Assembly: GCF_005517195.1 (NCBI RefSeq) | Contig: NZ_CP040244.1 | Coordinates: forward strand, 62,001 to 126,000 | Direction: 5' to 3' | From: Streptomyces vilmorinianum | Lineage (GTDB): Bacteria; Actinomycetota; Actinomycetes; Streptomycetales; Streptomycetaceae | DNA length: 64,000 nt | In this document: piece after piece, positions 1 through 64,000 of the stretch | Layout of the letters: every line of letters starts with the position of its first letter | Numbering within the stretch: the stretch's first letter is position 1 | The notes under the pieces: generated by a model | Told to the model about the DNA's origin: nothing | The model's input: the letters and a program-made list of their open reading frames with translations, nothing else | The model's database searches: none | Translations under genes and position numbers: made by a program

Positions 1-1
1 G

Positions 2-1003
2 GCGTACGAGCCGATAGCGGACCCCGAGCCGGCGTTCCCTGAGGCGACGGTCCCCGAGGCGCCGTACGAGCCGTACGAGCCGTACGAGACCGCCTACGAG
101 CCCGTCTACGAGCCCGTCTACGAGCTCCCCGAGCCGCGGGACGAGACGATGCCCCTGCGGACCGTGGAACAGGCCGTGACGCCGCCTCCCGGCCCCGGCA
201 GGGCCGAGCGCCGGCGCGCCGCCAAGGGGAAGGGCCGCCGAGGCGCGGCGGCTGCCGCGTCCGCGCCGGCCGCGGAGACGCCCGCGGCCCCGCTGTCCCG
301 CGTCGAGGCCCGCCGCGCGGCGCGCGCCGCGAAGGAGAGCGTCGGGGTCGTCGCCAGCCGGGTGGTCGGCGAGCTGTTCATCACCTTCGGCGTGGTCATG
401 CTGCTGTTCGTCACGTACCAGCTGTGGTGGACGAACGTCCGGGCCGGCCAGCAGACCGACAAGGCCAAGGAACAGATCGAGGAGGCCTGGTCCCAGGGCC
501 GCGCACCGGGCGCCTTCGAGCCGGGTCAGGGCTTCGCCATCATGTACATCCCCAAGCTGGACGTGGTCGTCCCGGTCGCCGAGGGCATCAGCAAGCCGAA
601 GGTCCTGGACCGGGGCATGGTCGGCCACTACGGCGAGGGCAAGCTGAAGACCGCGATGCCCTCCGACAAGCAGGGCAACTTCGCGGTGGCCGGCCACCGC
701 AACACGCACGGCGAGCCGTTCCGGTACATCAACCAGCTGAAGAGCGGCGACCCGATCGTGGTCGAGACCCAGGACGCGTACTACACGTACGAGATGGCGA
801 GCATCCTGCCCCAGACCTCGCCGTCGAACATCGCGGTGATCGACCCGGTGCCGAAGGGATCGGGCTTCCAGGGTCCGGGCCGGTACATCACGCTGACCAC
901 GTGCACCCCCGAATTCACCAGCACGTACCGCATGATCGTGTGGGGAAAGCTGGTCGAGGAACGCCCGCGCAGCAAGGGAAAGCCGGACGCGCTCGTAGGC
1001 TGA
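2..1003 (+). CDS. Class E sortase, N-terminus cut by window edge
   Basis: A cysteine transpeptidase of the cell envelope that would anchor surface proteins carrying an LAXTG-like signal. The frame is open to the left edge and no start codon is seen before the ATG at 149, so the gene begins outside the window. The visible N-terminus is a Tyr-Glu-Pro-rich stretch (repeats of PYE and PVYE), then a basic region and one membrane segment (VVMLLFVTYQLWW), then the sortase domain. The catalytic triad is visible: His in AGHRNTHG (codon 695-697), Cys in TLTTCTP (902-904) and Arg in TYRMIVWG (929-931). The TLTTCTP motif is typical of class E. A second sortase follows after 46 bp, which matches the SrtE1/SrtE2 pair known from Streptomyces chaplin anchoring. 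No sortase substrate is seen in this window. Confidence 0.9.
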   Translation, partial: AYEPIADPEPAFPEATVPEAPYEPYEPYETAYEPVYEPVYELPEPRDETMPLRTVEQAVTPPPGPGRAERRRAAKGKGRRGAAAAASAPAAETPAAPLSRVEARRAARAAKESVGVVASRVVGELFITFGVVMLLFVTYQLWWTNVRAGQQTDKAKEQIEEAWSQGRAPGAFEPGQGFAIMYIPKLDVVVPVAEGISKPKVLDRGMVGHYGEGKLKTAMPSDKQGNFAVAGHRNTHGEPFRYINQLKSGDPIVVETQDAYYTYEMASILPQTSPSNIAVIDPVPKGSGFQGPGRYITLTTCTPEFTSTYRMIVWGKLVEERPRSKGKPDALVG

Positions 1004-1049
1004 GACCCGACCACCCCGACACCTCCACACTTCCAGACGGGACGACGTA

Positions 1050-1727
1050 GTGGCACGTGCGCGCAACCGGATCGCCGGAGTCATCAGTGTCTTCGGCGAA
1101 CTCCTCATCACCGCGGGCCTGGTGCTCGGTCTCTTCGTCGCCTACTCCCTGTGGTGGACCAACGTCCTGGCCGACCGCGCCGCCGGCCGCGACGGCAACC
1201 AGGTCCGCGACAACTGGGCGGCCCAGGGCCCGGGCGCGCTGGACACGAAGGACGGCATCGGCTTCCTGCACGTACCGGCGATGGGTGACGACGAGATACT
1301 CGTCAAGAAGGGCACCGACAGCGAGACGCTGAACAACGGCGTCGCCGGCTACTACACGGCCCCGATCAAGTCGGCCCTCCCGCAGGACAAGCAGGGCAAC
1401 TTCACACTGGCCGCGCACCGGGACGGGCACGGGGCGAAGTTCCACAACATCCACAAGCTGAAGAGCGGCGACCCGATCGTCTTCGAGTCCAAGGACACGT
1501 GGTTCGTCTACAAGGTCTACAAGACCCTGCCGGAGACGACGAAGTACAACGTGGACGTCCTCCAGCCGGTCCCGAAGGAATCGGGGAAGAAGCAGCCGGG
1601 CCGCTACATCACGCTGACGACGTGCACGCCGATGTACACCTCGGACTACCGCTACATCGTGTGGGGCGAGCTGTCCCGCACGGAGAAGGTGGACGCGAAC
1701 CGGACACCACCGGCGGAGCTGCGCTAG
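1050..1727 (+). CDS. Class E sortase, second of pair
   Basis: A 225-residue class E sortase starting at GTG 1050. It has an N-terminal membrane segment (ITAGLVLGLFVAYSLWWTNV), then the sortase domain with His in LAAHRDGHG, Cys in TLTTCTPMY and Arg in DYRYIVWG. It is shorter than its upstream neighbour and lacks that protein's long Tyr/Glu/Pro-rich N-terminus. The two genes lie 46 bp apart on the same strand and are probably co-transcribed. A strong hairpin just after the stop codon ends the unit and faces pknB. Known family role: linking LAXTG-type proteins such as long chaplins to peptidoglycan. The substrate is not visible here. Confidence 0.92.
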   Translation: MARARNRIAGVISVFGELLITAGLVLGLFVAYSLWWTNVLADRAAGRDGNQVRDNWAAQGPGALDTKDGIGFLHVPAMGDDEILVKKGTDSETLNNGVAGYYTAPIKSALPQDKQGNFTLAAHRDGHGAKFHNIHKLKSGDPIVFESKDTWFVYKVYKTLPETTKYNVDVLQPVPKESGKKQPGRYITLTTCTPMYTSDYRYIVWGELSRTEKVDANRTPPAELR

Positions 1728-1741
1728 CCGCGACTGCCCCT

Positions 1742-1789
1742 CACAGGAAGAGCCCCGGCATCCTCATGGATGCCGGGGCTCTTCCTGTG
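1742..1789. terminator. Bidirectional hairpin between sortase and pknB
   Basis: A perfect 22-bp inverted repeat (arms 1742-1763 and 1768-1789) with a TCAT loop sits between the stop codons of the convergent sortase and pknB genes. It has no long U-tract on either strand, as is usual for Streptomyces, and could stop transcription in both directions. Confidence 0.85.
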
Positions 1790-1805
1790 GGACGTGCCGG
1801 TGCGG

Positions 1806-3779
1806 CTAGTCGAAGAAGCCGCCGCCGTCCCTCTTCTCGGTCTTCACGTTGACCGGCTGGTTCGGCTGGCCCTGTGCGCCGGGCAGGGGATCCTGCTGCC
1901 GGATCCGGGCGTCACCCGCGTCGGAACCGTCGATGCTGCCGAGCTGGTAGCCGCTCGCGGCCAGCGTCGTGCGGGCCTCGTCGAGGGTCTGGCCGATGAT
2001 GAAGGGCACCGGCTGCGTGTTCTGCTGCGGGCCCTTGGAGACCTTCAGCGTGATCTGGACGTCCTTGGGCTGGTCCGTGTTGCCCTGCGGGTTCATGCCG
2101 ACGACCGTGTTCGCGGGCTGCTCGGAGTCGACCTCCTGCCTGGCGACGTTCTCGAAGCCGAGCGTCTTGAGGTCCTGGACGGCCTGGTCGAAGAGGCGGC
2201 CCGTGACGTCGGGCAGCTGCGACTTCTCCTTCTTCGCCACCGTGATCGTGACCGTGGAGTTCTTCTCCGCGTTGGTGTTGCCCGCAGGGTTCTGCCGCAG
2301 GACCTGGCCCGGGTCCTCGTCCGACTCCTCCTGCTTGACCTCGACCTTGAAGCCCTTGTCCTTGAGGAGCTGCTCCGCGCTCTCCTGGGACTTCTCCGTC
2401 ACGTCCGGGACCTCGACCTGCGGCGCGCCCTCGGAGACGACGACCGAGATCGTCTCGTTGACGTCCATCTTCGCGACGCCGTCCGCGACCGGGACCTGGC
2501 TGCAGATCGTGCCCTTGGGCTGCTCGCAGCGCTCCGCGCCCGACTGCGTGACCTTGACCTGGGCGTTGGCCGCGAGGCCCTCGGCCTCCTTCAAGGTCTT
2601 GCCGACCAGCTGCGGCACGGGCACCTGGTCCGTGCCCTCCTTGCCGTCGAAGATCGATTGGCCGATCAGGATCGCTCCGACCAGCACCAGGATGCCCGCG
2701 AGCACCAGCAGGATCGTCGAGGTGTTCGACTTCTTCTCGCGGCGGCGACGGTCCGGGCGGTCGTCGTAGCCGTAGCCGCCGTCGTCCGGGTTCATCGGCG
2801 GGAGCATGGAGGTCTGGCCGGCCGGGTCGGTCTGGCGCAGGGCCGTCGTCGGCTGGTCGTCCGGCGCGTAGCCGCCGTAGCCGTTGCCGTAACCGCCGCC
2901 GTACCCCGCCGCACCCATCGCCGCGGCCGCCGCGACCGGCTGGCCGTCGAGGCAGGCCTCGATGTCGGCGCGCATCTCGTCCGCGGACTGGTAGCGGTAG
3001 TCGGGGTCCTTGACCAGCGCCTTCAGGACGATGGCGTCCATCGAGGGCGTGATCTCGGGGTCGAAGTTCGACGGGGGCTGCGGCTCCTCCCGTACGTGCT
3101 GATAGGCGACCGCGACCGGGGAGTCGCCGACGAACGGCGGCCGGACGGTCAGCAGCTCGTACAGCAGGCAGCCGGTGGAGTACAGGTCGGAGCGGGCGTC
3201 GACCTGCTCGCCCTTGGCCTGCTCGGGGGAGAGGTACTGGGCCGTGCCGATGACGGCCGCGGTCTGCGTCATGGTCATGCCCGCGTCGCCCATGGCGCGC
3301 GCGATGCCGAAGTCCATGACCTTGACCTGACCGGTCCGCGTCAGCATGACGTTCGCCGGCTTGATGTCACGGTGCACGATGCCGGCGCGGTGCGAGTACT
3401 CCAGCGCCTGGAGGATGCCGACCGTCATCTCGAGCGTGCGCTCGGGCAGCAGCTTGCGCCCGGAGTGCAGCAGCTCACGCAGGGTCGAGCCGTCGACGTA
3501 CTCCATCACGATGTACGGGATGGAGACCCCGTCGACGTAGTCCTCGCCGGTGTCGTAGACCGCGACGATCGCCGGGTGGTTGAGCGAGGCGGCCGACTGG
3601 GCCTCACGGCGGAACCGGGCCTGGAAGGACGGGTCGCGGGCGAGGTCGGCCCGCAGCGTCTTCACGGCGACGGTGCGGCCGAGCCGGGTGTCGTGGGCGA
3701 GGTAGACCTCTGCCATGCCACCACGGCCGAGCACCGAGCCCAGCTCGTACCGGCCGCCGAGGCGACGCGGCTCTTCCAT
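1806..3779 (-). CDS. pknB: Ser/Thr protein kinase PknB with four PASTA repeats
   Basis: A 657-residue membrane Ser/Thr kinase that senses peptidoglycan or lipid II and phosphorylates envelope and division proteins. The kinase domain covers about residues 11-275, with a Gly-rich loop (LGRGGMAEV), Lys40, the HRD Asp at 138 and DFG at 156-158. A Gly/Tyr-rich juxtamembrane linker follows, then one membrane segment at about 353-373, then four PASTA repeats to the C-terminus. I chose ATG 3779 because the protein then begins MEEPRRLGGRYEL, as I recall for Streptomyces PknB; the frame stays open for 28 more codons upstream. It is the last gene of the fhaA-to-pknB operon, 163 bp after pbpA, so it may also have its own promoter. 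Confidence 0.96.
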   Translation of the reverse strand: MEEPRRLGGRYELGSVLGRGGMAEVYLAHDTRLGRTVAVKTLRADLARDPSFQARFRREAQSAASLNHPAIVAVYDTGEDYVDGVSIPYIVMEYVDGSTLRELLHSGRKLLPERTLEMTVGILQALEYSHRAGIVHRDIKPANVMLTRTGQVKVMDFGIARAMGDAGMTMTQTAAVIGTAQYLSPEQAKGEQVDARSDLYSTGCLLYELLTVRPPFVGDSPVAVAYQHVREEPQPPSNFDPEITPSMDAIVLKALVKDPDYRYQSADEMRADIEACLDGQPVAAAAAMGAAGYGGGYGNGYGGYAPDDQPTTALRQTDPAGQTSMLPPMNPDDGGYGYDDRPDRRRREKKSNTSTILLVLAGILVLVGAILIGQSIFDGKEGTDQVPVPQLVGKTLKEAEGLAANAQVKVTQSGAERCEQPKGTICSQVPVADGVAKMDVNETISVVVSEGAPQVEVPDVTEKSQESAEQLLKDKGFKVEVKQEESDEDPGQVLRQNPAGNTNAEKNSTVTITVAKKEKSQLPDVTGRLFDQAVQDLKTLGFENVARQEVDSEQPANTVVGMNPQGNTDQPKDVQITLKVSKGPQQNTQPVPFIIGQTLDEARTTLAASGYQLGSIDGSDAGDARIRQQDPLPGAQGQPNQPVNVKTEKRDGGGFFD

Positions 3780-3942
3780 AGCTAATCCAGCCCTCTCCGT
3801 CTGTCCCGACCGCACCCGTGTGTGGTCCGGCGGTGTGCTGTTCGCGCAAAGGCTACCGGCCACAGGAAGGCGTTCCGCCCGCGACCGGCACCTGATACAG
3901 GACCGGTACCTGGCCGCTGCCCGCCGGTGCCCGGGCGCAAGG

Positions 3943-5409
3943 TCAGCTCCGGCTCTTCAATACCGCCTTCATCACAGCCTTGGCGATCGGGGCGGCGAGA
4001 CCGCCACCGCTGATGTCCTCACGGTCCGTGCCCGCGGAGTCCTCGACGATCACGGCGACCGCGACCGGGGAGCCCTCGGCGGTCTTGGCGTAGGAGATGA
4101 ACCAGGCGTAGGGGCGCTTGGCGTTCTTCTCGCCGTGCTGGGCCGTGCCGGTCTTGCCGCCGATCTTCACGCCGTCCATGTCGAGGTCGGCGTTGCCGCC
4201 CGTGCCGTTCTCGACCACGTTCTCCATCATCGTCTGGATCAGCTGGGCGTTCTGCTGCGACAGCGGACGGCTCATCTCCTCGGGCTCGTTCCGCTTGATC
4301 ACGTCGAGGTTCGGGGCGCGCAGCTCCTCGACCATGTACGGCTGCATGAGCTTGCCGTCGTTGGCGATGGCCGCCGTGACCATGGCCATCTGGAGGGGCG
4401 TGGTCGCGGTGTTGAACTGGCCGATCGAGGAGAGCGCGTTGCCGCCGCGGTCCATCTTCTTGTCGTAGACGGAGGCCGCCGAGCGGACCGGGGTGAACTG
4501 CTCGGCGTTGAAGCCGAACTTCTCGGCCGTCTCGATCATCGCGTCGCGGCCGACCTCGTCACCGAGCTTGGCGAAGACCGAGTTGCAGGAGACCCGCAGC
4601 GCCTCGTTCAGGCTGGCGTTCTTGCAGCCGCTCGCGTGGTTCTTCATCGGCACCCTGGAGAGCGGGATGTTGTACGGCTCAGGGGTGTCGGTCGGCGCGT
4701 CGATGTCCGTGATCTTGCCGTGCTCCAGCGCTGCGGCCGCCGTGACGACCTTGAAGACGGAGCCGGGCGGGTAGATCTCGCGCAGCGCGCGGTTGAGCTT
4801 CGGCTTGTTCTTGTCGTTCTCCAGCGCGATCCACGCCTTCTCGTCCTTCGCCGAGTAGCCCGCGAAGGAGGAGGGGTCGTACGAGGGGGTGGACGCCAGC
4901 GCGAGGATCTTGCCGGTCTTCGGCTCGATGGCCACGACCGCGCCCGTATTGCTGCCCAGGCCCTCGAAGGCGGCCTTCTGCGCGGCGCCGCTCAGCGTCG
5001 TGACGACGTCGCCGCCCTTCTTCTCCTCGCCCGTGAACATCGACAGGGTGCGGTCGAAGAAGAGCCGGTCGTCGTTGCCGGTGAGGATGCCGTCCTCGAT
5101 CTTCTCGATCTGGTTGGCGTCGTAGGCCTGCGAGGCGTAGCCGGTCACCGGCGCCCACATCGGGCCGTCGACGTAGGTCCGCTTGAACCGGTAGTACGGG
5201 TCCTTGGAGTCCACGGAGCCGGTGATGGGCTTGCCGTCCACGATGATGTTGCCTCGGACGTTGGCGTACCGCTCGATCGTGACGCGCCGGTTCTTCGGGT
5301 GGGCGTTCAGCTCGTCGGCGCGGACGTACTGGAGCCAGTTGTCCCGGATCAGCAGGGCGAGGACCAGCAGGCCGCAGAAGATCGCGACCCGGCGCAGGGG
5401 CTTGTTCAC
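3943..5409 (-). CDS. pbpA: Penicillin-binding protein, class B transpeptidase PbpA
   Basis: A 488-residue D,D-transpeptidase that cross-links peptidoglycan outside the membrane. A single N-terminal membrane anchor (about residues 7-23) is followed by a dimerisation region and the transpeptidase domain. The active-site motifs are visible: SVFK at 217-220 (Ser217 nucleophile), SCN at 274-276 and KTGTA at 419-423. The GTG start overlaps the stop of the upstream rodA-like gene by GTGA, so the two are translationally coupled. This pairing of an SEDS polymerase with a class B PBP gives a complete peptidoglycan synthase, and the operon also encodes a kinase, a phosphatase and two FHA proteins that could regulate it. 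Confidence 0.95.
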   Translation of the reverse strand: MNKPLRRVAIFCGLLVLALLIRDNWLQYVRADELNAHPKNRRVTIERYANVRGNIIVDGKPITGSVDSKDPYYRFKRTYVDGPMWAPVTGYASQAYDANQIEKIEDGILTGNDDRLFFDRTLSMFTGEEKKGGDVVTTLSGAAQKAAFEGLGSNTGAVVAIEPKTGKILALASTPSYDPSSFAGYSAKDEKAWIALENDKNKPKLNRALREIYPPGSVFKVVTAAAALEHGKITDIDAPTDTPEPYNIPLSRVPMKNHASGCKNASLNEALRVSCNSVFAKLGDEVGRDAMIETAEKFGFNAEQFTPVRSAASVYDKKMDRGGNALSSIGQFNTATTPLQMAMVTAAIANDGKLMQPYMVEELRAPNLDVIKRNEPEEMSRPLSQQNAQLIQTMMENVVENGTGGNADLDMDGVKIGGKTGTAQHGEKNAKRPYAWFISYAKTAEGSPVAVAVIVEDSAGTDREDISGGGLAAPIAKAVMKAVLKSRS

Positions 5410-6836
5410 GGACGGACCACCTGGGTCATTTCGGCGTCGGGGGACGGGGCGGGGGCGGGCGCCGGGCGGCGCGCGGTGTCGCTGATCCGGATCAGGATGC
5501 CGATCAGGGCCCAGTTGGCGATCACGGAGGAACCGCCGTACGCGAGGAACGGCATGGTCATACCGGTCAGCGGGATGAGGCCCATCACACCGCCGGCGAC
5601 GACGAAGACCTGGAGCGCGAAGGCGCCGGACAGGCCCATCGCGAGCAGCTTGCCGAACGGGTCGCGGGCCGCCAGGGCCGTGCGGACACCACGCTCGATG
5701 ATCAGCCCGTACAGGAGCAGGAAGACCATGACGCCGGCCAGGCCGAGCTCCTCGCCGACGGTGGCGAAGATGAAGTCGGAGTTGGCCGCGAAGCCGATGA
5801 GGTCCGAGTTGCCCTGGCCGAGGCCGGTGCCGAGGATGCCGCCGGAACCGAAGGACATCAGCACCTGGGTCATCTGGTCACAGGCGGCGGCCATGTTGGA
5901 GCCCTCGGGCGCCGTCTTCAGGCACTCGAACGGGTCGAGCCAGGCGGCCACGCGGGACTTGACGTGGGTGGCGGTGGAGCCGACCACCACGGCACCGGCG
6001 GTCGACATCAGCAGACCCATGACGACCCAGCTGGTCCGCTCCGTCGCCACGTACAGCATGATCACGAACATGCCGAAGAAGAGGAGCGAGGTACCGAGGT
6101 CGTTCTCGAAGACCAGGATGAGGAGGCTGACGGCCCAGATGGTGAGGATCGGGCCGAGGTCACGGCCACGCGGCAGGTAGAGGCCCATGAAGCGGCGGCT
6201 GGCCAGGGCCAGTGCGTCCCGTTTCACCATCAGATAGCCGGAGAAGAAGACCGCCAGGATGATCTTGGCGAACTCGCCGGGCTGGATGGAGAATCCGGCG
6301 ACGCTGATCCAGATCTTGGCACCGAGGACGTCGGCACCGAGGCCCGGTACCAACGGCAGCAGCAGCAGGACGAGGGCCGCCACCATCGAGATGTACGTGT
6401 AGCGCTGGAGGACCCGGTGGTCCTTCAGGAGCAGCAGGACGCCCACGAACATGGCGACGGCGATCGCCGAGTACAGCATCTGGCTGGGGGCGTCGGGGCT
6501 GAACGTCTTGTACCGGTTGATGATGCGCGGCGACTGGTCCAGGCGCCAGATCAGTACCAGGCCCATCCCGTTCAGCAGGGTCGCCAGCGGCAGCAGCAGT
6601 GGGTCCGCGTACGGCGCGAACTTGCGCACCACGAGGTGGGCGACGCTCGCGAGCAGGCCGAGCCCGAGCCCGTACCCGAGCATGCCCGCGGGCACCTCGC
6701 CGTCGATCGCCAGGCCGACGTTGAGGTACGCGAACACCGGGATGGCGACGGCGAACGCGAGCAGCGCCAGCTCGGTGTTGCGGCGGCTCGGCGCCTCGAT
6801 GGCGCCGATCGTGGTCGTGTTGGTGACAACGCTCAT
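5406..6836 (-). CDS. FtsW/RodA/SpoVE-family peptidoglycan polymerase
   Basis: A 476-residue polytopic SEDS glycosyltransferase with about ten to twelve membrane segments. Recognisable SEDS stretches include GMGLVLIWRLD, the GEFAKI loop, ENDLGTSLLFFG, SDFIFATVGEELG and the C-terminal GLTGMTMPFLAYGGSS-like signature (read here as IPLTGMTMPFLAYGGSS). It polymerises lipid II and works with the partner PbpA, encoded next and overlapping by four bases. In Mycobacterium the matching gene of the pknAB operon is called rodA. Streptomyces has several SEDS paralogues, so I give no symbol. The start ATG 6836 follows the phosphatase stop by 26 bp. Confidence 0.94.
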   Translation of the reverse strand: MSVVTNTTTIGAIEAPSRRNTELALLAFAVAIPVFAYLNVGLAIDGEVPAGMLGYGLGLGLLASVAHLVVRKFAPYADPLLLPLATLLNGMGLVLIWRLDQSPRIINRYKTFSPDAPSQMLYSAIAVAMFVGVLLLLKDHRVLQRYTYISMVAALVLLLLPLVPGLGADVLGAKIWISVAGFSIQPGEFAKIILAVFFSGYLMVKRDALALASRRFMGLYLPRGRDLGPILTIWAVSLLILVFENDLGTSLLFFGMFVIMLYVATERTSWVVMGLLMSTAGAVVVGSTATHVKSRVAAWLDPFECLKTAPEGSNMAAACDQMTQVLMSFGSGGILGTGLGQGNSDLIGFAANSDFIFATVGEELGLAGVMVFLLLYGLIIERGVRTALAARDPFGKLLAMGLSGAFALQVFVVAGGVMGLIPLTGMTMPFLAYGGSSVIANWALIGILIRISDTARRPAPAPAPSPDAEMTQVVRP

Positions 6837-6862
6837 GGTGGTGAAAGGCCCCCTACGGGTGC

Positions 6863-8353
6863 TTACTGCTTGCCGCAGTTCGAGGCCAGCTTCTGCTCGT
6901 CCTCCGTGAGGGTGGGGCCCGGGGAGGGAGCGGCTGTGGTGGGCTTGGAATCGGGCGGGGTCGAGCCGTCCGCGGGCGGCTGGCTCGCCTGGTCCGCGGC
7001 CTTCTCGGCGGCCTCACGGCGCTGCTCGGCCTTCTTGCAGGCCGAAGCCTGCGCCGCCAGCTCCGCGATCTTCGTCTGTGCCTTGCCGAGGCTGCCGCCG
7101 GCGATCGTGTCCTCGACCTGCTTGCGCTGGTAGGGCGGCAGGTACTTGAGTTCGATCTCGGGGTGATCCTTCTCCACGTCCGAGAGCGAGACCCAGGCCA
7201 GGTCCTGGCTGATACCCCGGTACAGCGCGACGTGCTCGTCCTTGGAGCCGACGTAGTACTGCGTCTGCGTCCAGCGGTAGCCGCCGTACGCGCCGCCGCC
7301 GAGCACACCGAGCGCGAGGAGCAGGAAGAAGCTCCGCTTCAGCCACTTCCGGCCGGTGCGCGGCTTGGCGTACTTGTCGAAGTCCTCGTCCGTGTAGGCG
7401 CCGAACGAACCCTGCGGCGGCATGCCGCCGTAGCCGTGGTCGTCGCCGCTGCCGGGCGGGCCGAAGCCGCCCGCAGGGGGCTGCTGGTGCGGCGCGGGGC
7501 GGCCGAGCCCGGAGGCGCGGCCGGCCGGGGTCTGCATCGCCCCGCCGTCGTTCGGCTGCGCCTGGTTCTCGGCGACCGCGCCGACGATGACCGGGGTGTC
7601 GCTGAGCTGCCCGGCGAGCGTGTCGCCGCCGTCGACGTCGAGGACGTCGGCGACGATCACCGTGATGTTGTCGGGGCCGCCGCCGCGCAGCGCGAGCTGG
7701 ATCAGCTCCTGCACGGTCTCCTGCGGACCCTGGTAGCTGGCGAGGGTGTCCTCCATCGTCTGGTGCGAGACGACGCCGGACAGACCGTCGGAGCAGATCA
7801 GATACCGGTCGCCGGCCCGGACCTCACGGATGGAGAGATCGGGCTCGACATGGTCGCCGCTGCCCAGCGCGCGCATGAGGAGGGACCTCTGCGGGTGGGT
7901 GGTGGCCTCTTCCTCGGTGATCCGGCCCTCGTCGACGAGCCGCTGCACCCAGGTGTGGTCCTGCGTGATCTGCGTCAGCACACCGTCGCGCAGCAGGTAC
8001 GCCCGCGAGTCGCCGACGTGCACCAGGCCCAGGCGCTGACCCGTCCACAGCAGGGCGGTGAGCGTGGTGCCCATGCCCTCCAGCTGCGGGTCCTCCTCGA
8101 CCATCATCCGCAGCTGGTCGTTGGCGCGCTGCACCGCGGCGCCGAGCGACGTGAGGATGTCGGAGCTGGGGACGTCGTCGTCGAGGGTGACGAGGGTGGA
8201 GATCACCTCGGAGGAGGCGACCTCACCGGCGGCCTGGCCGCCCATGCCGTCGGCGATGGCGAGCAGCCGGGGTCCGGCGTAGCCGGAGTCCTCGTTGCCC
8301 TCCCGGATCATGCCCTTGTGCGACCCGGCGGCGAAGCGCAGTGACAGACTCAT
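6863..8353 (-). CDS. pstP: PP2C-family Ser/Thr phosphatase
   Basis: A 496-residue membrane PP2C phosphatase that reverses phosphorylation by PknB and related kinases. Metal-binding PP2C motifs are seen in order: REGNEDSGYA, IADGMGGQAAGEVAS, SDGLSG and GGPDNITVIVAD. These are followed by a Gly/Pro-rich linker, one membrane segment (FFLLLALGVLGGGAYGG) and an outer domain ending in a Pro/Thr-rich tail. I chose ATG 8353 (MSLSLRFAAGSHKG) because PP2C homology starts there and the family begins this way. The frame is open to a GTG at 8512, but those 53 residues are low-complexity. It lies between fhaB and the SEDS gene in the signalling operon. Confidence 0.94.
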   Translation of the reverse strand: MSLSLRFAAGSHKGMIREGNEDSGYAGPRLLAIADGMGGQAAGEVASSEVISTLVTLDDDVPSSDILTSLGAAVQRANDQLRMMVEEDPQLEGMGTTLTALLWTGQRLGLVHVGDSRAYLLRDGVLTQITQDHTWVQRLVDEGRITEEEATTHPQRSLLMRALGSGDHVEPDLSIREVRAGDRYLICSDGLSGVVSHQTMEDTLASYQGPQETVQELIQLALRGGGPDNITVIVADVLDVDGGDTLAGQLSDTPVIVGAVAENQAQPNDGGAMQTPAGRASGLGRPAPHQQPPAGGFGPPGSGDDHGYGGMPPQGSFGAYTDEDFDKYAKPRTGRKWLKRSFFLLLALGVLGGGAYGGYRWTQTQYYVGSKDEHVALYRGISQDLAWVSLSDVEKDHPEIELKYLPPYQRKQVEDTIAGGSLGKAQTKIAELAAQASACKKAEQRREAAEKAADQASQPPADGSTPPDSKPTTAAPSPGPTLTEDEQKLASNCGKQ

Positions 8354-8529
8354 GCGCACCTGCCCTGTCGACGCCGCCTCGGGGTACAGCCGGTCTCGAG
8401 CCACACTGCCCACCCTCCGGTCGGGAGCCGGTGCCGGTCCGCGGTCCGGACCCGACGATCCGCCGCGCGGCCCGTCGTGGGGACCGCCTCGGCCCGCTCG
8501 CTCCGCTCGCACTCATACATGACGTAGCA

Positions 8530-9051
8530 CTACTTCCGCAGCTCGATGACGGTCTTGCCGATGCGGATCGGCGCGCCCAGCGGAATCGGTGTGGCGGTGG
8601 TGAGTCGGGTCCGGTCGAGATACGTGCCGTTGGTGGACCCGAGATCCTCGACGATCCACTGGCCGTCCCGGTCCGGGTAGATCCTGGCATGCCTGCTGGA
8701 GGCGTAGTCGTCGTCCAGCACGATCGTCGAGTCGTGGGCACGGCCCAGCGTGATGGTCTGCCCCTGCAGGGCGACCGTCGTGCCGGTGAGCGTGCCTTCG
8801 GAGACGACCAGCTTCGTCGGGGCGCCGCGGCGCTGGCGGCCTCCGCCCGCGTTCTGCTGTCCGCGCTGCTGCGGCGGCGTGGCCGCCTGGCGTGCGTTCT
8901 GCTGCGGACGGGCGTCCTGGCGGCGCGAACCGCGCTGCGTGACACGCGTGCCGAACAGGTCGCTGCGGATGACCTGGACGGCCACGATCACGAACAGCCA
9001 CAGAACGGCCAGGAAACCCAGCCGCATGACCGTCAGGGTCAGCTCTGACAT
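8530..9051 (-). CDS. fhaB: FHA-domain protein FhaB
   Basis: A 173-residue membrane-anchored phosphothreonine-binding protein. An N-terminal membrane segment (about residues 10-27) leads to a Gln/Arg-rich linker and a C-terminal FHA domain with GRAHDS, SSRHARI and GSTNGTYLD, the phosphopeptide-binding loops. The linker is Ala/Gln-rich and probably disordered. It follows fhaA after 10 bp and precedes the phosphatase by 176 bp. Known relatives are PknB substrates or adaptors that recruit partners of cell wall synthesis (FipA/FhaB in mycobacteria). Confidence 0.93.
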   Translation of the reverse strand: MSELTLTVMRLGFLAVLWLFVIVAVQVIRSDLFGTRVTQRGSRRQDARPQQNARQAATPPQQRGQQNAGGGRQRRGAPTKLVVSEGTLTGTTVALQGQTITLGRAHDSTIVLDDDYASSRHARIYPDRDGQWIVEDLGSTNGTYLDRTRLTTATPIPLGAPIRIGKTVIELRK

Positions 9052-9061
9052 TGCCCCCGCT

Positions 9062-9916
9062 TCACCCTTCGGCTTGCCGGTAAACGATGGTGGTGCTGCC
9101 CACGACGATCCGCGAGCCGTCGCGGAGCGTAGCGCGGGTGGTGTGCTGCCCGTCCACCACGATGCCGTTGGTGGATCCGAGATCCTGGATCGTCGAGGGC
9201 GTTCCGGTCCGGATCTCGCAGTGCCGGCGGGAGACGCCGGGATCGTCGATCCTCACGTCCGCGTCGGTGCTGCGGCCAAGGACCAGGGTCGGGCGGGAGA
9301 TCTGATGGCGGGTGCCGTTGATCTCGATCCACCGGCGCACCTGGGCGCCGGCGGCGGGCATGGGGCCGGGCCCGCCGGCCGTGGGACGGCCTGCGGTGGG
9401 TGCCTGGCCGGGCCGCTGCATGCCGGCCGCGCCCGGCGGCGGGGCCGCGGGCATCGGCGGGACAGCGGCCGGCGGGTAGCCGTAGCCGCCCGGTGCGCGG
9501 CCCTGCTGGGGGCCGGCGGCGGGAGCCTGCTGCTGTGACGAACTCGACGCGAGCGTGCGGCTGCGTACGCGGTACAGACCCGTGTCCAGGTCGGCGGCCT
9601 TCTCCAGGTGGACCTTGATCGGGCCCATGAAGGTGTAGCGCTGCTGCTTGGCGTAGTCCCTGACCAGGCCGGCGAGCTCGTCGCCGAGCTGGCCCGAGTA
9701 CGGGCTGAGGCGGTCGTAGTCCGGCGCGCTCAGCTCCACGATGAAGTCGTTGGGGACGACGGTCCGCTCGCGGTTCCAGATCGTCGCGTTGTTGTCGCAC
9801 TCGCGCTGGAGAGCGCCCGCGATCTCGACGGGCTGGACCTCGGACTTGAAGACCTTGGCGAAGGTGCCGTTGACCAGGCCTTCGAGCCGCTGTTCGAAAC
9901 GCTTCAGGACTCCCAT
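9062..9916 (-). CDS. fhaA: FHA-domain protein FhaA with DUF3662 domain
   Basis: A 284-residue cytoplasmic protein. The N-terminal domain (about 1-125, MGVLKRFEQRLEGLVNGTFAKVFKSE) is the DUF3662 region of FhaA. A Gly/Pro/Ala-rich linker joins it to a C-terminal FHA domain (about 198-280) with GRSTDADV, SRRHCEI and GSTNGIVVD. Known mycobacterial FhaA binds phosphorylated MviN and controls peptidoglycan synthesis at the pole. It is the first gene of the fhaA-fhaB-pstP-rodA-pbpA-pknB operon. A strong ribosome-binding site (GGAGGAGGTG) precedes ATG 9916, and a putative promoter lies about 45-75 bp upstream. Confidence 0.94.
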   Translation of the reverse strand: MGVLKRFEQRLEGLVNGTFAKVFKSEVQPVEIAGALQRECDNNATIWNRERTVVPNDFIVELSAPDYDRLSPYSGQLGDELAGLVRDYAKQQRYTFMGPIKVHLEKAADLDTGLYRVRSRTLASSSSQQQAPAAGPQQGRAPGGYGYPPAAVPPMPAAPPPGAAGMQRPGQAPTAGRPTAGGPGPMPAAGAQVRRWIEINGTRHQISRPTLVLGRSTDADVRIDDPGVSRRHCEIRTGTPSTIQDLGSTNGIVVDGQHTTRATLRDGSRIVVGSTTIVYRQAEG

Positions 9917-10331
9917 GGGGCACCTCCTCCGTCGTTGCCGTCCTGGTACTGCTTACTGATCGTATCCACGCGTCGGGAAATCGGCTGGTTCCCCTTCTCT
10001 GCCCTGTGGACGAGTGTCACCTCTCACAGACCTTCCCCATGGATCGTAGAGGCGGCCCCTGGACAGTGTCCCGCACCCGGGGAGCGAGCAGGAGGAGTGG
10101 GGCGCGACGGCGGGGGCGGTCCGTCCCGTTCCTCCCGTTACCCGGCCGCTCCCCTCTCCGTCTCCTCTCCGTCCGCTCTCCGTCTGGGCCTCGTGTGCTC
10201 TCCGTCTGTCCCTGTTCGCTGGGACAGGGGGCCAAACAAACGGATGTGAATCCACGGTCTGCGACGTGCTAATCTTCAGATGTCGCCAGGCGATCGCACC
10301 GAAAGGTGAGGAAGCCCGGAGCACACCCAAT
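9917..10331. other. Intergenic region between fhaA and tRNA-Leu
   Basis: About 415 bp without a convincing gene. The left end carries the putative fhaA promoter. The middle (10070-10230) is a C/T-rich run with CCGTCTC-type repeats. The right end, with TAATCT at 10270-10275, may be the tRNA promoter. Short frames here have no good start, ribosome site or composition bias. Confidence 0.5.
9959..9992 (-). promoter_or_regulatory. Putative promoter of the fhaA-pknB operon
   Basis: Reading the minus strand, two candidate promoter elements lie upstream of fhaA. One is TACGAT (9964-9959), a reasonable vegetative -10 box. The other is GGAAC (9992-9988), 17 bases, then CGTG (9970-9967), which resembles an envelope-stress ECF-type promoter. 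Both are only eye matches. The second would make sense for an envelope operon. Confidence 0.3.
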
Positions 10332-10418
10332 GCGCGGGTGGCGGAATAGGCAGACGCGCTGGATTCAGGTTCCAGTGCCCGCAAGGGCGTGGGGGTTCAA
10401 CTCCCCCCTCGCGCACCA
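10332..10418 (+). tRNA. tRNA-Leu (CAG)
   Basis: An 87-nt class II tRNA. The acceptor stem is GCGCGGG paired with CTCGCGC (one G-U pair), the discriminator is A, and CCA is encoded (10416-10418). The anticodon stem CTGGA/TCCAG encloses the loop TTCAGGT, giving anticodon CAG at 10366-10368, which reads CUG, the main leucine codon in Streptomyces. The long variable arm and the T-arm GGGGGTTCAACTCCCCC confirm a leucine tRNA. A terminator follows directly. Confidence 0.96.
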
Positions 10419-10420
10419 GA

Positions 10421-10457
10421 CGGAAGCCCCGTAGGTCATCGACCTACGGGGCTTCCG
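10421..10457 (+). terminator. tRNA-Leu terminator hairpin
   Basis: A perfect 17-bp inverted repeat (10421-10437 and 10441-10457) with a three-base ATC centre begins three bases after the tRNA CCA end. It has no clear T-tract. Confidence 0.8.
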
Positions 10458-10468
10458 CGTTATCTGGC

Positions 10469-10500
10469 TCACAGTCACAGTCACAGTCACAGTCACAGTC
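10469..10500. repeat. TCACAG hexamer repeat
   Basis: Five perfect tandem copies of TCACAG plus TC lie between the tRNA terminator and the histidine kinase gene. The count may vary between strains by replication slippage. It lies about 80-110 bp before the kinase start, so it could alter promoter spacing. Confidence 0.9.
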
Positions 10501-10578
10501 TTAGACGAGACGTTCGTCGCGGTGGGGCGAGACGAAAGAGAGCCGCGGGCGGGGCGCGGCGCTGCCTAGGGTGCGAGC

Positions 10579-12375
10579 GTGGACGCGTCTTCGAAGATCA
10601 GGGCCGGGATCGGCGCCGGATGGACATGGTTCGCGGCGCCCGGGATGTGGTCGCGGCGCAGGACCGCCGGCGAGGCAGTGCTCGCCGTCGTCATGGCGCT
10701 TCTGGCCGCCGGCACCGAGGAACTCCTGGGCGGCGAAGGATGGTGGCTCGCCGCGGTGGCCCTGGCCGCCGCCGTGCTGTCGCTGCTGCGCCGCCGGCTG
10801 CCGGCGAGCATCCTCATCGTCACCGGGGGACTCGCGCCCCTGATCCCCGGCTTCTTCGTGCTGCTGATCCTCGTGGGCTGGTCATCGGGCCGGTACATCG
10901 CCGGCGCCGGGCGGGCACTGATCGCCTACACCGTCGCGTACGTCCTGAACACAGCCGCGAGCCTGGTGGAGACCTGGGACCTGCAGCGGGCTCTGACCAT
11001 CGTGTTCATGTCCACGCTCTACTACCTGGGGACGACGCTGGCACCCGGCCTCGCCAACCGGTACTGGACCCAGCGCAGGACCCTGCTGCACGCGCTGCAG
11101 GAGCGCAACGCACAGCTGCTGCGAGAACGCGTGATGGTGGCGGGACAGGCCCGCCTGCGGGAGCGGCAGCGGATCGCGCAGGACATGCACGACAGCCTCG
11201 GACACCAGCTGGCGCTGATATCGGTGCACACCGGAGCCCTGGAGGTCGACCGGGAGCTGACCGGCCGGCAGCGCGAGGCGGTGGCGGTGCTGCGCAACGC
11301 CTCGGTGACCGCGATGCACGAGCTGCGCGAGGTCGTCGGCATCCTGCGCGACGGCGTCGAGGCACCGGCCGACGCCCCGCCCGCGGTGACGGGGGCCGGG
11401 GCGGGGACGGGGATGGGGACGGTGGGGGCGACGGGCCTGCCGGTACGGGCCGGCGACGCATCGGGACGGGCGGCGCGGGGGACCGCCGGTATCGAAGGGC
11501 TCGTCGAGGCGGCGCGGGCGGCGGGGAACCGGGTGGAGCTGCGGCGGCGCGGGGAGTACCAGCCGCTGCCGCCGGCCGCCGACCACGCCGCGTACAGGAT
11601 CGTCCAGGAGGCGCTCACCAACGCCTACAAGCACGCGCCGGGCGCGCTGATCGGCGTCGAGGTGCGGTACGAGCCTGACGCCTTCGTCGTGGAGATCGTC
11701 AACGAGGAGGCCGCGCACCCGCCACGGGACGTGGTCAGCGGCGGGCAGGGCCTGACCGGACTGTACGAGCGGGCCCGGCTCGTCGGCGGCATGGTCCACG
11801 CGGGTCCGGCGGACGGCGGAGGGTTCCGGGTCGCCGGGGTGCTCCCCTACGGGGTGGTGGAAGCCGCGCCTTTGGTCGATGCGGCCGACGACTTCCGGCA
11901 GCAGTCGACGAAGCCCGTGGTGGGCGACCTTGGTCCGGTCACGGTCGGACCGGCCGACTGGACCTTCACCGAACGGGAGCTGGCGATGGCGATGCGCGGG
12001 GGCAGGAGCAAGGGCGGCGGGATCGCGCTGGGATGTGGGATCGCCTTCGCGGCCCTCGTGCTGCTGCTTGTGGCGGGGGGCTTCGGTATCTACTTCCTGA
12101 TGGGCTCGATGCAGAAGGGGATGATCGACCCCGGTGAGTACGACGCCGTGAAGGTCGGCACGGCCGAGCAGGAGGTCCGCGACCGGCTGCCCTCCGGCGA
12201 CACGATCGCCACCACCGGGCTGCACGGCAAGGGACCCAAGGAGCCCGAGGGGTCGAAGTGCCTGGTGCTGATGTCCTCGGAGCTCGGGAGCAGCCTGGAG
12301 TCCGAGCCGGTTTTCCGGTTCTGCTTCAAGGACGGCAAGCTGATCGAGAAGAAGTCGTACGAGGTCACGCGCTAG
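10579..12375 (+). CDS. NarL-type sensor histidine kinase with C-terminal membrane/outer domain
   Basis: A 598-residue sensor kinase starting at GTG 10579. Four to five N-terminal membrane segments (about residues 30-155) are followed by a coiled linker and a HisKA_3 dimerisation domain with the phospho-acceptor His204 in QDMHDSLGHQLAL. The ATPase domain has an N-box EALTNAYKHA (about 345) and a G-box GGQGLTGLYERARL (about 388). After a normal kinase end (near residue 425) it continues with a linker, a Gly-rich start, a membrane segment at about 481-508 and an 85-residue outer domain (YDAVKVGTAEQEVRDRLPSG...). That last part recalls small BamE/SmpA-like lipoprotein folds. This tail is not usual for the family. 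A response regulator follows 39 bp downstream. Confidence 0.9.
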   Translation: MDASSKIRAGIGAGWTWFAAPGMWSRRRTAGEAVLAVVMALLAAGTEELLGGEGWWLAAVALAAAVLSLLRRRLPASILIVTGGLAPLIPGFFVLLILVGWSSGRYIAGAGRALIAYTVAYVLNTAASLVETWDLQRALTIVFMSTLYYLGTTLAPGLANRYWTQRRTLLHALQERNAQLLRERVMVAGQARLRERQRIAQDMHDSLGHQLALISVHTGALEVDRELTGRQREAVAVLRNASVTAMHELREVVGILRDGVEAPADAPPAVTGAGAGTGMGTVGATGLPVRAGDASGRAARGTAGIEGLVEAARAAGNRVELRRRGEYQPLPPAADHAAYRIVQEALTNAYKHAPGALIGVEVRYEPDAFVVEIVNEEAAHPPRDVVSGGQGLTGLYERARLVGGMVHAGPADGGGFRVAGVLPYGVVEAAPLVDAADDFRQQSTKPVVGDLGPVTVGPADWTFTERELAMAMRGGRSKGGGIALGCGIAFAALVLLLVAGGFGIYFLMGSMQKGMIDPGEYDAVKVGTAEQEVRDRLPSGDTIATTGLHGKGPKEPEGSKCLVLMSSELGSSLESEPVFRFCFKDGKLIEKKSYEVTR

Positions 12376-12414
12376 CGCTGACCCGCCCGAATCGGTAGCC
12401 GTGGGGGAGTAGCT

Positions 12415-13074
12415 GTGGCAGGGCAGCGCATCAGGGTCGTGATCGCCGATGACGAGCCGCTGATCAGGGCCGGGATCCGGATGATCCTCACCTCCGACCA
12501 GGACATCGAGGTGGTGGCGGAGGCGGCGAACGGCCGGGAGGCGGTCGAGCAGGCGCGGGCACACGCCGCCGACGTCGTGCTGCTCGACATCCAGATGCCG
12601 GTGCTCGACGGGCTCTCCGCGCTGCCCGAGCTGCGCCGGGCGGCGCCCTCGACGCGGGTGATCGTGCTGACGACCTTCGGTGAGCGGGAGAACGTGCTGC
12701 GGGCCCTGGAGCACGGGGGTGCAGGGTTCCTGCTCAAGGACACGGCTCCGGCCGAACTGATCCGGGCGGTACGGGCCGCGGCGGCGGGAGACGCGTACCT
12801 CTCGCCCGCCGCCACCCGGCACGTGGTGGAGCAGCTGGCATCGGGGCGGGAGGCGACGCGCGCGGAGCAGGCCAGGGGGCGCGTGGCGGCGCTGAGCGAG
12901 AAGGAGCGCGGGGTCCTCGCGCTGCTCGGGGAGGGGCTGTCCAACGCGGACGCGGGGCGGCGCCTGCACATGAGCGAGGCCACCGTGAAGACGTACGTCA
13001 GCCGGATCCTGGCGAAGCTGGGATGCGAGAACCGGGTACAGGCGGCGCTGCTCGCACGCGACGCGGGGCTGTGA
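12415..13074 (+). CDS. NarL/LuxR-family response regulator
   Basis: A 219-residue response regulator that should accept phosphate from the kinase encoded just upstream and bind DNA. The receiver domain has the acidic pair DD (residues 12-13), the phospho-acceptor Asp58 in LLDIQMP and the conserved Lys in FLLKDTAP. The LuxR-type helix-turn-helix is C-terminal (LSEKERGVLALLGEGLSNADAGRRLHMSE, then VKTYVSRILAKLG). It starts at GTG 12415 with a GGGGGAG ribosome site. The target genes are unknown. Confidence 0.93.
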   Translation: MAGQRIRVVIADDEPLIRAGIRMILTSDQDIEVVAEAANGREAVEQARAHAADVVLLDIQMPVLDGLSALPELRRAAPSTRVIVLTTFGERENVLRALEHGGAGFLLKDTAPAELIRAVRAAAAGDAYLSPAATRHVVEQLASGREATRAEQARGRVAALSEKERGVLALLGEGLSNADAGRRLHMSEATVKTYVSRILAKLGCENRVQAALLARDAGL

Positions 13075-13086
13075 CGCTCGGTCGTG

Positions 13087-13165
13087 GAGCCCGGCGGTGC
13101 CGGCGGTGCCGGCGGTGCCGGCGGTGTCGGCGGCGCCGGCGGCGTCGGCGGCGCCGGCGGCGTCG
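13087..13165. repeat. Nine-bp GGCGGTGCC-type tandem array
   Basis: About eight tandem copies of a 9-bp unit that drifts from GGCGGTGCC to GGCGGCGCC and GGCGGCGTC. It lies directly after the response regulator stop. The frame through it has no start or domain, so I treat it as non-coding. Confidence 0.85.
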
Positions 13166-13201
13166 CAGCGGACCAGGCACGCGGCGACCCACCAGGGGCG
13201 G

Positions 13202-13224
13202 TTGTCCACAGGCGGTTGTCCACA
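13202..13224 (+). promoter_or_regulatory. Two tandem DnaA boxes
   Basis: Two perfect copies of TTGTCCACA, the Streptomyces DnaA-box consensus, lie at 13202-13210 and 13216-13224. They are in the same orientation, 14 bp apart start to start, inside a direct repeat of GCGGTTGTCCACAG. They are upstream of the DUF2252 gene. Tandem boxes in non-coding DNA near oriC could bind DnaA. Confidence 0.6.
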
Positions 13225-13281
13225 GGGGGAGACGGCCCACTGAACCCGGCTGTACCTTCATGCCCAGTTGATGTTGGACAG

Positions 13282-13314
13282 CGTCGTACGAACGTCGTGC
13301 GAACGTCGTACGAA
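13282..13314. repeat. Three 11-bp direct repeats before DUF2252 gene
   Basis: CGTCGTACGAA, CGTCGTGCGAA and CGTCGTACGAA follow one another without a gap, at a period of one DNA helix turn. They end 7 bp before the GGAGG ribosome site at 13321-13325. Direct heptamers at 11-bp spacing are typical of SARP operators, but no SARP gene is seen here. Confidence 0.7.
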
Positions 13315-13332
13315 GTCGGGGGAGGACGTCCC

Positions 13333-14781
13333 ATGGGCGAGATCCGGGCAGCGGTACCGGGACAGCGAGGCACGGACAGCGGACGCGTTCCGCACGTGCC
13401 CGGATTCGCCCCGCGGGCCGCCGCGGGAGCGACGCACTCCCCCAAGGACCACGGCAAGGCCCTGCGGCAGCGCGTCCCGCGCTCCACCCACGCCACCCTG
13501 ACCCTCAGCGCGGACCGGCCCGACGCGGTCCGGGCCGTCGAGGAGTCCAGCCGCGACCGCGTACCGGAACTCGCCCCCATACGGGTCGGGAGAATGGCCG
13601 CCAGCCCCTTCGCGTTCCTGCGCGGCTCCGCCGGACTCATGGCCCACGACCTCGTCGGCTCCCCCGTCACCGGCGTCGCCGCCCAGATATGCGGCGACGC
13701 GCACGCCGCGAACTTCGGCCTCTACGGCGACGCCCGCGGCCGCCTCGTCATCGACCTCAACGACTTCGACGAGACCGTCGTCGGCCCCTGGGAATGGGAC
13801 CTCAAGCGGCTGGCCACCTCCCTGGTGCTCGCCGGACGGGAAGCGGGCGCCGACGAGGACACCTGCCGCGCCGCCGCGTTCGACACCGTCGGCGCCTACC
13901 GGCGCACGATGCGGCTGCTCGCCCGGCTCCCCGCCCTCGACGCCTGGAACGCCATCGCCGACGAGGAACTCGTCTCCCACACCGACTCCCGCGACCTGCT
14001 CGGCACCCTCGAACGGGTCTCGGCCAAGGCCCGGAACAACACCAGCGCACGGTTCGCCGCCAGATCCACCGAATCCGTGACCGACGCCGACGGCACAGGA
14101 CGGCGGTTCGTCGACGCGCCGCCGGTGCTGCGCCGGGTCCCGGACGAAGAAGCGGCGGCGGTCGCCGCCTCGCTCGGCCCCTACCTGGCCACCGTCTCGG
14201 AGGACCGGCTGCCGCTGCTCGCCCGCTACGCCGTCCACGACGTCGCCTTCCGCGTCGTCGGAACCGGCAGCGTCGGCACCCGCTCCTACGTCGTGCTGCT
14301 GCTCGACCACCGGGGCGAGGCCCTGGTCCTCCAGGTCAAGGAGGCACGGCCCTCGGCCCTGCTCCCCCACCTCCCGGCCGTCGGCTTCACCGTCCAGGAC
14401 CCGGGACACGAGGGACGGCGCGTGGTGCTCGGCCAGAAGCGGATGCAGGTCGTCAGCGACATCCTGCTCGGCTGGACCACGGTGCAGGGGCGCCCGTTCC
14501 AGGTGCGCCAGTTCCGCAACCGCAAGGGCAGCGTCGACCCGGCCGCCCTCGTCCCGGACCAGGTCGACGACTACGGCCGCATGACCGGCGCCCTGCTGGC
14601 CCGCGCGCACGCCCACAGCGCCGACCCGCGCCTGATAGCCGGCTACTGCGGAAAGAACGAGGAGCTCGACGAGGCCATCGCGGCCTTCGCCGTCGCGTAC
14701 GCGGACCGCACCACGGCGGACCACGCCGACCTGGTGACGGCGGTGAACAACGGCCGGACAGCGGCCGAGCTCGGAGTGTGA
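13333..14781 (+). CDS. DUF2252 family protein
   Basis: A 482-residue cytoplasmic protein of uncharacterised family DUF2252. Family motifs are clear: FAFLRGSAGLMAHDL, then ICGDAHAANFGLY and DLNDFDETVVGPWEWDLKRLATSL. The GDxHxxNF and DFDE patterns resemble the catalytic loops of aminoglycoside phosphotransferase-like kinases, so an ATP-dependent role is possible but unproven. The start ATG 13333 is chosen for its GGAGG site seven bases upstream. The frame is open further upstream through the 9-bp repeats and DnaA boxes but has no homology there. It stands alone, with DnaA boxes and an 11-bp repeat triplet in its upstream region. Confidence 0.88.
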   Translation: MGEIRAAVPGQRGTDSGRVPHVPGFAPRAAAGATHSPKDHGKALRQRVPRSTHATLTLSADRPDAVRAVEESSRDRVPELAPIRVGRMAASPFAFLRGSAGLMAHDLVGSPVTGVAAQICGDAHAANFGLYGDARGRLVIDLNDFDETVVGPWEWDLKRLATSLVLAGREAGADEDTCRAAAFDTVGAYRRTMRLLARLPALDAWNAIADEELVSHTDSRDLLGTLERVSAKARNNTSARFAARSTESVTDADGTGRRFVDAPPVLRRVPDEEAAAVAASLGPYLATVSEDRLPLLARYAVHDVAFRVVGTGSVGTRSYVVLLLDHRGEALVLQVKEARPSALLPHLPAVGFTVQDPGHEGRRVVLGQKRMQVVSDILLGWTTVQGRPFQVRQFRNRKGSVDPAALVPDQVDDYGRMTGALLARAHAHSADPRLIAGYCGKNEELDEAIAAFAVAYADRTTADHADLVTAVNNGRTAAELGV

Positions 14782-14821
14782 CGGCCGACGCCTGCCTGAA
14801 CCACGGGCGGCCGACGGCCAC

Positions 14822-14861
14822 GGGGGGATGGGGGCGGGGCGGGGGAGGGAGGGGGAGGGGG
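14822..14861 (+). promoter_or_regulatory. G-run cluster (possible G-quadruplex) before J-domain gene
   Basis: Seven runs of three to six G, separated by one to three bases, lie on the coding strand 30-70 bases before the GTG start at 14891. If transcribed, the leader could fold into a G-quadruplex and affect expression. This is a sequence pattern only. Confidence 0.4.
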
Positions 14862-14890
14862 CCCCGCCCGGGGGACCGTAGGCTGGTGGG

Positions 14891-15724
14891 GTGACGGACC
14901 GGAGCGAGGACGTGGGCGTGGACCAGGACGTGGACCCGGGCGCGGGTGCGGAGCGGCCCGAGGCGCGGCTGGAGAAGGCCGTGCGGGTCGCCGAGCAGGC
15001 GCTGATCGAGTTCGAGATCGCCGTGGAGACCTTCCGCGTCGAGGTCGACAACTTCTCCCGGCTGCACCACCAGAAGCTCGGCCCGATGTACACGCGGCTC
15101 GACGAGCTCGACGCGCTGATCGCCGAGGCCCGGGCGGCCCGGACCGGGGATCCGGAGGATCTGCGGCGGGCGCAGGAGGCGCGGGCGATCGTGATGCCGA
15201 TGCCCGGCGTCGAAGAGCTCTTCCACGACTGGATCGACTCCGACGGCCTGTCCCCCGAGGCCGCCGCGATGCTCACCGAGCAGCCGGTGCAGCCGCCCAA
15301 GCGGGTCCGGCCCGGCGAGGAGGCCCGGAAGCTGTACCGCGAGCTGGTCCGCCAGGCCCACCCGGATCTGGCGCGTGAGGAGGACGAGCGCAAGCGGCGC
15401 GAGGAGTTCATCACGCGGGTGAACGCGGCCTACGCCCGTGGTGACGCGGCGAAGCTGCGCGAGCTGTCCGCGGAGTGGGCGGCCGGCCCCGTGCCGGAGC
15501 AGGAGCGGCTCAGCGAGAGCGAGGAGCTGTACGCGCGCCTCGAGTGGCTGTCGCAGCGCAAGGAGCTGCTGACCCTGGTGGCGCGGGAGCTGGAGGAGAG
15601 CGCGATCGGCGCGATGCTGCGGATGGCGCCCGACGACCCCGACCAGCTGCTCGAGGAGATCGCCGAGCAGCTGCTCGCGCAGGTCTCCGAGCGTGAGGCG
15701 GAGCTGGCCACGCTGGTGCAGTAG
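14891..15724 (+). CDS. J-domain protein
   Basis: A 277-residue cytoplasmic protein. Residues 25-110 are acidic and helical and probably form a coiled coil. The J-domain core follows at about 140-180, with RKLYRELVRQAHPDLA and the invariant HPD at 157-159, the motif that stimulates DnaK ATPase. The C-terminus is again helical and Glu-rich. No zinc fingers or Gly/Phe region are present, so it is a class C type J protein. The start GTG 14891 lies just after a G-rich leader. The rhodanese gene begins 44 bp downstream and may be co-transcribed. The client is unknown. Confidence 0.82.
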   Translation: MTDRSEDVGVDQDVDPGAGAERPEARLEKAVRVAEQALIEFEIAVETFRVEVDNFSRLHHQKLGPMYTRLDELDALIAEARAARTGDPEDLRRAQEARAIVMPMPGVEELFHDWIDSDGLSPEAAAMLTEQPVQPPKRVRPGEEARKLYRELVRQAHPDLAREEDERKRREEFITRVNAAYARGDAAKLRELSAEWAAGPVPEQERLSESEELYARLEWLSQRKELLTLVARELEESAIGAMLRMAPDDPDQLLEEIAEQLLAQVSEREAELATLVQ

Positions 15725-15768
15725 GTTTTTTGGAAGAGCTTCGAGTCCGACGAGAGAAGGCCTGTCCC

Positions 15769-16113
15769 ATGAACTTCGCCCCGCTGCCCTCGGTGGAAGC
15801 GGCCTCCGTGCCGGCCGATGCCCTGGTGCTGGATGTCCGGGAGGACAACGAGTGGGCGGCCGGTCACGTCAAGGACGCGGTGCACGTTCCGATGAGCGAC
15901 TTCGTGGCGCGTTTCGGTGAGGTGACCGAGGCTGTCGCCGAGGGTGGCCGCGCGTATGTGATGTGCCGGGTCGGTGGCCGTTCGGCGCAGGTCACGCAGT
16001 ATCTGGTGCAGCAGGGGATCGACGCGGTGAACGTCGACGGCGGCATGCTCGCCTGGGACGGTGCCGGGCGGCCGGTCGTGACGGACGACGGCACCCCTGG
16101 CTTCGTCCTGTAG
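15769..16113 (+). CDS. Rhodanese-like sulfurtransferase
   Basis: A 114-residue single-domain rhodanese. It has the LDVREDNEWAAGHVKDAVHVPM strand-loop typical of the fold and the active-site loop CRVGGRS with catalytic Cys66, which would carry a persulfide. I chose ATG 15769 because it has a GAGAAGG ribosome site eight bases upstream and begins at the family start; the frame is open for 13 more codons. It ends six bases from the stop of the convergent acyl-CoA dehydrogenase gene, with no terminator between them. Confidence 0.92.
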   Translation: MNFAPLPSVEAASVPADALVLDVREDNEWAAGHVKDAVHVPMSDFVARFGEVTEAVAEGGRAYVMCRVGGRSAQVTQYLVQQGIDAVNVDGGMLAWDGAGRPVVTDDGTPGFVL

Positions 16114-16119
16114 TCGGTC

Positions 16120-17259
16120 TCAGCCCAGCGGGTGGGCGGCCAGCAGGTCGCCCAGGGCCTCTTCGTGGGCCGCGGCGGGGCCGAGGGCGAGTTCGAGCTG
16201 TTTGGCCCAGGCATGGTAGCGGTGCAGCGGGTAGTCGGTGTCGGCGCCGAAGCCGCCGTGGAGATGCTGGGCGGTCTGCACCACGCGGCGTACGCCTTCC
16301 GAGGCCCAGATCTTGGCGACGGCGATGTCCGCGGCGGCGGGCAGGGGGCCGCCGACTTCGGTGCTGATGCGCCAGGCTGCCTGCCAGAGGGTGACTTCCA
16401 TGGCGCGCAGGTCGATGTAGCGGTCGGCGGCCTGGACGGCGACGGCCTGGAACGTGGCCACGGGGTGGCCGAACTGTTCGCGTTTGCCGGTGTAGTGGCT
16501 CGTCATGGTGAGCACCTGCTCACCGAGGCCGAGGGCGAGGGCGCAGGTTCCGGTGGCGAGGACGCCGCGTAGCCATTCCCAGGCGCCGTGGGTGTCGATG
16601 ACGTGGGCGCTGTCGAGGCGTACGGAGTCGAGGCGGAGTTCGGCGAGGAGTTCGCCGCTGGTGGAGAACTGCTCGGCCAGGGTGAGGCCGTGGTGGGCGC
16701 GGGGGATCAGGGCGAGGACGGTGTGTCCTTCGGCGGTGTGGGCGGGGACGGCGATGCGGTCGGCGCCGTGGGCCCAGGGGACGGCGCTCTGGAGGCCGTC
16801 GAGGATCCAGTCGGTGCCGTCGCGGTGGGCGGTGACGGCGAGTTCGGCGGGGTCGTGGCCGGTGCGGCCGTTGGAGGCGGCGGTGAGGGTGAGTTCGCCG
16901 CGGCTGACGCGGGGGAGGAGGTCGGCGGCTGTGCGTGCGTCGGCGTAGCGCTGGATGGTCATGGCGACCGCGCTGGTCTCCAGGAGGGGGACGCGGGCGA
17001 GGACGCGGGCGGATTCGCGCAGGACGAGGCAGAGGGCGATGGTGTCGAGGCCGGCGCCGCCGTGTTCGGGGGCGAGGACGAGGCCGAGGAGGTCGGCGGC
17101 GGCGAGGCGGGACCAGAGCGGGCGGTCGAAGTCGTCGGCGACGGCGCGTGGGGTGAGCGCGGGGCTCGGTACGCCGTCGGGTGTGACGCCGGAGAAGACC
17201 GCCTTGGCCGCCTCGACGGCCGCCTGCTGTTCCTCGGTGAAGGTGAAGTCCACGGCCAT
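16120..17259 (-). CDS. Acyl-CoA dehydrogenase family protein
   Basis: A 379-residue flavoprotein of the acyl-CoA dehydrogenase family. The N-terminal helical domain (FTEEQQAAVEAAKAVF) leads to a central beta domain and a C-terminal helical domain with GKREQFGHPVATFQAVAVQAADRYIDL and QHLHGGFGADTDYPLHRYHAWAK. The usual IYEGTSEI-type segment holding the catalytic Glu of short/medium-chain enzymes is absent, as in the non-catalytic or alternative subunits of steroid-type FadE heteromers. It lies 74 bp after paaE, but a perfect KstR-type palindrome sits 35 bp before its ATG, so it is probably regulated separately. The substrate is unknown. Confidence 0.87.
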   Translation of the reverse strand: MAVDFTFTEEQQAAVEAAKAVFSGVTPDGVPSPALTPRAVADDFDRPLWSRLAAADLLGLVLAPEHGGAGLDTIALCLVLRESARVLARVPLLETSAVAMTIQRYADARTAADLLPRVSRGELTLTAASNGRTGHDPAELAVTAHRDGTDWILDGLQSAVPWAHGADRIAVPAHTAEGHTVLALIPRAHHGLTLAEQFSTSGELLAELRLDSVRLDSAHVIDTHGAWEWLRGVLATGTCALALGLGEQVLTMTSHYTGKREQFGHPVATFQAVAVQAADRYIDLRAMEVTLWQAAWRISTEVGGPLPAAADIAVAKIWASEGVRRVVQTAQHLHGGFGADTDYPLHRYHAWAKQLELALGPAAAHEEALGDLLAAHPLG

Positions 17260-17293
17260 GCCCTCCCGTTGCCGATCTGACGGATCGTCAAGA

Positions 17294-17307
17294 TAGAACA
17301 GGTTCTA
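17294..17307. promoter_or_regulatory. KstR-like palindrome TAGAACAGGTTCTA
   Basis: A perfect inverted repeat, TAGAAC-AG-GTTCTA, ends 35 bp upstream of the acyl-CoA dehydrogenase ATG. It fits the pattern TnnAACnnGTTnnA that I recall for KstR, the TetR-family repressor of sterol catabolism in Actinobacteria. No kstR gene lies in this window. Confidence 0.55.
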
Positions 17308-17333
17308 GGTGAAGGGAATGGCCGCGGGGGCGG

Positions 17334-18422
17334 TCAGCGGTCGAAGTCGAGCTCCACTTCCGCGGTGGCCGGGTGGGACTGGCAGGCCAGGACGTATCCG
17401 GCCTCGGTCTCCTCCGGTTCCAGCGCGAAGTTGCGGTCCATCCGTACCTCGCCGTCGACGAGGAAGGCGCGGCAGGTGCCGCACACGCCGCCCTTGCAGG
17501 CGTACGGGGCGTCGGCGCGGGCGCGGAGCACGGTTTCGAGCAGGGTCTCGCCCTCCTGGACGGGCCAGTTGCCGGACCGGCCGTGCAGGGTCGCCGTCAG
17601 CGTGGCGTGGACGGGTGCGCCGGCCGTGGGGGCCGGGGCAGGTGCGGAGCCGTCGTCGACGTGGAAGATCTCCTGGTGGATCCGGCCGCGGTCGACGCCG
17701 AGTCCGCGCAGGGCGCGTTCGGCGCTCTGTACGAGGCCGAACGGGCCGCACAGGAACCAGCCGTCGATGTCGCCGACGGGCAGCAGGGAGGGGAGCAGGC
17801 CGGTCAGCCGCTCCTGGTCGAGCCGCCCGGAGGGGAGGCCCGCCTGCTGCTCCTCGCGGGAGAGCACGGTGACGAGCTGGAAGCGGTCGGGGAAGCGGTC
17901 CTTGAGGTCGGCGACGTCGTCCAGGAACATCGTGGAGGAGGCGGTGCGGTCGCTGCGTATGAGGCAGAACTTGGCGTCCGGTTCCTGGGCGAGGAGCGTG
18001 GCCGCCATCGACAGGACCGGGGTGATGCCGCTGCCACCGACCACGGCGGCGAAGTGCCCGGGGCGGGGGGTGAGGGTGAAGCGGCCCATCGGCTCCATGA
18101 CCTCGACGGTGTCGCCGACGGTCAGTTCCTTGAGGGCGTACGTGGAGAACTCGCCGCCGTCGACCAGCCGGATGCCGACGCGCAGGACGGGCTCCTGGCC
18201 GGCCGGCGCCGCCGGGGTGCAGATCGAGTACGTACGGCGGATCTCCTCGCCGTCCCGCGCGGTGCGGCGCAGGGCGAGGTGCTGGCCCGGGGTGTGGCGG
18301 TAGGCGTCGCGCAGCTCGGGCGGGACCGCGAAGGTGACGGCCACCGAGTCGTCCGTGAGCTGCTCGACCTCGCTCACCCGGAGCGGATGGAACTCAGCCC
18401 GTCCGGAGCGTGAGGACTGCAT
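17334..18422 (-). CDS. paaE: Phenylacetyl-CoA epoxidase, reductase subunit PaaE
   Basis: A 362-residue reductase that passes electrons from NAD(P)H to the di-iron epoxidase PaaABC. The N-terminal FAD domain has RRTYSICTP. The NAD-binding part contains GGSGITPVLSM. The C-terminal plant-type [2Fe-2S] ferredoxin domain has CKGGVCGTCRAF plus the fourth Cys in LACQSHP. It is the last gene of the paaABCDE operon and begins directly after the paaD stop. This matches the family's usual length and domain order. Confidence 0.95.
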   Translation of the reverse strand: MQSSRSGRAEFHPLRVSEVEQLTDDSVAVTFAVPPELRDAYRHTPGQHLALRRTARDGEEIRRTYSICTPAAPAGQEPVLRVGIRLVDGGEFSTYALKELTVGDTVEVMEPMGRFTLTPRPGHFAAVVGGSGITPVLSMAATLLAQEPDAKFCLIRSDRTASSTMFLDDVADLKDRFPDRFQLVTVLSREEQQAGLPSGRLDQERLTGLLPSLLPVGDIDGWFLCGPFGLVQSAERALRGLGVDRGRIHQEIFHVDDGSAPAPAPTAGAPVHATLTATLHGRSGNWPVQEGETLLETVLRARADAPYACKGGVCGTCRAFLVDGEVRMDRNFALEPEETEAGYVLACQSHPATAEVELDFDR

Positions 18423-18920
18423 CTACAACTCCTTGAAGTGGTCGAACGGTTCGCGGCAGGCCGTGCAGCGGCGCAGCGCCTTGCAGGCCGTGGAGGAGAA
18501 CCGGCTGAGCAGCTCGGTCTCGGTGGAGCCGCAGTGCGGGCAGCGGATCGCCAGGGTGAGGGGGACGGGGCCGCCGGCCGGGCCCTGCGGGCGGGGCGGG
18601 GCGATGCCGAACTCGGCGAGCTTGCGGCGTCCTTCGTCGGTGATGTCGTCGGTCGACCAGGCCGGGGCGAGGACGGTGACGACGGAGACCTCGGGGACGC
18701 CGTGCTCGTGCAGGGCGTGCTCGATGTCCGAGGACATCGCCTCGATGGCGGGGCAGCCGGTGTACGTCGGGGTCAGCTCGACCTCGACGCGGCCGGGGCC
18801 GAGGACCTGGACGCCGCGCAGGACGCCGAGCTCTTCGAGGGTGAGGACGGGCAGCTCGGGGTCGGGAACGGCGCCGGCGATCCGGCTCAGTTCCTCTTCG
18901 AGGGCCGTCATGGTCACCAT
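18423..18920 (-). CDS. paaD: Phenylacetyl-CoA epoxidase assembly protein PaaD
   Basis: A 165-residue protein of the MIP18/DUF59 type needed for the epoxidase, probably in iron or Fe-S handling. The N-terminal part (VPDPELPVLTLEELGVLRGV, then TPTYTGCPAIEAM) is the DUF59 fold. The C-terminal zinc-ribbon-like part has CPHCGS and CTAC. I take ATG 18920, which overlaps the paaC stop (ATGGTGA, seven bases); an ATG at 18911 is also possible. It sits between paaC and paaE in the operon. Confidence 0.93.
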   Translation of the reverse strand: MVTMTALEEELSRIAGAVPDPELPVLTLEELGVLRGVQVLGPGRVEVELTPTYTGCPAIEAMSSDIEHALHEHGVPEVSVVTVLAPAWSTDDITDEGRRKLAEFGIAPPRPQGPAGGPVPLTLAIRCPHCGSTETELLSRFSSTACKALRRCTACREPFDHFKEL

Positions 18921-19669
18921 GTCGCCCCCGGGTGGCTGCGGTGCAGGTGCTGCATCTCGGCGAGCATCCGTCCGAAGGGCTCGGTGTGCAGGCCCTGGCG
19001 GCCGGCTCCCGCGCGCCAGGCGCCGGTGCGGGGGCCGCTGGGGACGGTGAGCGTGGCCTGTTCGAGGACGGAGGTGATCGAGTCCAGCCAGGCGGTCTGC
19101 AGGGCGTCGTGGTCGACGTCGAGGCCTTCGACGGGCTGGAACAGCTCGCCGGTGTAGCGCCAGAGGGCGTCGCAGGCCCGCTGCATGCGGGTGTGGCTCT
19201 CGGTGGTGCCGTCGCCGAGGCGCAGGGTCCAGTGCTCGGCGTGGTCCTGGTGGTAGGCGACTTCCTTGACGGCCTTGGCGGCGAGCCCGCTCAGCGGTCC
19301 GTCGCCCGTGGCCAGCTGGCCGTAGAGGAGTCGCTGGTAGGTGGAGAAGTAGAGCTGGCGGGCGATGGTGTGGGCGAAGTCGCCGTTCGGCTGCTCGACG
19401 AGCTGGATGTTGCGGAAGTCCCGCTCCTCGCGGAGGTAGGCCAGTTCGTCCTCGTCGCCGACGAGGGAGAGCAGCACGCGTGCCTGGCCGAGCAGGTCGA
19501 GCGCGATGTTGGCGAGGGCGACCTCCTCCTCCAGGACGGGGGCGTTGCCCGCCCACTCCCCCAGCCGGTGGGAGAGCACGAGGGCGTCGTCTCCGAGGGC
19601 GAGGGCGGCCTGGGCGATCGCCGTGCCGGTGGTGGCCGTGGTGGCCGTGGTGTCGGTGGTCTCGCTCAC
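18914..19669 (-). CDS. paaC: Phenylacetyl-CoA epoxidase subunit PaaC
   Basis: A 251-residue helical subunit that forms the structural core of the epoxidase with PaaA. Family signatures include ALVLSHRLGEWAGNAPVLEEEVALANIALDLLGQAR, the EERDFRNIQLVEQPNGDFA region and KEVAYHQDHAEHWTLRLGDGT. The GTG start at 19669 overlaps the paaB stop by four bases (GTGA), so translation is coupled. The N-terminus contains a run of ACC/ACG threonine codons (TDTTATTATTG). It acts in the cytoplasm in aerobic phenylacetate breakdown. Confidence 0.94.
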   Translation of the reverse strand: MSETTDTTATTATTGTAIAQAALALGDDALVLSHRLGEWAGNAPVLEEEVALANIALDLLGQARVLLSLVGDEDELAYLREERDFRNIQLVEQPNGDFAHTIARQLYFSTYQRLLYGQLATGDGPLSGLAAKAVKEVAYHQDHAEHWTLRLGDGTTESHTRMQRACDALWRYTGELFQPVEGLDVDHDALQTAWLDSITSVLEQATLTVPSGPRTGAWRAGAGRQGLHTEPFGRMLAEMQHLHRSHPGATW

Positions 19670-19953
19670 AGGTGCTTCACCCCCTCGGGGATCTCGTAGA
19701 AGGTCGGGTGGCGGTAGGGCTTGTCCGCCGACGGTTCGAAGAACGGGTCCTTCTCGTCGGGCGAGGAGGCGGTGATCGCGGTGGAGGGGACCACCCAGAT
19801 CGAGACGCCTTCGTTGCGGCGGGTGTACAGGTCGCGGGCGTTGCGCAGGGCCATTTCGGCGTCCGGCGCGTGCAGGCTGCCGGCGTGGGTGTGGGACAGT
19901 CCGCGGCGCGAGCGCACGAACACCTCCCACAGGGGCCATCCGTCGGTGGTCAT
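19666..19953 (-). CDS. paaB: Phenylacetyl-CoA epoxidase subunit PaaB
   Basis: A 95-residue small subunit that bridges the PaaAC heterodimers. It shows the family core [52 protein letters not shown], here given only to identify it; the key features are [10 protein letters not shown] and YTRR. Start ATG 19953 overlaps the paaA stop by ATGA, and its own stop overlaps paaC. Confidence 0.95.
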
Positions 19954-20981
19954 GCCCGTGCCTCCCCGTGCTTGTGCTGCTGTGTGTGCTTGTCGGCGTA
20001 TGCCGCGGCTGCTTCCCTGACCCAGGCGCCGTCCTCGTGGGCCTGGCGCCGGCGGTCGAGCCGTTGTTCGTTGCAGGGGCCGTTGCCCTTGAGGACGTCC
20101 CAGAACTCGGCCCAGTCGATGGGGCCGAAGTCGTAGTGTCCGCGCTCCTCGTTCCACCGCAGGTCCGGGTCCGGGAGGGTGAGTCCGAGGGCTTCGGCCT
20201 GGGGGACGGCGATGTCGACGAAGCGCTGGCGCAGCTCGTCGTTGGAGTGGCGCTTGATCTTCCAGGCCATGGACTGGGCGGAGTGTGCCGACTCGTCGTC
20301 CGGCGGGCCGAACATCATCAGCGAGGGCCACCACCAGCGGTTCACGGCGTCCTGGGCCATGGCGTGCTGGGCCTCGGTGCCGCGGGAGAGGGCGAGCAGG
20401 GCCTCGTATCCCTGTCGCTGGTGGAAGGACTCCTCCTTGCAGATGCGGACCATCGCGCGGGCGTACGGGCCGTAGGAGCAGCGGCAGAGGGGGACCTGGT
20501 TGGTGATGGCGGCGCCGTCGACGAGCCAGCCGATGGCGCCGACGTCGGCCCAGGTCAGGGTGGGGTAGTTGAAGATCGAGGAGTACTTCTGGCGGCCGGC
20601 GTGGAGCTTGTCGAGGAGCTCGTCGCGGCTGGTGCCGAGGGTCTCCGCCGCGCTGTAGAGGTACAGCCCGTGGCCGGCTTCGTCCTGGACCTTGGCCATG
20701 AGGATCGCCTTGCGGCGCAGTGAGGGCGCGCGGGTGATCCAGTTGGCCTCGGGCTGCATGCCGATGATCTCGGAGTGGGCGTGTTGCGCTATCTGGCGGA
20801 CGAGGGAGGCCCGGTACGCGTCGGGCATCCAGTCGCGCGGTTCGATGCGCTCGTCGGCGGCGACGGCGGCGTCGAACACCGTCTCGTAGGCAGCCTGGGC
20901 CGCCGCTGTGGCCGTGTCCTGCGCGGCCTGCGTGTCCTGCATGTTCGCGGTCACTGCTGTCGCTGCCGTCCCTGCGGTCAT
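19950..20981 (-). CDS. paaA: Phenylacetyl-CoA epoxidase, di-iron subunit PaaA
   Basis: A 343-residue ferritin-like subunit that binds the di-iron centre and inserts oxygen into the aromatic ring of phenylacetyl-CoA. The metal-binding helices are visible around [13 protein letters not shown], then [13 protein letters not shown] (ExxH) and the later [13 protein letters not shown] motif. The first 30 residues are Ala/Thr-rich and probably disordered. It is the first gene of the operon. A TetR-type operator starts 12 bp upstream of the ATG, which should place it under the same control as paaN-paaH and bkdA1. Confidence 0.95.
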
Positions 20982-20992
20982 CAGACCCCCTA

Positions 20993-21008
20993 CCGACCGA
21001 TCGTTCGG
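20993..21008. promoter_or_regulatory. TetR-type operator A at paaA
   Basis: CCGACCGATCGTTCGG, an inverted repeat with one mismatch pair, lies 12 bp before the paaA start. It is the exact reverse complement of operator B at 25655-25670, with 18 bp identical overall, and close to operator C at 28539-28554. The core ACCGNNCGNNCGGT pattern resembles, from memory, the PaaR operator of corynebacteria. Confidence 0.75.
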
Positions 21009-21054
21009 TTGAATGACTTCAATGGTCGGTCGACGGCCCGTATGGTGTCAACCC

Positions 21055-21063
21055 TGTGGATAA
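21055..21063 (-). promoter_or_regulatory. DnaA box, TTATCCACA type
   Basis: TGTGGATAA, the reverse complement of TTATCCACA, lies between the divergent paaA and DUF5819 genes. It is the enterobacterial consensus, and it is one base from the Streptomyces consensus. Confidence 0.4.
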
Positions 21064-21092
21064 CCGAGGTGGACGATCGGGATCGGGGCGGG

Positions 21093-21821
21093 ATGGACGC
21101 GTATGACGACGTGGGCGCTCGTGAGGGGCGCCCTGACCCCGGATCGGGGGCCCACTCCGGCGCCGGGATCGCCGCGCTCTCGTTCCCGTACCAGGTCGTC
21201 GCGGCCGTCGGGCTCGCGATCGTCGCGGTCTTCGCCTGCATCCATCTCGCCATGGTGTTTCTGCACGTCGCGCCGTCGAACACGCTGACCAAGCAGCACG
21301 GCGAGGCCGTCGACGACTGGGTCTATCCCGAGTTCGAACAGAACTGGAAGCTCTTCGCTCCCAACCCGCTCCAGCAGAACATCGCCGTCCAGGTCCGCGC
21401 CGAGGTCGCGAGCGCCGACGGCGCCCGGCGCACGACCCACTGGATCGATCTGACGGCCCAGGACATCCGGGCGATCCGCGGCAGCGTGCTGCCCAGCCAC
21501 GCCCAGCAGAACGAACTCCGCCGGGCGTGGGACTTCTATCTGAACTCCCACACCGACGACCACCGGCCCAACGGTCTGCGCGGCCGGCTCTCCGAGAACT
21601 ACGTCCGCCGGATCGTCATGCTCCGGCTCGACGAGCAGCGCCTCGGCGGCACGGTGGAGCGGATACAGCTCCGCTCGGCCGTCCGCGCCGTCCAGGCCCC
21701 GCCGTGGAGCACCGAGAAGACCGACACCCAGCCCGTCCACCGGGAGCTCCCCTGGTGGAAGGTGACCGCCGCCGATCTGCCCGGCGCGGCGCGGGACGAC
21801 CGTACGGAGGCCGGCCGGTGA
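21093..21821 (+). CDS. DUF5819 family protein (SdpA-like partner of HTTM)
   Basis: A 242-residue protein with one N-terminal membrane segment (about residues 31-52, VVAAVGLAIVAVFACIHLAMVFL) and a soluble outer or inner domain with a conserved WKLFAPNPLQQN motif, then the helical C-terminus. The family is uncharacterised. The arrangement (single membrane helix, W-x-F-x-P motif, immediate HTTM partner) resembles SdpA of the Bacillus SdpABC toxin-maturation system, which is an inference. I use ATG 21093; an in-frame GTG at 21069 is an alternative. The stop overlaps the HTTM gene start by GTGA. Confidence 0.85.
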   Translation: MDAYDDVGAREGRPDPGSGAHSGAGIAALSFPYQVVAAVGLAIVAVFACIHLAMVFLHVAPSNTLTKQHGEAVDDWVYPEFEQNWKLFAPNPLQQNIAVQVRAEVASADGARRTTHWIDLTAQDIRAIRGSVLPSHAQQNELRRAWDFYLNSHTDDHRPNGLRGRLSENYVRRIVMLRLDEQRLGGTVERIQLRSAVRAVQAPPWSTEKTDTQPVHRELPWWKVTAADLPGAARDDRTEAGR

Positions 21822-23161
21822 ACCGATCAACCGCGAACCACGCCCCCGACGGCGAGATCCCCGAGGTCCCCGAGCAGCCCGTCGCCGAGCGGTCGGTTCC
21901 CGAGCGGACGGCCCCCAGAGAGCCGTTCGACCGGCGGCTCGCCCGCGCGGTCCAGCGGGTCACGGCCTCGGCTCTCGGCCCGTACCAGACCGCGATCATC
22001 CGGATCGGCTTCTCGCTCACCTGGCTGCTGTTCCTGCTGCGCGAGCTGCCCCACCGCCACGAGCTGTACGGCCCCGACGGGCCCTGGTCGTGGGAGATGG
22101 GCCGGCAGCTGATCTCCGAGAACAGCGCGTTCACCGCGCTGATGTGGTCGGACAGCGGGCTCTGGTTCGAGATCGTCTACGGCCTCGCCGTGCTCTCCTC
22201 CGCCCTGCTGCTGGTGGGCTGGCGCACCCGTGCCATGTCGGTCGTCTTCATGGTCGGCGTGCTGTCGCTGCAGAATCGCTCCGTCTTCATGGGCGACGGC
22301 GGCGACAACGTCATCCACCTCGCCGCGATCTACCTCGTCCTGACCCGCTGCGCGCAGGTCTGGTCCCTGGACGCCCGCCGGGCCGCCCGTGAGGAGCGCG
22401 AGGCCGCTGAGGCCGGTGAGGCCGGTGAGGCCGGTGAGGCCGGTGCCGGGCTGCCGCACCGCCGCGATGTGGTCGGACCGCTGCTGTGGACCGTGCTCGG
22501 CGGTTTCCTGCTCGCCGCCACCTCCTTCGCCGACGTGACCGGCTCGGCGTGGCTGCTGGTGCTGATGTGGGTGCTGTGGCTGGGGCAGGCGCTGTGGTGG
22601 CTGGTGTGCCGCTACGCCCCAGGCGAGCCGCGCACGCTCCTCGACGTTCTCGCCAACCTCGCCCACAACGCGACGCTCGTCGTGATCATGGCCGAGGTCT
22701 GTCTGATCTACGCGACGGCCGGCTGGTACAAGATCCAGGGTTCGCGCTGGCAGGACGGCACCGCGCTGTACTACCCGCTCAAGCTGGACTACTTCACGCC
22801 CTGGCCCGCCCTGTCCGATCTCCTCGGCTCCAGCGGCGTGATGGTGATGCTGCTGACCTACGGCACGGTGCTGGTCCAGGTCGCGTTCCCCTTCGCCCTG
22901 TTCAACCGCAAGGTCAAGAACGTCCTGCTGGTCGCGATGATGCTGGAGCACGCCGGGATCGCGGTGATCCTCGGCCTCCCCCTGTTCTCGCTCGCGATGA
23001 TCTCCGCGGACGCGGTGTTCCTGCCGACGGCGTTCCTGGTGTGGCTCGGCGTGCGCGTGGGGCGCGGGCGGGACCGGCTGCTGCGTCGCCGGCGGTCCGG
23101 CGCGGTCCCGGAGCAGGACCGTACGGGTGAGGAACCCGTCCCCCGTACCCTCGTCGGGTGA
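21818..23161 (+). CDS. HTTM-domain membrane protein (SdpB-like)
   Basis: A 447-residue polytopic membrane protein of the HTTM family, related to vitamin K-dependent gamma-carboxylase and to SdpB. It has about eight membrane segments between residues 50 and 410, with a variable Ala/Glu/Gly repeat loop (EAAEAGEAGEAGEAGAG) near 190. The family block GWYKIQGSRWQDGTALYYPL, with a conserved Lys and Gly-Thr-Ala-Leu-Tyr, is present. GTG 21818 overlaps the DUF5819 stop, and its own stop overlaps the RNA methylase GTG, so three genes are coupled. The reaction is unknown. SdpB relatives act on a peptide precursor, but none is seen nearby. Confidence 0.87.
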   Translation: MNRSTANHAPDGEIPEVPEQPVAERSVPERTAPREPFDRRLARAVQRVTASALGPYQTAIIRIGFSLTWLLFLLRELPHRHELYGPDGPWSWEMGRQLISENSAFTALMWSDSGLWFEIVYGLAVLSSALLLVGWRTRAMSVVFMVGVLSLQNRSVFMGDGGDNVIHLAAIYLVLTRCAQVWSLDARRAAREEREAAEAGEAGEAGEAGAGLPHRRDVVGPLLWTVLGGFLLAATSFADVTGSAWLLVLMWVLWLGQALWWLVCRYAPGEPRTLLDVLANLAHNATLVVIMAEVCLIYATAGWYKIQGSRWQDGTALYYPLKLDYFTPWPALSDLLGSSGVMVMLLTYGTVLVQVAFPFALFNRKVKNVLLVAMMLEHAGIAVILGLPLFSLAMISADAVFLPTAFLVWLGVRVGRGRDRLLRRRRSGAVPEQDRTGEEPVPRTLVG

Positions 23162-23841
23162 GCACCACCGAAGAGCCGGACGTCCAGCCGGCACCGTCCG
23201 AGCCGATCCAGTACGACGAGGGGTACGCGCCCGAGGTGGGTGTCGGGCCGCATCCGCTGCCCTGGCCGGAGGGCGAGCGGTACGACCCCGAGCTGCTGGC
23301 CGGCGGGGACCGGCGCAATGTCGTCGACCGGTACCGGTACTGGACGCGGGAGGCGATCGTCGCCGACCTGGACACCCGGCGCCACGACTTCCATGTCGCG
23401 GTGGAGAACTGGGGCCACGACTTCAACATCGGGTCGGTGGTACGGACCGCCAACGCCTTCCTGGCGAAGGAGATCCACATCGTGGGGCGGCGGCGCTGGA
23501 ACCGGCGCGGGGCGATGGTCACCGACCGCTACCAGCATGTGCGCCACCACCCGGACACCGAGTCGCTGACCGCGTGGGCGGCGGCCGAGGGTCTGCCGAT
23601 CATCGGGATCGACAATCTGCCGGGCGCGGTGCCGCTGGAGCGGACCGTGCTGCCGCGGCGCTGTGTGCTGCTCTTCGGCCAGGAGGGGCCGGGCCTGACC
23701 GAGGAGGCCCGCACGCACGCGGAGATGGTCTGCTCGATCGCCCAGTTCGGTTCGACCCGGTCGATCAACGCGGGCGCGGCGGCGGCGATCGCGATGCACG
23801 CGTGGGTGCAGCGGTACGCCGAGATCACCCCGGGCGGCTGA
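23158..23841 (+). CDS. TrmH/SpoU-family RNA 2'-O-methyltransferase
   Basis: A 227-residue SPOUT methylase that should transfer a methyl group from S-adenosylmethionine to a ribose in tRNA or rRNA. The three SpoU motifs are present: motif 1 NIGSVVRTANAF, motif 2 LLFGQEGPGL and motif 3 RSINAGAAAAIAMHAW. The N-terminal 50 residues are an extension. It overlaps the HTTM gene by GTGA, an odd partner for a membrane protein, which may reflect only compact packing. A hairpin terminator follows. The target nucleotide cannot be told from sequence. Confidence 0.92.
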   Translation: MSTTEEPDVQPAPSEPIQYDEGYAPEVGVGPHPLPWPEGERYDPELLAGGDRRNVVDRYRYWTREAIVADLDTRRHDFHVAVENWGHDFNIGSVVRTANAFLAKEIHIVGRRRWNRRGAMVTDRYQHVRHHPDTESLTAWAAAEGLPIIGIDNLPGAVPLERTVLPRRCVLLFGQEGPGLTEEARTHAEMVCSIAQFGSTRSINAGAAAAIAMHAWVQRYAEITPGG

Positions 23842-23847
23842 CCGGCC

Positions 23848-23881
23848 GGCGCGCGAAGGCCCCGCAGGGCCCCCGCGCGCC
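23848..23881. terminator. Hairpin between TrmH-type gene and paaN
   Basis: An outer 8-bp stem, GGCGCGCG (23848-23855) with CGCGCGCC (23874-23881), encloses an inner GGCCC/GGGCC stem. It lies between the stop codons of two convergent genes. Confidence 0.65.
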
Positions 23882-23888
23882 CGTGGGA

Positions 23889-25598
23889 TCACGCCTGGCG
23901 GCGGACCTCCACCACCCGGAAGCGGTTGGAGACGAACGCTCCGTCGCACAGCGCCGCGTTCGCGGCCGGGTTGCCGCCGGAGCCGTGGAAGTCGGAGAAC
24001 GCCGCCGTCTGGTTGACGTACACGCCGCCCGTCAGGTTCAGCGAGAGCTGGGCGGACTCCTCCAGGCAGACCTCCTCGACGGCGCGCTCGGTCTCCGCCG
24101 AGGTGGTGTACGCGCCGACCGTCATCGCGCCCTTCTCGCGGACCGTGCGCCGCAGCAGCTCCAGGGCGTCGGCGGTCGAGTCGACCGAGACGGCGAAGGA
24201 GACCGGGCCGAAGCACTCGGAGAAGTACGCGGCCTCCGTGTCGGCCCCTTCCCAGTGCTTGCGTGAGCCGTCCAGCTTGACGATCACCGGCGTACGGACG
24301 ACGGCGTCCGGGAAGTCCGGGTTCGCCACCTCGCGGGAGGGCAGTGCCACCTCGCCCAGGTCCGCCGCGGCCTCCAGGCGTGCCTTCACGTCCGGGTTGA
24401 CCAGGGCGCCGAGCAGCGCGTTCGCCCGGGCGTCGTCGCCGAGCAGGCCGCCGACCGACGCGGCGAGATCGGCGACCACCTCGTCGTACGACTTGGGTCC
24501 TGCGTCGGTGGTGATGCCGTCGCGGGGGATCAGCAGGTTCTGCGGGGTCGTGCACATCTGGCCGCTGTACAGCGAGAGCGAGAACGCCAGGTTGGAGAGC
24601 ATGCCCTTGTAGTCGTCGGTGGAGTCGACGACGACGGTGTTGACGCCCGCCTTCTCCGTGTAGACCTGCGCCTGGCGGGCGTGCGTCTCCAGCCAGTCGC
24701 CGAAGGCGGTGGAGCCGGTGTAGTCGATGACGCGGATCTCGGGGCGGACCGCCAGGGTCTTGGCGATGCCCTCGCCGGGACGCTCGGCGGCCAGCGCGAC
24801 CAGGTTCGGGTCGAAGCCGGCCTCGGCGAGGACCTCGCGGGCGACGCGGACCGTGAGCGCCAGCGGCAGGACGGCCCGGGGGTGCGGCTTGACCAGGACC
24901 GGGTTGCCGGTGGCGAGGGAGGCGAACAGGCCGGAGTAGCCGTTCCAGGTGGGGAAGGTGTTGCAGCCGATGACGAGCGCGATGCCGCGGCCGACCGGGG
25001 TGAACTCCTTGGTCAGCTCCAGCGGGTCCCGCTTGCCCTGCGGCTTGGACCAGTCGGCGGCCGCGGGGGTGCGGGTCTGCTCCGCGTACGCGTACGCCAC
25101 CGCTTCCATGCCGCGGTCCTGGGCGTGCGGGCCGCCGGCCTGGAACGCCATCATGAAGGCCTGGCCGCTGGTGTGCATCACCGCGTGCGCGAACTCGTGG
25201 GTGCGGGCGGAGATCCGGGCGAGGATCTCCAGACAGACCAGGGCGCGGACCTCGGCGCCGGCGTCGCGCCAGGCGCCCATGCCGGCGCGCATCGCGGGCA
25301 GCAGGACGTCGATGTCGGCGTGCGGGTACTCGATGCCCAGCGCGGGGCCGTACGGCGAGACCTCGCCGCCGGTCCAGCCGTCCGTGCCGGGCTGGTCCAG
25401 TTCGAAGCGTGTGTCGAGCAGTGCCTTGTACGCGTCGAGGCCGGCGGCGGCGTCCAGCGAGCCGTTCTCGCCGTAGGCCTTGGGGTGCTCCGGGTGGGGC
25501 GACCAGTAGGCACGGGTGCGGATGGTGTCGAGAGCCTGGTCGAGTGTGGACCGGTGCTTCTCGGCCAGGGCGTCGGTGGTCAGCTGAGCGGCGGCCAT
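23889..25598 (-). CDS. paaN: Phenylacetate degradation aldehyde dehydrogenase PaaN
   Basis: A 569-residue NAD(P)-dependent aldehyde dehydrogenase of the PaaN type. It lacks the C-terminal hydratase domain of the larger PaaZ form. In the phenylacetate pathway this family oxidises the ring-opened semialdehyde. The nucleotide-binding region (VIGCNTFPTWNGYSGLFASLATGNPVLVKPHP) and the catalytic Cys in SGQMCTTPQNLLIP are clear. ATG 25598 starts the protein as MAAAQLTTDALAEKH. It diverges from paaH, and a palindromic operator lies between the two starts, so both are probably repressed together. The gene is alone on its strand and ends at a shared hairpin. Confidence 0.93.
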   Translation of the reverse strand: MAAAQLTTDALAEKHRSTLDQALDTIRTRAYWSPHPEHPKAYGENGSLDAAAGLDAYKALLDTRFELDQPGTDGWTGGEVSPYGPALGIEYPHADIDVLLPAMRAGMGAWRDAGAEVRALVCLEILARISARTHEFAHAVMHTSGQAFMMAFQAGGPHAQDRGMEAVAYAYAEQTRTPAAADWSKPQGKRDPLELTKEFTPVGRGIALVIGCNTFPTWNGYSGLFASLATGNPVLVKPHPRAVLPLALTVRVAREVLAEAGFDPNLVALAAERPGEGIAKTLAVRPEIRVIDYTGSTAFGDWLETHARQAQVYTEKAGVNTVVVDSTDDYKGMLSNLAFSLSLYSGQMCTTPQNLLIPRDGITTDAGPKSYDEVVADLAASVGGLLGDDARANALLGALVNPDVKARLEAAADLGEVALPSREVANPDFPDAVVRTPVIVKLDGSRKHWEGADTEAAYFSECFGPVSFAVSVDSTADALELLRRTVREKGAMTVGAYTTSAETERAVEEVCLEESAQLSLNLTGGVYVNQTAAFSDFHGSGGNPAANAALCDGAFVSNRFRVVEVRRQA

Positions 25599-25654
25599 TG
25601 CAGGACCAACTCCTCGTCGAGCTGGGCAGGGACAGGCGGACAGAGTTAGAGTAA

Positions 25655-25670
25655 CCGAACGATCGGTCGG
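25655..25670. promoter_or_regulatory. TetR-type operator B between paaN and paaH
   Basis: CCGAACGATCGGTCGG, the exact reverse complement of operator A, lies between two divergent genes, 57 bp from the paaN start and 52 bp from the paaH start. The paaH operon encodes the TetR protein, so this would also be autoregulation. Confidence 0.78.
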
Positions 25671-25691
25671 GACAAGGGGGTCTGTCGAAGC

Positions 25692-25700
25692 TGTGGACAA
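25692..25700 (-). promoter_or_regulatory. DnaA box, perfect consensus
   Basis: TGTGGACAA, the reverse complement of TTGTCCACA, lies 22 bp upstream of the paaH start and 21 bp from operator B. Confidence 0.5.
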
Positions 25701-25722
25701 CCCATCGGGGAGGATCAGTCGT

Positions 25723-27309
25723 ATGACCGCCAACGTGACCACGGACGACATCGTGGACGACGTGCACGCCATCGATCCGAGCCGCACCGTCGCCGTCGTC
25801 GGCACGGGGACCATGGGCCAGGGAATCGCGCAGGTGGCCCTGGTCGCGGGCCATCCCGTACGGCTCTACGACAGCGCCCCCGGCCGGGCCGAGGAGGCCG
25901 TGGCCGCCCTCGCCGCCCGCCTGGACCGCCTGGTGGAGAAGGGGCGGATGGACCGGACGGAACGCGACGCGGCAGCGGCCCGGCTGCACGCCGCGGCCGA
26001 TCTGACCGAGCTCGCCGACGCGGCCCTCGTCGTCGAGGCGATCGTCGAACATCTCCCGGTCAAGCAGCAGCTGTTCGCCGAGCTGGAGAAGATCGTCAGC
26101 GACGACACCCTCCTCGCCACCAACACCTCCTCCCTCTCCGTCACCGCGATAGCCGGCGGTCTGCGGCTGCCCGGCCGCTTCGTCGGCCTGCACTTCTTCA
26201 ACCCGGCCCCGCTGCTGCCGCTCGTCGAGGTCGTCAGCGGCTTCGCCACCGACGCCCCGGCCGCCACGCGCGCGTACGAGACCGCGAAGCGCTGGGGCAA
26301 GACGCCGGTGCGCTGCGCCGACACCCCCGGCTTCATCGTCAACCGCATCGCGCGGCCCTTCTACGCGGAGGCGCTGCGGGTGTACGAGGAGGGCGCGGCC
26401 GACCCCGCCACCATCGACGCCGCCCTGCGCGAGTGCGGCGGCTTCCGCATGGGCCCCTTCGAGCTGACCGACCTCATCGGCCAGGACGTGAACGAGGCCG
26501 TCACCCGGTCCGTCTGGGACTCCTTCCACCAGGACCCCAAGTTCACCCCGTCCCTCGCCCAGCGGCGCCTGGTGGAGTCGGCGCGCCTGGGCCGCAAGTC
26601 GGGACACGGCTGGTTCCCGTACGGGGAGGGCGCGGCGGCCCCCGCGCCGCACACCGCGCCGCACACCGCGCCGCACACCGCGCCGCCGGCGTCGGTGGTG
26701 GTGCAGGGCGAGCTGTACCAGGCCGCGCCCCTGGCCCGGCTCTTCGAGGAGTCCGGCGTCCCGGTCACGTACGAGGAGGACGCGGTCCCCGGCTACCCGG
26801 GCTGGATCGAGCTGCCGAGCGGGACCCGGCTCTTCCTCGCGGACGGGACGGCCGCGGACGACGCCGAGATGCCCGTGATCCACTTCGATCTCGCGCTGGA
26901 CTTCGCCACCTGCGAGCGGATCGTGCTGGCCCCGGCCGCGACAGTGGACGAGCGCTCCCTGCGGGAGGCGATCGGGCTCTTCCAGGCGGCCGGCAAGAAG
27001 GTCAGCGTCATCCGCGACATCCCCGGCATGATCGTCGCCCGTACGGTCGCGATGCTCGCCGACTTCGCGTTCGACGCCGCCTCGCGCGCGGTGGCGGACG
27101 CCGATGACATCGACACCGCGATGCGGCTCGGCGTGAACTACCCGCGCGGGCCGCTGGCCTGGGGCGAGGAGCTGGGCGCCGGCTGGGTGCTGGAGACGCT
27201 CTCCAACCTCCACGAGGAGTACCCGACGGGCCGCTACGCCCCCTCACAGGCGCTGCGTCGCCGCGTCGCCGCCGAGCAGGCCGCCGCCGGTGAGGAGGCC
27301 TCTGCATGA
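25723..27309 (+). CDS. paaH: 3-hydroxyacyl-CoA dehydrogenase (PaaH type)
   Basis: A 528-residue enzyme that oxidises 3-hydroxyadipyl-CoA in the phenylacetate pathway, or other 3-hydroxyacyl-CoAs. The N-terminal Rossmann fold has VAVVGTGTMGQGIAQVAL, then the 3HCDH motifs HFFNPAP and GFIVNRI. After residue about 300 there is a linker with three APHT repeats and then a second C-terminal 3HCDH-type domain (near 430-515, PGMIVARTVAMLADFA). ATG 25723 has an AGGA ribosome site within GGGGAGGA. The gene overlaps the TetR gene by ATGA. The operator and a DnaA box lie directly upstream. Confidence 0.92.
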   Translation: MTANVTTDDIVDDVHAIDPSRTVAVVGTGTMGQGIAQVALVAGHPVRLYDSAPGRAEEAVAALAARLDRLVEKGRMDRTERDAAAARLHAAADLTELADAALVVEAIVEHLPVKQQLFAELEKIVSDDTLLATNTSSLSVTAIAGGLRLPGRFVGLHFFNPAPLLPLVEVVSGFATDAPAATRAYETAKRWGKTPVRCADTPGFIVNRIARPFYAEALRVYEEGAADPATIDAALRECGGFRMGPFELTDLIGQDVNEAVTRSVWDSFHQDPKFTPSLAQRRLVESARLGRKSGHGWFPYGEGAAAPAPHTAPHTAPHTAPPASVVVQGELYQAAPLARLFEESGVPVTYEEDAVPGYPGWIELPSGTRLFLADGTAADDAEMPVIHFDLALDFATCERIVLAPAATVDERSLREAIGLFQAAGKKVSVIRDIPGMIVARTVAMLADFAFDAASRAVADADDIDTAMRLGVNYPRGPLAWGEELGAGWVLETLSNLHEEYPTGRYAPSQALRRRVAAEQAAAGEEASA

Positions 27310-27899
27310 CCACCGCGAAACGCGACACGTACACCCCCGAGACGCTGCTCTCCGTGGCCGTCCGGGTCTTCAACGAGCGCGGCTACGACGGCACGTCCAT
27401 GGAGCACCTCTCCAAGGCGGCCGGGATCTCCAAGTCCTCGATCTACCACCATGTCGCGGGCAAGGAGGAGCTGCTGCGGCGGGCCGTCAGCCGGGCCCTC
27501 GACAAGCTCTTCGCGATCCTCGACGAGCCGGGCGCGGGGCGCGGCCGGGCCATCGAGCGGGTCGAGTACGTGACCCGGCGCACCGTCGAGGTGCTGACGG
27601 CGGAGCTGCCGTACGTGACGCTGCTGCTGCGGGTCCGGGGGAACACGGACACCGAGCGATGGGCGCTGGAACGCCGCCGGGAGTTCGACCAGAAGGTGGC
27701 CGAGCTGCTGAAGGCGGCCGTGGCCGACGGGGACCTGCGGGCCGATGTGGACATCAAGCTGGCCACCCGGCTGCTCTTCGGCATGATCAACTCGTTGGTG
27801 GAGTGGTACCGGCCGCACCCCGGTGCCGACGCCGAGCGTGAGCAGGTCGCCGACACCGTCGTCCACCTCGCCTTCGACGGGCTGCGCACCGCCCGCTGA
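27306..27899 (+). CDS. TetR-family regulator (candidate PaaR)
   Basis: A 197-residue repressor-type protein. The N-terminal helix-turn-helix is at about 12-58 (LLSVAVRVFNERGYDGTSMEHL, then SKAAGISKSSIYHHVAGKEELL). The C-terminal helical domain should bind the inducer, probably an acyl-CoA. It is translationally coupled to paaH. The three matching palindromes in front of paaA, paaN/paaH and bkdA1 make it the natural candidate for their binding protein. It ends six bases from the stop of the convergent Lrp-type gene. Confidence 0.9.
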   Translation: MTTAKRDTYTPETLLSVAVRVFNERGYDGTSMEHLSKAAGISKSSIYHHVAGKEELLRRAVSRALDKLFAILDEPGAGRGRAIERVEYVTRRTVEVLTAELPYVTLLLRVRGNTDTERWALERRREFDQKVAELLKAAVADGDLRADVDIKLATRLLFGMINSLVEWYRPHPGADAEREQVADTVVHLAFDGLRTAR

Positions 27900-27905
27900 C
27901 GGGCC

Positions 27906-28436
27906 TCAGTGGTCCGGATCGAGGTCCGTCTCCTCGAAGACCAGAAGCGTGCGGGTGGAGAGCACCTCGGGGATCGCCTGGAGCTTGGTGAGCACCAGCT
28001 CGCGCAGCGTCCGGTTGTCGGGGGTGTGGACCAGGAGCAGGACGTCGAAGTCTCCGCTGACCAGTGCGATGTGGGCGGCTCCGGGCAGGGCCTGGAGCTG
28101 CTTGCGCACGGTACGCCAGGAGTTCTGGACGATCTTGAGCGTGATGTAGGCGGAGGCGCCCTGGCCCGCGCGCTCGTGGTTGACCCGGGCGCTGAAGCCG
28201 CGGATCACCCCGTCGTCGATGAGCCGGTTGATCCGCGCGTAGGCATTGGCCCGCGAGACATGCACCCGCTCGGCCACGGAGCGTATCGAGGCGCGTCCGT
28301 CCGTCTGCAGAATGCGCAGGATGTCGCGGTCGATGGCGTCCAGTGGGCGGGCCGCGGGCCCCTGGGGAGCCCCGCCGGGGGGCGCACCCGGGGCAAGGGC
28401 CCGCTCCCAGTCGTCGGCCATTTGTTCATCCGTCAT
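27906..28436 (-). CDS. Lrp/AsnC-family regulator
   Basis: A 176-residue regulator. After a 30-residue Pro/Gly-rich start comes the AsnC helix-turn-helix (LDAIDRDILRILQTDGRASIRSVAERVHVSRANAYARI), then the C-terminal RAM ligand-binding domain (ITLKIVQNSWRTVRKQL and SGDFDVLLLVHT). It is divergent from the first bkd cassette, as is the known bkdR regulator in pseudomonads, so it probably responds to branched-chain amino acids and controls bkd. ATG 28436 follows a GAGAGAGG ribosome site. DnaA boxes and operator C lie in the shared promoter region. Confidence 0.92.
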   Translation of the reverse strand: MTDEQMADDWERALAPGAPPGGAPQGPAARPLDAIDRDILRILQTDGRASIRSVAERVHVSRANAYARINRLIDDGVIRGFSARVNHERAGQGASAYITLKIVQNSWRTVRKQLQALPGAAHIALVSGDFDVLLLVHTPDNRTLRELVLTKLQAIPEVLSTRTLLVFEETDLDPDH

Positions 28437-28481
28437 GTCCCCCCGCCTCTCTCCCATGGACGACATGCTCCTATCCCAGGC

Positions 28482-28503
28482 TGTGGAGAACCGATTGTCC
28501 ACA
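28482..28503 (+). promoter_or_regulatory. Inverted pair of DnaA boxes at bkdA1
   Basis: TGTGGAGAA (28482-28490, one mismatch) and the perfect TTGTCCACA (28495-28503) face each other in the divergent lrp-bkdA1 promoter region. Confidence 0.5.
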
Positions 28504-28538
28504 GGCTGAGGGTGCCTGTAGCCAAAATGCCTCCACGA

Positions 28539-28554
28539 CCGAACAATCGGTAGG
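28539..28554. promoter_or_regulatory. TetR-type operator C at bkdA1
   Basis: CCGAACAATCGGTAGG matches operator B at 14 of 16 positions and keeps the CCGA...TCGG arms. It lies 68 bp upstream of the probable bkdA1 start. The weaker match suggests a lower affinity. Confidence 0.6.
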
Positions 28555-28622
28555 TGAGGCGCGCCACATCCGCGCCACCCGCCTTCGGGTCTTATGCCCG
28601 CTCCCACGAGGAGGTGGACTCG

Positions 28623-29774
28623 TTGCAACAGCGCAGTTCGACAGTCCAAGAGCCCCCCGGTGCCGCTACCGCCTACCGGCCCACCCCGCCCCCGGCGTGG
28701 AAGCCGCGTACGGACCCCGCCCCGCTGCTGCCCGACGCCGAGCCGTTCCGTGTCCTCGGCACGGACGCGGTGGCCGCCGCCGACCCCGGGCTGCTGCGGC
28801 GGCTCTACGCGGAGCTGGTGCGCGGCCGGCGGTACAACGCGCAGGCCACCGCCCTCACCAAGCAGGGCCGTCTCGCCGTCTACCCGTCGACCACCGGGCA
28901 GGAGGCCTGCGAGGTCGCGGCCGCGCTCGCTCTGGAGGACCGGGACTGGCTGTTCCCCTCGTACCGGGACACCCTCGCGGCCGTCGCCCGCGGCCTGGAC
29001 CCGGTCCAGGCGCTGACGCTGCTGCGCGGGGACTGGCACACCGGGTACGACCCGCGTGAGCACCGCATCGCGCCGCTGTGCACCCCGCTCGCCACCCAGC
29101 TGCCGCACGCGGTGGGCCTGGCCCACGCTGCCCGGCTCAAGGGCGACGACGTGGTCGCGCTCGCCATGGTCGGCGACGGCGGCACGAGCGAGGGCGACTT
29201 CCACGAGGCGCTGAACTTCGCGGCCGTCTGGCAGGCCCCCGTGGTCTTCCTCGTGCAGAACAACGGCTTCGCGATCTCCGTACCGCTCGCCAAGCAGACC
29301 GCGGCCCCGTCCCTGGCCCACAAGGCCGTCGGCTACGGCATGCCCGGCCGGCTCGTGGACGGAAACGACGCCGTCGCCGTCCACCAGGTGCTGACCGAGG
29401 CCGTGGCACGCGCGCGGCGGGGCGGCGGACCGACGCTGGTCGAGGCCGTCACGTACCGCATCGACGCCCACACCAACGCCGACGACGCCACCCGCTACCG
29501 CGGCGACAGCGAGGTCGAGACGTGGCGGGCGCACGACCCGATCCTGATCCTGGAGCGGGAGCTGACGGAGCGCGGGATGCTCGACGAGGACACCAAGCGG
29601 GAGGCGGCCGAGGCCGCCGAGACGATGGCGGCGGCGCTGCGGGAGCGGATGAACGCCGACCCGGCGCTCGACCCCATGGACCTGTTCGCGCACGTCTACG
29701 CCGAGCAGACCACGCAACTGCGTGAGCAGGCGGCGCAGCTGCGGGCCGAGCTCGACGCCGAGAGCGAGGCGTGA
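28623..29774 (+). CDS. bkdA1: Branched-chain keto-acid dehydrogenase E1 alpha (cassette 1)
   Basis: A 383-residue thiamine-diphosphate-dependent subunit that decarboxylates 2-keto acids from Val, Leu and Ile. The TPP motif runs from GDGGTSEGDFHEAL to VQNNGFAIS, and the family blocks GQEACEV and DAHTNADDATRYR are present. The likely start is TTG 28623, eight bases after GGAGG (28610-28614). A GTG at 28614 overlaps that ribosome site, and the frame continues farther upstream without homology. It is followed at once by E1 beta and E2. Its products feed branched starter units for fatty acids and polyketides. Confidence 0.94.
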   Translation: MQQRSSTVQEPPGAATAYRPTPPPAWKPRTDPAPLLPDAEPFRVLGTDAVAAADPGLLRRLYAELVRGRRYNAQATALTKQGRLAVYPSTTGQEACEVAAALALEDRDWLFPSYRDTLAAVARGLDPVQALTLLRGDWHTGYDPREHRIAPLCTPLATQLPHAVGLAHAARLKGDDVVALAMVGDGGTSEGDFHEALNFAAVWQAPVVFLVQNNGFAISVPLAKQTAAPSLAHKAVGYGMPGRLVDGNDAVAVHQVLTEAVARARRGGGPTLVEAVTYRIDAHTNADDATRYRGDSEVETWRAHDPILILERELTERGMLDEDTKREAAEAAETMAAALRERMNADPALDPMDLFAHVYAEQTTQLREQAAQLRAELDAESEA

Positions 29775-30793
29775 TGACGACGAAGATGCCGACCAGGACC
29801 GCAGCCAAGCCCGCCACGATGGCGCAGGCGCTGCAGCGCGCCATGCGCGACGCGATGGCCGAGGACCCGACCGTCCATGTCATGGGCGAGGACGTCGGCA
29901 CGCTCGGCGGGGTCTTCCGGGTCACGGACGGCCTCGCCAAGGAGTTCGGCGAGGACCGCTGCACGGACACGCCGCTGGCCGAGGCGGGCATCCTCGGCAC
30001 GGCCGTCGGCATGGCGATGTACGGGCTGCGGCCGGTCGTCGAGATGCAGTTCGACGCCTTCGCCTACCCGGCGTTCGAGCAGCTGATCAGCCATGTGTCG
30101 CGGATGCGGAACCGCACGCGCGGCGCGATGCCGATGCCGCTGGTGATCCGGGTGCCGTACGGCGGCGGGATCGGCGGTGTCGAGCACCACAGCGACTCCT
30201 CCGAGGCGTACTACATGGCGACGCCGGGTCTCCATGTCGTCGCCCCGGCGACGGTCGAGGACGCGTACGGGCTGCTGCGGGCGGCGATCGCCTCGGACGA
30301 CCCGGTCGTCTTCCTGGAGCCCAAGCGGCTGTACTGGTCGAAGTCCGACTGGTCGCCGGAGGCGCCGGCGGCGGTGGAGCCGATCGGCAAGGCCGTGGTG
30401 CGGCGCAGTGGCCGCAGCGCCACGCTGATCACGTACGGGCCGTCCGTTCCGGTCTGCATGGAGGCGGCCGAGGCCGCCCAGGCCGAGGGCTGGGACCTGG
30501 AGGTGGTCGATCTGCGCTCGCTGGTGCCGTTCGACGACGAGACGGTCTGCGCGTCGGTGCGGCGCACTGGGCGGGCGGTCGTCGTGCACGAGTCGACCGG
30601 GTTCGGCGGGCCGGGCGGGGAGATCGCCGCGCGCGTGACCGAGCGCTGCTTCCATCACCTGGAGGCGCCGGTGCTTCGGGTCGCCGGGTTCGACATCCCG
30701 TACCCGCCGCCGATGCTGGAGCGGCACCATCTGCCGGGCGTGGACCGGGTGCTCGACGCGGTGGCGCGGCTGCAGTGGGAGGCGGGGAGCTGA
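29771..30793 (+). CDS. bkdB1: Branched-chain keto-acid dehydrogenase E1 beta (cassette 1)
   Basis: A 340-residue beta subunit of the E1 heterotetramer. Family blocks are GEDVGTLGGVFRVTDGLAKEFGEDR, the TPP-side GIGGVEHHSDSSEAYY and the C-terminal GFDIPYPPPMLERHHLP. The start GTG 29771 (ATG 29774 is next) overlaps the E1 alpha stop, and its TGA shares a base with the ATG of the E2 gene. It has about 20 more residues at the N-terminus than the second-cassette copy at 50754. Confidence 0.94.
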   Translation: MMTTKMPTRTAAKPATMAQALQRAMRDAMAEDPTVHVMGEDVGTLGGVFRVTDGLAKEFGEDRCTDTPLAEAGILGTAVGMAMYGLRPVVEMQFDAFAYPAFEQLISHVSRMRNRTRGAMPMPLVIRVPYGGGIGGVEHHSDSSEAYYMATPGLHVVAPATVEDAYGLLRAAIASDDPVVFLEPKRLYWSKSDWSPEAPAAVEPIGKAVVRRSGRSATLITYGPSVPVCMEAAEAAQAEGWDLEVVDLRSLVPFDDETVCASVRRTGRAVVVHESTGFGGPGGEIAARVTERCFHHLEAPVLRVAGFDIPYPPPMLERHHLPGVDRVLDAVARLQWEAGS

Positions 30794-32187
30794 TGGCCCA
30801 GGTGCTCGAGTTCAAGCTGCCGGACCTCGGCGAGGGGCTGACCGAGGCGGAGATCGTGCGCTGGCTGGTGAACGTCGGCGACGTCGTCGCCATCGACCAG
30901 CCGGTCGTCGAGGTCGAGACCGCCAAGGCGATGGTGGAGGTGCCGTGCCCTTACGGGGGTGTGGTGACCGCCCGCTTCGGCGAGGAGGGGACCGAACTGC
31001 CCGTCGGGGCGCCGCTGCTGACGGTCGCGGTGGGGGGAGCGGATCCGTCCGCGGCAGTCCCCGCCGCCACCGTCACCGCCGCAACCGCCGCCGCCGCGAA
31101 CGCCGAGGCGGCCGAGTCGTCGGAGCACTCCGGCAACGTGCTCGTCGGGTACGGCACGGCCGGACCGGCGGCGCGCCGCCGGCGGGTGCGCCACGACAAC
31201 CCCGCCGCGGGGGCGGGCCGCGCGCCGGCCTCGGCGGCGGCGCCGGTGAAGGCCCAGGCCACCCCGGCTCCGGTGGTGGCGGCGCCCGTGAAGCCGGTGG
31301 CCCTCGAGGGCCCGGTGCCGGTGATCTCGCCGCTCGTGCGGAGGCTGGCCCGGGACAAGGGGCTCGATCTGCGCGAGGTGCGGGGGTCGGGGCCGGACGG
31401 GCTGATCCTGCGGGTCGACGTGGAACGGGCCGTGGCCGCCGCCGAGCGCCCGGCCGTAGCCGTCGCGCCCGCGCCTGTGGCCGTCTCCGGCGCCGGCGCC
31501 GGCGAGAGGATTCCGCTGCGCGGGGTCCGCGGTGCCGTGGCCGACAAGCTCTCGCGCAGCCGTACGGAGATCCCGGACGCGACCTGCTGGGTCGACGCCG
31601 ACGCGACCGAACTCATGGCGGCACGCGCCGCGATGAATGCGGCCGGCGGGACGAAGATCTCGCTGCTCGCGCTGCTCGCCCGGATCTGCACGCATGCGCT
31701 CGCCCGCTACCCGGAGCTCAACTCCACGGTGGACACGGCCGCCCGGGAGATCGTCCGCCTGCCGTCCGTGCACCTCGGGTTCGCGGCCCAGACCGAGCGC
31801 GGCCTGGTCGTCCCGGTGGTCCGGGACGCGGGTGCGCGGACCGCGGAGTCGCTGACGGCGGAGTTCGCGCGCCTGACGGAGTCCGCCCGGCAGGGCACGC
31901 TGACACCGGCGGACCTGACCGGCGGGACGTTCACGCTGAACAACTACGGGGTGTTCGGGGTCGACGGCTCCACGCCGATCATCAACCACCCGGAGGCGGC
32001 GATGCTCGGGGTGGGCCGGATCATCCCCAAGCCGTGGGTCCACGAGGGCGAACTGGCCGTCCGCCAGGTCGTCCAGCTGTCGCTGACCTTCGACCACCGG
32101 GTCTGCGACGGCGGCACGGCGGGCGGCTTCCTCCGCTACGTCGCGGACTGCGTCGAACACCCCGCGGTCCTGCTCCGCACGCTCTGA
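30793..32187 (+). CDS. bkdC1: Branched-chain keto-acid dehydrogenase E2 (cassette 1)
   Basis: A 464-residue dihydrolipoamide acyltransferase. It has a lipoyl domain (1-80) with the lipoyl Lys45 in VETAKAMVEV, an Ala/Pro linker, a peripheral subunit-binding domain (about 178-215, VRRLARDKGLDLREVRGSGPDG) and the acyltransferase domain ending with the catalytic DHRVCDGG motif. It takes the acyl group from E1 and passes it to CoA. No E3 gene is present here. A long gene-free repeat region follows. Confidence 0.95.
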   Translation: MAQVLEFKLPDLGEGLTEAEIVRWLVNVGDVVAIDQPVVEVETAKAMVEVPCPYGGVVTARFGEEGTELPVGAPLLTVAVGGADPSAAVPAATVTAATAAAANAEAAESSEHSGNVLVGYGTAGPAARRRRVRHDNPAAGAGRAPASAAAPVKAQATPAPVVAAPVKPVALEGPVPVISPLVRRLARDKGLDLREVRGSGPDGLILRVDVERAVAAAERPAVAVAPAPVAVSGAGAGERIPLRGVRGAVADKLSRSRTEIPDATCWVDADATELMAARAAMNAAGGTKISLLALLARICTHALARYPELNSTVDTAAREIVRLPSVHLGFAAQTERGLVVPVVRDAGARTAESLTAEFARLTESARQGTLTPADLTGGTFTLNNYGVFGVDGSTPIINHPEAAMLGVGRIIPKPWVHEGELAVRQVVQLSLTFDHRVCDGGTAGGFLRYVADCVEHPAVLLRTL

Positions 32188-32825
32188 CGACGGCGGCGGG
32201 CCACGCCCGCCCGGGCGGGGCCGGGGGAGCCCGTCCGGCGTAGCCCCCGAGCACCCCGGCCTCCGGCCTATGGCCGAGAGGCCCGGGCGGGGCCCGCCGA
32301 TTCCCGGCTCGGGCGCTCGGGCGCCCGAGCGCCCGGTCTCCGGCCGTCTGGCGCACGGATCGGCCAGCCGCGGCCCTGGTCCGTTCCTCCCGGCGTTTCC
32401 GTACCGTCCGGTCTCTGGGCGTCGGTTCGTCCCGGTCGGCGCCCCGGCGCCCGGGTCGGGCGGCCCGGTCTCCGGGTGTCTGCCACACGGCCCGGCCGGC
32501 CGCGGCTCCGGTCCGTCCCCCCCCGGCGTTTCCGTGCCGTCCGGTTTTCGGCCGTCGGTTTGTTCCGGCGGGTGCCCCGGCGCCCTGGTGGGGCTGCCCG
32601 GCTTCCGGGTGTCTGCCACACGGCCCGGCTGCGGCCCCGATCTGTTCCCCGGCGTCTCCGTACCGCGCAGTCTTCGGGCGTCGGTTTGTCCTGGCCGGCG
32701 CCCCGCCGCCAGGGTCGGGCGGCCCCACCGCCCGTGGCCGCGGTCCGTTCCCACCTCTGTCTCCGTACGTGAGACGGAAGGGGGCTTCGGGGTCGGTCGC
32801 GGTGAGGGCGGACCATACTGCTGGG
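32188..32825. other. Gene-free region with degenerate tandem repeats
   Basis: About 640 bp between bkdC1 and the MobA-like gene. The left part has a CCCGCCCGGGCGGG palindrome (32206-32219) and other GC hairpins. The centre is the 132/133-bp repeat described separately. The right end holds the MobA-like promoter. Long minus-strand frames cross it, but the repeat lengths shift the frame, so they are not likely genes. Confidence 0.7.
32335..32775. repeat. Three copies of a 132-133 bp tandem repeat
   Basis: Copy 1 (about 32335-32466), copy 2 (about 32467-32599) and copy 3 (from 32600) share blocks such as CCGGGTGTCTGCCACACGG, CGGCGTTTCCGTACCGTCC and GGGCGTCGGTTTGTCC. A partial fourth copy lies at about 32724-32775. 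Spacing is 132 bp between copies 1 and 2 and 133 bp between copies 2 and 3, so the repeats do not keep one reading frame. Copies 2 and 3 are more alike than either is to copy 1. Confidence 0.85.
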
Positions 32826-33689
32826 ATGACGACCGCGTATGACGCCATCGTGCTCGCCGGGGGTGCCGCGAAGCGGCTCGGGGGTGTGGACAAGCCTGGG
32901 GTGCGCGTCGGGGGGCGGGCGTTGCTTGATCGGGTGTTGGGGGGGTGTCGGGGGGCCGGGCGGACCGTTGTGGTCGGTGAATCCAGGGCGACCGTGCGGG
33001 ACGTGGTGTGGGCCCGGGAGGAGCCGGCCGGTGGGGGGCCGCTCGCCGCGCTCGATGCCGGGGTGCGGGAGGTCCGGGCCGGGACCGTGCTCGTGCTCTC
33101 CGCCGACCTGCCCTTCCTCGACGAGGCGACCGGGCGGCAGCTCCTCGACGCCCTGGACGCCGCGCCCGGCGCCGAGGCCGCGCTTCTGGTCGACGCAGGC
33201 GGGCGGGACCAGCCGCTCGTCGCCGCCTACCGCGCCGAGGCCGTCCGCCGTGAGCTGGCGCACATCGCCGCCGAGCACGGCACCCTTTCCGGCCTTCCGT
33301 TGCGTCTGCTCCCCCAGGGCCTGCGGCTCGTCCGGGTCGCCGCGGACCCCCTGGCGTCCTTCGACTGCGACACCTGGGAGGACATCGCCGCGGCCCGGGC
33401 CCGTATCAGGGAGCATGGGAACGTGCTGGACGAATGGATCACCGCAGTCAAGGCCGAGCTGGGCATCGAGATCGACGTCGACACCGGCGTGCTGCTCGAC
33501 CTGGCCCGTGACGCCGCCCACGGGGTCGCCCGCCCCGCCGCCCCGCTGACCACGTTCCTGGTCGGGTACGCGGCGGCGAAGGCCGGTGCCGACGGCGGCC
33601 CCGAGGCCGTCGCGGAGGCCGCCCGCAAGGCCGCCGCCCTCGCCAACCGCTGGGCCGCCGAAGCCGATCAGCAGGACGCCACGGAATGA
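32826..33689 (+). CDS. MobA-like NTP transferase fused to DUF6457
   Basis: A 287-residue fusion. The N-terminal domain (about 1-190) is a MobA/IspD-type nucleotidyltransferase with VLAGGAAKRLGGVDKP and the Mg-binding LSADLPFLD. It would attach GMP to molybdopterin. The C-terminal domain (about 198-280, LDEWITAVKAELGIEIDVDTGVLLDLARDAAHGVARPAAPLTTFLVG) is DUF6457, which is often found with molybdenum cofactor genes. ATG 32826 is the first start with homology. It overlaps moeA by ATGA, so both act in molybdenum cofactor synthesis. Confidence 0.9.
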   Translation: MTTAYDAIVLAGGAAKRLGGVDKPGVRVGGRALLDRVLGGCRGAGRTVVVGESRATVRDVVWAREEPAGGGPLAALDAGVREVRAGTVLVLSADLPFLDEATGRQLLDALDAAPGAEAALLVDAGGRDQPLVAAYRAEAVRRELAHIAAEHGTLSGLPLRLLPQGLRLVRVAADPLASFDCDTWEDIAAARARIREHGNVLDEWITAVKAELGIEIDVDTGVLLDLARDAAHGVARPAAPLTTFLVGYAAAKAGADGGPEAVAEAARKAAALANRWAAEADQQDATE

Positions 33690-35008
33690 CACCCGACAGC
33701 GACACCGACACCGACAGCGACGGCGTGGACGAGGCGCTCGCCCTCGTCGCCGCGCCCGTCGCCGCGCCCCGCGCCGCCGAAGCCCACCGGGCCACCCCCT
33801 GGGCCGCCGCGCGGGTGGTCGCAGCCCGCGCCGGGGCCGCCCGCGAGCCCCGCCCCACCCCCCTCGGGCAGGCGCTGGGCCATGTGCTCGCCGAGCCGCT
33901 CCGCGCGCTCACCGACCTGCCCTCGTTCGACACCTCGGCCATGGACGGCTGGGCGGTCGCGGGACCCGGCCCCTGGGAGATCCACGAGGAGGGGGCCGTC
34001 CTCGCCGGCCACGCACCCGACGCCGCGCTGGCCGACGGCACGGCCGTACGGATCGCCACCGGCGCCCGCGTCCCGCGCGGGACCACCGCGGTCATCCGCA
34101 GCGAGCACTCCCGTACCGACGCCGCCGGTCATCTCCACGCTCGGCGCGAGGTCGTGCACGGCCAGGACATCCGCCTCCGGGGCCAGGAATGCCGCTCCGG
34201 CGACCGCCTGCTGCCCGCCGGAACCGCGGTGACCCCCGCCGTCCTCGGCCTCGCCGCGGCCGCCGGGTACGACGAGCTGCCGACGCTGCCCCGCCCCCGC
34301 GTGGAGATCCTCGTCCTCGGCGACGAGCTCCTGACCGCCGGACTCCCCCACGACGGGCTGATCCGCGACGCCCTCGGCCCCATGCTCGGGCCCTGGCTGA
34401 ACGCCCTCGGAGCCGAGGTGCTCGCCACCCGACGGATCGGCGACGACGCCGACGCCCTCGCCGCGGCCGTCGCCGACTCCCCCGCGGATCTGGTGATCAC
34501 CACCGGAGGGACGGCCGCGGGACCCGTCGACCATGTCCACCCCGTCCTCGCCAAGGCGGGAGCCACGCTCCTGGTCGACGGGGTGAAGGTCCGCCCCGGC
34601 CATCCGATGCTGCTCGCGCGCCTCGACCGGGACCGGCTCCTTGTCGGGCTGCCCGGCAACCCGCTCGCCGCGGTCTCCGGCCTGCTCACCCTCGCCGAAC
34701 CGCTGCTCCGCTCCCTGGCCGGCGCCCCGGCCCCGCCGCCGTACCAGGTGCCTGTACGGGACGAGGTGCACGGCCATCCGCACGACACCCGGCTCGTCCC
34801 GATCGTCCACCACGGCGATCAGGCCGTCCCCCTGCACTACAACGGTCCGGCGATGCTCCGGGGCATCGCCGCGGCGGACGGGATGGCCGTGGTCCCGCCC
34901 GGAGGCGCACGACCCGGCGACGCGCTGGAGATCCTCGACCTTCCCTGGCCGGTGTCCCCGGGGCAGGCAACGGCTCAAGGGTCCGCTCACGGAGCGTGTT
35001 TCACGTGA
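33686..35008 (+). CDS. moeA: Molybdopterin molybdotransferase MoeA
   Basis: A 440-residue enzyme that inserts molybdate into adenylated molybdopterin. The domains read in order: PSFDTSAMDGWAV (domain with the invariant Asp-Gly), ATGARVPRGTTAVI, then the MoaB/MogA-like domain with ILVLGDELL, ITTGGTAAGPVDHV and LVGLPGNPLAAV. The N-terminus has an Asp/Thr repeat (SDTDTDSD). Its last codons, TTC-ACG-TGA, lie in a perfect parS site, so the segregation site supplies the stop codon. The stop overlaps the likely GTG start of the channel gene. Confidence 0.94.
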   Translation: MTPDSDTDTDSDGVDEALALVAAPVAAPRAAEAHRATPWAAARVVAARAGAAREPRPTPLGQALGHVLAEPLRALTDLPSFDTSAMDGWAVAGPGPWEIHEEGAVLAGHAPDAALADGTAVRIATGARVPRGTTAVIRSEHSRTDAAGHLHARREVVHGQDIRLRGQECRSGDRLLPAGTAVTPAVLGLAAAAGYDELPTLPRPRVEILVLGDELLTAGLPHDGLIRDALGPMLGPWLNALGAEVLATRRIGDDADALAAAVADSPADLVITTGGTAAGPVDHVHPVLAKAGATLLVDGVKVRPGHPMLLARLDRDRLLVGLPGNPLAAVSGLLTLAEPLLRSLAGAPAPPPYQVPVRDEVHGHPHDTRLVPIVHHGDQAVPLHYNGPAMLRGIAAADGMAVVPPGGARPGDALEILDLPWPVSPGQATAQGSAHGACFT

Positions 35009-35011
35009 AAC
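34998..35011. promoter_or_regulatory. parS site (ParB binding) at moeA 3' end
   Basis: A perfect GTTTCACGTGAAAC palindrome, the ParB-binding parS consensus of Streptomyces and most bacteria. It straddles the moeA stop codon and contains the probable GTG start (35005) of the next gene. It would load ParB for segregation of the origin region. Confidence 0.92.
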
Positions 35012-36087
35012 TTCCCAGCCGTGACGTCATGGCCCGCCAGGCGGACGAGAAGGTGTCCGCCTCCCAGGTCCGGATACCCCGCCGCATCGTCGAGAAGCCC
35101 TTGCGGCAGGTGGCCAAGCGGCTGTTGATGGCCTTGGGTGTGCTGGCCGCCACGACCGCCATCGTCTACCTGGATCGCGGGGGCTATCACGACAGCGCCG
35201 ACGGCACGCTCGACTTCCTCGACAGCGCGTATTACGCGACGGTGACCCTCTCCACCACGGGGTACGGCGACATCGTCCCGCACAGCGACTCGACCCGGCT
35301 GGTCAACATCCTGCTGGTCACACCGCTGCGCGTGCTGTTTCTGATCATCCTGGTCGGTACCACTCTCGAGGTCCTCACCGAACGGACCCGGGAGGAGTGG
35401 CGGCTGAACCGCTGGAGGTCCACCTTGCGCGACCACACCGTCATCGTCGGCTTCGGCACCAAGGGCCGCTCCGCGATCCAGACGCTCTGCGCGACGGGGC
35501 TGCGCAAGGACCGGATCGTCATCGTCGACCCCTCCACCAAGGTGATCGAGACGGCGAACGCGGACGGGTTCGTCGGCGTCGTCGGCGATGCGACGCGCAG
35601 TGACGTGCTGCTCCGCGCCGAGGTGCAGAGGGCCCGCCAGATCGTCATCGCCACCCAGCGTGACGACACTGCCGTCCTGGTCACGCTGACCGCCCGCCAG
35701 CTCAACAAGGGCGCGAAGATCGTCGCCGCCGTGCGCGAGGAGGAGAACGCGCCGCTGCTGCGCCAGTCCGGCGCCGATGCCGTGATCACCAGCGCCAGTG
35801 CGGCCGGCCGGCTGCTCGGACTCTCGGTGCTCAGCCCGAGCGCCGGCACGGTGATGGAGGACCTGATCCAGCAGGGTTCGGGTCTCGACCTGGTGGAGCG
35901 GCCGGTCATCAAGGCCGAGGTGGGCAAGAACGTACGGGAGATCAAGGACCTGGTCGTGAGCGTGCTGCGCGGGCACCGGCTGCTCGGATACGACGATCCC
36001 GCCGCCAGCCCCCTGCAGTTGACGGACCGTCTGATCACGATCGTGCGTGCGGCGCCCGTCTCTCCGCTGACGCACCCGCCCGAGTAG
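35005..36087 (+). CDS. Ion channel with TrkA-type RCK domain (potassium channel)
   Basis: A 360-residue two-helix potassium channel. TM1 is at about 41-60, the pore helix carries the filter TTGYGD, TM2 (LLVTPLRVLFLIILVGTTLEVL) follows, then a cytoplasmic RCK domain with the Rossmann motif VIVGFGTKGRSAIQTL and a C-terminal TrkA_C part. It would conduct K+ and be gated by a nucleotide or ion. GTG 35005 overlaps the moeA stop by GTGA and lies in parS, with GGAG ten bases before. ATG 35029 is an alternative without a clear ribosome site. Position after moeA appears to be packing rather than function. Confidence 0.88.
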   Translation: MKLPSRDVMARQADEKVSASQVRIPRRIVEKPLRQVAKRLLMALGVLAATTAIVYLDRGGYHDSADGTLDFLDSAYYATVTLSTTGYGDIVPHSDSTRLVNILLVTPLRVLFLIILVGTTLEVLTERTREEWRLNRWRSTLRDHTVIVGFGTKGRSAIQTLCATGLRKDRIVIVDPSTKVIETANADGFVGVVGDATRSDVLLRAEVQRARQIVIATQRDDTAVLVTLTARQLNKGAKIVAAVREEENAPLLRQSGADAVITSASAAGRLLGLSVLSPSAGTVMEDLIQQGSGLDLVERPVIKAEVGKNVREIKDLVVSVLRGHRLLGYDDPAASPLQLTDRLITIVRAAPVSPLTHPPE

Positions 36088-36097
36088 CCTCGCCGCC

Positions 36098-37084
36098 ATG
36101 CATGCGATCACGATTCCGGAACCCGGCGGCCCCGAAGCCCTCGTCTGGGCCGAGGTGCCCGATCCCGTGCCCGCCGAGGGCGAGGTCCTCGTCGAGGTGG
36201 TGGCGAGCGCCGTCAACCGTGCCGATCTGCTCCAGCGCCAGGGCTACTACGACCCGCCGCCGGGCACCTCTCCCTACCCGGGTCTCGAATGCTCGGGACG
36301 GATCGCCGCGCTCGGCCCGGGGGTCTCCGGCTGGTCCGTCGGCGACGAGGTCTGTGCGCTGCTCGTGGGCGGCGGTTACGCGGAGAAGGTCGCCGTGCCC
36401 GTCGGCCAACTGCTGCCCGTGCCCGACGGGGTGGACCTCGTCACGGCCGCGGCGCTGCCCGAGGTCACCAGCACGGTCTGGTCGAACGTCTTCATGATCG
36501 CCCATCTGCGCCCCGGCGAGACGCTGCTGGTGCACGGCGGCGCGAGCGGCATCGGCACGATGGCGATCCAGCTGGCCAAGGCGGTCGGCGCACGGGTCGC
36601 GGTCACCGCCGGTGGCCCGGAGAAGCTCGCGCGCTGCGCCGAACTGGGCGCGGACATCCTGATCGACTACCGCGAGCAGGACTTCGTCGAGGAGCTGCGC
36701 AAAGCCACGGACGGGGCCGGCGCGGACGTGATCCTCGACATCGTCGGAGCGAAGTACCTCGACCGCAATGTGAAGGCGCTCGCGGTCAACGGGCGCCTGG
36801 CCGTCATCGGCATGCAGGGCGGGGTGAAGGGGGAGTTGAACATCGGCGCCCTCCTCGCCAAGCGTGCGGCGATCACGGCGACCACGCTGCGCGCCCGCCC
36901 GCTGCACGAGAAGGCGGCCATCGTCGCCGCGGTGCGGGAGCACGTGTGGCCGCTGATCGGCGCGGGCACGGTACGCCCGGTCGTCGACCGTACGGTGCCG
37001 ATGCGGGACGCCGCCGAGGCCCACCGGGCCCTGGACTCGGGGACGCACGTCGGCAAGGTCCTGCTGCTCGCCCCGAGCGCCTGA
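36098..37084 (+). CDS. NAD(P)H:quinone oxidoreductase (zinc-free MDR family)
   Basis: A 328-residue medium-chain reductase of the quinone oxidoreductase/PIG3 type. The N-terminal catalytic fold has ASAVNRADLLQRQGYYDPPPG, the typical zinc-free start. The nucleotide-binding fold has VHGGASGIGTMAIQLAKAVGARV. It probably reduces quinones or other electrophiles with NADPH. ATG 36098 follows the channel stop after 10 bp. A 26-bp repeat array and a terminator follow. Confidence 0.92.
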   Translation: MHAITIPEPGGPEALVWAEVPDPVPAEGEVLVEVVASAVNRADLLQRQGYYDPPPGTSPYPGLECSGRIAALGPGVSGWSVGDEVCALLVGGGYAEKVAVPVGQLLPVPDGVDLVTAAALPEVTSTVWSNVFMIAHLRPGETLLVHGGASGIGTMAIQLAKAVGARVAVTAGGPEKLARCAELGADILIDYREQDFVEELRKATDGAGADVILDIVGAKYLDRNVKALAVNGRLAVIGMQGGVKGELNIGALLAKRAAITATTLRARPLHEKAAIVAAVREHVWPLIGAGTVRPVVDRTVPMRDAAEAHRALDSGTHVGKVLLLAPSA

Positions 37085-37090
37085 CCCCAC

Positions 37091-37230
37091 CAGCGCCCGT
37101 ACGCCAGCCCGTACGCCGGCGCCCGTACGACAGCCCGTACGCCGGCGCCCGTACGACAGCCCGTACGCCGGCGCCCGTACGGCAGCCTGTACGCCGGCGC
37201 CCGTACGGCAGTGCCCGTACGCCGGCACCC
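37091..37230. repeat. 26-bp tandem array with CGTACG palindromes
   Basis: Four copies of a 26-bp unit (37105-37130, 37131-37156, 37157-37182, 37183-37208) with partial copies on both sides. Each unit holds two CGTACG-type palindromes around a GCCGGCGC core. The period of 26 is not a multiple of three, and the array lies after a stop codon, so it is non-coding. Confidence 0.9.
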
Positions 37231-37271
37231 GAAAGACCCCAGCGCCCCGAAAGACCCCCGTACGCGAAAGA

Positions 37272-37297
37272 GCCCGGCACACCCTCGTGTGCCGGGC
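37272..37297. terminator. Terminator between quinone reductase and bpa
   Basis: An 11-bp perfect stem (37272-37282 and 37287-37297) with a CCTC loop lies between two convergent genes. It extends weakly outward with AGA/TCT. Confidence 0.8.
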
Positions 37298-37318
37298 CCT
37301 CTCACGTACGACAGAGGC

Positions 37319-37867
37319 CTACAGGTACGGGCCCGAGCGGACCGCGTGCCCGCGACCGTGGTCGTCGTCGTCATCGTCGTGCGGAGCGCCCGGCGGCAGC
37401 GCCCGGCGCATCTGCTCCAGTTGGGCGCGGGCCGCCATCTGCTGGGCGAACAGCGCCGTCTGGATGCCGTGGAAGAGGCCTTCGAGCCAGCCCACCAACT
37501 GAGCCTGGGCGATACGCAGTTCCGCCTCGGAGGGGATCGCCTCGTCCGTGAACGGCAGGGACAGACGCTCCAGTTCCTCGACCAGTTCCGGCGCGAGCCC
37601 GTCCTCCAGCTCCTTCACCGAGCTGGCGTGGATGTCCTTGAGCCTGACGCGGCTGGCCTCGTCGAGAGGTGCCGCGCGTACTTCCTCCAGGAGCTGCTTG
37701 ATCATGCTGCCGATGCGCATGACCTTCGCAGGCTGCTCGACCATTTCCGTCACCGGGACCTCGCGGGATTCGTCGTCACCCTGAGTGCCGCCGAGCGCCA
37801 TTCCGTCCTGTCCCACGATGAGGACCTGGGGGCTCTCCTGCGACCGTTCATTCCTCGGCATCTCCAT
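37319..37867 (-). CDS. bpa: Bacterial proteasome activator Bpa/PafE
   Basis: A 182-residue ATP-independent ring activator of the 20S proteasome. The central helical core is at about 40-150 (VMRIGSMIKQLLEEVRAAPLDEASRVRLKDIH and IAQAQLVGWLEGLFHGIQTALFAQQ). The tail is acidic (six Asp) and ends GPYL, matching the GQYL docking motif of mycobacterial Bpa that opens the 20S gate. I use ATG 37867 (MEMPRNERSQ); the next ATG is 37861. Proteasome genes are not in this window. The gene lies between a shared terminator and an ABC transporter operon. Confidence 0.9.
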   Translation of the reverse strand: MEMPRNERSQESPQVLIVGQDGMALGGTQGDDESREVPVTEMVEQPAKVMRIGSMIKQLLEEVRAAPLDEASRVRLKDIHASSVKELEDGLAPELVEELERLSLPFTDEAIPSEAELRIAQAQLVGWLEGLFHGIQTALFAQQMAARAQLEQMRRALPPGAPHDDDDDDHGRGHAVRSGPYL

Positions 37868-37963
37868 GCCGCCATTCTCTCGCACACGTGCTTCACCACA
37901 CGGTGTGCCCCTGTACGGAGGTGATCCACCCTCGTACAGGGGCACAGGAACGCAACGAACCGG

Positions 37964-40825
37964 TCAGGTCGCGGCGCGGCGGGCCAGGGCTCCGCGCGAG
38001 CGGGTCACCAGGGCCGCGAGGAGTGCGGCTCCGAGCGGTACGACCACCAGGAGCGCCGCCAGCGTCTCCCAGGGGACGACGATCGGTACGTACGGCGGGG
38101 CCTCGTTGACGCCCCAGCCGTTCTCCAGCGCCTCCTCGTACCACCGGAGCTGCTCGCGCTCCTCGGTGAGCCGCAGCCCGACCGCCGGCAGGACACCGGC
38201 CGCCGACCCGAGGAGCACACCCATCGTGGCGACCACCCCGCACTGGAATCCGCTGAGCGTACGGCGGACCCGGGGCGGTGCTCCGACCGCGGAGAGCGTC
38301 TTGAGGTCGGCCTCGGCGTCCGCCTGCGCCAGACCCGTGGCGATTCCGGCCGCGCCGATGGTGACCAGGCCCGCGAAGACGGCGAGGGCGAGGAGCACGA
38401 CGCTGCTGTCGCCGACGTACCCCTCCTCCACGTGCAGATCGACGTCGCCGGCGATCGAGGCGAGCTCGCCGTCGAGCTTCTGGCGCTCCTCGGTGCTGGG
38501 CATCCGGTCGGTGGAGAAGTACGTGCCGAACGGTGCCGTGGTCAGCCCGGCGGCCTTGGCGGCGGCCGGGGTCATGAGGGCCTGCAGGCCGTACGAGTTC
38601 TCCTCGGCGGGCGCCAGGTAGGCGGGCAGGCTGATGATCTTGCCCGGGGTGGGCTTGCCCTCCTCCTGGGCCCGGTACGCCTTGTTCATGTCCGTGATCA
38701 GCTTGAGGGAGATCGTGCCCTTGTCGTCGATCTGGGGCTTGGAGAAGCTGACGATCCGGCCCTCGGCGAGGGCCTTCTCGGCGCCCGCGTCCTTGATCCC
38801 GAGGATCTTCAGGAGCGAGGCGTCACCGACGAGGACTCCGCCCTGGACGTACATGCCGACGCTTTCGTTCATCTGGCACCGCCAGTCCTTGGCGAGTTTC
38901 TGCCGCTCCTCCCGGGAGAACTTCGCCATCGGGTCCTCGCCGTCGATGGCGTCGGCCCACAGCGGGCACTCGTTGGCCTTCGGGATCACGACCTCGTAGC
39001 CACCGCAGCCCGGGGCGTCCTCGCCGTACGGCGAGCAGGTGGGCCTGCCGACCACGATGCGCGAGGCATCCGCGCGGGACTCGACGGGCAGCAGACGCTG
39101 CACGGCGTCACGGTCCGCCGGGAGGTCCCGGCCGCCTTCCTCCATCACCAGCACGGAGACCGCGCCGTACGGGAGCCGGGCCTCGTAGTTCGCCTCCTCC
39201 TGGGCTTCGCGGCTCGCCGCGTACGTGGAGACGGCGACGGTACCGGCCACCGCGGCGAGCACGGCGGCGACGGCGGGTGCCGTACGGCCCCGGTTGCGCA
39301 CGGCGTCCCGCAGCGCGAGGCGCGGCGACAGCGGCAGCCAGCGGCCGGTGCGGCCGAAGAGACCCACCAGGGCGGGGGTCAGGGCGACCACGCCCAGCTC
39401 GGCGATGGCGCTGCCGCCCGCGACGATGACGAACTGGTCGGTGACGAGCGATCCGTACAGCGCGATCGCACCGCCGAGGAGCACGGCACCCAGGCCGATC
39501 AGCGGAAGCAGCCGGCTGCTGCGGCGCACACCCCGGCGCCCGGTGAGGGAGGCGAGGACGGTCTGGCGGGACGAGGTGATGGCCGGGACGATCGCGGCCA
39601 GCAGGCCGGTGAGGACGGCGAGCAGCGCGATGCCGAGCAGTTCCAGGGGGCGGATGTCGAAGCTGCCGAACCGTTGCCCCAGGGCGTTCTCCAGGACCGG
39701 CTGGAGCGCGAAGGTCAGGATGAGGGCGAGGACCGTGCCGGACACGGCCGCGGCGACACCGATGACCAGGCCGCCGCTGAGCACGATGGCCCGGATGTGG
39801 CGCCGCTCGCCGCCGTTGGCGCCGACGAGGCCCAGCTGACGGCGCGAGCGCCGGGCGCCCACGGCGAACGCGGGCCCGGCCAGGAGGCAGATCTCCAGCA
39901 TCGCGAGACCGACGACGGTGCCGGCCGCGGCGAGTTCGGCGGCGCGGGCGGCCGACGACGTGCCGTAGTTGCCCCAGCCCTCCTTCTGGTACAGCGGAAC
40001 CTCGGAGTCGGCGGGCGGGTTCAGGGCGACGGCACGCGACGTGACCACCACACCCTTGGTGTTGATCTCCTGCACCGTGTTCCACGTGAAACCACTGGGC
40101 GTCTTCACCAGGTAGCTGGGCGAGAAGTCGGGCTTCTGCAGACCGGCCTTCTCTGCGGCCTTCCCGTACGGCTCCAGGAAGGCGCCGGGAAGCGCGTTGA
40201 CCTGATCGGCCTTCAGCTCGTCGGGCAGCTCGTACGTGCCGACGATCCGGTAGGCGCGGTCGAAGCCGCGCGCGCTCAGGGTGGAGCCGATCGTCAGACC
40301 GCTGGACTCCATGAAGTGCGTGGTGGCGGCGATCTCGTCCGGCTTCTGCGGGAAGCGGCCCTCCTGGAGGGTGAGGATGCCCCGCGCGATCGGATCGGCG
40401 GCCTTGAGCTCACGGACGTCGGTACGGAGCAGGCCGTGCGTGGTCGTCAGTTTGGCGCTTCCCGAAGCGTCCGACAGGACCGTGGAGCCGGCCGGGATGG
40501 CCTTGGTGAGATCGATCGGGCCGCCGGGCCCGGACATGTCGCCGCCGTCCTTGGCCGGGGCGTGCATCTCGCCGTCGGGGGACTGCAGGATCGGCACTCC
40601 GCCGGCGAAGGCGTCGAAGAAGCGGGCGTCGGCCGCGCCCAGGGTCCGGTCGAGCTTCTCCGCGACGGAGAGCTCGGCGCTGCGCAGGGTCAGATCGGCG
40701 GCGCTCACACCCAGGATGGGCAGGGCGATCATCGCGAGGACCAGGAAGCTGCGGCCCTTGTAGCGCCAGGCGTCGCGGCGGGCTATGCGGATCGCGGCGC
40801 GCCAGGAGTGGAACCAGTTGTTCAC
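37964..40825 (-). CDS. FtsX-like ABC transporter permease
   Basis: A 953-residue permease of the MacB/FtsX type. It has an N-terminal membrane helix, a large outer domain (about 50-290), three helices and a short loop (about 300-480, QLGLVGANGGERRHIRA), a second outer domain and a final three-helix block (about 830-940). This gives the duplicated FtsX arrangement with about ten membrane segments. It probably exports a peptide or lipid or handles envelope stress. The GTG start overlaps the ATPase stop by GTGA. A near-parS sequence (one mismatch) lies in the coding sequence at 40079-40092. Confidence 0.9.
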   Translation of the reverse strand: MNNWFHSWRAAIRIARRDAWRYKGRSFLVLAMIALPILGVSAADLTLRSAELSVAEKLDRTLGAADARFFDAFAGGVPILQSPDGEMHAPAKDGGDMSGPGGPIDLTKAIPAGSTVLSDASGSAKLTTTHGLLRTDVRELKAADPIARGILTLQEGRFPQKPDEIAATTHFMESSGLTIGSTLSARGFDRAYRIVGTYELPDELKADQVNALPGAFLEPYGKAAEKAGLQKPDFSPSYLVKTPSGFTWNTVQEINTKGVVVTSRAVALNPPADSEVPLYQKEGWGNYGTSSAARAAELAAAGTVVGLAMLEICLLAGPAFAVGARRSRRQLGLVGANGGERRHIRAIVLSGGLVIGVAAAVSGTVLALILTFALQPVLENALGQRFGSFDIRPLELLGIALLAVLTGLLAAIVPAITSSRQTVLASLTGRRGVRRSSRLLPLIGLGAVLLGGAIALYGSLVTDQFVIVAGGSAIAELGVVALTPALVGLFGRTGRWLPLSPRLALRDAVRNRGRTAPAVAAVLAAVAGTVAVSTYAASREAQEEANYEARLPYGAVSVLVMEEGGRDLPADRDAVQRLLPVESRADASRIVVGRPTCSPYGEDAPGCGGYEVVIPKANECPLWADAIDGEDPMAKFSREERQKLAKDWRCQMNESVGMYVQGGVLVGDASLLKILGIKDAGAEKALAEGRIVSFSKPQIDDKGTISLKLITDMNKAYRAQEEGKPTPGKIISLPAYLAPAEENSYGLQALMTPAAAKAAGLTTAPFGTYFSTDRMPSTEERQKLDGELASIAGDVDLHVEEGYVGDSSVVLLALAVFAGLVTIGAAGIATGLAQADAEADLKTLSAVGAPPRVRRTLSGFQCGVVATMGVLLGSAAGVLPAVGLRLTEEREQLRWYEEALENGWGVNEAPPYVPIVVPWETLAALLVVVPLGAALLAALVTRSRGALARRAAT

Positions 40826-41556
40826 CGCTCGGCCGCCTGGCCGGACAGGAGCGAGTCGGCCTCGCTGCGTACGGTCTGGTCGACGACGGCGCCGTCCCGC
40901 AGGAAGACGACGCGGTCGGCCCAGGCGGCGAACCGCGGCTCGTGGGTGACCAGGACGCCTGCGGCGCCGGCGTCGCAGCGGGAGCGCAGCAGGGCGAGGA
41001 CGGACTCGCCGGTCTCGGAGTCCAGGGCGCCGGTGGGCTCGTCGGCGAGGACGAGGCGACGGTCGCCGACGAGGGCGCGGGCTATGGCCACGCGCTGCTG
41101 CTGGCCGCCGGACATCTCGTCGGGGAAGCGGTCGGCGAGGTGGCCCAGCTCCATCTCCTCCAGTGCGGCGAGGGCTTCGCCGCGCGCCTTGCGGGCGGAG
41201 GTGCCGTCCAGCTCGCGGGGCAGGGCCACGTTCTCGGCCGCGGTGAGGGCGGGGATGAGGTTGTAGTCCTGGAAGACGTAACCGATGCTGCGGCGGCGCA
41301 GGGCCGCGAGGGCCTTGCGGCCGGCGGTGGTGATGTCGGTGCCCTCGACGATCACCCGGCCGGAGGTGGGGGTGTCGAGGCCGCCCGCGATGGTGAGCAG
41401 GGTGGACTTGCCCGAGCCGGACGGGCCCATGACGGCGACGAGTTCACCGGGGAAGACATCGAGGTCGATGCCGCGCAGGGCGTGCACCTCGGTGGCGCCG
41501 GAGCCGTGGACACGGGTCAGGTTCTGCAGTTGCAGCACGGGCTGCTGTGTGGACAT
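40822..41556 (-). CDS. ABC transporter ATP-binding protein (LolD/MacB type)
   Basis: A 244-residue ATPase that powers the adjoining permease. Walker A is GPSGSGKST (44-52), the Q-loop is in VFQDYNL, the signature is MSGGQQQRVAIARAL, Walker B is LVLADEP and the H-loop is VLVTHEP. ATG 41556 has GGGGGAC upstream. The spacing to padR (160 bp) leaves room for a promoter, and an inverted repeat at 41595-41611 could be a regulatory site. Confidence 0.94.
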   Translation of the reverse strand: MSTQQPVLQLQNLTRVHGSGATEVHALRGIDLDVFPGELVAVMGPSGSGKSTLLTIAGGLDTPTSGRVIVEGTDITTAGRKALAALRRRSIGYVFQDYNLIPALTAAENVALPRELDGTSARKARGEALAALEEMELGHLADRFPDEMSGGQQQRVAIARALVGDRRLVLADEPTGALDSETGESVLALLRSRCDAGAAGVLVTHEPRFAAWADRVVFLRDGAVVDQTVRSEADSLLSGQAAER

Positions 41557-41594
41557 GGAGGGGTCCCCCTTGGGCGTACGCCGATGGACCGTCG

Positions 41595-41611
41595 CGTGAC
41601 GGACGGTCACG
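41595..41611. promoter_or_regulatory. Inverted repeat before ABC operon
   Basis: CGTGAC-GGACG-GTCACG is a perfect 6-bp inverted repeat 39 bp before the ATPase start. It differs from the padR operator, so the binding protein is unknown. The rest of the 160-bp gap is GT-rich. Confidence 0.35.
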
Positions 41612-41716
41612 TGCGGTGTCGTACGGAGCGGTTGAGAAGTGGTGCTGGTCGTGCGGGTCGTGCGGGTGGTGTGTGTGGTGTGCGGTGCGGGTGGTGCGGT
41701 AGGTGGGGCCGCGGCG

Positions 41717-42349
41717 TCAGGACAGCGGCGCGGGGCGCGCGTCCTCCTGGGTCGCCGGGGCGACGCTCGTGGGAGGCGGTGCGGCGGGCGGGGAGGCGGG
41801 GGCGGTGCCCGAGAGCCGGATCAGCCGGGCTTCGCAGTGGTCCAGCCAGCGGGCCTCGGCCTCGGTCTGGAAGATCAGCTGCTCCAGGACGAGGAGCCAG
41901 GCCACGTCGTCGCGTTCCCTGGACTCGCCGCGCTCGAGGGCGGCGAGCGCCTGGGCCTTGAGCCGGGTGTAGTCCTGCATCGCCTTCACGGTGTGGCGGC
42001 GCTGCGACTGGATGACGGCGCGGATGTCGACGCCGGGCGCGCCGACGGCCATGGCGAGCTTGATGGCGAGCTCGTCGCGGGCCGGGCTGGTGCGGTCCAC
42101 GGGCTTCTCGAACCAGTTCCTGAGCTCCGCGCGGCCGCTGTCGGTGATCGCGTAGAGCGCGTGGCCCGCCTCGTCCTCGCCGCCCTGCGCGACCATGCCG
42201 TCCCGTTCGAGACGGTTGAGGGTCGTGTAGACCTGCCCGACGTTGAGGGGCCAGGTGGAGCCCGTGCGGGACTCGAACTCCGTACGGAGCTGCGAGCCGT
42301 AGCGGGGCCCGCGTTCGAGGAGGGCGAGAAGCCCGTGGCGGATCGACAT
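41717..42349 (-). CDS. PadR-family regulator
   Basis: A 210-residue PadR repressor. The winged helix (MSIRHGLLALLERGPRYGSQLR, then LNVGQVYTTLNRLERDGMV) is followed by a Vir-C-like helical domain (residues about 95-180) and a Pro/Ala-rich tail. It lies upstream of, and on the same strand as, the ABC exporter, a common pairing in which the regulator senses a drug or peptide. ATG 42349 lies in a 26-bp near-perfect palindrome, so it should repress itself. Confidence 0.92.
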   Translation of the reverse strand: MSIRHGLLALLERGPRYGSQLRTEFESRTGSTWPLNVGQVYTTLNRLERDGMVAQGGEDEAGHALYAITDSGRAELRNWFEKPVDRTSPARDELAIKLAMAVGAPGVDIRAVIQSQRRHTVKAMQDYTRLKAQALAALERGESRERDDVAWLLVLEQLIFQTEAEARWLDHCEARLIRLSGTAPASPPAAPPPTSVAPATQEDARPAPLS

Positions 42350-42372
42350 ACTCAGTATGTATACCGAGTATG
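42347..42372. promoter_or_regulatory. PadR autoregulatory operator
   Basis: An almost perfect 26-bp palindrome with CATACT and AGTATG ends and a TATGTATAC core overlaps the padR start codon. ATAC/GTAT-rich palindromes are typical PadR targets. The region is AT-rich against its GC-rich surroundings. Confidence 0.8.
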
Positions 42373-42455
42373 TCGGCGCCGACAAGCGACCTGAGTCGGA
42401 ACCTCCGCGTCCGTCTCAAGGGGGACACGGGGCGGTGTGCGGGGTGCCGCGGCCG

Positions 42456-43184
42456 TCAGCGGCGCCGCATCCGGACCCCGAGGAAACCGATCCCGAGGCC
42501 CATCAGTGCGAGCCCCGCGCCCAGGGTGAGGGCGGGAATCTGCCGGTCAGCGCTGGTGCCGGCGGCCCGCTGGCTGATCCGGGGAGCGGCGGCGGGCACG
42601 GTCGCGGGCGACGGCCCGGTCGCCGTGGGCTCCGTCTCGGGTGCGACGTCGAGCGCCTCCTCGTCCGCGTCCGCCTCGGCGGAGGGCGTGTCGGCTGTTG
42701 CAGTTTTGGTACGTGACGGGGCGGGCGAGGCGGCGGAACTGCTCGGCGTCGTGGACGAGGCGGGCCGCCCGGGCCGTTCACGCCCCTCGCCGGCCGGCCG
42801 CCCCGCGAGGGAGCCGGACGGGCTGGGGACGGCGGCCTCCGAGGCCGTGGCCGCGGGGTGGCCGGAAGCGCCGTGGGAGCCCCTCCCGGCGCCCTTCGTC
42901 GACGAAGCCGACGAAGACGATGAAGACGACGAAGGGGACGGCTCGGCCGGGGCGGGCGGCCTGCCCGCCGAGGAGGTCGCCGAGGAGGTCGCCGAGGAGG
43001 TCGACGAGGAGGAGGGCGAGGGCGCGGCCGACGCGGAGGGCGGAGGCGCCGAGGCGGTCGGGCTCGCCGTCGGCCCTCTCTCGGCCCCGTACGCGACGGG
43101 TGCGGCACCCACCACCAGACAGCACGCGAACACCGGGCCGATCGCCCGCGTCCGCGTCCGCGCGCAGCGGTGTCCTGGAGTCAC
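42456..43184 (-). CDS. Ser/Pro/Ala-rich secreted or surface protein
   Basis: A 242-residue protein of unknown function. GTG 43184 follows a GGAGGGGG ribosome site. A signal peptide (about 1-34, IGPVFACCLVVGAAPVAYGA) leads to a long low-complexity Ser/Pro/Ala/Thr region (about 40-205) with runs of Ser. A C-terminal hydrophobic segment ending in Arg residues (LGAGLALMGLGIGFLGVRMRRR) should hold it in the membrane. There is no LPXTG or LAXTG motif before that segment. Such a rod-like region can span the cell wall. It lies between padR and a Ser/Thr kinase gene on the same strand. Confidence 0.75.
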   Translation of the reverse strand: MTPGHRCARTRTRAIGPVFACCLVVGAAPVAYGAERGPTASPTASAPPPSASAAPSPSSSSTSSATSSATSSAGRPPAPAEPSPSSSSSSSSASSTKGAGRGSHGASGHPAATASEAAVPSPSGSLAGRPAGEGRERPGRPASSTTPSSSAASPAPSRTKTATADTPSAEADADEEALDVAPETEPTATGPSPATVPAAAPRISQRAAGTSADRQIPALTLGAGLALMGLGIGFLGVRMRRR

Positions 43185-43330
43185 CGGGTGACCCCCTCCC
43201 GTACCGAGCAACCGAGCCGCCGATGTCTTGGACTCAGCGTCACATGTCGGGGCATATCCGGCACCCGGGGCACCGGCACCCGGGGCACCGGTGCCGGGAG
43301 TGGGGCGCACCGGCCCGGTCCCGCCCGGTG

Positions 43331-44959
43331 CTACTGCGGCGGGTTGCCCGTCGAGATCTTGAGCGTGAACTCGGCGCCGTCCTTGTCGACGTCCTCACCG
43401 ACCGGCGGGTACTGCTCCAGGACGGTGCCCTCGCCGTACGTGTTCTCGTCCACCGGGGTCTGCGTCGTGATCTTCCAGCCCGCGGCCTGGACGCACTCCT
43501 TCACCGAGGTGATGTTCTTGTACGTGAAGTTCGGGACCTCGAACTTCGACGGGTCGTCGTCCGACTCCCGCGGCTCGGTGCACTTCTTCGTCTCGATGGT
43601 CTTGGAGAGGTCCGGACCCCTGTGACCCGGGACCGCCGTCTCGGTCTGGCCCGACCCGCCCGCGGCCCCGGTCGGGTCCTCGTCCTTGTCGAGCGAGATC
43701 GCCGTGATCACACCGCCGATCGCGACCAGCACCACGACGATCGCCCCCACGACCACCGGCATGTTCCGCTTCGACCCACCGCTCGTCGTCGCCACCGACG
43801 ACTGCTGCGGCTGCTGCGGCTGCATCGTGTACGGACCGGGCGTGGGCGTCTGGTAGACCGGCGCCGGAGGCGGGGTCGGGGCCTGCTGCGGGTAGCCGTA
43901 GGAAGGGGCCGGCGTCGGGGGACCGTACGGACCCGGCTGCGGCGTGTGCGGCTGGTACGGCTGCTGCACCCCGTGCGTCGCGGGCGGCGGGGTCTGGCCG
44001 ACCGGCGGGAAGACCGCCGAGCCCACCCCCGAGCCGCTGCTGACCGGACCGCCCGACACGATCACCGGCGCGCCCGTCTGGCCCGCCGACAGCACCCGCA
44101 GGCACTCGTCCTGCATCGCGGCCGCGCTCGGAAAACGCTCGTTCGGGTTCTTCTTGAGCGCGCGGGCGACGAGCGCGTCCATCCCCGGGGTCACCGAGCG
44201 GTTGATGGAGGACGGCGCGACCGGCTCCTCCTGGACATGTGCGTACGCGATGGCCAGCGGCGAGTCCGCGTCGAACGGCAGCCGGCCCGTCAGGAGCTGG
44301 AAGAGCATGATGCCGACCGAGTACAGGTCGGAGCGGGCGTCCACCGCGCGGCCCAGGGCCTGCTCGGGGGAGAGGTACTGCGGGGTGCCGACGACCATGC
44401 CGGTCTGCGTCATCGACGTGACACCGGACTGCATGGCGCGCGCGATGCCGAAGTCCATGACCTTGACCACGCCGCGCTTGGTCATCATCACGTTGCCCGG
44501 CTTGATGTCCCGGTGGACCAGGCCCATTTCATGGCTGGTCTCGAGCGCGGCCAGCACATCGGCCGTCACCTTCAGCGCCTTGTCGGCCGGCATCGCGCCG
44601 AACTGCCGTACGTCGGAGGCGAGAACCGAGCCGAGCGGCTGGCCCTCCACGTACTCCATGACGATGTACGGCATGACGGCGCCGTCGAGGGTGTCCTCGC
44701 CGGTGTCGAAGACCGAGACGATGTTGGTGTGCGACAGCTTCGCGACCGCCTGCGCCTCGCGCCGGAACCGCTCGCGGAACGACTGTTCCCGGCCGAGCTC
44801 CGTGTGCAGCGTCTTGATGGCGACCTGCCGGTCGAGCGCGCTGTCGTAGGCGAGGTAGACGGAGGCCATGCCGCCTTCGCCGAGCAGGTCGCGAAGCTGG
44901 TACCGGCCGTTCGCGACCGAACCGCCCGCATAGCGGCCCTGTGCGCCGTCCTGGCTCAT
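43331..44959 (-). CDS. Membrane Ser/Thr protein kinase with one PASTA-like domain
   Basis: A 542-residue kinase. The catalytic domain is at about 20-285, with GEGGMASVYLA, Lys49, HRD Asp151 and DFG. A Pro/Gln/Tyr-rich linker (about 300-410) leads to a membrane segment (MPVVVGAIVVVLVAIGGVITAI) and a single outer PASTA-like domain (VPNFTYKNITSVKECVQAAGW to the end). ATG 44959 begins MSQDGAQGRY. It is divergent from a second kinase, and the kinase domains are close paralogues. A single PASTA-like repeat, not four, separates it from PknB. Confidence 0.93.
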   Translation of the reverse strand: MSQDGAQGRYAGGSVANGRYQLRDLLGEGGMASVYLAYDSALDRQVAIKTLHTELGREQSFRERFRREAQAVAKLSHTNIVSVFDTGEDTLDGAVMPYIVMEYVEGQPLGSVLASDVRQFGAMPADKALKVTADVLAALETSHEMGLVHRDIKPGNVMMTKRGVVKVMDFGIARAMQSGVTSMTQTGMVVGTPQYLSPEQALGRAVDARSDLYSVGIMLFQLLTGRLPFDADSPLAIAYAHVQEEPVAPSSINRSVTPGMDALVARALKKNPNERFPSAAAMQDECLRVLSAGQTGAPVIVSGGPVSSGSGVGSAVFPPVGQTPPPATHGVQQPYQPHTPQPGPYGPPTPAPSYGYPQQAPTPPPAPVYQTPTPGPYTMQPQQPQQSSVATTSGGSKRNMPVVVGAIVVVLVAIGGVITAISLDKDEDPTGAAGGSGQTETAVPGHRGPDLSKTIETKKCTEPRESDDDPSKFEVPNFTYKNITSVKECVQAAGWKITTQTPVDENTYGEGTVLEQYPPVGEDVDKDGAEFTLKISTGNPPQ

Positions 44960-45230
44960 TCGTGCTCCCCCTACGCGCGCGTGGCGGCGCTGATTCCGGA
45001 ATTTCCTGGCCAAGTCTGCCCCAGGGCAGTGACACGTCAAGCCAGGTGCCCGTTCCGTGACCCTCCGCGTAAGAAGCGTCTCGCAAGCGTTACAGGAACT
45101 GCCTGGAATTTGCACAGGCGTACGCGGTCGGGGTTGGATGGCCGGTCCATCTCGGACCGTGATGTCGGACGAAGCCTGTAGCGTGACGGCGGTACGGCAC
45201 CACACGATAGACACATGACGGCGAGGACTG

Positions 45231-46880
45231 ATGGCACCCGAATCCGAAGCGGGCGGCGGCGGCCTGTCGGGCGCCGCTGCGGAGTCCTGGGGCGTCGGCG
45301 GAGTGGTCGGTGACGGACGGTACCGGCTGACGCACCGTCTGGGACGCGGCGGCATGGCCGAGGTGTTCGCCGCCGAGGACGTCCGCCTGGGCCGCACGGT
45401 CGCCGTCAAGCTGCTCCGCTCCGACCTCGCCGAGGACCCGGTCTCCAAGGCCCGCTTCACGCGCGAGGCGCAGTCGGTCGCCGGGCTCAACCACCACGCC
45501 ATCGTGGCGGTGTACGACTCCGGCGAGGACGTCGTGGGCGACCACTCCGTCCCGTACATCGTGATGGAGCTGGTCGAGGGCCGCACCATCCGCGACCTGC
45601 TGATCAGCGCGGAGGCGCCGGGCCCGGAGCAGGCCCTGATCATCGTCTCGGGCGTCCTGGAGGCGCTCGCGTACTCGCACCAGCACGGCATCGTGCACCG
45701 CGACATCAAGCCCGCGAACGTCATCATCACGCACACCGGCGCGGTGAAGGTGATGGACTTCGGCATCGCGCGCGCCCTGCACGGCGCGCAGTCGACGATG
45801 ACCCAGACCGGCATGGTCATGGGCACGCCGCAGTACCTCTCCCCCGAACAGGCGCTCGGCAAGGCCGTGGACCACCGTTCCGACCTGTACGCCACGGGCT
45901 GCCTGCTGTACGAACTGCTCGCGCTGCGGCCCCCGTTCACCGGTGAGACCCCGCTCTCGGTGGTCTACCAGCATGTCCAGGACGCCCCGGTCCCGCCGTC
46001 CGAGGTCGCGCACGCGGCGCCGCCGGAGCTCGACGGTCTGGTGATGCGCTCGCTGGCGAAGGACCCGGACGACCGGTTCCAGAGCGCCGAGGAGATGCGC
46101 GGGCTGATCCAGTACGGCCTGCAGATGCTGCAGCAGCAGGGCGCCCACACGGGCACGTGGAACACCGGTCCCGTGGAGGTCCACGAGGGCGGCCACACCC
46201 CGGCAGGCGGCGTCGGCGCCACGTCGGTCATGGGGCATCCGATGCACCACGAGACCGCGCAGGGCCCGATCCTTCCGCCGAGGAACCCCGACGACGGAGC
46301 GGCCGGCGGGGTCGGCGGGTACGACGGCGGCTACGGCGGTCACGGCAGCCACAACGGCTACGGGCAGGGCGGCGGCGGCAGGGGCGGCCGCGGCAAGGTG
46401 CTGCTGTTCCTGGCGCTCGCGCTGATCGCGATCGTGGCGGGCGTGGCGTACGCGCTCGACAAGGCCGCCGACAACAGCGGGACGAAGAATCCGCCGGCGG
46501 TCACGAACTCGCCGTCCGCGTCCCAGGAGTCGCCGGCGCCCTCCCAGGAGACGCCCTCGCAGGAGACGCACGAGCCCGACACCTCGACGGGCGGGGACCA
46601 GGACACCTGGACGACGCCGTCGTACACCCCCTCGCAGACGCCGTCCCAGACGCCGTCGCAGACCCCGTCGGACAAGCCGTCGAGCCCGACCACGCCGTCG
46701 ACGAAGCCGTCGCAGCCGCCGACGGATCCGACGGACGGCGGTACGGACACCGAGGGCACCACTGAGGGCAGCACCAACGCGGGCACGACGACGGGCAACA
46801 CCAACGCGGGCACGACGACGGGCACGTCCACCGGTACGACCGCGGGTACCACCGACGGCGGTACCGGCACCGGGAACTGA
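45231..46880 (+). CDS. Membrane Ser/Thr protein kinase with Ser/Thr/Pro-rich outer tail
   Basis: A 549-residue kinase. The catalytic domain is at about 31-295, with GRGGMAEVFAAED, Lys60, HRD Asp158 and DFG. A Gly/His-rich linker is followed by a membrane segment (VLLFLALALIAIVAGVAYAL). The outer part is low-complexity: TPSQ repeats, then TTGNTNAGTTTG repeats, with no PASTA or sensor fold. That region could be glycosylated and cross the wall. It is divergent from the PASTA-like kinase, with 271 bp between the two starts. Confidence 0.92.
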   Translation: MAPESEAGGGGLSGAAAESWGVGGVVGDGRYRLTHRLGRGGMAEVFAAEDVRLGRTVAVKLLRSDLAEDPVSKARFTREAQSVAGLNHHAIVAVYDSGEDVVGDHSVPYIVMELVEGRTIRDLLISAEAPGPEQALIIVSGVLEALAYSHQHGIVHRDIKPANVIITHTGAVKVMDFGIARALHGAQSTMTQTGMVMGTPQYLSPEQALGKAVDHRSDLYATGCLLYELLALRPPFTGETPLSVVYQHVQDAPVPPSEVAHAAPPELDGLVMRSLAKDPDDRFQSAEEMRGLIQYGLQMLQQQGAHTGTWNTGPVEVHEGGHTPAGGVGATSVMGHPMHHETAQGPILPPRNPDDGAAGGVGGYDGGYGGHGSHNGYGQGGGGRGGRGKVLLFLALALIAIVAGVAYALDKAADNSGTKNPPAVTNSPSASQESPAPSQETPSQETHEPDTSTGGDQDTWTTPSYTPSQTPSQTPSQTPSDKPSSPTTPSTKPSQPPTDPTDGGTDTEGTTEGSTNAGTTTGNTNAGTTTGTSTGTTAGTTDGGTGTGN

Positions 46881-46892
46881 CACCCCGTCCCC

Positions 46893-47921
46893 TCATCCCG
46901 CGAACGCGTCGCGTACCGCCTCGTATTCGCGGGTCCACCACACCGCCAGGGCCGACGCCGCAGGGAACTGCGGGTCGGCCCTTCGGTCGTGGAGCTGGTA
47001 GCGCCAGCGCAGTATCCAGAAGTCGTTGAGCCGCTCCCACCACACCCGGTGCACCGCCGACGCCAGCTCCGCCCCGTCCGCGCCCGCCGCCCGGCGGTAG
47101 GCGCGCGCGTAGGCCCGTACCTTCCCGAGCGCCAACTCGCCCGCTGGCCGTACGAAGAAGATGGCGGCGGCCCTGACCGCCTCCTCGGCCCGCGGCTGGA
47201 CGCCCAGGCGGTCCCAGTCGACGATCGCGGCCGGTTCCGCGCCCCGGTAGAGCAGGTTGAGCGGGTGGAAGTCGCCGTGCACCCAGCCGGCCGCCGCGGC
47301 GGGCGGGGGGCGGCGGTGGGCGTGCTCGGCGAGGAGCACCCGGCGTTCGAGCAGCCGGTGCACGGCCAGCTCGTCGAAGCCGGTGCGGGGGCGGCGGGCG
47401 CGGGCGAGGCGGAGCAACTCGTCGATGAGGCGAAAGGTGTCCTCGGGGCGCGCGCTCTCGTGCTCCGCGCCGGGGGGCGGGGACTCCATCACCTGCTCCA
47501 GGCAGGTGTGGACGTGCCCGAGGAGCGCGCCCAGGCGCCGCGATCCGCCGGCGGAGAGCTGGGCGCCGTCGCGGTGGCGGCCGTCGATCCAGGGGTGCAG
47601 GGCGTAGCAGCGGCCGCCGATCACGGCGACGGTGCGGCCGGCGGAGTCGGCGAGGGGCGGGGCGACGGGCAGGCCGAGGGCGTGCAGGCGCTGGGTGGCG
47701 CGGTGCTGGCGGCTGATGGTGTCCCGGTCGGCGGTCGGGGCGTCGAGGTGCTGCTTGAGGAAGTAGGCGCCGCGGGTGGTGGCGAGGCGGTAGCCGCGGT
47801 TGAGGAGGCCCTGGGTGACGGGTTCGCAGGAGAGTGGCTCGCCGGCCTGCCGGTAGCGGCGCAGCAGGGCGCCGACGGGCGGGGTGGGCGCGAGCGCGAG
47901 CGGTTCAGATGAGCGCGGCAC
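46893..47921 (-). CDS. Aminoglycoside phosphotransferase-fold kinase
   Basis: A 342-residue APH-family phosphotransferase. It has the catalytic loop WVHGDFHPLNLLYRG (HGD at its heart), then the metal-binding VDWDRLG and an N-terminal ATP-binding part with GAYFLKQHL, where the Lys binds phosphate. Such genes act on small alcohols, sugars or antibiotics, and the substrate is not told by the sequence. GTG 47921 is the start. It faces the kinase gene 12 bp away and precedes no obvious partner. Confidence 0.88.
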   Translation of the reverse strand: MPRSSEPLALAPTPPVGALLRRYRQAGEPLSCEPVTQGLLNRGYRLATTRGAYFLKQHLDAPTADRDTISRQHRATQRLHALGLPVAPPLADSAGRTVAVIGGRCYALHPWIDGRHRDGAQLSAGGSRRLGALLGHVHTCLEQVMESPPPGAEHESARPEDTFRLIDELLRLARARRPRTGFDELAVHRLLERRVLLAEHAHRRPPPAAAAGWVHGDFHPLNLLYRGAEPAAIVDWDRLGVQPRAEEAVRAAAIFFVRPAGELALGKVRAYARAYRRAAGADGAELASAVHRVWWERLNDFWILRWRYQLHDRRADPQFPAASALAVWWTREYEAVRDAFAG

Positions 47922-47936
47922 TCGCCAGATGTTAGA

Positions 47937-48461
47937 TCACGCTACGTGGGGGAGTTGTCGCTCCCCGGTGCGCTCCCCGGTGCGCTCCCCGCTGTGCTCC
48001 CCGCTGTGCTCCCCGCTGTGCTCCGCGCCGGGGGCTGGGTCGGGAGCCGGGCTGTGGTCGACATCGGCGTCCAGGGTGTAGTCAAGCTGGTGCACGGTCA
48101 CGAACCGGGGCTCGATGCGCATGAAGACCGGGTCGAAGGGCTCCCCGTCCACGACCTGAGGCGCGGGGCCGAAGGCCGCCAGCTGTTCCTCGGTCGGCTC
48201 GACGACCTCCGCGGCCCCGGTGAACTGCACGGACCAGAGATTCTCGGCGCCGGAGTTGAGGTTGTCCGCGCCGTAGGCGACGACGCTGCCCGCGCAGGCC
48301 CGGTGGTATCCGAGGCCCCGGTGCATGCGGAGCAGGACGCGGCCGTCGTCCACGATGTGCCGGGCGGGCGCGACGAACGGCATCGCGCGCATGCTCGTCG
48401 CCACCCGGCCGTACGACACACGGTTCAGCAGCTCGATGGCGCGGATCTCCTCGGTGGACAT
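47937..48461 (-). CDS. Pyridoxamine 5'-phosphate oxidase-fold protein
   Basis: A 174-residue flavin-binding split-barrel protein. The core (MSTEEIRAIELLNRVSYGRVATSMRAMPFVAPARHIVDDGRVLLR) matches the small PNPOx-like proteins that bind FMN or F420. The C-terminal tail repeats GEHS/GERT, coded by a 12-bp unit (about 47955-48030), which may vary in number. ATG 48461 is chosen for homology. It lies next to a NarL-type regulator, a neighbourhood seen for the DevR-like regulator in Streptomyces, which hints at redox signalling. Confidence 0.85.
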   Translation of the reverse strand: MSTEEIRAIELLNRVSYGRVATSMRAMPFVAPARHIVDDGRVLLRMHRGLGYHRACAGSVVAYGADNLNSGAENLWSVQFTGAAEVVEPTEEQLAAFGPAPQVVDGEPFDPVFMRIEPRFVTVHQLDYTLDADVDHSPAPDPAPGAEHSGEHSGEHSGERTGERTGERQLPHVA

Positions 48462-48558
48462 GGCTTCCACTCTCCGCCACGGGCACTGTGCCGGAAAAGG
48501 GGCGCCTGCCCCGGTTCGGGGAGGACGTAGGTCCTGAATCGGGGCCGCCGGGCCGGGC

Positions 48559-49218
48559 TCAGTGCCGCTCGGCCTGCATGCGGGCCACGTACGCCGCGGC
48601 CTGCGAACGCCGCTCCATGCCCAGCTTCGACAGCAGGCTGGAGACATAGTTCTTGATCGTCTTCTCCGCGAGGTGGAGCCGCTCTCCAATGACCCGGTTG
48701 GTCAGTCCCTCGCCGATCAGATCCAGGATCTTGCGCTCCTGTTCCGTCAGGTTGGCGAGCTTGTCGTCACCCTTCGGGTTGTTTCCGTCGCGTAGACGTT
48801 CCAGAACGCGGGCGGTCGCGACCGGATCGAGCAGGGATTTGCCGGCGGCCACGTCCCGTACCGCCGAAAGGAGCTCATTGCCGCGGATGGCCTTGAGGAC
48901 ATATCCCGAGGCCCCGGCCATGATCGCGTCGAAGAGCGCCTCGTCGTCGGCGTACGAGGTCAGCATCAGGCACTTGATGTCCTCGTTCTGCGAACGGACC
49001 TCACGGCAGACCTCGACGCCGCTGCCGTCCGGCAGCCGGACGTCGAGCACGGCCACGTCGGGATGGGTCGCCGGGATCCTGACCAGGGCATCCGCCGCTG
49101 TTCCGGCCTCGCCGACCACCTCGATGTCGTCCTCGACGGAGAGCAGCTCGTGGACGCCGCGCCGCACGACCTCGTGGTCATCCAACAGAAATACACGGAT
49201 TTTTCCATCTTCGCGCAC
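48559..49218 (-). CDS. NarL/DevR-type orphan response regulator
   Basis: A 219-residue response regulator starting at GTG 49218. The receiver has DDH (13-15), the acceptor Asp59 in VAVLDVRLP and Lys109 in GYVLKAI. The LuxR-type helix-turn-helix is near the C-terminus (LTEQERKILDLIGEGLTNRVIGERLHL, then KTIKNYVSSLLSKLG). This fits the DevR/DosR type. There is no kinase gene next to it, so it is an orphan. From memory it corresponds to the SCO3818 regulator linked with antibiotic production in S. coelicolor. Confidence 0.93.
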   Translation of the reverse strand: MREDGKIRVFLLDDHEVVRRGVHELLSVEDDIEVVGEAGTAADALVRIPATHPDVAVLDVRLPDGSGVEVCREVRSQNEDIKCLMLTSYADDEALFDAIMAGASGYVLKAIRGNELLSAVRDVAAGKSLLDPVATARVLERLRDGNNPKGDDKLANLTEQERKILDLIGEGLTNRVIGERLHLAEKTIKNYVSSLLSKLGMERRSQAAAYVARMQAERH

Positions 49219-49578
49219 GGGGCCAGTCTCACATATTGGCTCTTCCCGTGCCCGGGGGTGGCGGGATAACGTGCCGGTGTTCCGGCGGCCCCGTGGCCGT
49301 TGCACCGCGCTGACCAGCTTCGTTCCCCCGTTACTCGATTTACTTGGAAATCCAAGCAAAATCGCAGGTCAATTGGGGTTTCGCAGGAATGCGGCGCACT
49401 GGGTAACGTGCCTATGACAGGGCGCTCGCCGGGGCACCTGTCACGCCTGACCCCGGCCGAGTCGCACCCACCCCGTGCGCGAGTACGGACAAGGCGAGCC
49501 TCCCCTTACCTAGCGGTAGGGGGGACCCCAGGCCTTTCCCGGCAACCCCGGGGGCCGGACCGACGGAGGAGCACGCAC
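49219..49578. other. Divergent promoter region, response regulator to bkdA2
   Basis: About 360 bp with no gene. It has an AT-richer stretch (49200-49240) before the regulator. A perfect inverted repeat CTTGGA-AA-TCCAAG lies at 49343-49356. A 9-bp stem hairpin (arms 49502-49510 and 49515-49523, with TAGC loop) lies about 55 bp before the bkdA2 start, and GGAGGA lies at 49565-49570. I cannot name the binding proteins. Confidence 0.6.
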
Positions 49579-50751
49579 GTGACCGTGGAGAGCACTGCCG
49601 CGCGCAAGACGACGCGACGCAGCAGCGGCACCAAGCGCACTGCCAGCGCCAGCGCGGGCGCCAAGAAGTCCCAGACTTCCGAGCCCGAGCTCGTTCAGCT
49701 GCTGACGCCTGAAGGGGAGCGCGTCCAGCACCCCGATTACGACATCGATCTGAGCGCCGACGAGCTGCGCGGCCTCTATCGCGACATGGTTCTCACCCGC
49801 CGCTTCGACGCCGAGGCCACCTCCCTGCAGCGTCAGGGCGAGCTGGGCCTGTGGGCGTCGCTGCTCGGCCAGGAGGCCGCGCAGATCGGCTCCGCCCGCG
49901 CGCTGCGCGACGACGACTACGTCTTCCCGACATACCGGGAGCACGGCGTCGCCTGGTGCCGCGGGGTCGACCCGGCGAACCTGCTGGGCATGTTCCGCGG
50001 TGTGAACCACGGAGGCTGGGACCCCAACAGCAACAACTTCCACCTGTACACGATCGTCATCGGCTCGCAGACCCTGCACGCCACCGGCTACGCCATGGGC
50101 GTCGCCAAGGACGGCGCGGACTCGGCCGTGATCGCGTACTTCGGCGACGGCGCGTCCAGCCAGGGCGATGTCGCCGAGTCCTTCACCTTCTCCGCGGTCT
50201 ACAACGCCCCGGTCGTGTTCTTCTGCCAGAACAACCAGTGGGCGATCTCCGAGCCCACCGAGAAGCAGATGCGCGTGCCGCTCTACCAGCGCGCGCAGGG
50301 CTTCGGCTTCCCCGGCGTCCGCGTCGACGGCAACGACGTCCTCGCGTGCCTGGCCGTGACCCGGTGGGCGCTCGAGCGTGCCCGCCGCGGCGAGGGCCCG
50401 ACCCTGGTCGAGGCGTTCACCTACCGCATGGGCGCCCACACCACCTCCGACGACCCGACCAAGTACCGCGCCGACGAGGAGCGCGAGGCCTGGGAGGCGA
50501 AGGACCCGATCCTGCGGCTCAGGGCGTACCTGGAGCGCGAGGGGCACGCCGACGCGGCCTTCTTCGACGCCCTGGAGGAGGAGAGCGAGACGCTCGGCAA
50601 GCGCGTCCGCGAGGCCGTCCGTTCCATGCCCGACCCGGATCACATGGCGATCTTCGAGAATGTCTACGCCGACGGGCACGCGCTCGTCGACGAGGAGCGC
50701 GCGCAGTTCGCCGCGTACCAGGCGTCGTTCGCGGATGGCGAGGTCAAGTAA
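49579..50751 (+). CDS. bkdA2: Branched-chain keto-acid dehydrogenase E1 alpha (cassette 2)
   Basis: A 390-residue thiamine-diphosphate enzyme subunit. The N-terminal 35 residues are basic and Ala/Ser/Thr-rich. The TPP motif starts at FGDGASSQGDVAESF and ends at CQNNQWAIS, and RMGAHTTSDDPTKYR is the family block. GTG 49579 has GGAGGA eight bases upstream. It differs clearly from the cassette 1 copy, with HGGWDPNSNN in place of TGYDPREHR, so the two may use different keto acids. The frame upstream of the GTG has no homology. Confidence 0.94.
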   Translation: MTVESTAARKTTRRSSGTKRTASASAGAKKSQTSEPELVQLLTPEGERVQHPDYDIDLSADELRGLYRDMVLTRRFDAEATSLQRQGELGLWASLLGQEAAQIGSARALRDDDYVFPTYREHGVAWCRGVDPANLLGMFRGVNHGGWDPNSNNFHLYTIVIGSQTLHATGYAMGVAKDGADSAVIAYFGDGASSQGDVAESFTFSAVYNAPVVFFCQNNQWAISEPTEKQMRVPLYQRAQGFGFPGVRVDGNDVLACLAVTRWALERARRGEGPTLVEAFTYRMGAHTTSDDPTKYRADEEREAWEAKDPILRLRAYLEREGHADAAFFDALEEESETLGKRVREAVRSMPDPDHMAIFENVYADGHALVDEERAQFAAYQASFADGEVK

Positions 50752-50753
50752 CC

Positions 50754-51734
50754 ATGGCTGTACAGAAGCTTCCCCTGGCCAAGGCGCTCAACGAGTCGCT
50801 CCGCAAGGCCCTGGAGTCCGACCCCAAGGTCCTGATCATGGGCGAGGACGTCGGCAAGCTCGGCGGTGTCTTCCGGGTCACCGACGGTCTGCAGAAGGAC
50901 TTCGGCGAGGACCGGGTCATCGACACCCCGCTCGCCGAGTCCGGCATCGTCGGCACCGCGATCGGTCTGGCCCTGCGCGGCTACCGGCCCGTCGTGGAGA
51001 TCCAGTTCGACGGTTTCGTCTTCCCCGCGTACGACCAGATCGTCACCCAGCTCGCCAAGATGCACGCCCGCGCGCTCGGCAAGATCAAGCTGCCGGTCGT
51101 CGTCCGTATCCCCTACGGCGGCGGCATCGGCGCGGTGGAGCACCACTCCGAGTCCCCCGAGGCGCTCTTCGCGCACGTCGCGGGCCTCAAGGTGGTCTCG
51201 CCCTCGACCTCCTCCGACGCGTACTGGATGCTCCAGCAGGCCATCCAGAGCGACGACCCGGTCATCTTCTTCGAGCCCAAGCGCCGCTACTGGGACAAGG
51301 GCGAGGTCGACACCGAGGCCATCCCGGGCGAGCTGCACAAGGCGCGGGTGGCGCGCGAGGGCAGCGACCTCACGCTCGCCGCGTACGGCCCGATGGTGAA
51401 GGTCTGTCTGGAGGCCGCCGCGGCCGCCCAGGAGGAGGGCAAGTCGGTGGAGGTCCTGGACCTGCGCTCGATGTCCCCGATCGACTTCGACACGATCCAG
51501 ACCTCGGTCGAGAAGACCCGCCACCTGGTCGTGGTCCACGAGGCCCCGGTCTTCTACGGCTCCGGCGCGGAGATCGCCGCCCGGATCACCGAGCGCTGCT
51601 TCTACCACCTGGAGGCCCCCGTCCTGCGGGTCGGCGGCTACCACGCGCCGTATCCGCCGGCGCGCCTGGAGGAGGAGTACCTGCCGGGCCTGGACCGCGT
51701 GCTCGACGCCGTCGACCGCTCGCTGGCGTACTGA
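50754..51734 (+). CDS. bkdB2: Branched-chain keto-acid dehydrogenase E1 beta (cassette 2)
   Basis: A 326-residue E1 beta subunit. It has GEDVGKLGGVFRVTDGLQKDFGEDR, GIGAVEHHSESPEALF and GGYHAPYPPARLEEEYLP. It begins two bases after the bkdA2 stop, and the E2 gene begins 10 bases after its own stop. It should form the alpha2-beta2 E1 with the upstream gene product. Confidence 0.95.
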   Translation: MAVQKLPLAKALNESLRKALESDPKVLIMGEDVGKLGGVFRVTDGLQKDFGEDRVIDTPLAESGIVGTAIGLALRGYRPVVEIQFDGFVFPAYDQIVTQLAKMHARALGKIKLPVVVRIPYGGGIGAVEHHSESPEALFAHVAGLKVVSPSTSSDAYWMLQQAIQSDDPVIFFEPKRRYWDKGEVDTEAIPGELHKARVAREGSDLTLAAYGPMVKVCLEAAAAAQEEGKSVEVLDLRSMSPIDFDTIQTSVEKTRHLVVVHEAPVFYGSGAEIAARITERCFYHLEAPVLRVGGYHAPYPPARLEEEYLPGLDRVLDAVDRSLAY

Positions 51735-51744
51735 GGAGAGCATC

Positions 51745-53145
51745 GTGACGATCCGCGAATTCAAGATGCCCGACGTGGGCGAGGGCCTCACCGAGGCCGA
51801 GATCCTCAAGTGGTACGTCCAGCCCGGTGACACCGTCACCGACGGGCAGGTCGTGTGCGAGGTCGAGACGGCGAAGGCGGCCGTCGAGCTGCCGATCCCG
51901 TTCGACGGCACGGTCCACGAGCTGCGCTTCCCCGAGGGGACGACGGTCGACGTCGGCCAGGTGATCATCTCGGTGAACGTCGGCGGCGCGGGTCCGGCCG
52001 AGACTCCGGCGCCCGCGGCTCCCGCGGCCGCTCCGGCGCCCGAGGCCGAGGAGCCCGAGCCGCAGGGCCGGCAGCCGGTCCTGGTCGGTTACGGCGTGGC
52101 CGCGAGCTCCACCAAGCGCCGGGCGCGCAAGACCACGGTCGAGGCTCCCGCCGCCGCGCCCGTATCCGCTCCTGTCTCCGTACCGGAGCAGCTGAACGGG
52201 CACGGCGGTGTCGCCACCGCCGCACGCCCGCTGGCCAAGCCGCCGGTGCGCAAGCTCGCCAAGGACCTCGGGGTCGACCTCGCGACGGTCACCCCGACCG
52301 GCCCGGACGGGATCATCACCCGCGAGGACGTCCACGCGGCGGCCGCCCCGGCGCCCGCCGTCGCCGCACCCGCGCCGGTGGCGGCTCCGGTGACCGCTCC
52401 GGCAGTCGCGGCCGAGGCACCCGCCGTCGCCGTCTCGGCGGAGGCGCGGGAGACCCGTATCCCGATCAAGGGCGTACGGAAGGCCACGGCGGCGGCGATG
52501 GTCGGCTCGGCCTTCACCGCGCCGCACGTCACCGAGTTCGTGACCTTCGACATCACGCGCACGATGAAGCTGGTCGAGGAGCTCAAGTCCGACAAGGACA
52601 TGGCGGGCCTGCGGGTCAACCCGCTCCTCCTCATCGCCAAGGCCGTCCTGGTCGCCGCCAAGCGCAACCCGGACATCAACGCGGCCTGGGACGAGGCGAA
52701 CCAGGAGATCGTGCTCAAGCACTACGTCAACCTGGGCATCGCCGCGGCCACCCCGCGCGGTCTGATCGTGCCGAACATCAAGGACGCGCACGCCCAGACC
52801 CTGCCGGAGCTGTCGAAGTCCCTGAGCGAGCTGGTCGCCACCGCCCGCGAGGGCAAGACGACCCCGGCGGCGATGCAGGGCGGCACGTTCACCATCACCA
52901 ACGTCGGCGTCTTCGGCGTCGACACCGGTACCCCGATCCTGAACCCGGGCGAGTCCGCGATCCTCGCGGTCGGTGCGATCAAGCTCCAGCCGTGGGTCCA
53001 CAAGGGCAAGGTGAAGCCGCGTCAGGTGACGACGCTGGCCCTGTCGTTCGACCACCGCCTGGTGGACGGCGAGCTCGGTTCCAAGTTCCTGGCGGACGTC
53101 GCCGCGATCCTGGAGCAGCCGAAGAGGCTCATCACCTGGGCGTAA
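51745..53145 (+). CDS. bkdC2: Branched-chain keto-acid dehydrogenase E2 (cassette 2)
   Basis: A 466-residue acyltransferase. It contains a lipoyl domain with Lys44 in ETAKAAVELP, an Ala/Pro linker, a subunit-binding domain (about 170-205, VRKLAKDLGVDLATVTPTGPDG) and a catalytic domain ending DHRLVDGELGSKF. GTG 51745 has GAGGAGAG upstream. The stop is 14 bp before a perfect parS site. As with cassette 1, no E3 gene follows. The hairpin at 53186-53219 is the likely terminator. Confidence 0.95.
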   Translation: MTIREFKMPDVGEGLTEAEILKWYVQPGDTVTDGQVVCEVETAKAAVELPIPFDGTVHELRFPEGTTVDVGQVIISVNVGGAGPAETPAPAAPAAAPAPEAEEPEPQGRQPVLVGYGVAASSTKRRARKTTVEAPAAAPVSAPVSVPEQLNGHGGVATAARPLAKPPVRKLAKDLGVDLATVTPTGPDGIITREDVHAAAAPAPAVAAPAPVAAPVTAPAVAAEAPAVAVSAEARETRIPIKGVRKATAAAMVGSAFTAPHVTEFVTFDITRTMKLVEELKSDKDMAGLRVNPLLLIAKAVLVAAKRNPDINAAWDEANQEIVLKHYVNLGIAAATPRGLIVPNIKDAHAQTLPELSKSLSELVATAREGKTTPAAMQGGTFTITNVGVFGVDTGTPILNPGESAILAVGAIKLQPWVHKGKVKPRQVTTLALSFDHRLVDGELGSKFLADVAAILEQPKRLITWA

Positions 53146-53159
53146 AGAGTCAGAAGTGC

Positions 53160-53173
53160 GTTTCACGTGAAAC
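53160..53173. promoter_or_regulatory. parS site (ParB binding) after bkdC2
   Basis: A second perfect GTTTCACGTGAAAC, 14 bp after the bkdC2 stop codon. It also provides the last codons and stop (TTC-ACG-TGA) of the minus-strand frame that ends here. It is 18.1 kb from the other perfect parS. Confidence 0.92.
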
Positions 53174-53438
53174 GCCGGGACGGCGAAGGGCCCGGACGCC
53201 TGTGGGCGTCCGGGCCCTTGCCTCTGCCCGTCGACCGCGGCACGGCCCGCAGACCGAGCGCGAAGCCGAGCGCGAAGCCGAGCGCGAAGCGGCTCGTACA
53301 GCCGTACTCCTGCATGAGCTGACGTACGCGTCGTTGCACGGTGCGTTTGCTCAGGGCAAGCGCGCGTGAGATGCGCTCGTCGCTCCACCCCCGCACCAGT
53401 AACTCGACGATGTACTGATTGTCCACAGCGTCGTGCAC
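53163..53438 (-). CDS. Small LuxR-type helix-turn-helix protein, possibly decayed
   Basis: A 91-residue frame starting at GTG 53438 with GGAGACGAG upstream. Residues about 1-50 form a LuxR/GerE helix-turn-helix (LLVRGWSDERISRALALSKRTVQRRVRQLM), a part usually found at the C-terminus of longer regulators. After it comes a repeat, ALGFALGFALG, coded by 12-bp copies, then a basic tail coded in part by a terminator hairpin and in part by parS. This makes the C-terminal 35 residues look like read-through into non-coding DNA. It may be a short real regulator or a remnant. Confidence 0.5.
   Translation of the reverse strand: MHDAVDNQYIVELLVRGWSDERISRALALSKRTVQRRVRQLMQEYGCTSRFALGFALGFALGLRAVPRSTGRGKGPDAHRRPGPSPSRRFT
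53186..53219. terminator. Terminator after bkdC2
   Basis: A perfect 15-bp stem (53186-53200 and 53205-53219) with a TGTG loop, 40 bp after the bkdC2 stop. It lies inside the 3' part of the minus-strand helix-turn-helix frame. Confidence 0.85.
53419..53427 (+). promoter_or_regulatory. DnaA-box sequence in helix-turn-helix gene
   Basis: A perfect TTGTCCACA lies in the first codons of the minus-strand frame (encoding VDNQ). It may be chance within coding DNA, but it is close to a parS site. Confidence 0.35.
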
Positions 53439-53473
53439 GCCTCGTCTCCTCCTGCTTCCGCAGCCCCCGGGTC

Positions 53474-53641
53474 TTGGCGATCTCGGCCACGGTAACCGCT
53501 TCCGACGGCGGTACCGGCGTGTGCAACTACGAGATGTGCGAGGAGGGTCGCATCAACTTCCGTGTCGCGGTGCGCAACGGCAGCACCGCCGCCAGCACGG
53601 CCGCGACCAGCTGGTCCGGCTACATCCCGATCGGCAGCTGA
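53474..53641 (+). pseudogene. C-terminal fragment of a lost secreted-type protein
   Basis: The plus frame from about 53474 to the TGA at 53641 reads ISATVTASDGGTGVCNYEMC then EEGRINFRVAVRNGSTAAST and ends YIPIGS. It has Streptomyces codon bias and a protein-like mix with two Cys. There is no ATG or GTG start and no signal peptide, only a TTG at 53474, so it looks like the end of a gene whose 5' part was replaced. I do not recognise the family. It ends just before a strong terminator, which fits a true gene end. Confidence 0.4.
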
Positions 53642-53664
53642 CCGGCTGATCCCTTCCCGACAGT

Positions 53665-53693
53665 CAGGCCCGTCCGCATCGCGGACGGGCCTG
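53665..53693. terminator. Terminator hairpin before GntR gene
   Basis: A perfect 13-bp stem, CAGGCCCGTCCGC (53665-53677) with its complement (53681-53693), and an ATC loop, 24 bp after the fragment's stop codon. Confidence 0.8.
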
Positions 53694-53727
53694 CCTGTTG
53701 CACCCCTCTTGTATCTAAGCTGTGCGC

Positions 53728-54369
53728 ATGGCATCCGCACCCCCAGCAGCCGACCGTGTCTACATGCACGTCAAGCAGGCCGTTCTCGACCGCCGGTACG
53801 AGGGAGGGACCCTGCTCACCGAGGGCGAACTCGCCCAGGCCGTAGGGGTCTCCCGCACCCCCGTACGGGAAGCGCTGCTCAAGCTGGAGATGGAAGGGCT
53901 GCTCAAGCTCTATCCGAAGAAGGGCGCCCTCGTCCTCGCCGTCTCCGCGCAGGAGATCGCCGATGTCGTCGAAACCCGGCTGCTCGTCGAGGAGTTCGCC
54001 GTCCGCCGCGCCGTGCCCGCGCCGGCCTCCCTGATCGAGCGCCTCGAAGAGCTCCTGGAGGAGCAGCGCCGACGGGCCGAGGCCGGGGACCTCGCCGAGG
54101 TCGCCGTCACCGACCGCTGCTTCCACGCCGAGATCGTCAAGCACGCCGGCAACCAGATCCTCGCCCGCCTCTACGACCAGCTGCGCGACCGTCAGCTGCG
54201 CATGGGCGTCGCCGTCATGCAGTCCCAGCCCGACCGCATCGCCAAGAACATCACCGAGCACGCCGAGATCCTGGAGCGGATCAGGGCCGGTGACACGGAG
54301 GGCGCCGCCCACTGCGTCCGGCAGCACCTGAGCTGGGTCAAGGTCCTGGTCCGGGGTGAGGCCCGGTGA
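53728..54369 (+). CDS. GntR-family regulator (FadR/FCD type)
   Basis: A 213-residue regulator with an N-terminal winged helix (VKQAVLDRRYEGGTLLTEGELAQAVGVSRTPVREALLKLEMEGLL) and a C-terminal FCD helical domain with the metal-binding pattern (VETRLLVEEFAVRRA, DRCFHAEIVKHAGN and TEHAEILERI). It probably responds to a carboxylic acid. ATG 53728 is chosen; a GTG at 53722 is also in frame. TATCTA at 53712-53717 could be a -10 box that makes the message leaderless. It overlaps the MFS gene by GTGA, so it likely controls that transporter. Confidence 0.9.
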   Translation: MASAPPAADRVYMHVKQAVLDRRYEGGTLLTEGELAQAVGVSRTPVREALLKLEMEGLLKLYPKKGALVLAVSAQEIADVVETRLLVEEFAVRRAVPAPASLIERLEELLEEQRRRAEAGDLAEVAVTDRCFHAEIVKHAGNQILARLYDQLRDRQLRMGVAVMQSQPDRIAKNITEHAEILERIRAGDTEGAAHCVRQHLSWVKVLVRGEAR

Positions 54370-55679
54370 GCGGACGGGGCCTCGGACCGGCCGCCACCCT
54401 GCCCGGCGACCCTCCCGGCGGCCGGCGCGCCGCCCTCGTGTGGGGCGTGGGCGTCGCCGTCTACTTCGTCGCCGTCATCTTCCGTACGTCACTGGGCGTC
54501 GCCGGACTCGACGCCGCCGACCGCTTCGACGTCAACGCCTCCGCGCTCTCCACCTTCTCCATCCTCCAGCTCCTCGTCTACGCCGGCATGCAGATACCCG
54601 TCGGCCTCATGGTCGACCGGCTCGGCACCAAGAGGGTGCTGACGATCGGCGTCGTGCTGTTCACCGTCGGGCAGCTGGGCTTCGCGCTCTCCCCCTCGTA
54701 CGGCATGGCGCTCGCCTCCCGCGCGCTGCTCGGCTGCGGCGACGCGATGACCTTCATCAGCGTGCTCCGGCTCGGCACCCGCTGGTTCCCCGCCCGGCGC
54801 GGCCCCCTGATCGGCCAGGTCGCGGCCCTCTTCGGCATGGCGGGCAACCTCGTCTCGACGATCTTCATCGCCCGCGCGCTGCACGGCCTGGGCTGGACGA
54901 CGACCTTCGTCGGCAGCTCGATCGCGGGCGTCGTCGTCCTCGCCCTCCTGCTGCTCTTCCTCAAGGACCACCCCGAGGGCCACGAGCCGCAGCCCGTCGC
55001 GCACGCCGGCGCGGCGTTCGTCCGCCGCCAGATCGCCGAGTCCTGGCGAGAGCCCGGTACCCGGCTCGGCATGTGGGTGCACTTCACCACCCAGTTCCCG
55101 GCCATGGTGTTCCTGCTGCTCTGGGGCCTGCCGTTCCTGGTGGTGGCCCAGGGCCTGAGCCGGGGCGCCGCCGGGGAGCTGCTGACGCTCGTGGTGCTCT
55201 CCAACATGGTGGTGGGGCTCGCGTACGGGCAGATCATCGCCCGGCACCACGCGGCCAGGGCCCCGCTGGCCCTCGGCACGGTCGCCGCGACCGCGCTGCT
55301 GTGGGGCGCCACCCTCGCGTACCCCGGCGACCGGGCGCCGCTGTGGCTCCTGATCACCCTCTGCGCCGTCCTCGGCACCTGCGGACCCGCGTCGATGATC
55401 GGCTTCGACTTCGCCCGCCCGGCCAATCCGCCGGAGCGTCAGGGAACGGCCTCGGGAATCGTCAACATGGGTGGTTTCGTCGCCTCGATGACGACCCTGC
55501 TCGCGGTCGGCGTCCTCCTCGACGCGACCGGAGACGACTACCGGATCGCCTTCTCCTCCGTCTTCGTCCTGGAGACACTGGGCATCGTGCAGATCCTGCG
55601 CCTGAAGGCCCGCACGGCCCGCAGGGAACGGGAACGCCTCGTCGCCAGCCGCGTCGAGGCCGTGCACGTACCGGCGTGA
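54366..55679 (+). CDS. MFS transporter
   Basis: A 437-residue major facilitator with about 12 membrane segments. The first-half loop motif GLMVDRLGTKRVL matches the MFS A motif. The strands between are typical of nitrate/sugar-acid type carriers of the NarK/ACS-like group, but I cannot tell the substrate. It is coupled to the GntR gene by GTGA. After the stop come 12-bp tandem repeats and the convergent mycothiol-dependent enzyme gene. Confidence 0.9.
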   Translation: MSGRGLGPAATLPGDPPGGRRAALVWGVGVAVYFVAVIFRTSLGVAGLDAADRFDVNASALSTFSILQLLVYAGMQIPVGLMVDRLGTKRVLTIGVVLFTVGQLGFALSPSYGMALASRALLGCGDAMTFISVLRLGTRWFPARRGPLIGQVAALFGMAGNLVSTIFIARALHGLGWTTTFVGSSIAGVVVLALLLLFLKDHPEGHEPQPVAHAGAAFVRRQIAESWREPGTRLGMWVHFTTQFPAMVFLLLWGLPFLVVAQGLSRGAAGELLTLVVLSNMVVGLAYGQIIARHHAARAPLALGTVAATALLWGATLAYPGDRAPLWLLITLCAVLGTCGPASMIGFDFARPANPPERQGTASGIVNMGGFVASMTTLLAVGVLLDATGDDYRIAFSSVFVLETLGIVQILRLKARTARRERERLVASRVEAVHVPA

Positions 55680-55680
55680 C

Positions 55681-55776
55681 GGACCGCCCGGTGGGCCGCC
55701 CGGCGGATCGCCCGGTGGACCGCCCGGCGGATCGCCCGGTGGGCCGCCCGGTGGATCGCCCGGTGGGCCGCCCCGG
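55681..55776. repeat. 12-bp GGNCGCCCGGTG tandem array
   Basis: Eight tandem 12-bp units, such as GATCGCCCGGTG and GGCCGCCCGGTG, fill the gap between two convergent genes. No terminator hairpin is seen apart from this array, whose GC-rich units could pair with each other. Confidence 0.9.
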
Positions 55777-55780
55777 TGGA

Positions 55781-56608
55781 CTACCGGGGCGTCACCGCGA
55801 AGTTGTCCAGGATCGCCTGCGCCAGGTCCATGTCGCCCTCGGTCTTGATCCGGTCGGCCACCTCGGCCGGCCGGACGCGGCCGCAGGCCAGCCTGACGTA
55901 CGTCTCCCAGTCCATCGCCAGCGTCGCCAGCGGGCCGAGCGAGGGCGCTCCGTCGACCGACCCGCGGCCCTCCGCGTCCACCCGTACCGTCCGCAGGAAC
56001 TCCACCGGACCGTGCACGTCGAGGACGACCGCCGAACTCGCCGGCGCCCCCGCGTCCTTGGCGACCACCTTCGGCAGCCCCTCGAGGAGCACGTCACGGG
56101 TGACCAGGGCGCCGGGGGAGTCCAGGTTGCCCGGCTGCCCGAGCGTGGCGCGCAGGTCCTGCTCGTGGACCCAGACGTCGAAGGCCCGCAGCCGGTAGGC
56201 GAGTTCCAGGGTCTGCTCGGCGCCGAGCGGGGCGCGGATCAGATGGTCCGGCCGGCGGTTCTCGTTGCGCAGCTGGCGGGCGCGGCGGATGAGGACGTAC
56301 TCCAGCTCCGAGGTCATCTCGGGGCCGGTGTGGTGCCGCCGCACATCGACCTGCATCTCCATGTAGCGGGCGAACTCACTGCGTACGTGGTAGAGATCGC
56401 GCGGCAGCGAGTGGATGGGGCGCGGGTCGCCGAGCATCTCGCACTCCATGCCGATCACATGGGACACGATGTCGCGCACCGACCAGCCCGGGCACGGGGT
56501 GGCGCGATTCCATTCGCCTTCCACGAGCGGCTGCACCAGCTCGGCTATCGCCTCGATGGAGTGGGTCCAGGCGTCGGCGTAGGTCTGAAGGCTGGGATGG
56601 ACGGTCAC
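55781..56608 (-). CDS. Maleylpyruvate isomerase-family mycothiol-dependent enzyme
   Basis: A 275-residue DinB-like protein of the mycothiol-dependent family. The N-terminal helical metal-binding domain has WTHSIEAIAELVQPL, CPGWSVRDIVSHVIGME with a conserved His, and the third ligand region around VHEQDLRATLG. The C-terminal domain (about 190-270) is SCP2-like. GTG 56608 is the start. The substrate is unknown. Such enzymes use mycothiol to isomerise or detoxify organic compounds. Confidence 0.87.
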   Translation of the reverse strand: MTVHPSLQTYADAWTHSIEAIAELVQPLVEGEWNRATPCPGWSVRDIVSHVIGMECEMLGDPRPIHSLPRDLYHVRSEFARYMEMQVDVRRHHTGPEMTSELEYVLIRRARQLRNENRRPDHLIRAPLGAEQTLELAYRLRAFDVWVHEQDLRATLGQPGNLDSPGALVTRDVLLEGLPKVVAKDAGAPASSAVVLDVHGPVEFLRTVRVDAEGRGSVDGAPSLGPLATLAMDWETYVRLACGRVRPAEVADRIKTEGDMDLAQAILDNFAVTPR

Positions 56609-56766
56609 GGGACCCCTCGGCGGTTCTTCTGCGGTGCGCGGGCTGAAAACATGACTGCGTGGGAGGCTCGGACGCTAAGTTACGCTGCCCGAAGGCACCC
56701 CGGCAGTGCTTTCGTGTGACGATCGTAGGCCCGTGTTGACGGCTCGAATGCCAGGACGGTGGTAGT

Positions 56767-57576
56767 GTGCGCGCCTCGCTGATCCAGATCGCAGTAGACC
56801 CGGATGAATCGGTTGATTCTCGCCGAGCACGGGTGGCCGGGCTGGTACGGGAGGAGCGCGGCGCCGCGGATCTCGTCGTCCTGCCGGAGCTGTGGCCGAT
56901 GGGGGCGTTCGCGTACGAGTCCTTCGCGGCGGAGTCCGAGTCGGTGAACGGTCCCACGCCCGGCCCGACGTACGAGGCGATGGCGGCGGCCGCCCGGGAC
57001 GCGGAGGTCTGGCTGCACGCCGGCTCGGTCGTCGAGGCGGCGGGCGGAGCCCTCTACAACACCTCGCTCGTCTTCTCCCCCGCCGGCGAACTGGCCGCCA
57101 CCTACCGGAAGATCCACCGCTTCGGCTTCGACAAGGGCGAGGCCGTCATGATGGCGGCGGGGGACGAACTGGTGACGGTCGCCCTGCCCGGCCTGACGGT
57201 GGGTGTGGGCACCTGTTACGACCTGCGCTTCCCCGAGCTGTTCCGGGGCCTGGTGGACGCGGGCGCGCAGGCCTTCGTCCTTCCGGCGGGCTGGCCGGCG
57301 CGCCGCCGCGCCCACTGGACGCTCCTCGCCCGGGCCCGGGCGGTGGAGAACCAGGCGTACATGCTGGCCTGCGGCACGGCGGGCACGCACGCGGGCGTGG
57401 AGCAGGCCGGCCACTCGATCGTGGTGGACCCGTGGGGCGAGGTCCTCGCGGAGGCGGGCCCGGGCGAGGAGATCCTGCGGGTCGAGCTCGACCCGGCGAA
57501 GGTGACGACGACACGCGAGCAGTTCCCGGCGCTGAAGGACCGGGTGCTGGGCGTGGCGCGGCCGGAACGGGGCTGA
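56767..57576 (+). CDS. Carbon-nitrogen hydrolase (nitrilase superfamily)
   Basis: A 269-residue amidase-type enzyme. The catalytic triad is visible: Glu in LPELWPMG, Lys in YRKIHRFGFDKGE and Cys in GTCYDLRFPELFR. The family is close to omega-amidase/Nit2-like members, which hydrolyse small amides or deaminated glutathione. GTG 56767 is the start; no ribosome site is clear. The gene stands alone. Confidence 0.93.
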   Translation: MRASLIQIAVDPDESVDSRRARVAGLVREERGAADLVVLPELWPMGAFAYESFAAESESVNGPTPGPTYEAMAAAARDAEVWLHAGSVVEAAGGALYNTSLVFSPAGELAATYRKIHRFGFDKGEAVMMAAGDELVTVALPGLTVGVGTCYDLRFPELFRGLVDAGAQAFVLPAGWPARRRAHWTLLARARAVENQAYMLACGTAGTHAGVEQAGHSIVVDPWGEVLAEAGPGEEILRVELDPAKVTTTREQFPALKDRVLGVARPERG

Positions 57577-57709
57577 GGGCCGCCGCGGTGGCGCGGGCGT
57601 GACGGGGCGTCGCGTCCGATCCCGTACGCCTCCGGGCGCGCCGGCGCACTCCACTCCACTCCACTCCGCGACCGAGTGCCTCGCCGGTCCCTGGTCCTCG
57701 TCCTGCGGC

Positions 57710-58201
57710 CTAGTCCTCGCGTTCCCGCTCCGCCATCCGGATCACGCACACCGCGACCGCGATCAGCAGCGCCGCGTCGGTGTCCTCGCGGACGACGTTG
57801 ACGGCGTACGTGTCCCGGACGCGGAACCACTGCCGGGAGATGTGGGCGAGCAGTTCACCGTCGTACTCGACGGTGAACTCCCGGTCCAGGATCCGGCCGC
57901 TGACGTCCAGCTCGGTGCCCTCGACCAGCGTGACCCGGTAGTGGTTGCGGAGCAGCGAGAGCCGCTTGCGGCGGATCGTGGCGAGCGGCCGGTCGTCGCG
58001 CTCGATCGTCATCGTGTCCCGCAGGCTGAACATCTTCTGCCGCAGCGTGACGAGGACCTGCCCGGCGGGGTCCTTCAGCTCCAGGGTGTCGCGCAGCCGC
58101 AGGGCCTTGCCGTCGACGAGGAAGGCGTGGCGCCCGTTCTCGTCCTCGATCCAGTAGTCGTCGCCGATGGCGAAGATTTTGTCCCGTACGAGGTATTTCA
58201 T
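57710..58201 (-). CDS. LURP-one-related (tubby-like) protein
   Basis: A 163-residue protein of the LURP-one/scramblase-like fold. It consists of repeated beta strands of the type GDDYWIEDENGRHAFLVDGKALRLRDTLELKD, MFSLRDTMTIERDDRPLATI and DREFTVEYDGELLAHI. The C-terminus has a hydrophobic stretch (AALLIAVAVCVIRM). The role in bacteria is unknown. Plant relatives function in defence, and the fold binds phospholipid in others. ATG 58201 is the start. A DUF4239 membrane protein gene lies 30 bp upstream on the same strand, so the two may form an operon. Confidence 0.85.
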   Translation of the reverse strand: MKYLVRDKIFAIGDDYWIEDENGRHAFLVDGKALRLRDTLELKDPAGQVLVTLRQKMFSLRDTMTIERDDRPLATIRRKRLSLLRNHYRVTLVEGTELDVSGRILDREFTVEYDGELLAHISRQWFRVRDTYAVNVVREDTDAALLIAVAVCVIRMAERERED

Positions 58202-58231
58202 GCTGCCAGGGCTTCCCCGGCGGGCGCCGGT

Positions 58232-58993
58232 TCACGCCGGGGCCATGGAGAAGTAGCGGGTGAAGGGCTCCGGGTCCGTGCCCAGCATCTCGCCGAAGGG
58301 GGCGTCGAGCTGGTGGATCAGGAGCACGGTGAAGGCGATGAAGCCGGCGAGGCCCATCACCATCACCACATGGGTGGCGCTCCGCTTGATGCCGAAGAGG
58401 AACATGAAGGCCAGCGTCAGCACGCCGCCGATGACCAAGCCCGCCCACAGGACGGGTGAGAGCCGTTCCTGGGAGGCCGCTTCCCGGAGGCGCCGGGCGT
58501 CGTCCACGTAACCGATCTGGACGAGCACTTCCTGGGCGGCGATCCACTGGGAGCTCGTGGGCCGGTTGCGCGTCTCGCCGGAGGCGCGGAGCCGCTCGAG
58601 GAGTGCCCAGCCCGTGGAGCCGAGGGGCTCGCGGGCGGCCATCCTGGGCCATTCGACATCGACCACATGGGTGGCGTACGAGCGGGCGGCCTCGCGGAGG
58701 GGTGCGCGCTGGGGCGGGGGGAGCGCGCCGGCCAAGAGATACGTCTGGTGCAGGGCGCTCGCTTCGGCCCGGACGTAGTTCTCGGCCTCTTCGCGGTTGT
58801 CCCAGACGGTGACGAGGCAGAGGCCGAGGACGAGGGCGTAGAGGACCGACACCATCATGGCGATGTACTCGGCGACGTCCTCGCGCGGCTCGGCGTCCTC
58901 ACCGACCGGGAAGAACCTGGTCTTGGCGACGACGATGAGAGCGGCGGCCAGGGCGACACCCATCACGACGACGGAGATCTCGAGCAGGGCCAT
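58232..58993 (-). CDS. DUF4239 membrane protein
   Basis: A 253-residue membrane protein of uncharacterised family DUF4239, related to bestrophin-like channels. There are two N-terminal membrane segments (about 4-22 and 42-62), a middle outer domain with LHQTYLLAGALPPPQR and two C-terminal segments (about 184-202 and 208-228). The order matches the family. It may be co-transcribed with the LURP-one-like gene. Confidence 0.87.
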   Translation of the reverse strand: MALLEISVVVMGVALAAALIVVAKTRFFPVGEDAEPREDVAEYIAMMVSVLYALVLGLCLVTVWDNREEAENYVRAEASALHQTYLLAGALPPPQRAPLREAARSYATHVVDVEWPRMAAREPLGSTGWALLERLRASGETRNRPTSSQWIAAQEVLVQIGYVDDARRLREAASQERLSPVLWAGLVIGGVLTLAFMFLFGIKRSATHVVMVMGLAGFIAFTVLLIHQLDAPFGEMLGTDPEPFTRYFSMAPA

Positions 58994-59011
58994 GGTGTTT
59001 CCCGTCGTCGG

Positions 59012-60229
59012 TCAGCGGGGTCGGGATCCGAGCAGGGCGGCGGCGATCGCGGCGGGGATCAGGATCAGCAGGAGCGCCAGGACGATCCCGAGCTCGGGGA
59101 GTTCGCGGGAGCGGCGGCGCAGGCGGGGGAGGAGTCCGTCGTCGTCGGTCGTGGTCGTGGTGGTGGTGGGGGGTGGTACGGCGAGGTCGGCGGTGGCCGG
59201 AGGCGGCGGTGGCGGTGGTGGCGGCGGTGGTGGCGGTGGTGGTGGCGCTACGGGTGGGGGTACGGCGGCGGCCCCCGCGCCGGGCTCCCCACCCGGCCCT
59301 GTTCCGGCTCCCGGGCCCGCTCCGACTGCCGGCCCCGGTGCTCCGGCGGCCCCGCCGCCCGGCGGTCCGACAGGGGGCCCGACGGGCATGACGTACGTCC
59401 CCGGAGCACCACCCGCCGGCCGACGCGCCTTGGGTACGGCCTCCGGCACCTCCGCCGGTGCCCGCAGGGTGAACGCGGCCGAGGTGCGCGCCGTCAGAAG
59501 CGGCGGTCCCACCGGGTTCCCCCGCGCGCCCAGGGTGGTGAGGCGGTCGCTGCCGGCAACGCTCCCCGCACTGCGGTGACCGCCCGGCGGCCGCCGGACG
59601 CTCGCCGTGCACCGGGCCGAGGCGCCCGGGGCGAGTACGGGCACGGTGCCGGGCCGCCCCGCGCAGTCGATGCCGGCCTCCGCCAGGCCGAGGGCGCCGT
59701 CCCCGACCCTGATCGCGTGGACCGGCCGGTTTCCCCGATTGGCGATCACGTACTGGACGACCACGGTCCCCGGCGTCCGGGTCCCTGCGGTCGCGGTCAG
59801 CTCCAGCGCGCCGCCCACCCCCGTGTACCCGGAGCGGGCGGTCGCCGTGAGCCGCTTCCGTAGCGAGGGAATGTCCCCCACGGCCGTCGCGGTCCCGCCG
59901 TGGTGGCCCGCCCGCGCCGGGAAACGGGCGGTGCACTCCATGGAGGCGAGCGCGGCCAGCACCTCGGCCGGACAGCGCACGCTCACCCCCGGATCGCTCA
60001 CCCGGACCCCGTACAGATGCGCCTCCCCGCTGTTCACCAGCCGGTACCGCTTCTCGACCGGGTCCCCGACCCGCACGTCGGGCGGCCGGCTTCCGCTGTC
60101 GCCGCGCGTGTTGACGGTGACCGTGAGCCGCAGCGCCCCGTCCCCCGCCCCGCCCGCCCGGGCACCGGACACCGGAAGAACCAGCAGGGCGGCCGCGAGG
60201 AGCGGCAGGCAGGCGTGCCGACGACGCAT
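59012..60229 (-). CDS. Secreted DUF11-like protein with polyproline linker and C-terminal membrane anchor
   Basis: A 405-residue surface protein. A signal peptide (about 1-25, LPLLAAALLVLPVSGARA) is followed by two DUF11-like beta domains of about 90-100 residues each (RVGDPVEKRYRLVNSGEAHLYGV, then TVVVQYVIANRGNRPVHAIRVGD) with conserved Cys. A Pro/Gly/Ala linker contains a run of about 16 prolines and seven threonines. A C-terminal membrane segment (LGIVLALLLILIPAAIAAALLG) ends in basic residues. ATG 60229 is the start. It lies 18 bp upstream of the DUF4239 gene. Its function is unknown. Confidence 0.8.
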   Translation of the reverse strand: MRRRHACLPLLAAALLVLPVSGARAGGAGDGALRLTVTVNTRGDSGSRPPDVRVGDPVEKRYRLVNSGEAHLYGVRVSDPGVSVRCPAEVLAALASMECTARFPARAGHHGGTATAVGDIPSLRKRLTATARSGYTGVGGALELTATAGTRTPGTVVVQYVIANRGNRPVHAIRVGDGALGLAEAGIDCAGRPGTVPVLAPGASARCTASVRRPPGGHRSAGSVAGSDRLTTLGARGNPVGPPLLTARTSAAFTLRAPAEVPEAVPKARRPAGGAPGTYVMPVGPPVGPPGGGAAGAPGPAVGAGPGAGTGPGGEPGAGAAAVPPPVAPPPPPPPPPPPPPPPPATADLAVPPPTTTTTTTDDDGLLPRLRRRSRELPELGIVLALLLILIPAAIAAALLGSRPR

Positions 60230-60392
60230 GACACCTCGCAGTCAACGGAGGACGGAAAATCGGATGATCTCCGCCATGCTTGCCAGTCCACAGGCACATG
60301 CCAAAGGCACAACACGCCCCACTCCGCCGCCTCGGCCCCGGTTTCACCCTCCCGGTCCCGCCGCCCGACTCCCCGTACGGCACCCTTGAACC

Positions 60393-62186
60393 ATGAACGA
60401 CTCCGCGCCTGCCTCACCCCGCGCCCGCGCCCGTGTCCGCGCCCCCGAGCTCATCGGCAAGGGCGGCTGGCTGAACACCGGTGGAGACGAACTGACCCTC
60501 GCCGACCTGCGAGGAAAGATCGTTCTGCTCGATTTCTGGACGTTCTGCTGCATCAACTGCCTGCATGTCCTCGACGAGCTCCGTGACCTGGAGGAGAAGC
60601 ACCGCGACACCCTCGTGATCATCGGTGTCCACTCCCCGAAGTTCGTCCACGAGGCCGAGCACCAGGCCGTCGTCGACGCCGTCGAGCGGTACGAGGTGCA
60701 CCACCCCGTGCTCGACGACCCCGAGCTCTCGACGTGGAAGCAGTACGCGGTCCGGGCCTGGCCGACGCTCGTCGTCGTGGATCCCGAGGGGTACGTCGTC
60801 GCGCAGCACGCGGGCGAGGGGCACGCCAACGCCATCCGGACGCTCGTCGAGGAGCTGGAGGCCGAGCACGGGGCCAAGGGGACGCTGCGGCGCGGCGACG
60901 GGCCGTACGTGCCGCCGGAGCCGGTCGCGACCGATCTGCGGTTCCCCGGAAAGGCCGTCCTGCTCGACAGCGGGAACTTCCTGGTCTCCGACACCACCCG
61001 CCACGAGCTCGTCGAGCTCGCGGCGGACGGGGAGAGCGTGGTGCGGCGGATCGGGGACGGCGCGTTCCGCGAGCCGCAGGGGCTCGCGGTGCTGCCCGAC
61101 GGCAGGGTCGTCGTCGCCGACACCGTCCACCACGCGCTGCGTACCTTCGACCCGGCCACCGGCGGGGTCGAGCTGCTCGCCGGTACCGGGAAGCAGTGGT
61201 GGCAGGGGTCGCCGACGTCCGGGCCCGCCCGTGAGGTGGACCTCTCCTCGCCGTGGGACGTGGCCTGGTGGCAGGGCAAGGTGTGGATCGCGATGGCCGG
61301 TGTCCACCAGCTGTGGACGTACGACCCCGCGACGGACACGGTCGAGGTCGCGGCCGGTACGACCAACGAAGGGCTGGTCGACGGGCCGGCCGCCGAGGCC
61401 TGGTTCGCGCAGCCGTCCGGGCTCGCCGCCACCGGGGACCGGCTGTGGATCGCCGACTCCGAGACGAGCGCGGTCCGCTGGATCGACACCGAGGGCGTCG
61501 TCCACACCGCCGTCGGCACCGGGCTCTTCGACTTCGGCCACCGCGACGGCGCCGCCGCCCAGGCGCTGCTCCAGCACCCGCTCGGCGTCACGGCCCTCCC
61601 CGATGGGTCGATCGCCATCTCCGACACGTACAACCACGCCCTGCGCCGCTTCGATCCGGCGAGCGGCGAGGTGACGACGCTCGCCACCGATCTGCGCGAG
61701 CCGAGCGACGCGGTGCTCGTCGGTGACGAGATCGTCGTCGTCGAGTCGGCCCGGCACCGGCTGACCCGGCTGCGGCTGCCCGAGGAAGCCGTCCAGGTCG
61801 AGGCGGTCGCCCACCGCACGCAGCGCGAGGCCACCGAGGTCGCCCCCGGCCGGCTGCGGCTCGACGTCGTCTTCCAGGCGCCGACGGGGCAGAAGCTGGA
61901 CGAGCGGTACGGGCCCTCGACGCGGCTCCTCGTCTCCTCGACCCCGCCGGAGCTGCTGCTCGGCGGCGAGGGCACGGGCACGGATCTCTTCCGGGAGCTC
62001 GACCTCAACCCGGCGATCACCGAGGGCGTGCTGCACGTCTCGGCGATGGCGGCGTCCTGCGACGACGACCCGGCCAACGAGTACCCGGCCTGCCATGTGC
62101 ACCAGCAGGACTGGGGTGTTCCGGTGAAGGTGGCGGAACAGGGTGTCCAGCGCCTGCCGTTGATCCTCGCGGGGATGGACGCGTAG
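60393..62186 (+). CDS. Thioredoxin-like/NHL-repeat protein (NHLRC2-like)
   Basis: A 597-residue cytoplasmic protein. The N-terminal thioredoxin-like domain (about 20-170) has FWTFCCINCLHVLDEL, in which the CINC pair gives the redox motif. It is followed by a six-bladed NHL beta-propeller (about 185-460, repeats such as PQGLAVLPDGRVVVADTVHHALRTFD and HPLGVTALPDGSIAISDTYNHALRRFD) and a beta C-terminal domain. It resembles animal NHLRC2. Activity is not known, but redox signalling is likely. The start ATG 60393 has weak ribosome-binding bases. Confidence 0.9.
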   Translation: MNDSAPASPRARARVRAPELIGKGGWLNTGGDELTLADLRGKIVLLDFWTFCCINCLHVLDELRDLEEKHRDTLVIIGVHSPKFVHEAEHQAVVDAVERYEVHHPVLDDPELSTWKQYAVRAWPTLVVVDPEGYVVAQHAGEGHANAIRTLVEELEAEHGAKGTLRRGDGPYVPPEPVATDLRFPGKAVLLDSGNFLVSDTTRHELVELAADGESVVRRIGDGAFREPQGLAVLPDGRVVVADTVHHALRTFDPATGGVELLAGTGKQWWQGSPTSGPAREVDLSSPWDVAWWQGKVWIAMAGVHQLWTYDPATDTVEVAAGTTNEGLVDGPAAEAWFAQPSGLAATGDRLWIADSETSAVRWIDTEGVVHTAVGTGLFDFGHRDGAAAQALLQHPLGVTALPDGSIAISDTYNHALRRFDPASGEVTTLATDLREPSDAVLVGDEIVVVESARHRLTRLRLPEEAVQVEAVAHRTQREATEVAPGRLRLDVVFQAPTGQKLDERYGPSTRLLVSSTPPELLLGGEGTGTDLFRELDLNPAITEGVLHVSAMAASCDDDPANEYPACHVHQQDWGVPVKVAEQGVQRLPLILAGMDA

Positions 62187-62199
62187 GGCTTTCCCGGCC

Positions 62200-62523
62200 C
62201 TAACGCACGATCCCCTGGTTCCTGGACGGGCGGCCCGCCGCCCCGTCCAGGCAACCGTCCACCCACGCCCGCGGGTTGTGGACGGCACGCTCGCCGCCCA
62301 TGCCCGTGCGCTCCATCTCCGCGCACTCCCCGTCGCGCAGCGCCCGGAGCTTGCTGATCCGGACGGCCTGCAGATAGCCGCCCTCGTAGGCGATGTCCGT
62401 GCCCCAGGGCGGGCGTTCGTCGTACCGCGCGATCACGAGACCACCCGCCGCCGTGGCCAGGAGCACGGCGGCGGTCAGGCACACGATGAACTTCCCTCGG
62501 GACGGGCCCTCTTGACGCTCCAT
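62200..62523 (-). CDS. Small membrane-anchored hypothetical protein
   Basis: A 107-residue protein with one N-terminal membrane segment (about 12-32, FIVCLTAAVLLATAAGGLVIA) and a short domain outside the membrane with two Cys (GECAEM and VDGCLDG), possibly a disulfide. I do not recognise a family. It is convergent with the NHL gene, with only 13 bp between the two stops. It is on the same strand as, and downstream of, the aminopeptidase gene, with a 10-bp repeat array in between. Confidence 0.65.
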   Translation of the reverse strand: MERQEGPSRGKFIVCLTAAVLLATAAGGLVIARYDERPPWGTDIAYEGGYLQAVRISKLRALRDGECAEMERTGMGGERAVHNPRAWVDGCLDGAAGRPSRNQGIVR

Positions 62524-62560
62524 GAGAGAGACCGTGTCAGGAGGGGCCTTTCCCGGATGT

Positions 62561-62635
62561 TTCGCCGGGCCTCGTCGGACCTCGCCGGGCCTCGTCGGAC
62601 CTCGCCGGGTTTCGCCGGGCCTTTGTCAGGCCTTG
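62561..62635. repeat. 10-bp tandem array CTCGCCGGGC/CTCGTCGGAC
   Basis: Seven to eight tandem 10-bp units alternating between CTCGTCGGAC and CTCGCCGGGC, with TTCGCCGGGC and CTTTGTCAGG as end variants. It sits between the aminopeptidase stop and the upstream region of the small membrane protein. Confidence 0.9.
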
Positions 62636-63940
62636 TCAGCCTTCCAGGAAGGCGACCAGCGCGTTGGCGAGGTGGTACGGGTCGTCCGCGCCGCACAGCT
62701 CACGGGCGCTGTGCATCGACAGGCACGCGACGCCGATGTCGACGGTGCTGATGCCGTGCCGGGCGGCGGTGATCGGGCCGATCGTCGTGCCGCACGGCAT
62801 GTCGTTGTTGGAGACGAAGGACTGCCACGGCACGCCGGCCTTCTCGCAGGCCGCGGCGAACACGGCCCTGCCGGTGCCGTCGGTCGCGTACCGCTGGTTC
62901 ACGTTGACCTTGAGGATCGGTCCGCCGTTGGGGCGCGGGTGGTGCGTCGGGTCGTGGCGCTCCGCGTAGTTGGGGTGGACGGCGTGGCCGACGTCGGAGG
63001 AGAGGCAGACCGAGCCGGCGAAGGCGCGGGCACGGTCCTCGTAGGCGCCGCCGCGGGCGTAGACGGAGCGCTCCAGGACGTTGCCGAGGAGCGGGCCCTG
63101 GGCGCCGGTGTCGGACTCGGAGCCGTTCTCCTCGTGGTCGAAGGCGGCGAGGACCGGGATGTACGCGAGGTCCGGCTGCGCCGACACGGCGGTCAGGGCG
63201 GCCACGCCCGCGTGCACCGAGATCAGGTTGTCCATGCGGGGGCCCGCGAGCAGTTCGCGGTCGCGGCCGAGGTAGGAGGGGGCCTCGATGGCGTGGACCA
63301 TGAGGTCCCAGCCGGCCACGTCCTCGGCGTCCACGCCGGCCTCCTGGGCCACGAAGGAGATCAGGTCGCCCTCGTGGACCTCGCCCAGCCCCCAGATGGG
63401 CTGCATGTGGCGCTGCCGGTCGAGCTTGAGGCCGTCGTTGACCTGGCGGTCGAGGTGGATGGCGAGCTGGGGGACGCGCAGCACGGCGCGGTCGACGTTC
63501 ACCAGCTTCGTCGAGCCGTCCCGCAGGGTGAGGCGGCCGGCGAGTCCGAGGTCGCGGTCGAGCCAGGTGTTGAGCAGCGTGCCGCCGTACGTCTCCACGG
63601 CCACCTGGCGCCAGCCCTGGGCGCCCATGTCGGGCTGCGGCTTGACGCGCAGGTTGGGGGAGTCGGTGTGGGCGCCAACGATCCGGTACGGGGTGTGGGC
63701 GGCGGCGCCCTCGGGTACGTACCAGGCGATGATCGCGCCGCCGCGGATCACGTACTTCCCGCCGGCCGAGGCGTCCCAGGACGCGGTCTCCTCGACCTGC
63801 CGGAATCCGGCCTTCTCCAGGCGCTCGGCCGCGTTCGCCACCACGTGGTACGGCGACGGCGAGACCGCCAGGAAGGTCATGAGGTCGTCGGTGTGGCCAC
63901 GGTCGAACGCCTGCGAGGGGCGGGAGGGTGCGCTACTCAT
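62636..63940 (-). CDS. M18 family aminopeptidase
   Basis: A 434-residue zinc aminopeptidase of family M18 (aspartyl-aminopeptidase type). Metal ligands are in GAHTDSPNLRVKP, the FDHEENGSESDTGAQG block (paired Glu/Asp) and the C-terminal IGVACLSMHSARELC. It should remove acidic residues from peptides in the cytoplasm. ATG 63940 begins MSSAPSRPSQAFDRGH. Length and motif order match the family. The last 60 bp of the window hold no recognisable gene. Confidence 0.94.
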   Translation of the reverse strand: MSSAPSRPSQAFDRGHTDDLMTFLAVSPSPYHVVANAAERLEKAGFRQVEETASWDASAGGKYVIRGGAIIAWYVPEGAAAHTPYRIVGAHTDSPNLRVKPQPDMGAQGWRQVAVETYGGTLLNTWLDRDLGLAGRLTLRDGSTKLVNVDRAVLRVPQLAIHLDRQVNDGLKLDRQRHMQPIWGLGEVHEGDLISFVAQEAGVDAEDVAGWDLMVHAIEAPSYLGRDRELLAGPRMDNLISVHAGVAALTAVSAQPDLAYIPVLAAFDHEENGSESDTGAQGPLLGNVLERSVYARGGAYEDRARAFAGSVCLSSDVGHAVHPNYAERHDPTHHPRPNGGPILKVNVNQRYATDGTGRAVFAAACEKAGVPWQSFVSNNDMPCGTTIGPITAARHGISTVDIGVACLSMHSARELCGADDPYHLANALVAFLEG

Positions 63941-64000
63941 GCGTTCACCATACGCACGGTCCGAAAGGCGATGACGGGGCCCCGGAAAACGGAACGGGCC

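Follow-up and report, generated by a model that had tools for sequence, protein, structure and literature searches.

We analyzed a stretch of 64,000 nucleotides from Streptomyces vilmorinianum (contig NZ_CP040244.1, positions 62,001 to 126,000 of the forward strand), hereafter the window, which contains a gene for a sensor histidine kinase next to a response regulator gene and, across a tRNA gene, a divergent cluster of cell-wall genes. The kinase continues beyond its catalytic domains into a C-terminal membrane helix and an outer domain, together referred to as the tail (Table 1).

Table 1. Genes at the locus and parts of the kinase. Positions are those of the window, residues those of the kinase.
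Feature	Positions	Strand	Basis or remarks
Sortase	149-1003	+	
FhaA-FhaB-PP2C-FtsW/RodA-PBP-PASTA-type kinase cell-wall cluster	1806-9916	-	Divergent from the kinase across tRNA-Leu
tRNA-Leu	10332-10418		Between the kinase and the divergent cell-wall cluster
AbsA1-type sensor histidine kinase, 598 aa	10579-12375	+	GTG start, no internal stop; HisKA_3 and HATPase_c; tail in 110/110 loci
N-terminal membrane domain, residues ~24-160, several short helices	10648-11058	+	AlphaFold2, hydropathy
Signalling helix and DHp/HisKA_3 region, residues 161-258, H-box RIAQDMHDSLGH	11059-11352	+	Pfam, invariant residues
ATP-binding domain, residues 299-425	11473-11853	+	Pfam HATPase_c, invariant residues
Flexible linker, residues 426-478	11854-12012	+	Low pLDDT, mean identity 0.44
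C-terminal membrane helix and stalk, residues 479-513, inside to outside	12013-12117	+	Hydropathy, model helix, positive-inside in 110/110 loci
Outer domain, BLIP/BamE-like in predicted fold, residues 514-598, cysteines C561 and C582	12118-12372	+	AlphaFold2, Foldseek, VIA, profiles, hhalign
Probable cognate NarL-type response regulator, 219 aa	12415-13074	+	Response_reg and GerE; ~40 bp downstream of the kinase

In a Pfam search, HisKA_3 (PF07730) matches residues 195-259 with 49.6 bits against a cut-off of 24 (E 5.9e-13), and residues R198 to H209, including the position of the phosphorylatable histidine (H204), are invariant in 50/50 aligned sequences. The match to HATPase_c (PF02518) at residues 338-423 falls under its cut-off (22.9 versus 26.4 bits, E 0.00012), and N348, G388, G391 and G394 of the N and G boxes are likewise invariant in all 50 sequences. 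The same search returned no family past residue 425 of the kinase.

An AlphaFold2 model of the full-length protein built with 50 sequences (mean pLDDT 80.7, pTM 0.52) places N-terminal helices at residues 26-49, 55-70, 75-85, 92-106, 110-131 and from 135 on, and it also shows a long signalling helix. Behind the ATP-binding domain, pLDDT falls below 50 at residues 427-465 and 471-482, as expected of a disordered linker, and the chain then forms a single helix (479-513) before folding into a compact domain (518-597). The highest hydrophobicity of the whole protein lies at residues 477-512 (19-mer mean 2.61). Within the outer domain the motif YDAVKVGTAEQEVRDRLPSG begins at Y521, and G527, E530 and P538 as well as both cysteines, C561 and C582, are invariant in 50/50 aligned sequences. 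All 50 also share a Gly-Cys pair (G485 and C486, positions 12031-12036) at the inner start of the C-terminal helix.

Conservation and distribution of the tail

To describe the tail across relatives we used 110 loci, comprising the best 80 of 540 relatives on contigs and 30 loci from a genome search; these were chosen by whole-protein similarity and some strains occur in both collections, so that they do not represent 110 independent cases. The tail is present in 110/110 loci, in a single open frame with the part that precedes it. In every locus the C-terminal helix is hydrophobic (19-mer values of 2.16 or more) and carries more positive charge on its kinase side, and the final 84 residues contain exactly two cysteines; the outer domain is probably disulfide-bonded. 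Similarly, among 121 evenly drawn Streptomyces genomes, 45 match the protein at more than 200 bits and all 45 have the tail (E at most 2.4e-22), a count made by comparing the protein and tail tables by eye. A response-regulator match lies within the retrieved flank in 79/80 contig loci and 27/30 genome-search loci, and FhaA or FhaB in 60/80 and, within the shorter flanks of the genome search, 8/30.

An earlier, sequence-only reading of this DNA had described a kinase continuing through a membrane segment at about residues 481-508 into an 85-residue domain, and this description holds, with the helix at about 479-513 and the domain at 514-598. That reading had named as its counter-case orthologues lacking the tail, with a sequencing error behind the junction; the tail in 110/110 loci and 45/45 genomes speaks against it. 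The idea that a sequencing error or frameshift joined two genes can point to kinase-free genes for a single helix and the outer domain, which occur in some Streptomyces, but the artefact is effectively ruled out by the same unbroken frame in 110/110 loci and by 28/30 more distant loci in which the kinase H-box shares an ORF with the tail, the other two lying at contig ends. Two separate genes elsewhere, which that reading would have taken as support for a fusion, are found only in part: kinase-free copies exist, but the eight genomes that carry copies L141-L148 also hold a tail-bearing kinase.

Among 49 sequences, mean identity is 0.62 for the outer domain, 0.51 for the N-terminal membrane domain, 0.88 for the DHp domain and 0.75 for the ATP-binding domain, and 13 of the 15 invariant columns in 50 aligned tails fall in the outer domain. 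In five comparisons dN/dS of the outer domain ranged from 0.30 to 0.92; the two kinase domains gave 0.03-0.26 and the N-terminal domain 0.32-0.48. At the level of sequence the outer domain is constrained, yet far less than the kinase core.

These values bear on whether the tail might be no more than an additional membrane anchor capped by a folded domain, serving membrane proximity or dimerisation, while the N-terminal helices do the sensing. Many HisKA_3-type kinases sense with N-terminal helices alone, the disordered linker before the helix (pLDDT below 50) makes direct mechanical signalling less obvious, and dN/dS in the outer domain reaches 0.92. However, the N-terminal membrane domain, which would then be the sensor, is less conserved than the outer domain (0.51 versus 0.62), and the invariant columns of the tail are concentrated in the latter; we therefore consider a purely anchoring role unlikely.

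To assess how widely the tail occurs, we searched with a tail profile (A2), a broader profile (A3) and a profile of more distant tails (A4); another profile, of tails including the helix (A1), was compared with the PDB. Profile A2 finds the tail in 70/121 Streptomyces genomes and A4 finds related tails in 227/392, while A3, applied to the whole phylum, matches 8/396 genomes, six of them in the genus of the window. For the first 12 distant kinases retrieved, the surrounding sequence obtained contains a response-regulator match in every case. A plasmid search returned 163 records of relatives, 119 of them on Streptomyces plasmids, and among the 40 matches listed most are annotated as histidine kinase or unannotated. 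One tail match (G025:C1:3593449-3593656) is split across two frames, and the gene looks frameshifted or decaying in that genome. Separately, a record titled Microtetraspora glauca (L064) is identical in its last 60 residues to a Streptomyces kinase (L006), and its strain label may be wrong.

The kinase-free copies (L141-L148 in eight genomes, with L168 as a ninth) are roughly 110-120 residues long and made up of a single membrane helix plus this outer domain. Helix included, L141-L148 share 38-44% identity with the tail of the window kinase, and such copies are possibly decoys or duplicates of the sensor. The Gly-Cys pair of the helix start is seen in kinase-free copies too and is absent from AbsA1. 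Outside the genus, in another family, the outer domain of one relative (L166) comes after DUF2510 and a membrane helix.

Fold of the outer domain

The tail, whether taken from the window or from single members, reaches no Pfam family at cut-off, and an NCBIfam search with the whole protein likewise gave no family at cut-off in the tail. The best single members, under the Pfam cut-off, match BamE (E 0.059 among 50 and E 0.026 among 29) and DUF3862 (E 0.19), values that stand among many chance families at that level. The stand-alone relative L166 matches BamE (E 0.0076) and BLIP (E 0.021), both under the cut-offs. Against the PDB, profile A1 has one match at E of 10 or less, the putative beta-lactamase inhibitor protein 3d4e (E 0.37), and the best match of A3 is BLP (BLIP-like protein; E 0.075), which spans almost all of the domain. 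Profile A3 also matches GLP-1 receptor chains (from E 0.079), only along the cysteine stretch, and these were taken as chance.

An AlphaFold2 model of the isolated domain (84 residues, pLDDT 84.6) has two helices and three strands. The first five Foldseek matches of this model in the PDB are BLIP, BLIP, BamE, BLIP and 3d4e (E 0.017-0.064, probability 0.91-0.99; no match at E of 0.001 or less), with TM-scores by query length of only 0.43-0.54, and the sixth match is unrelated (E 0.35). VIA places BamE first (2kxx, Z 7.4, rmsd 2.7, 69 aligned residues) and also finds 3d4e (Z 6.8, rmsd 3.1, 66 aligned) and BLIP (3e2l_D, Z 6.3, rmsd 2.9, 62 aligned); BamE, BLIP, BLP, 3d4e or OsmE make up 39 of the first 41 rows, counting chains E of BAM complexes as BamE. 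All VIA Z values are below 8, a range that by itself can reflect a common arrangement.

Profile-profile alignment was carried out with 12 of 15 BLIP-family matches in Streptomyces genomes, the partial matches L219-L221 having been left out. Profile A2 aligns with this Streptomyces BLIP alignment over 75 columns, onto the second BLIP repeat (hhalign Prob 90.1, E 1.6e-6), and A3 reaches Prob 81.2, compared with at most 1.0 against 20 column-shuffled BLIP alignments. The distant tails alone reach Prob 50.5 and five AbsA1 tails 20.8. The cysteines of the outer domain do not coincide with those of BLIP in the profile alignment.

Collectively, the BLIP profile-profile alignment, the weak PDB profile matches and the predicted structure agree and suggest a BLIP/BamE-like fold. 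We use this wording, and do not count the domain as belonging to PF07467 or PF04355, because the individual lines are of weak to moderate strength and the tail stays below every Pfam cut-off. Among the papers listed in literature searches, none reported, by title and abstract opening, a BLIP-like or BamE-like domain in a kinase. The likely fold is the new point here, the architecture itself being already known from AbsA1.

Kinship with AbsA1

AbsA1-type kinases were located by synteny, as a tail-bearing kinase near a second HPPD-like gene, which is what would be expected of the CDA cluster given the order that we take the absA/CDA genes to have. At least five such kinase/HPPD-like pairs were found, among the matches listed, in 160 genomes with a tail match. 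In one of them (L205) the kinase has 571 residues from its Met, presumably the length of AbsA1, and is followed by a response regulator, with an aminotransferase, an HPPD-like enzyme and an NRPS as neighbours. The HPPD-like enzyme matches PDB entry 3zgj, which we take to be the S. coelicolor hydroxymandelate synthase with three engineered mutations, at 362/365 residues, so that L205 is most likely AbsA1 or a near-identical orthologue. A text search of the literature for 3ZGJ/SCO3229 gave no match.

An HMM built without them found all five AbsA1-type tails (E 3.7e-23 to 2.2e-25; L205 at E 5.2e-25), and the five align with the tails of the window kinase and its relatives at hhalign Prob 97.7 (E 1.7e-12). 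By these profile comparisons the tails of the window kinase and AbsA1 belong to the same family. The two kinases are approximately 31% identical over residues 156-593. In a maximum-likelihood tree of kinase cores (57 rows, 252 columns, kinase core only, unrooted, without L240, and with some long branches that meet), a single branch (100/99) parts 42 tail-bearing kinases from 15 tail-less ones, the latter picked from search matches and not exhaustive. The 20 rows of the subfamily that includes the window kinase form their own clade (100/99), and AbsA1 stands among the other tail-bearing kinases. The window kinase is a HisKA_3 sensor kinase with AbsA1 architecture, in a subfamily apart from AbsA1 itself, and our literature search met no description of that subfamily.

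One review of AbsA1 describes five transmembrane domains, four N-terminal and one C-terminal, with the extracellular part, probably including the sensor, at the C-terminal end (PMC9739842). Similarly, a 2013 review reports five transmembrane domains and eGFP fusions that point to a large extracellular C-terminal domain (PMC3881020). Together with the conservation and the positive-inside bias, this published topology makes it well supported that the kinase core of the window protein sits between two membrane anchors, the N-terminal helices and the C-terminal helix, as the sequence-only reading had supposed for its membrane on both sides of the kinase. That reading had also suggested that the outer domain may be a second sensor. 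A sensor role is plausible, but "second" is doubtful because the model gives the N-terminal part short loops between its helices, leaving the tail as the only sizeable outer part. According to the same review, AbsA1 of S. coelicolor controls several antibiotics, its alleles triggered antimicrobial activity in further species, and its signal was unidentified at that time (PMC3881020).

A proposed route of sensing and its relation to known systems

Starting from the domain order, conservation, C-terminal helix and kinship with AbsA1 observed here, we propose by analogy, with a probability of roughly 0.6, that this AbsA1-architecture kinase uses its outer BLIP/BamE-like domain to bind a partner outside the membrane and signals through the C-terminal helix. 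The partner would most likely be a protein, since protein binding is the mode of action of the fold's best-known representatives. The long C-terminal helix would shift on binding, the shift would alter, via the flexible linker, where the ATP-binding domain sits or how it dimerises, and the balance of kinase and phosphatase activities towards the adjacent response regulator might change as a result. The neighboring PknB/PBP cell-wall cluster suggests the first place to seek such a partner, with the caveat that neighbourhood alone is no proof of function.

Das et al. 2010 regard BLIP-like domains as probable inhibitors, whose binding partner may lie in the same protein or in a different one, and point to a BLIP knock-out whose effect on morphology is thought to act via penicillin-binding proteins (PMC2954215). 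The first of these points would also fit an outer domain that lies against the external side of the N-terminal helices as a built-in inhibitor and is displaced by a ligand. However, the pTM of the full-length model is only 0.52 and the kinase-free copies show that the domain is able to exist alone, and we regard built-in inhibition as improbable. For the preferred reading, in which the outer domain binds a separate partner, CopD of Streptococcus pneumoniae offers a parallel; its PepSY domains of related fold are part of a protein that controls two PBPs, and no contact of its outer domain with the PBP transpeptidase domains was detected (PMC10653890).

Speculatively, AbsA1-type kinases as a class may read the state of the envelope through a BLIP-like tail that docks on a PBP, a beta-lactamase-like enzyme or a secreted protein, coupling antibiotic production and growth to cell-wall enzymes, with the kinase-free copies as decoys or antagonists. 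The signal would then reach the kinase from the C-terminal side of its ATP-binding domain, opposite to the direction usually taken. The predicted fold, together with related tails in 227/392 genomes (on a kinase in 28/30 loci checked), turns attention to which envelope protein the domain might bind, and the likeness to a BLIP repeat is a clue to what the long-studied AbsA1 kinase group might detect.

Among known systems, the window kinase and its regulator resemble AbsA1/AbsA2 (SCO3225/3226) in their N-terminal helices, HisKA_3 domain, C-terminal helix, outer domain of the same family and adjacent NarL-type regulator. They differ in that the window kinase adjoins an FhaA-FhaB-PP2C-FtsW-PBP-PknB cluster, whereas AbsA1 sits in an NRPS cluster, and in the invariant C486 at the helix start, where AbsA1 has no cysteine. 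The outer domain is predicted to resemble a single repeat of BLIP and BLP (PF07467) in fold, and the profile alignment shows a common start (Y....vG....v...P) and a common end (F.DG.L..K), but the domain of the window kinase has one repeat where BLIP has two, is anchored to a kinase, places its cysteines differently and lies under the Pfam cut-off. BamE/SmpA_OmlA (PF04355) and DUF3862 (3d4e) share the predicted helix-helix-three-strand arrangement, again with matches under the Pfam cut-off; in contrast to the domain described here, BamE is a Gram-negative outer-membrane lipoprotein, 3d4e is streptococcal, and neither is part of a kinase.
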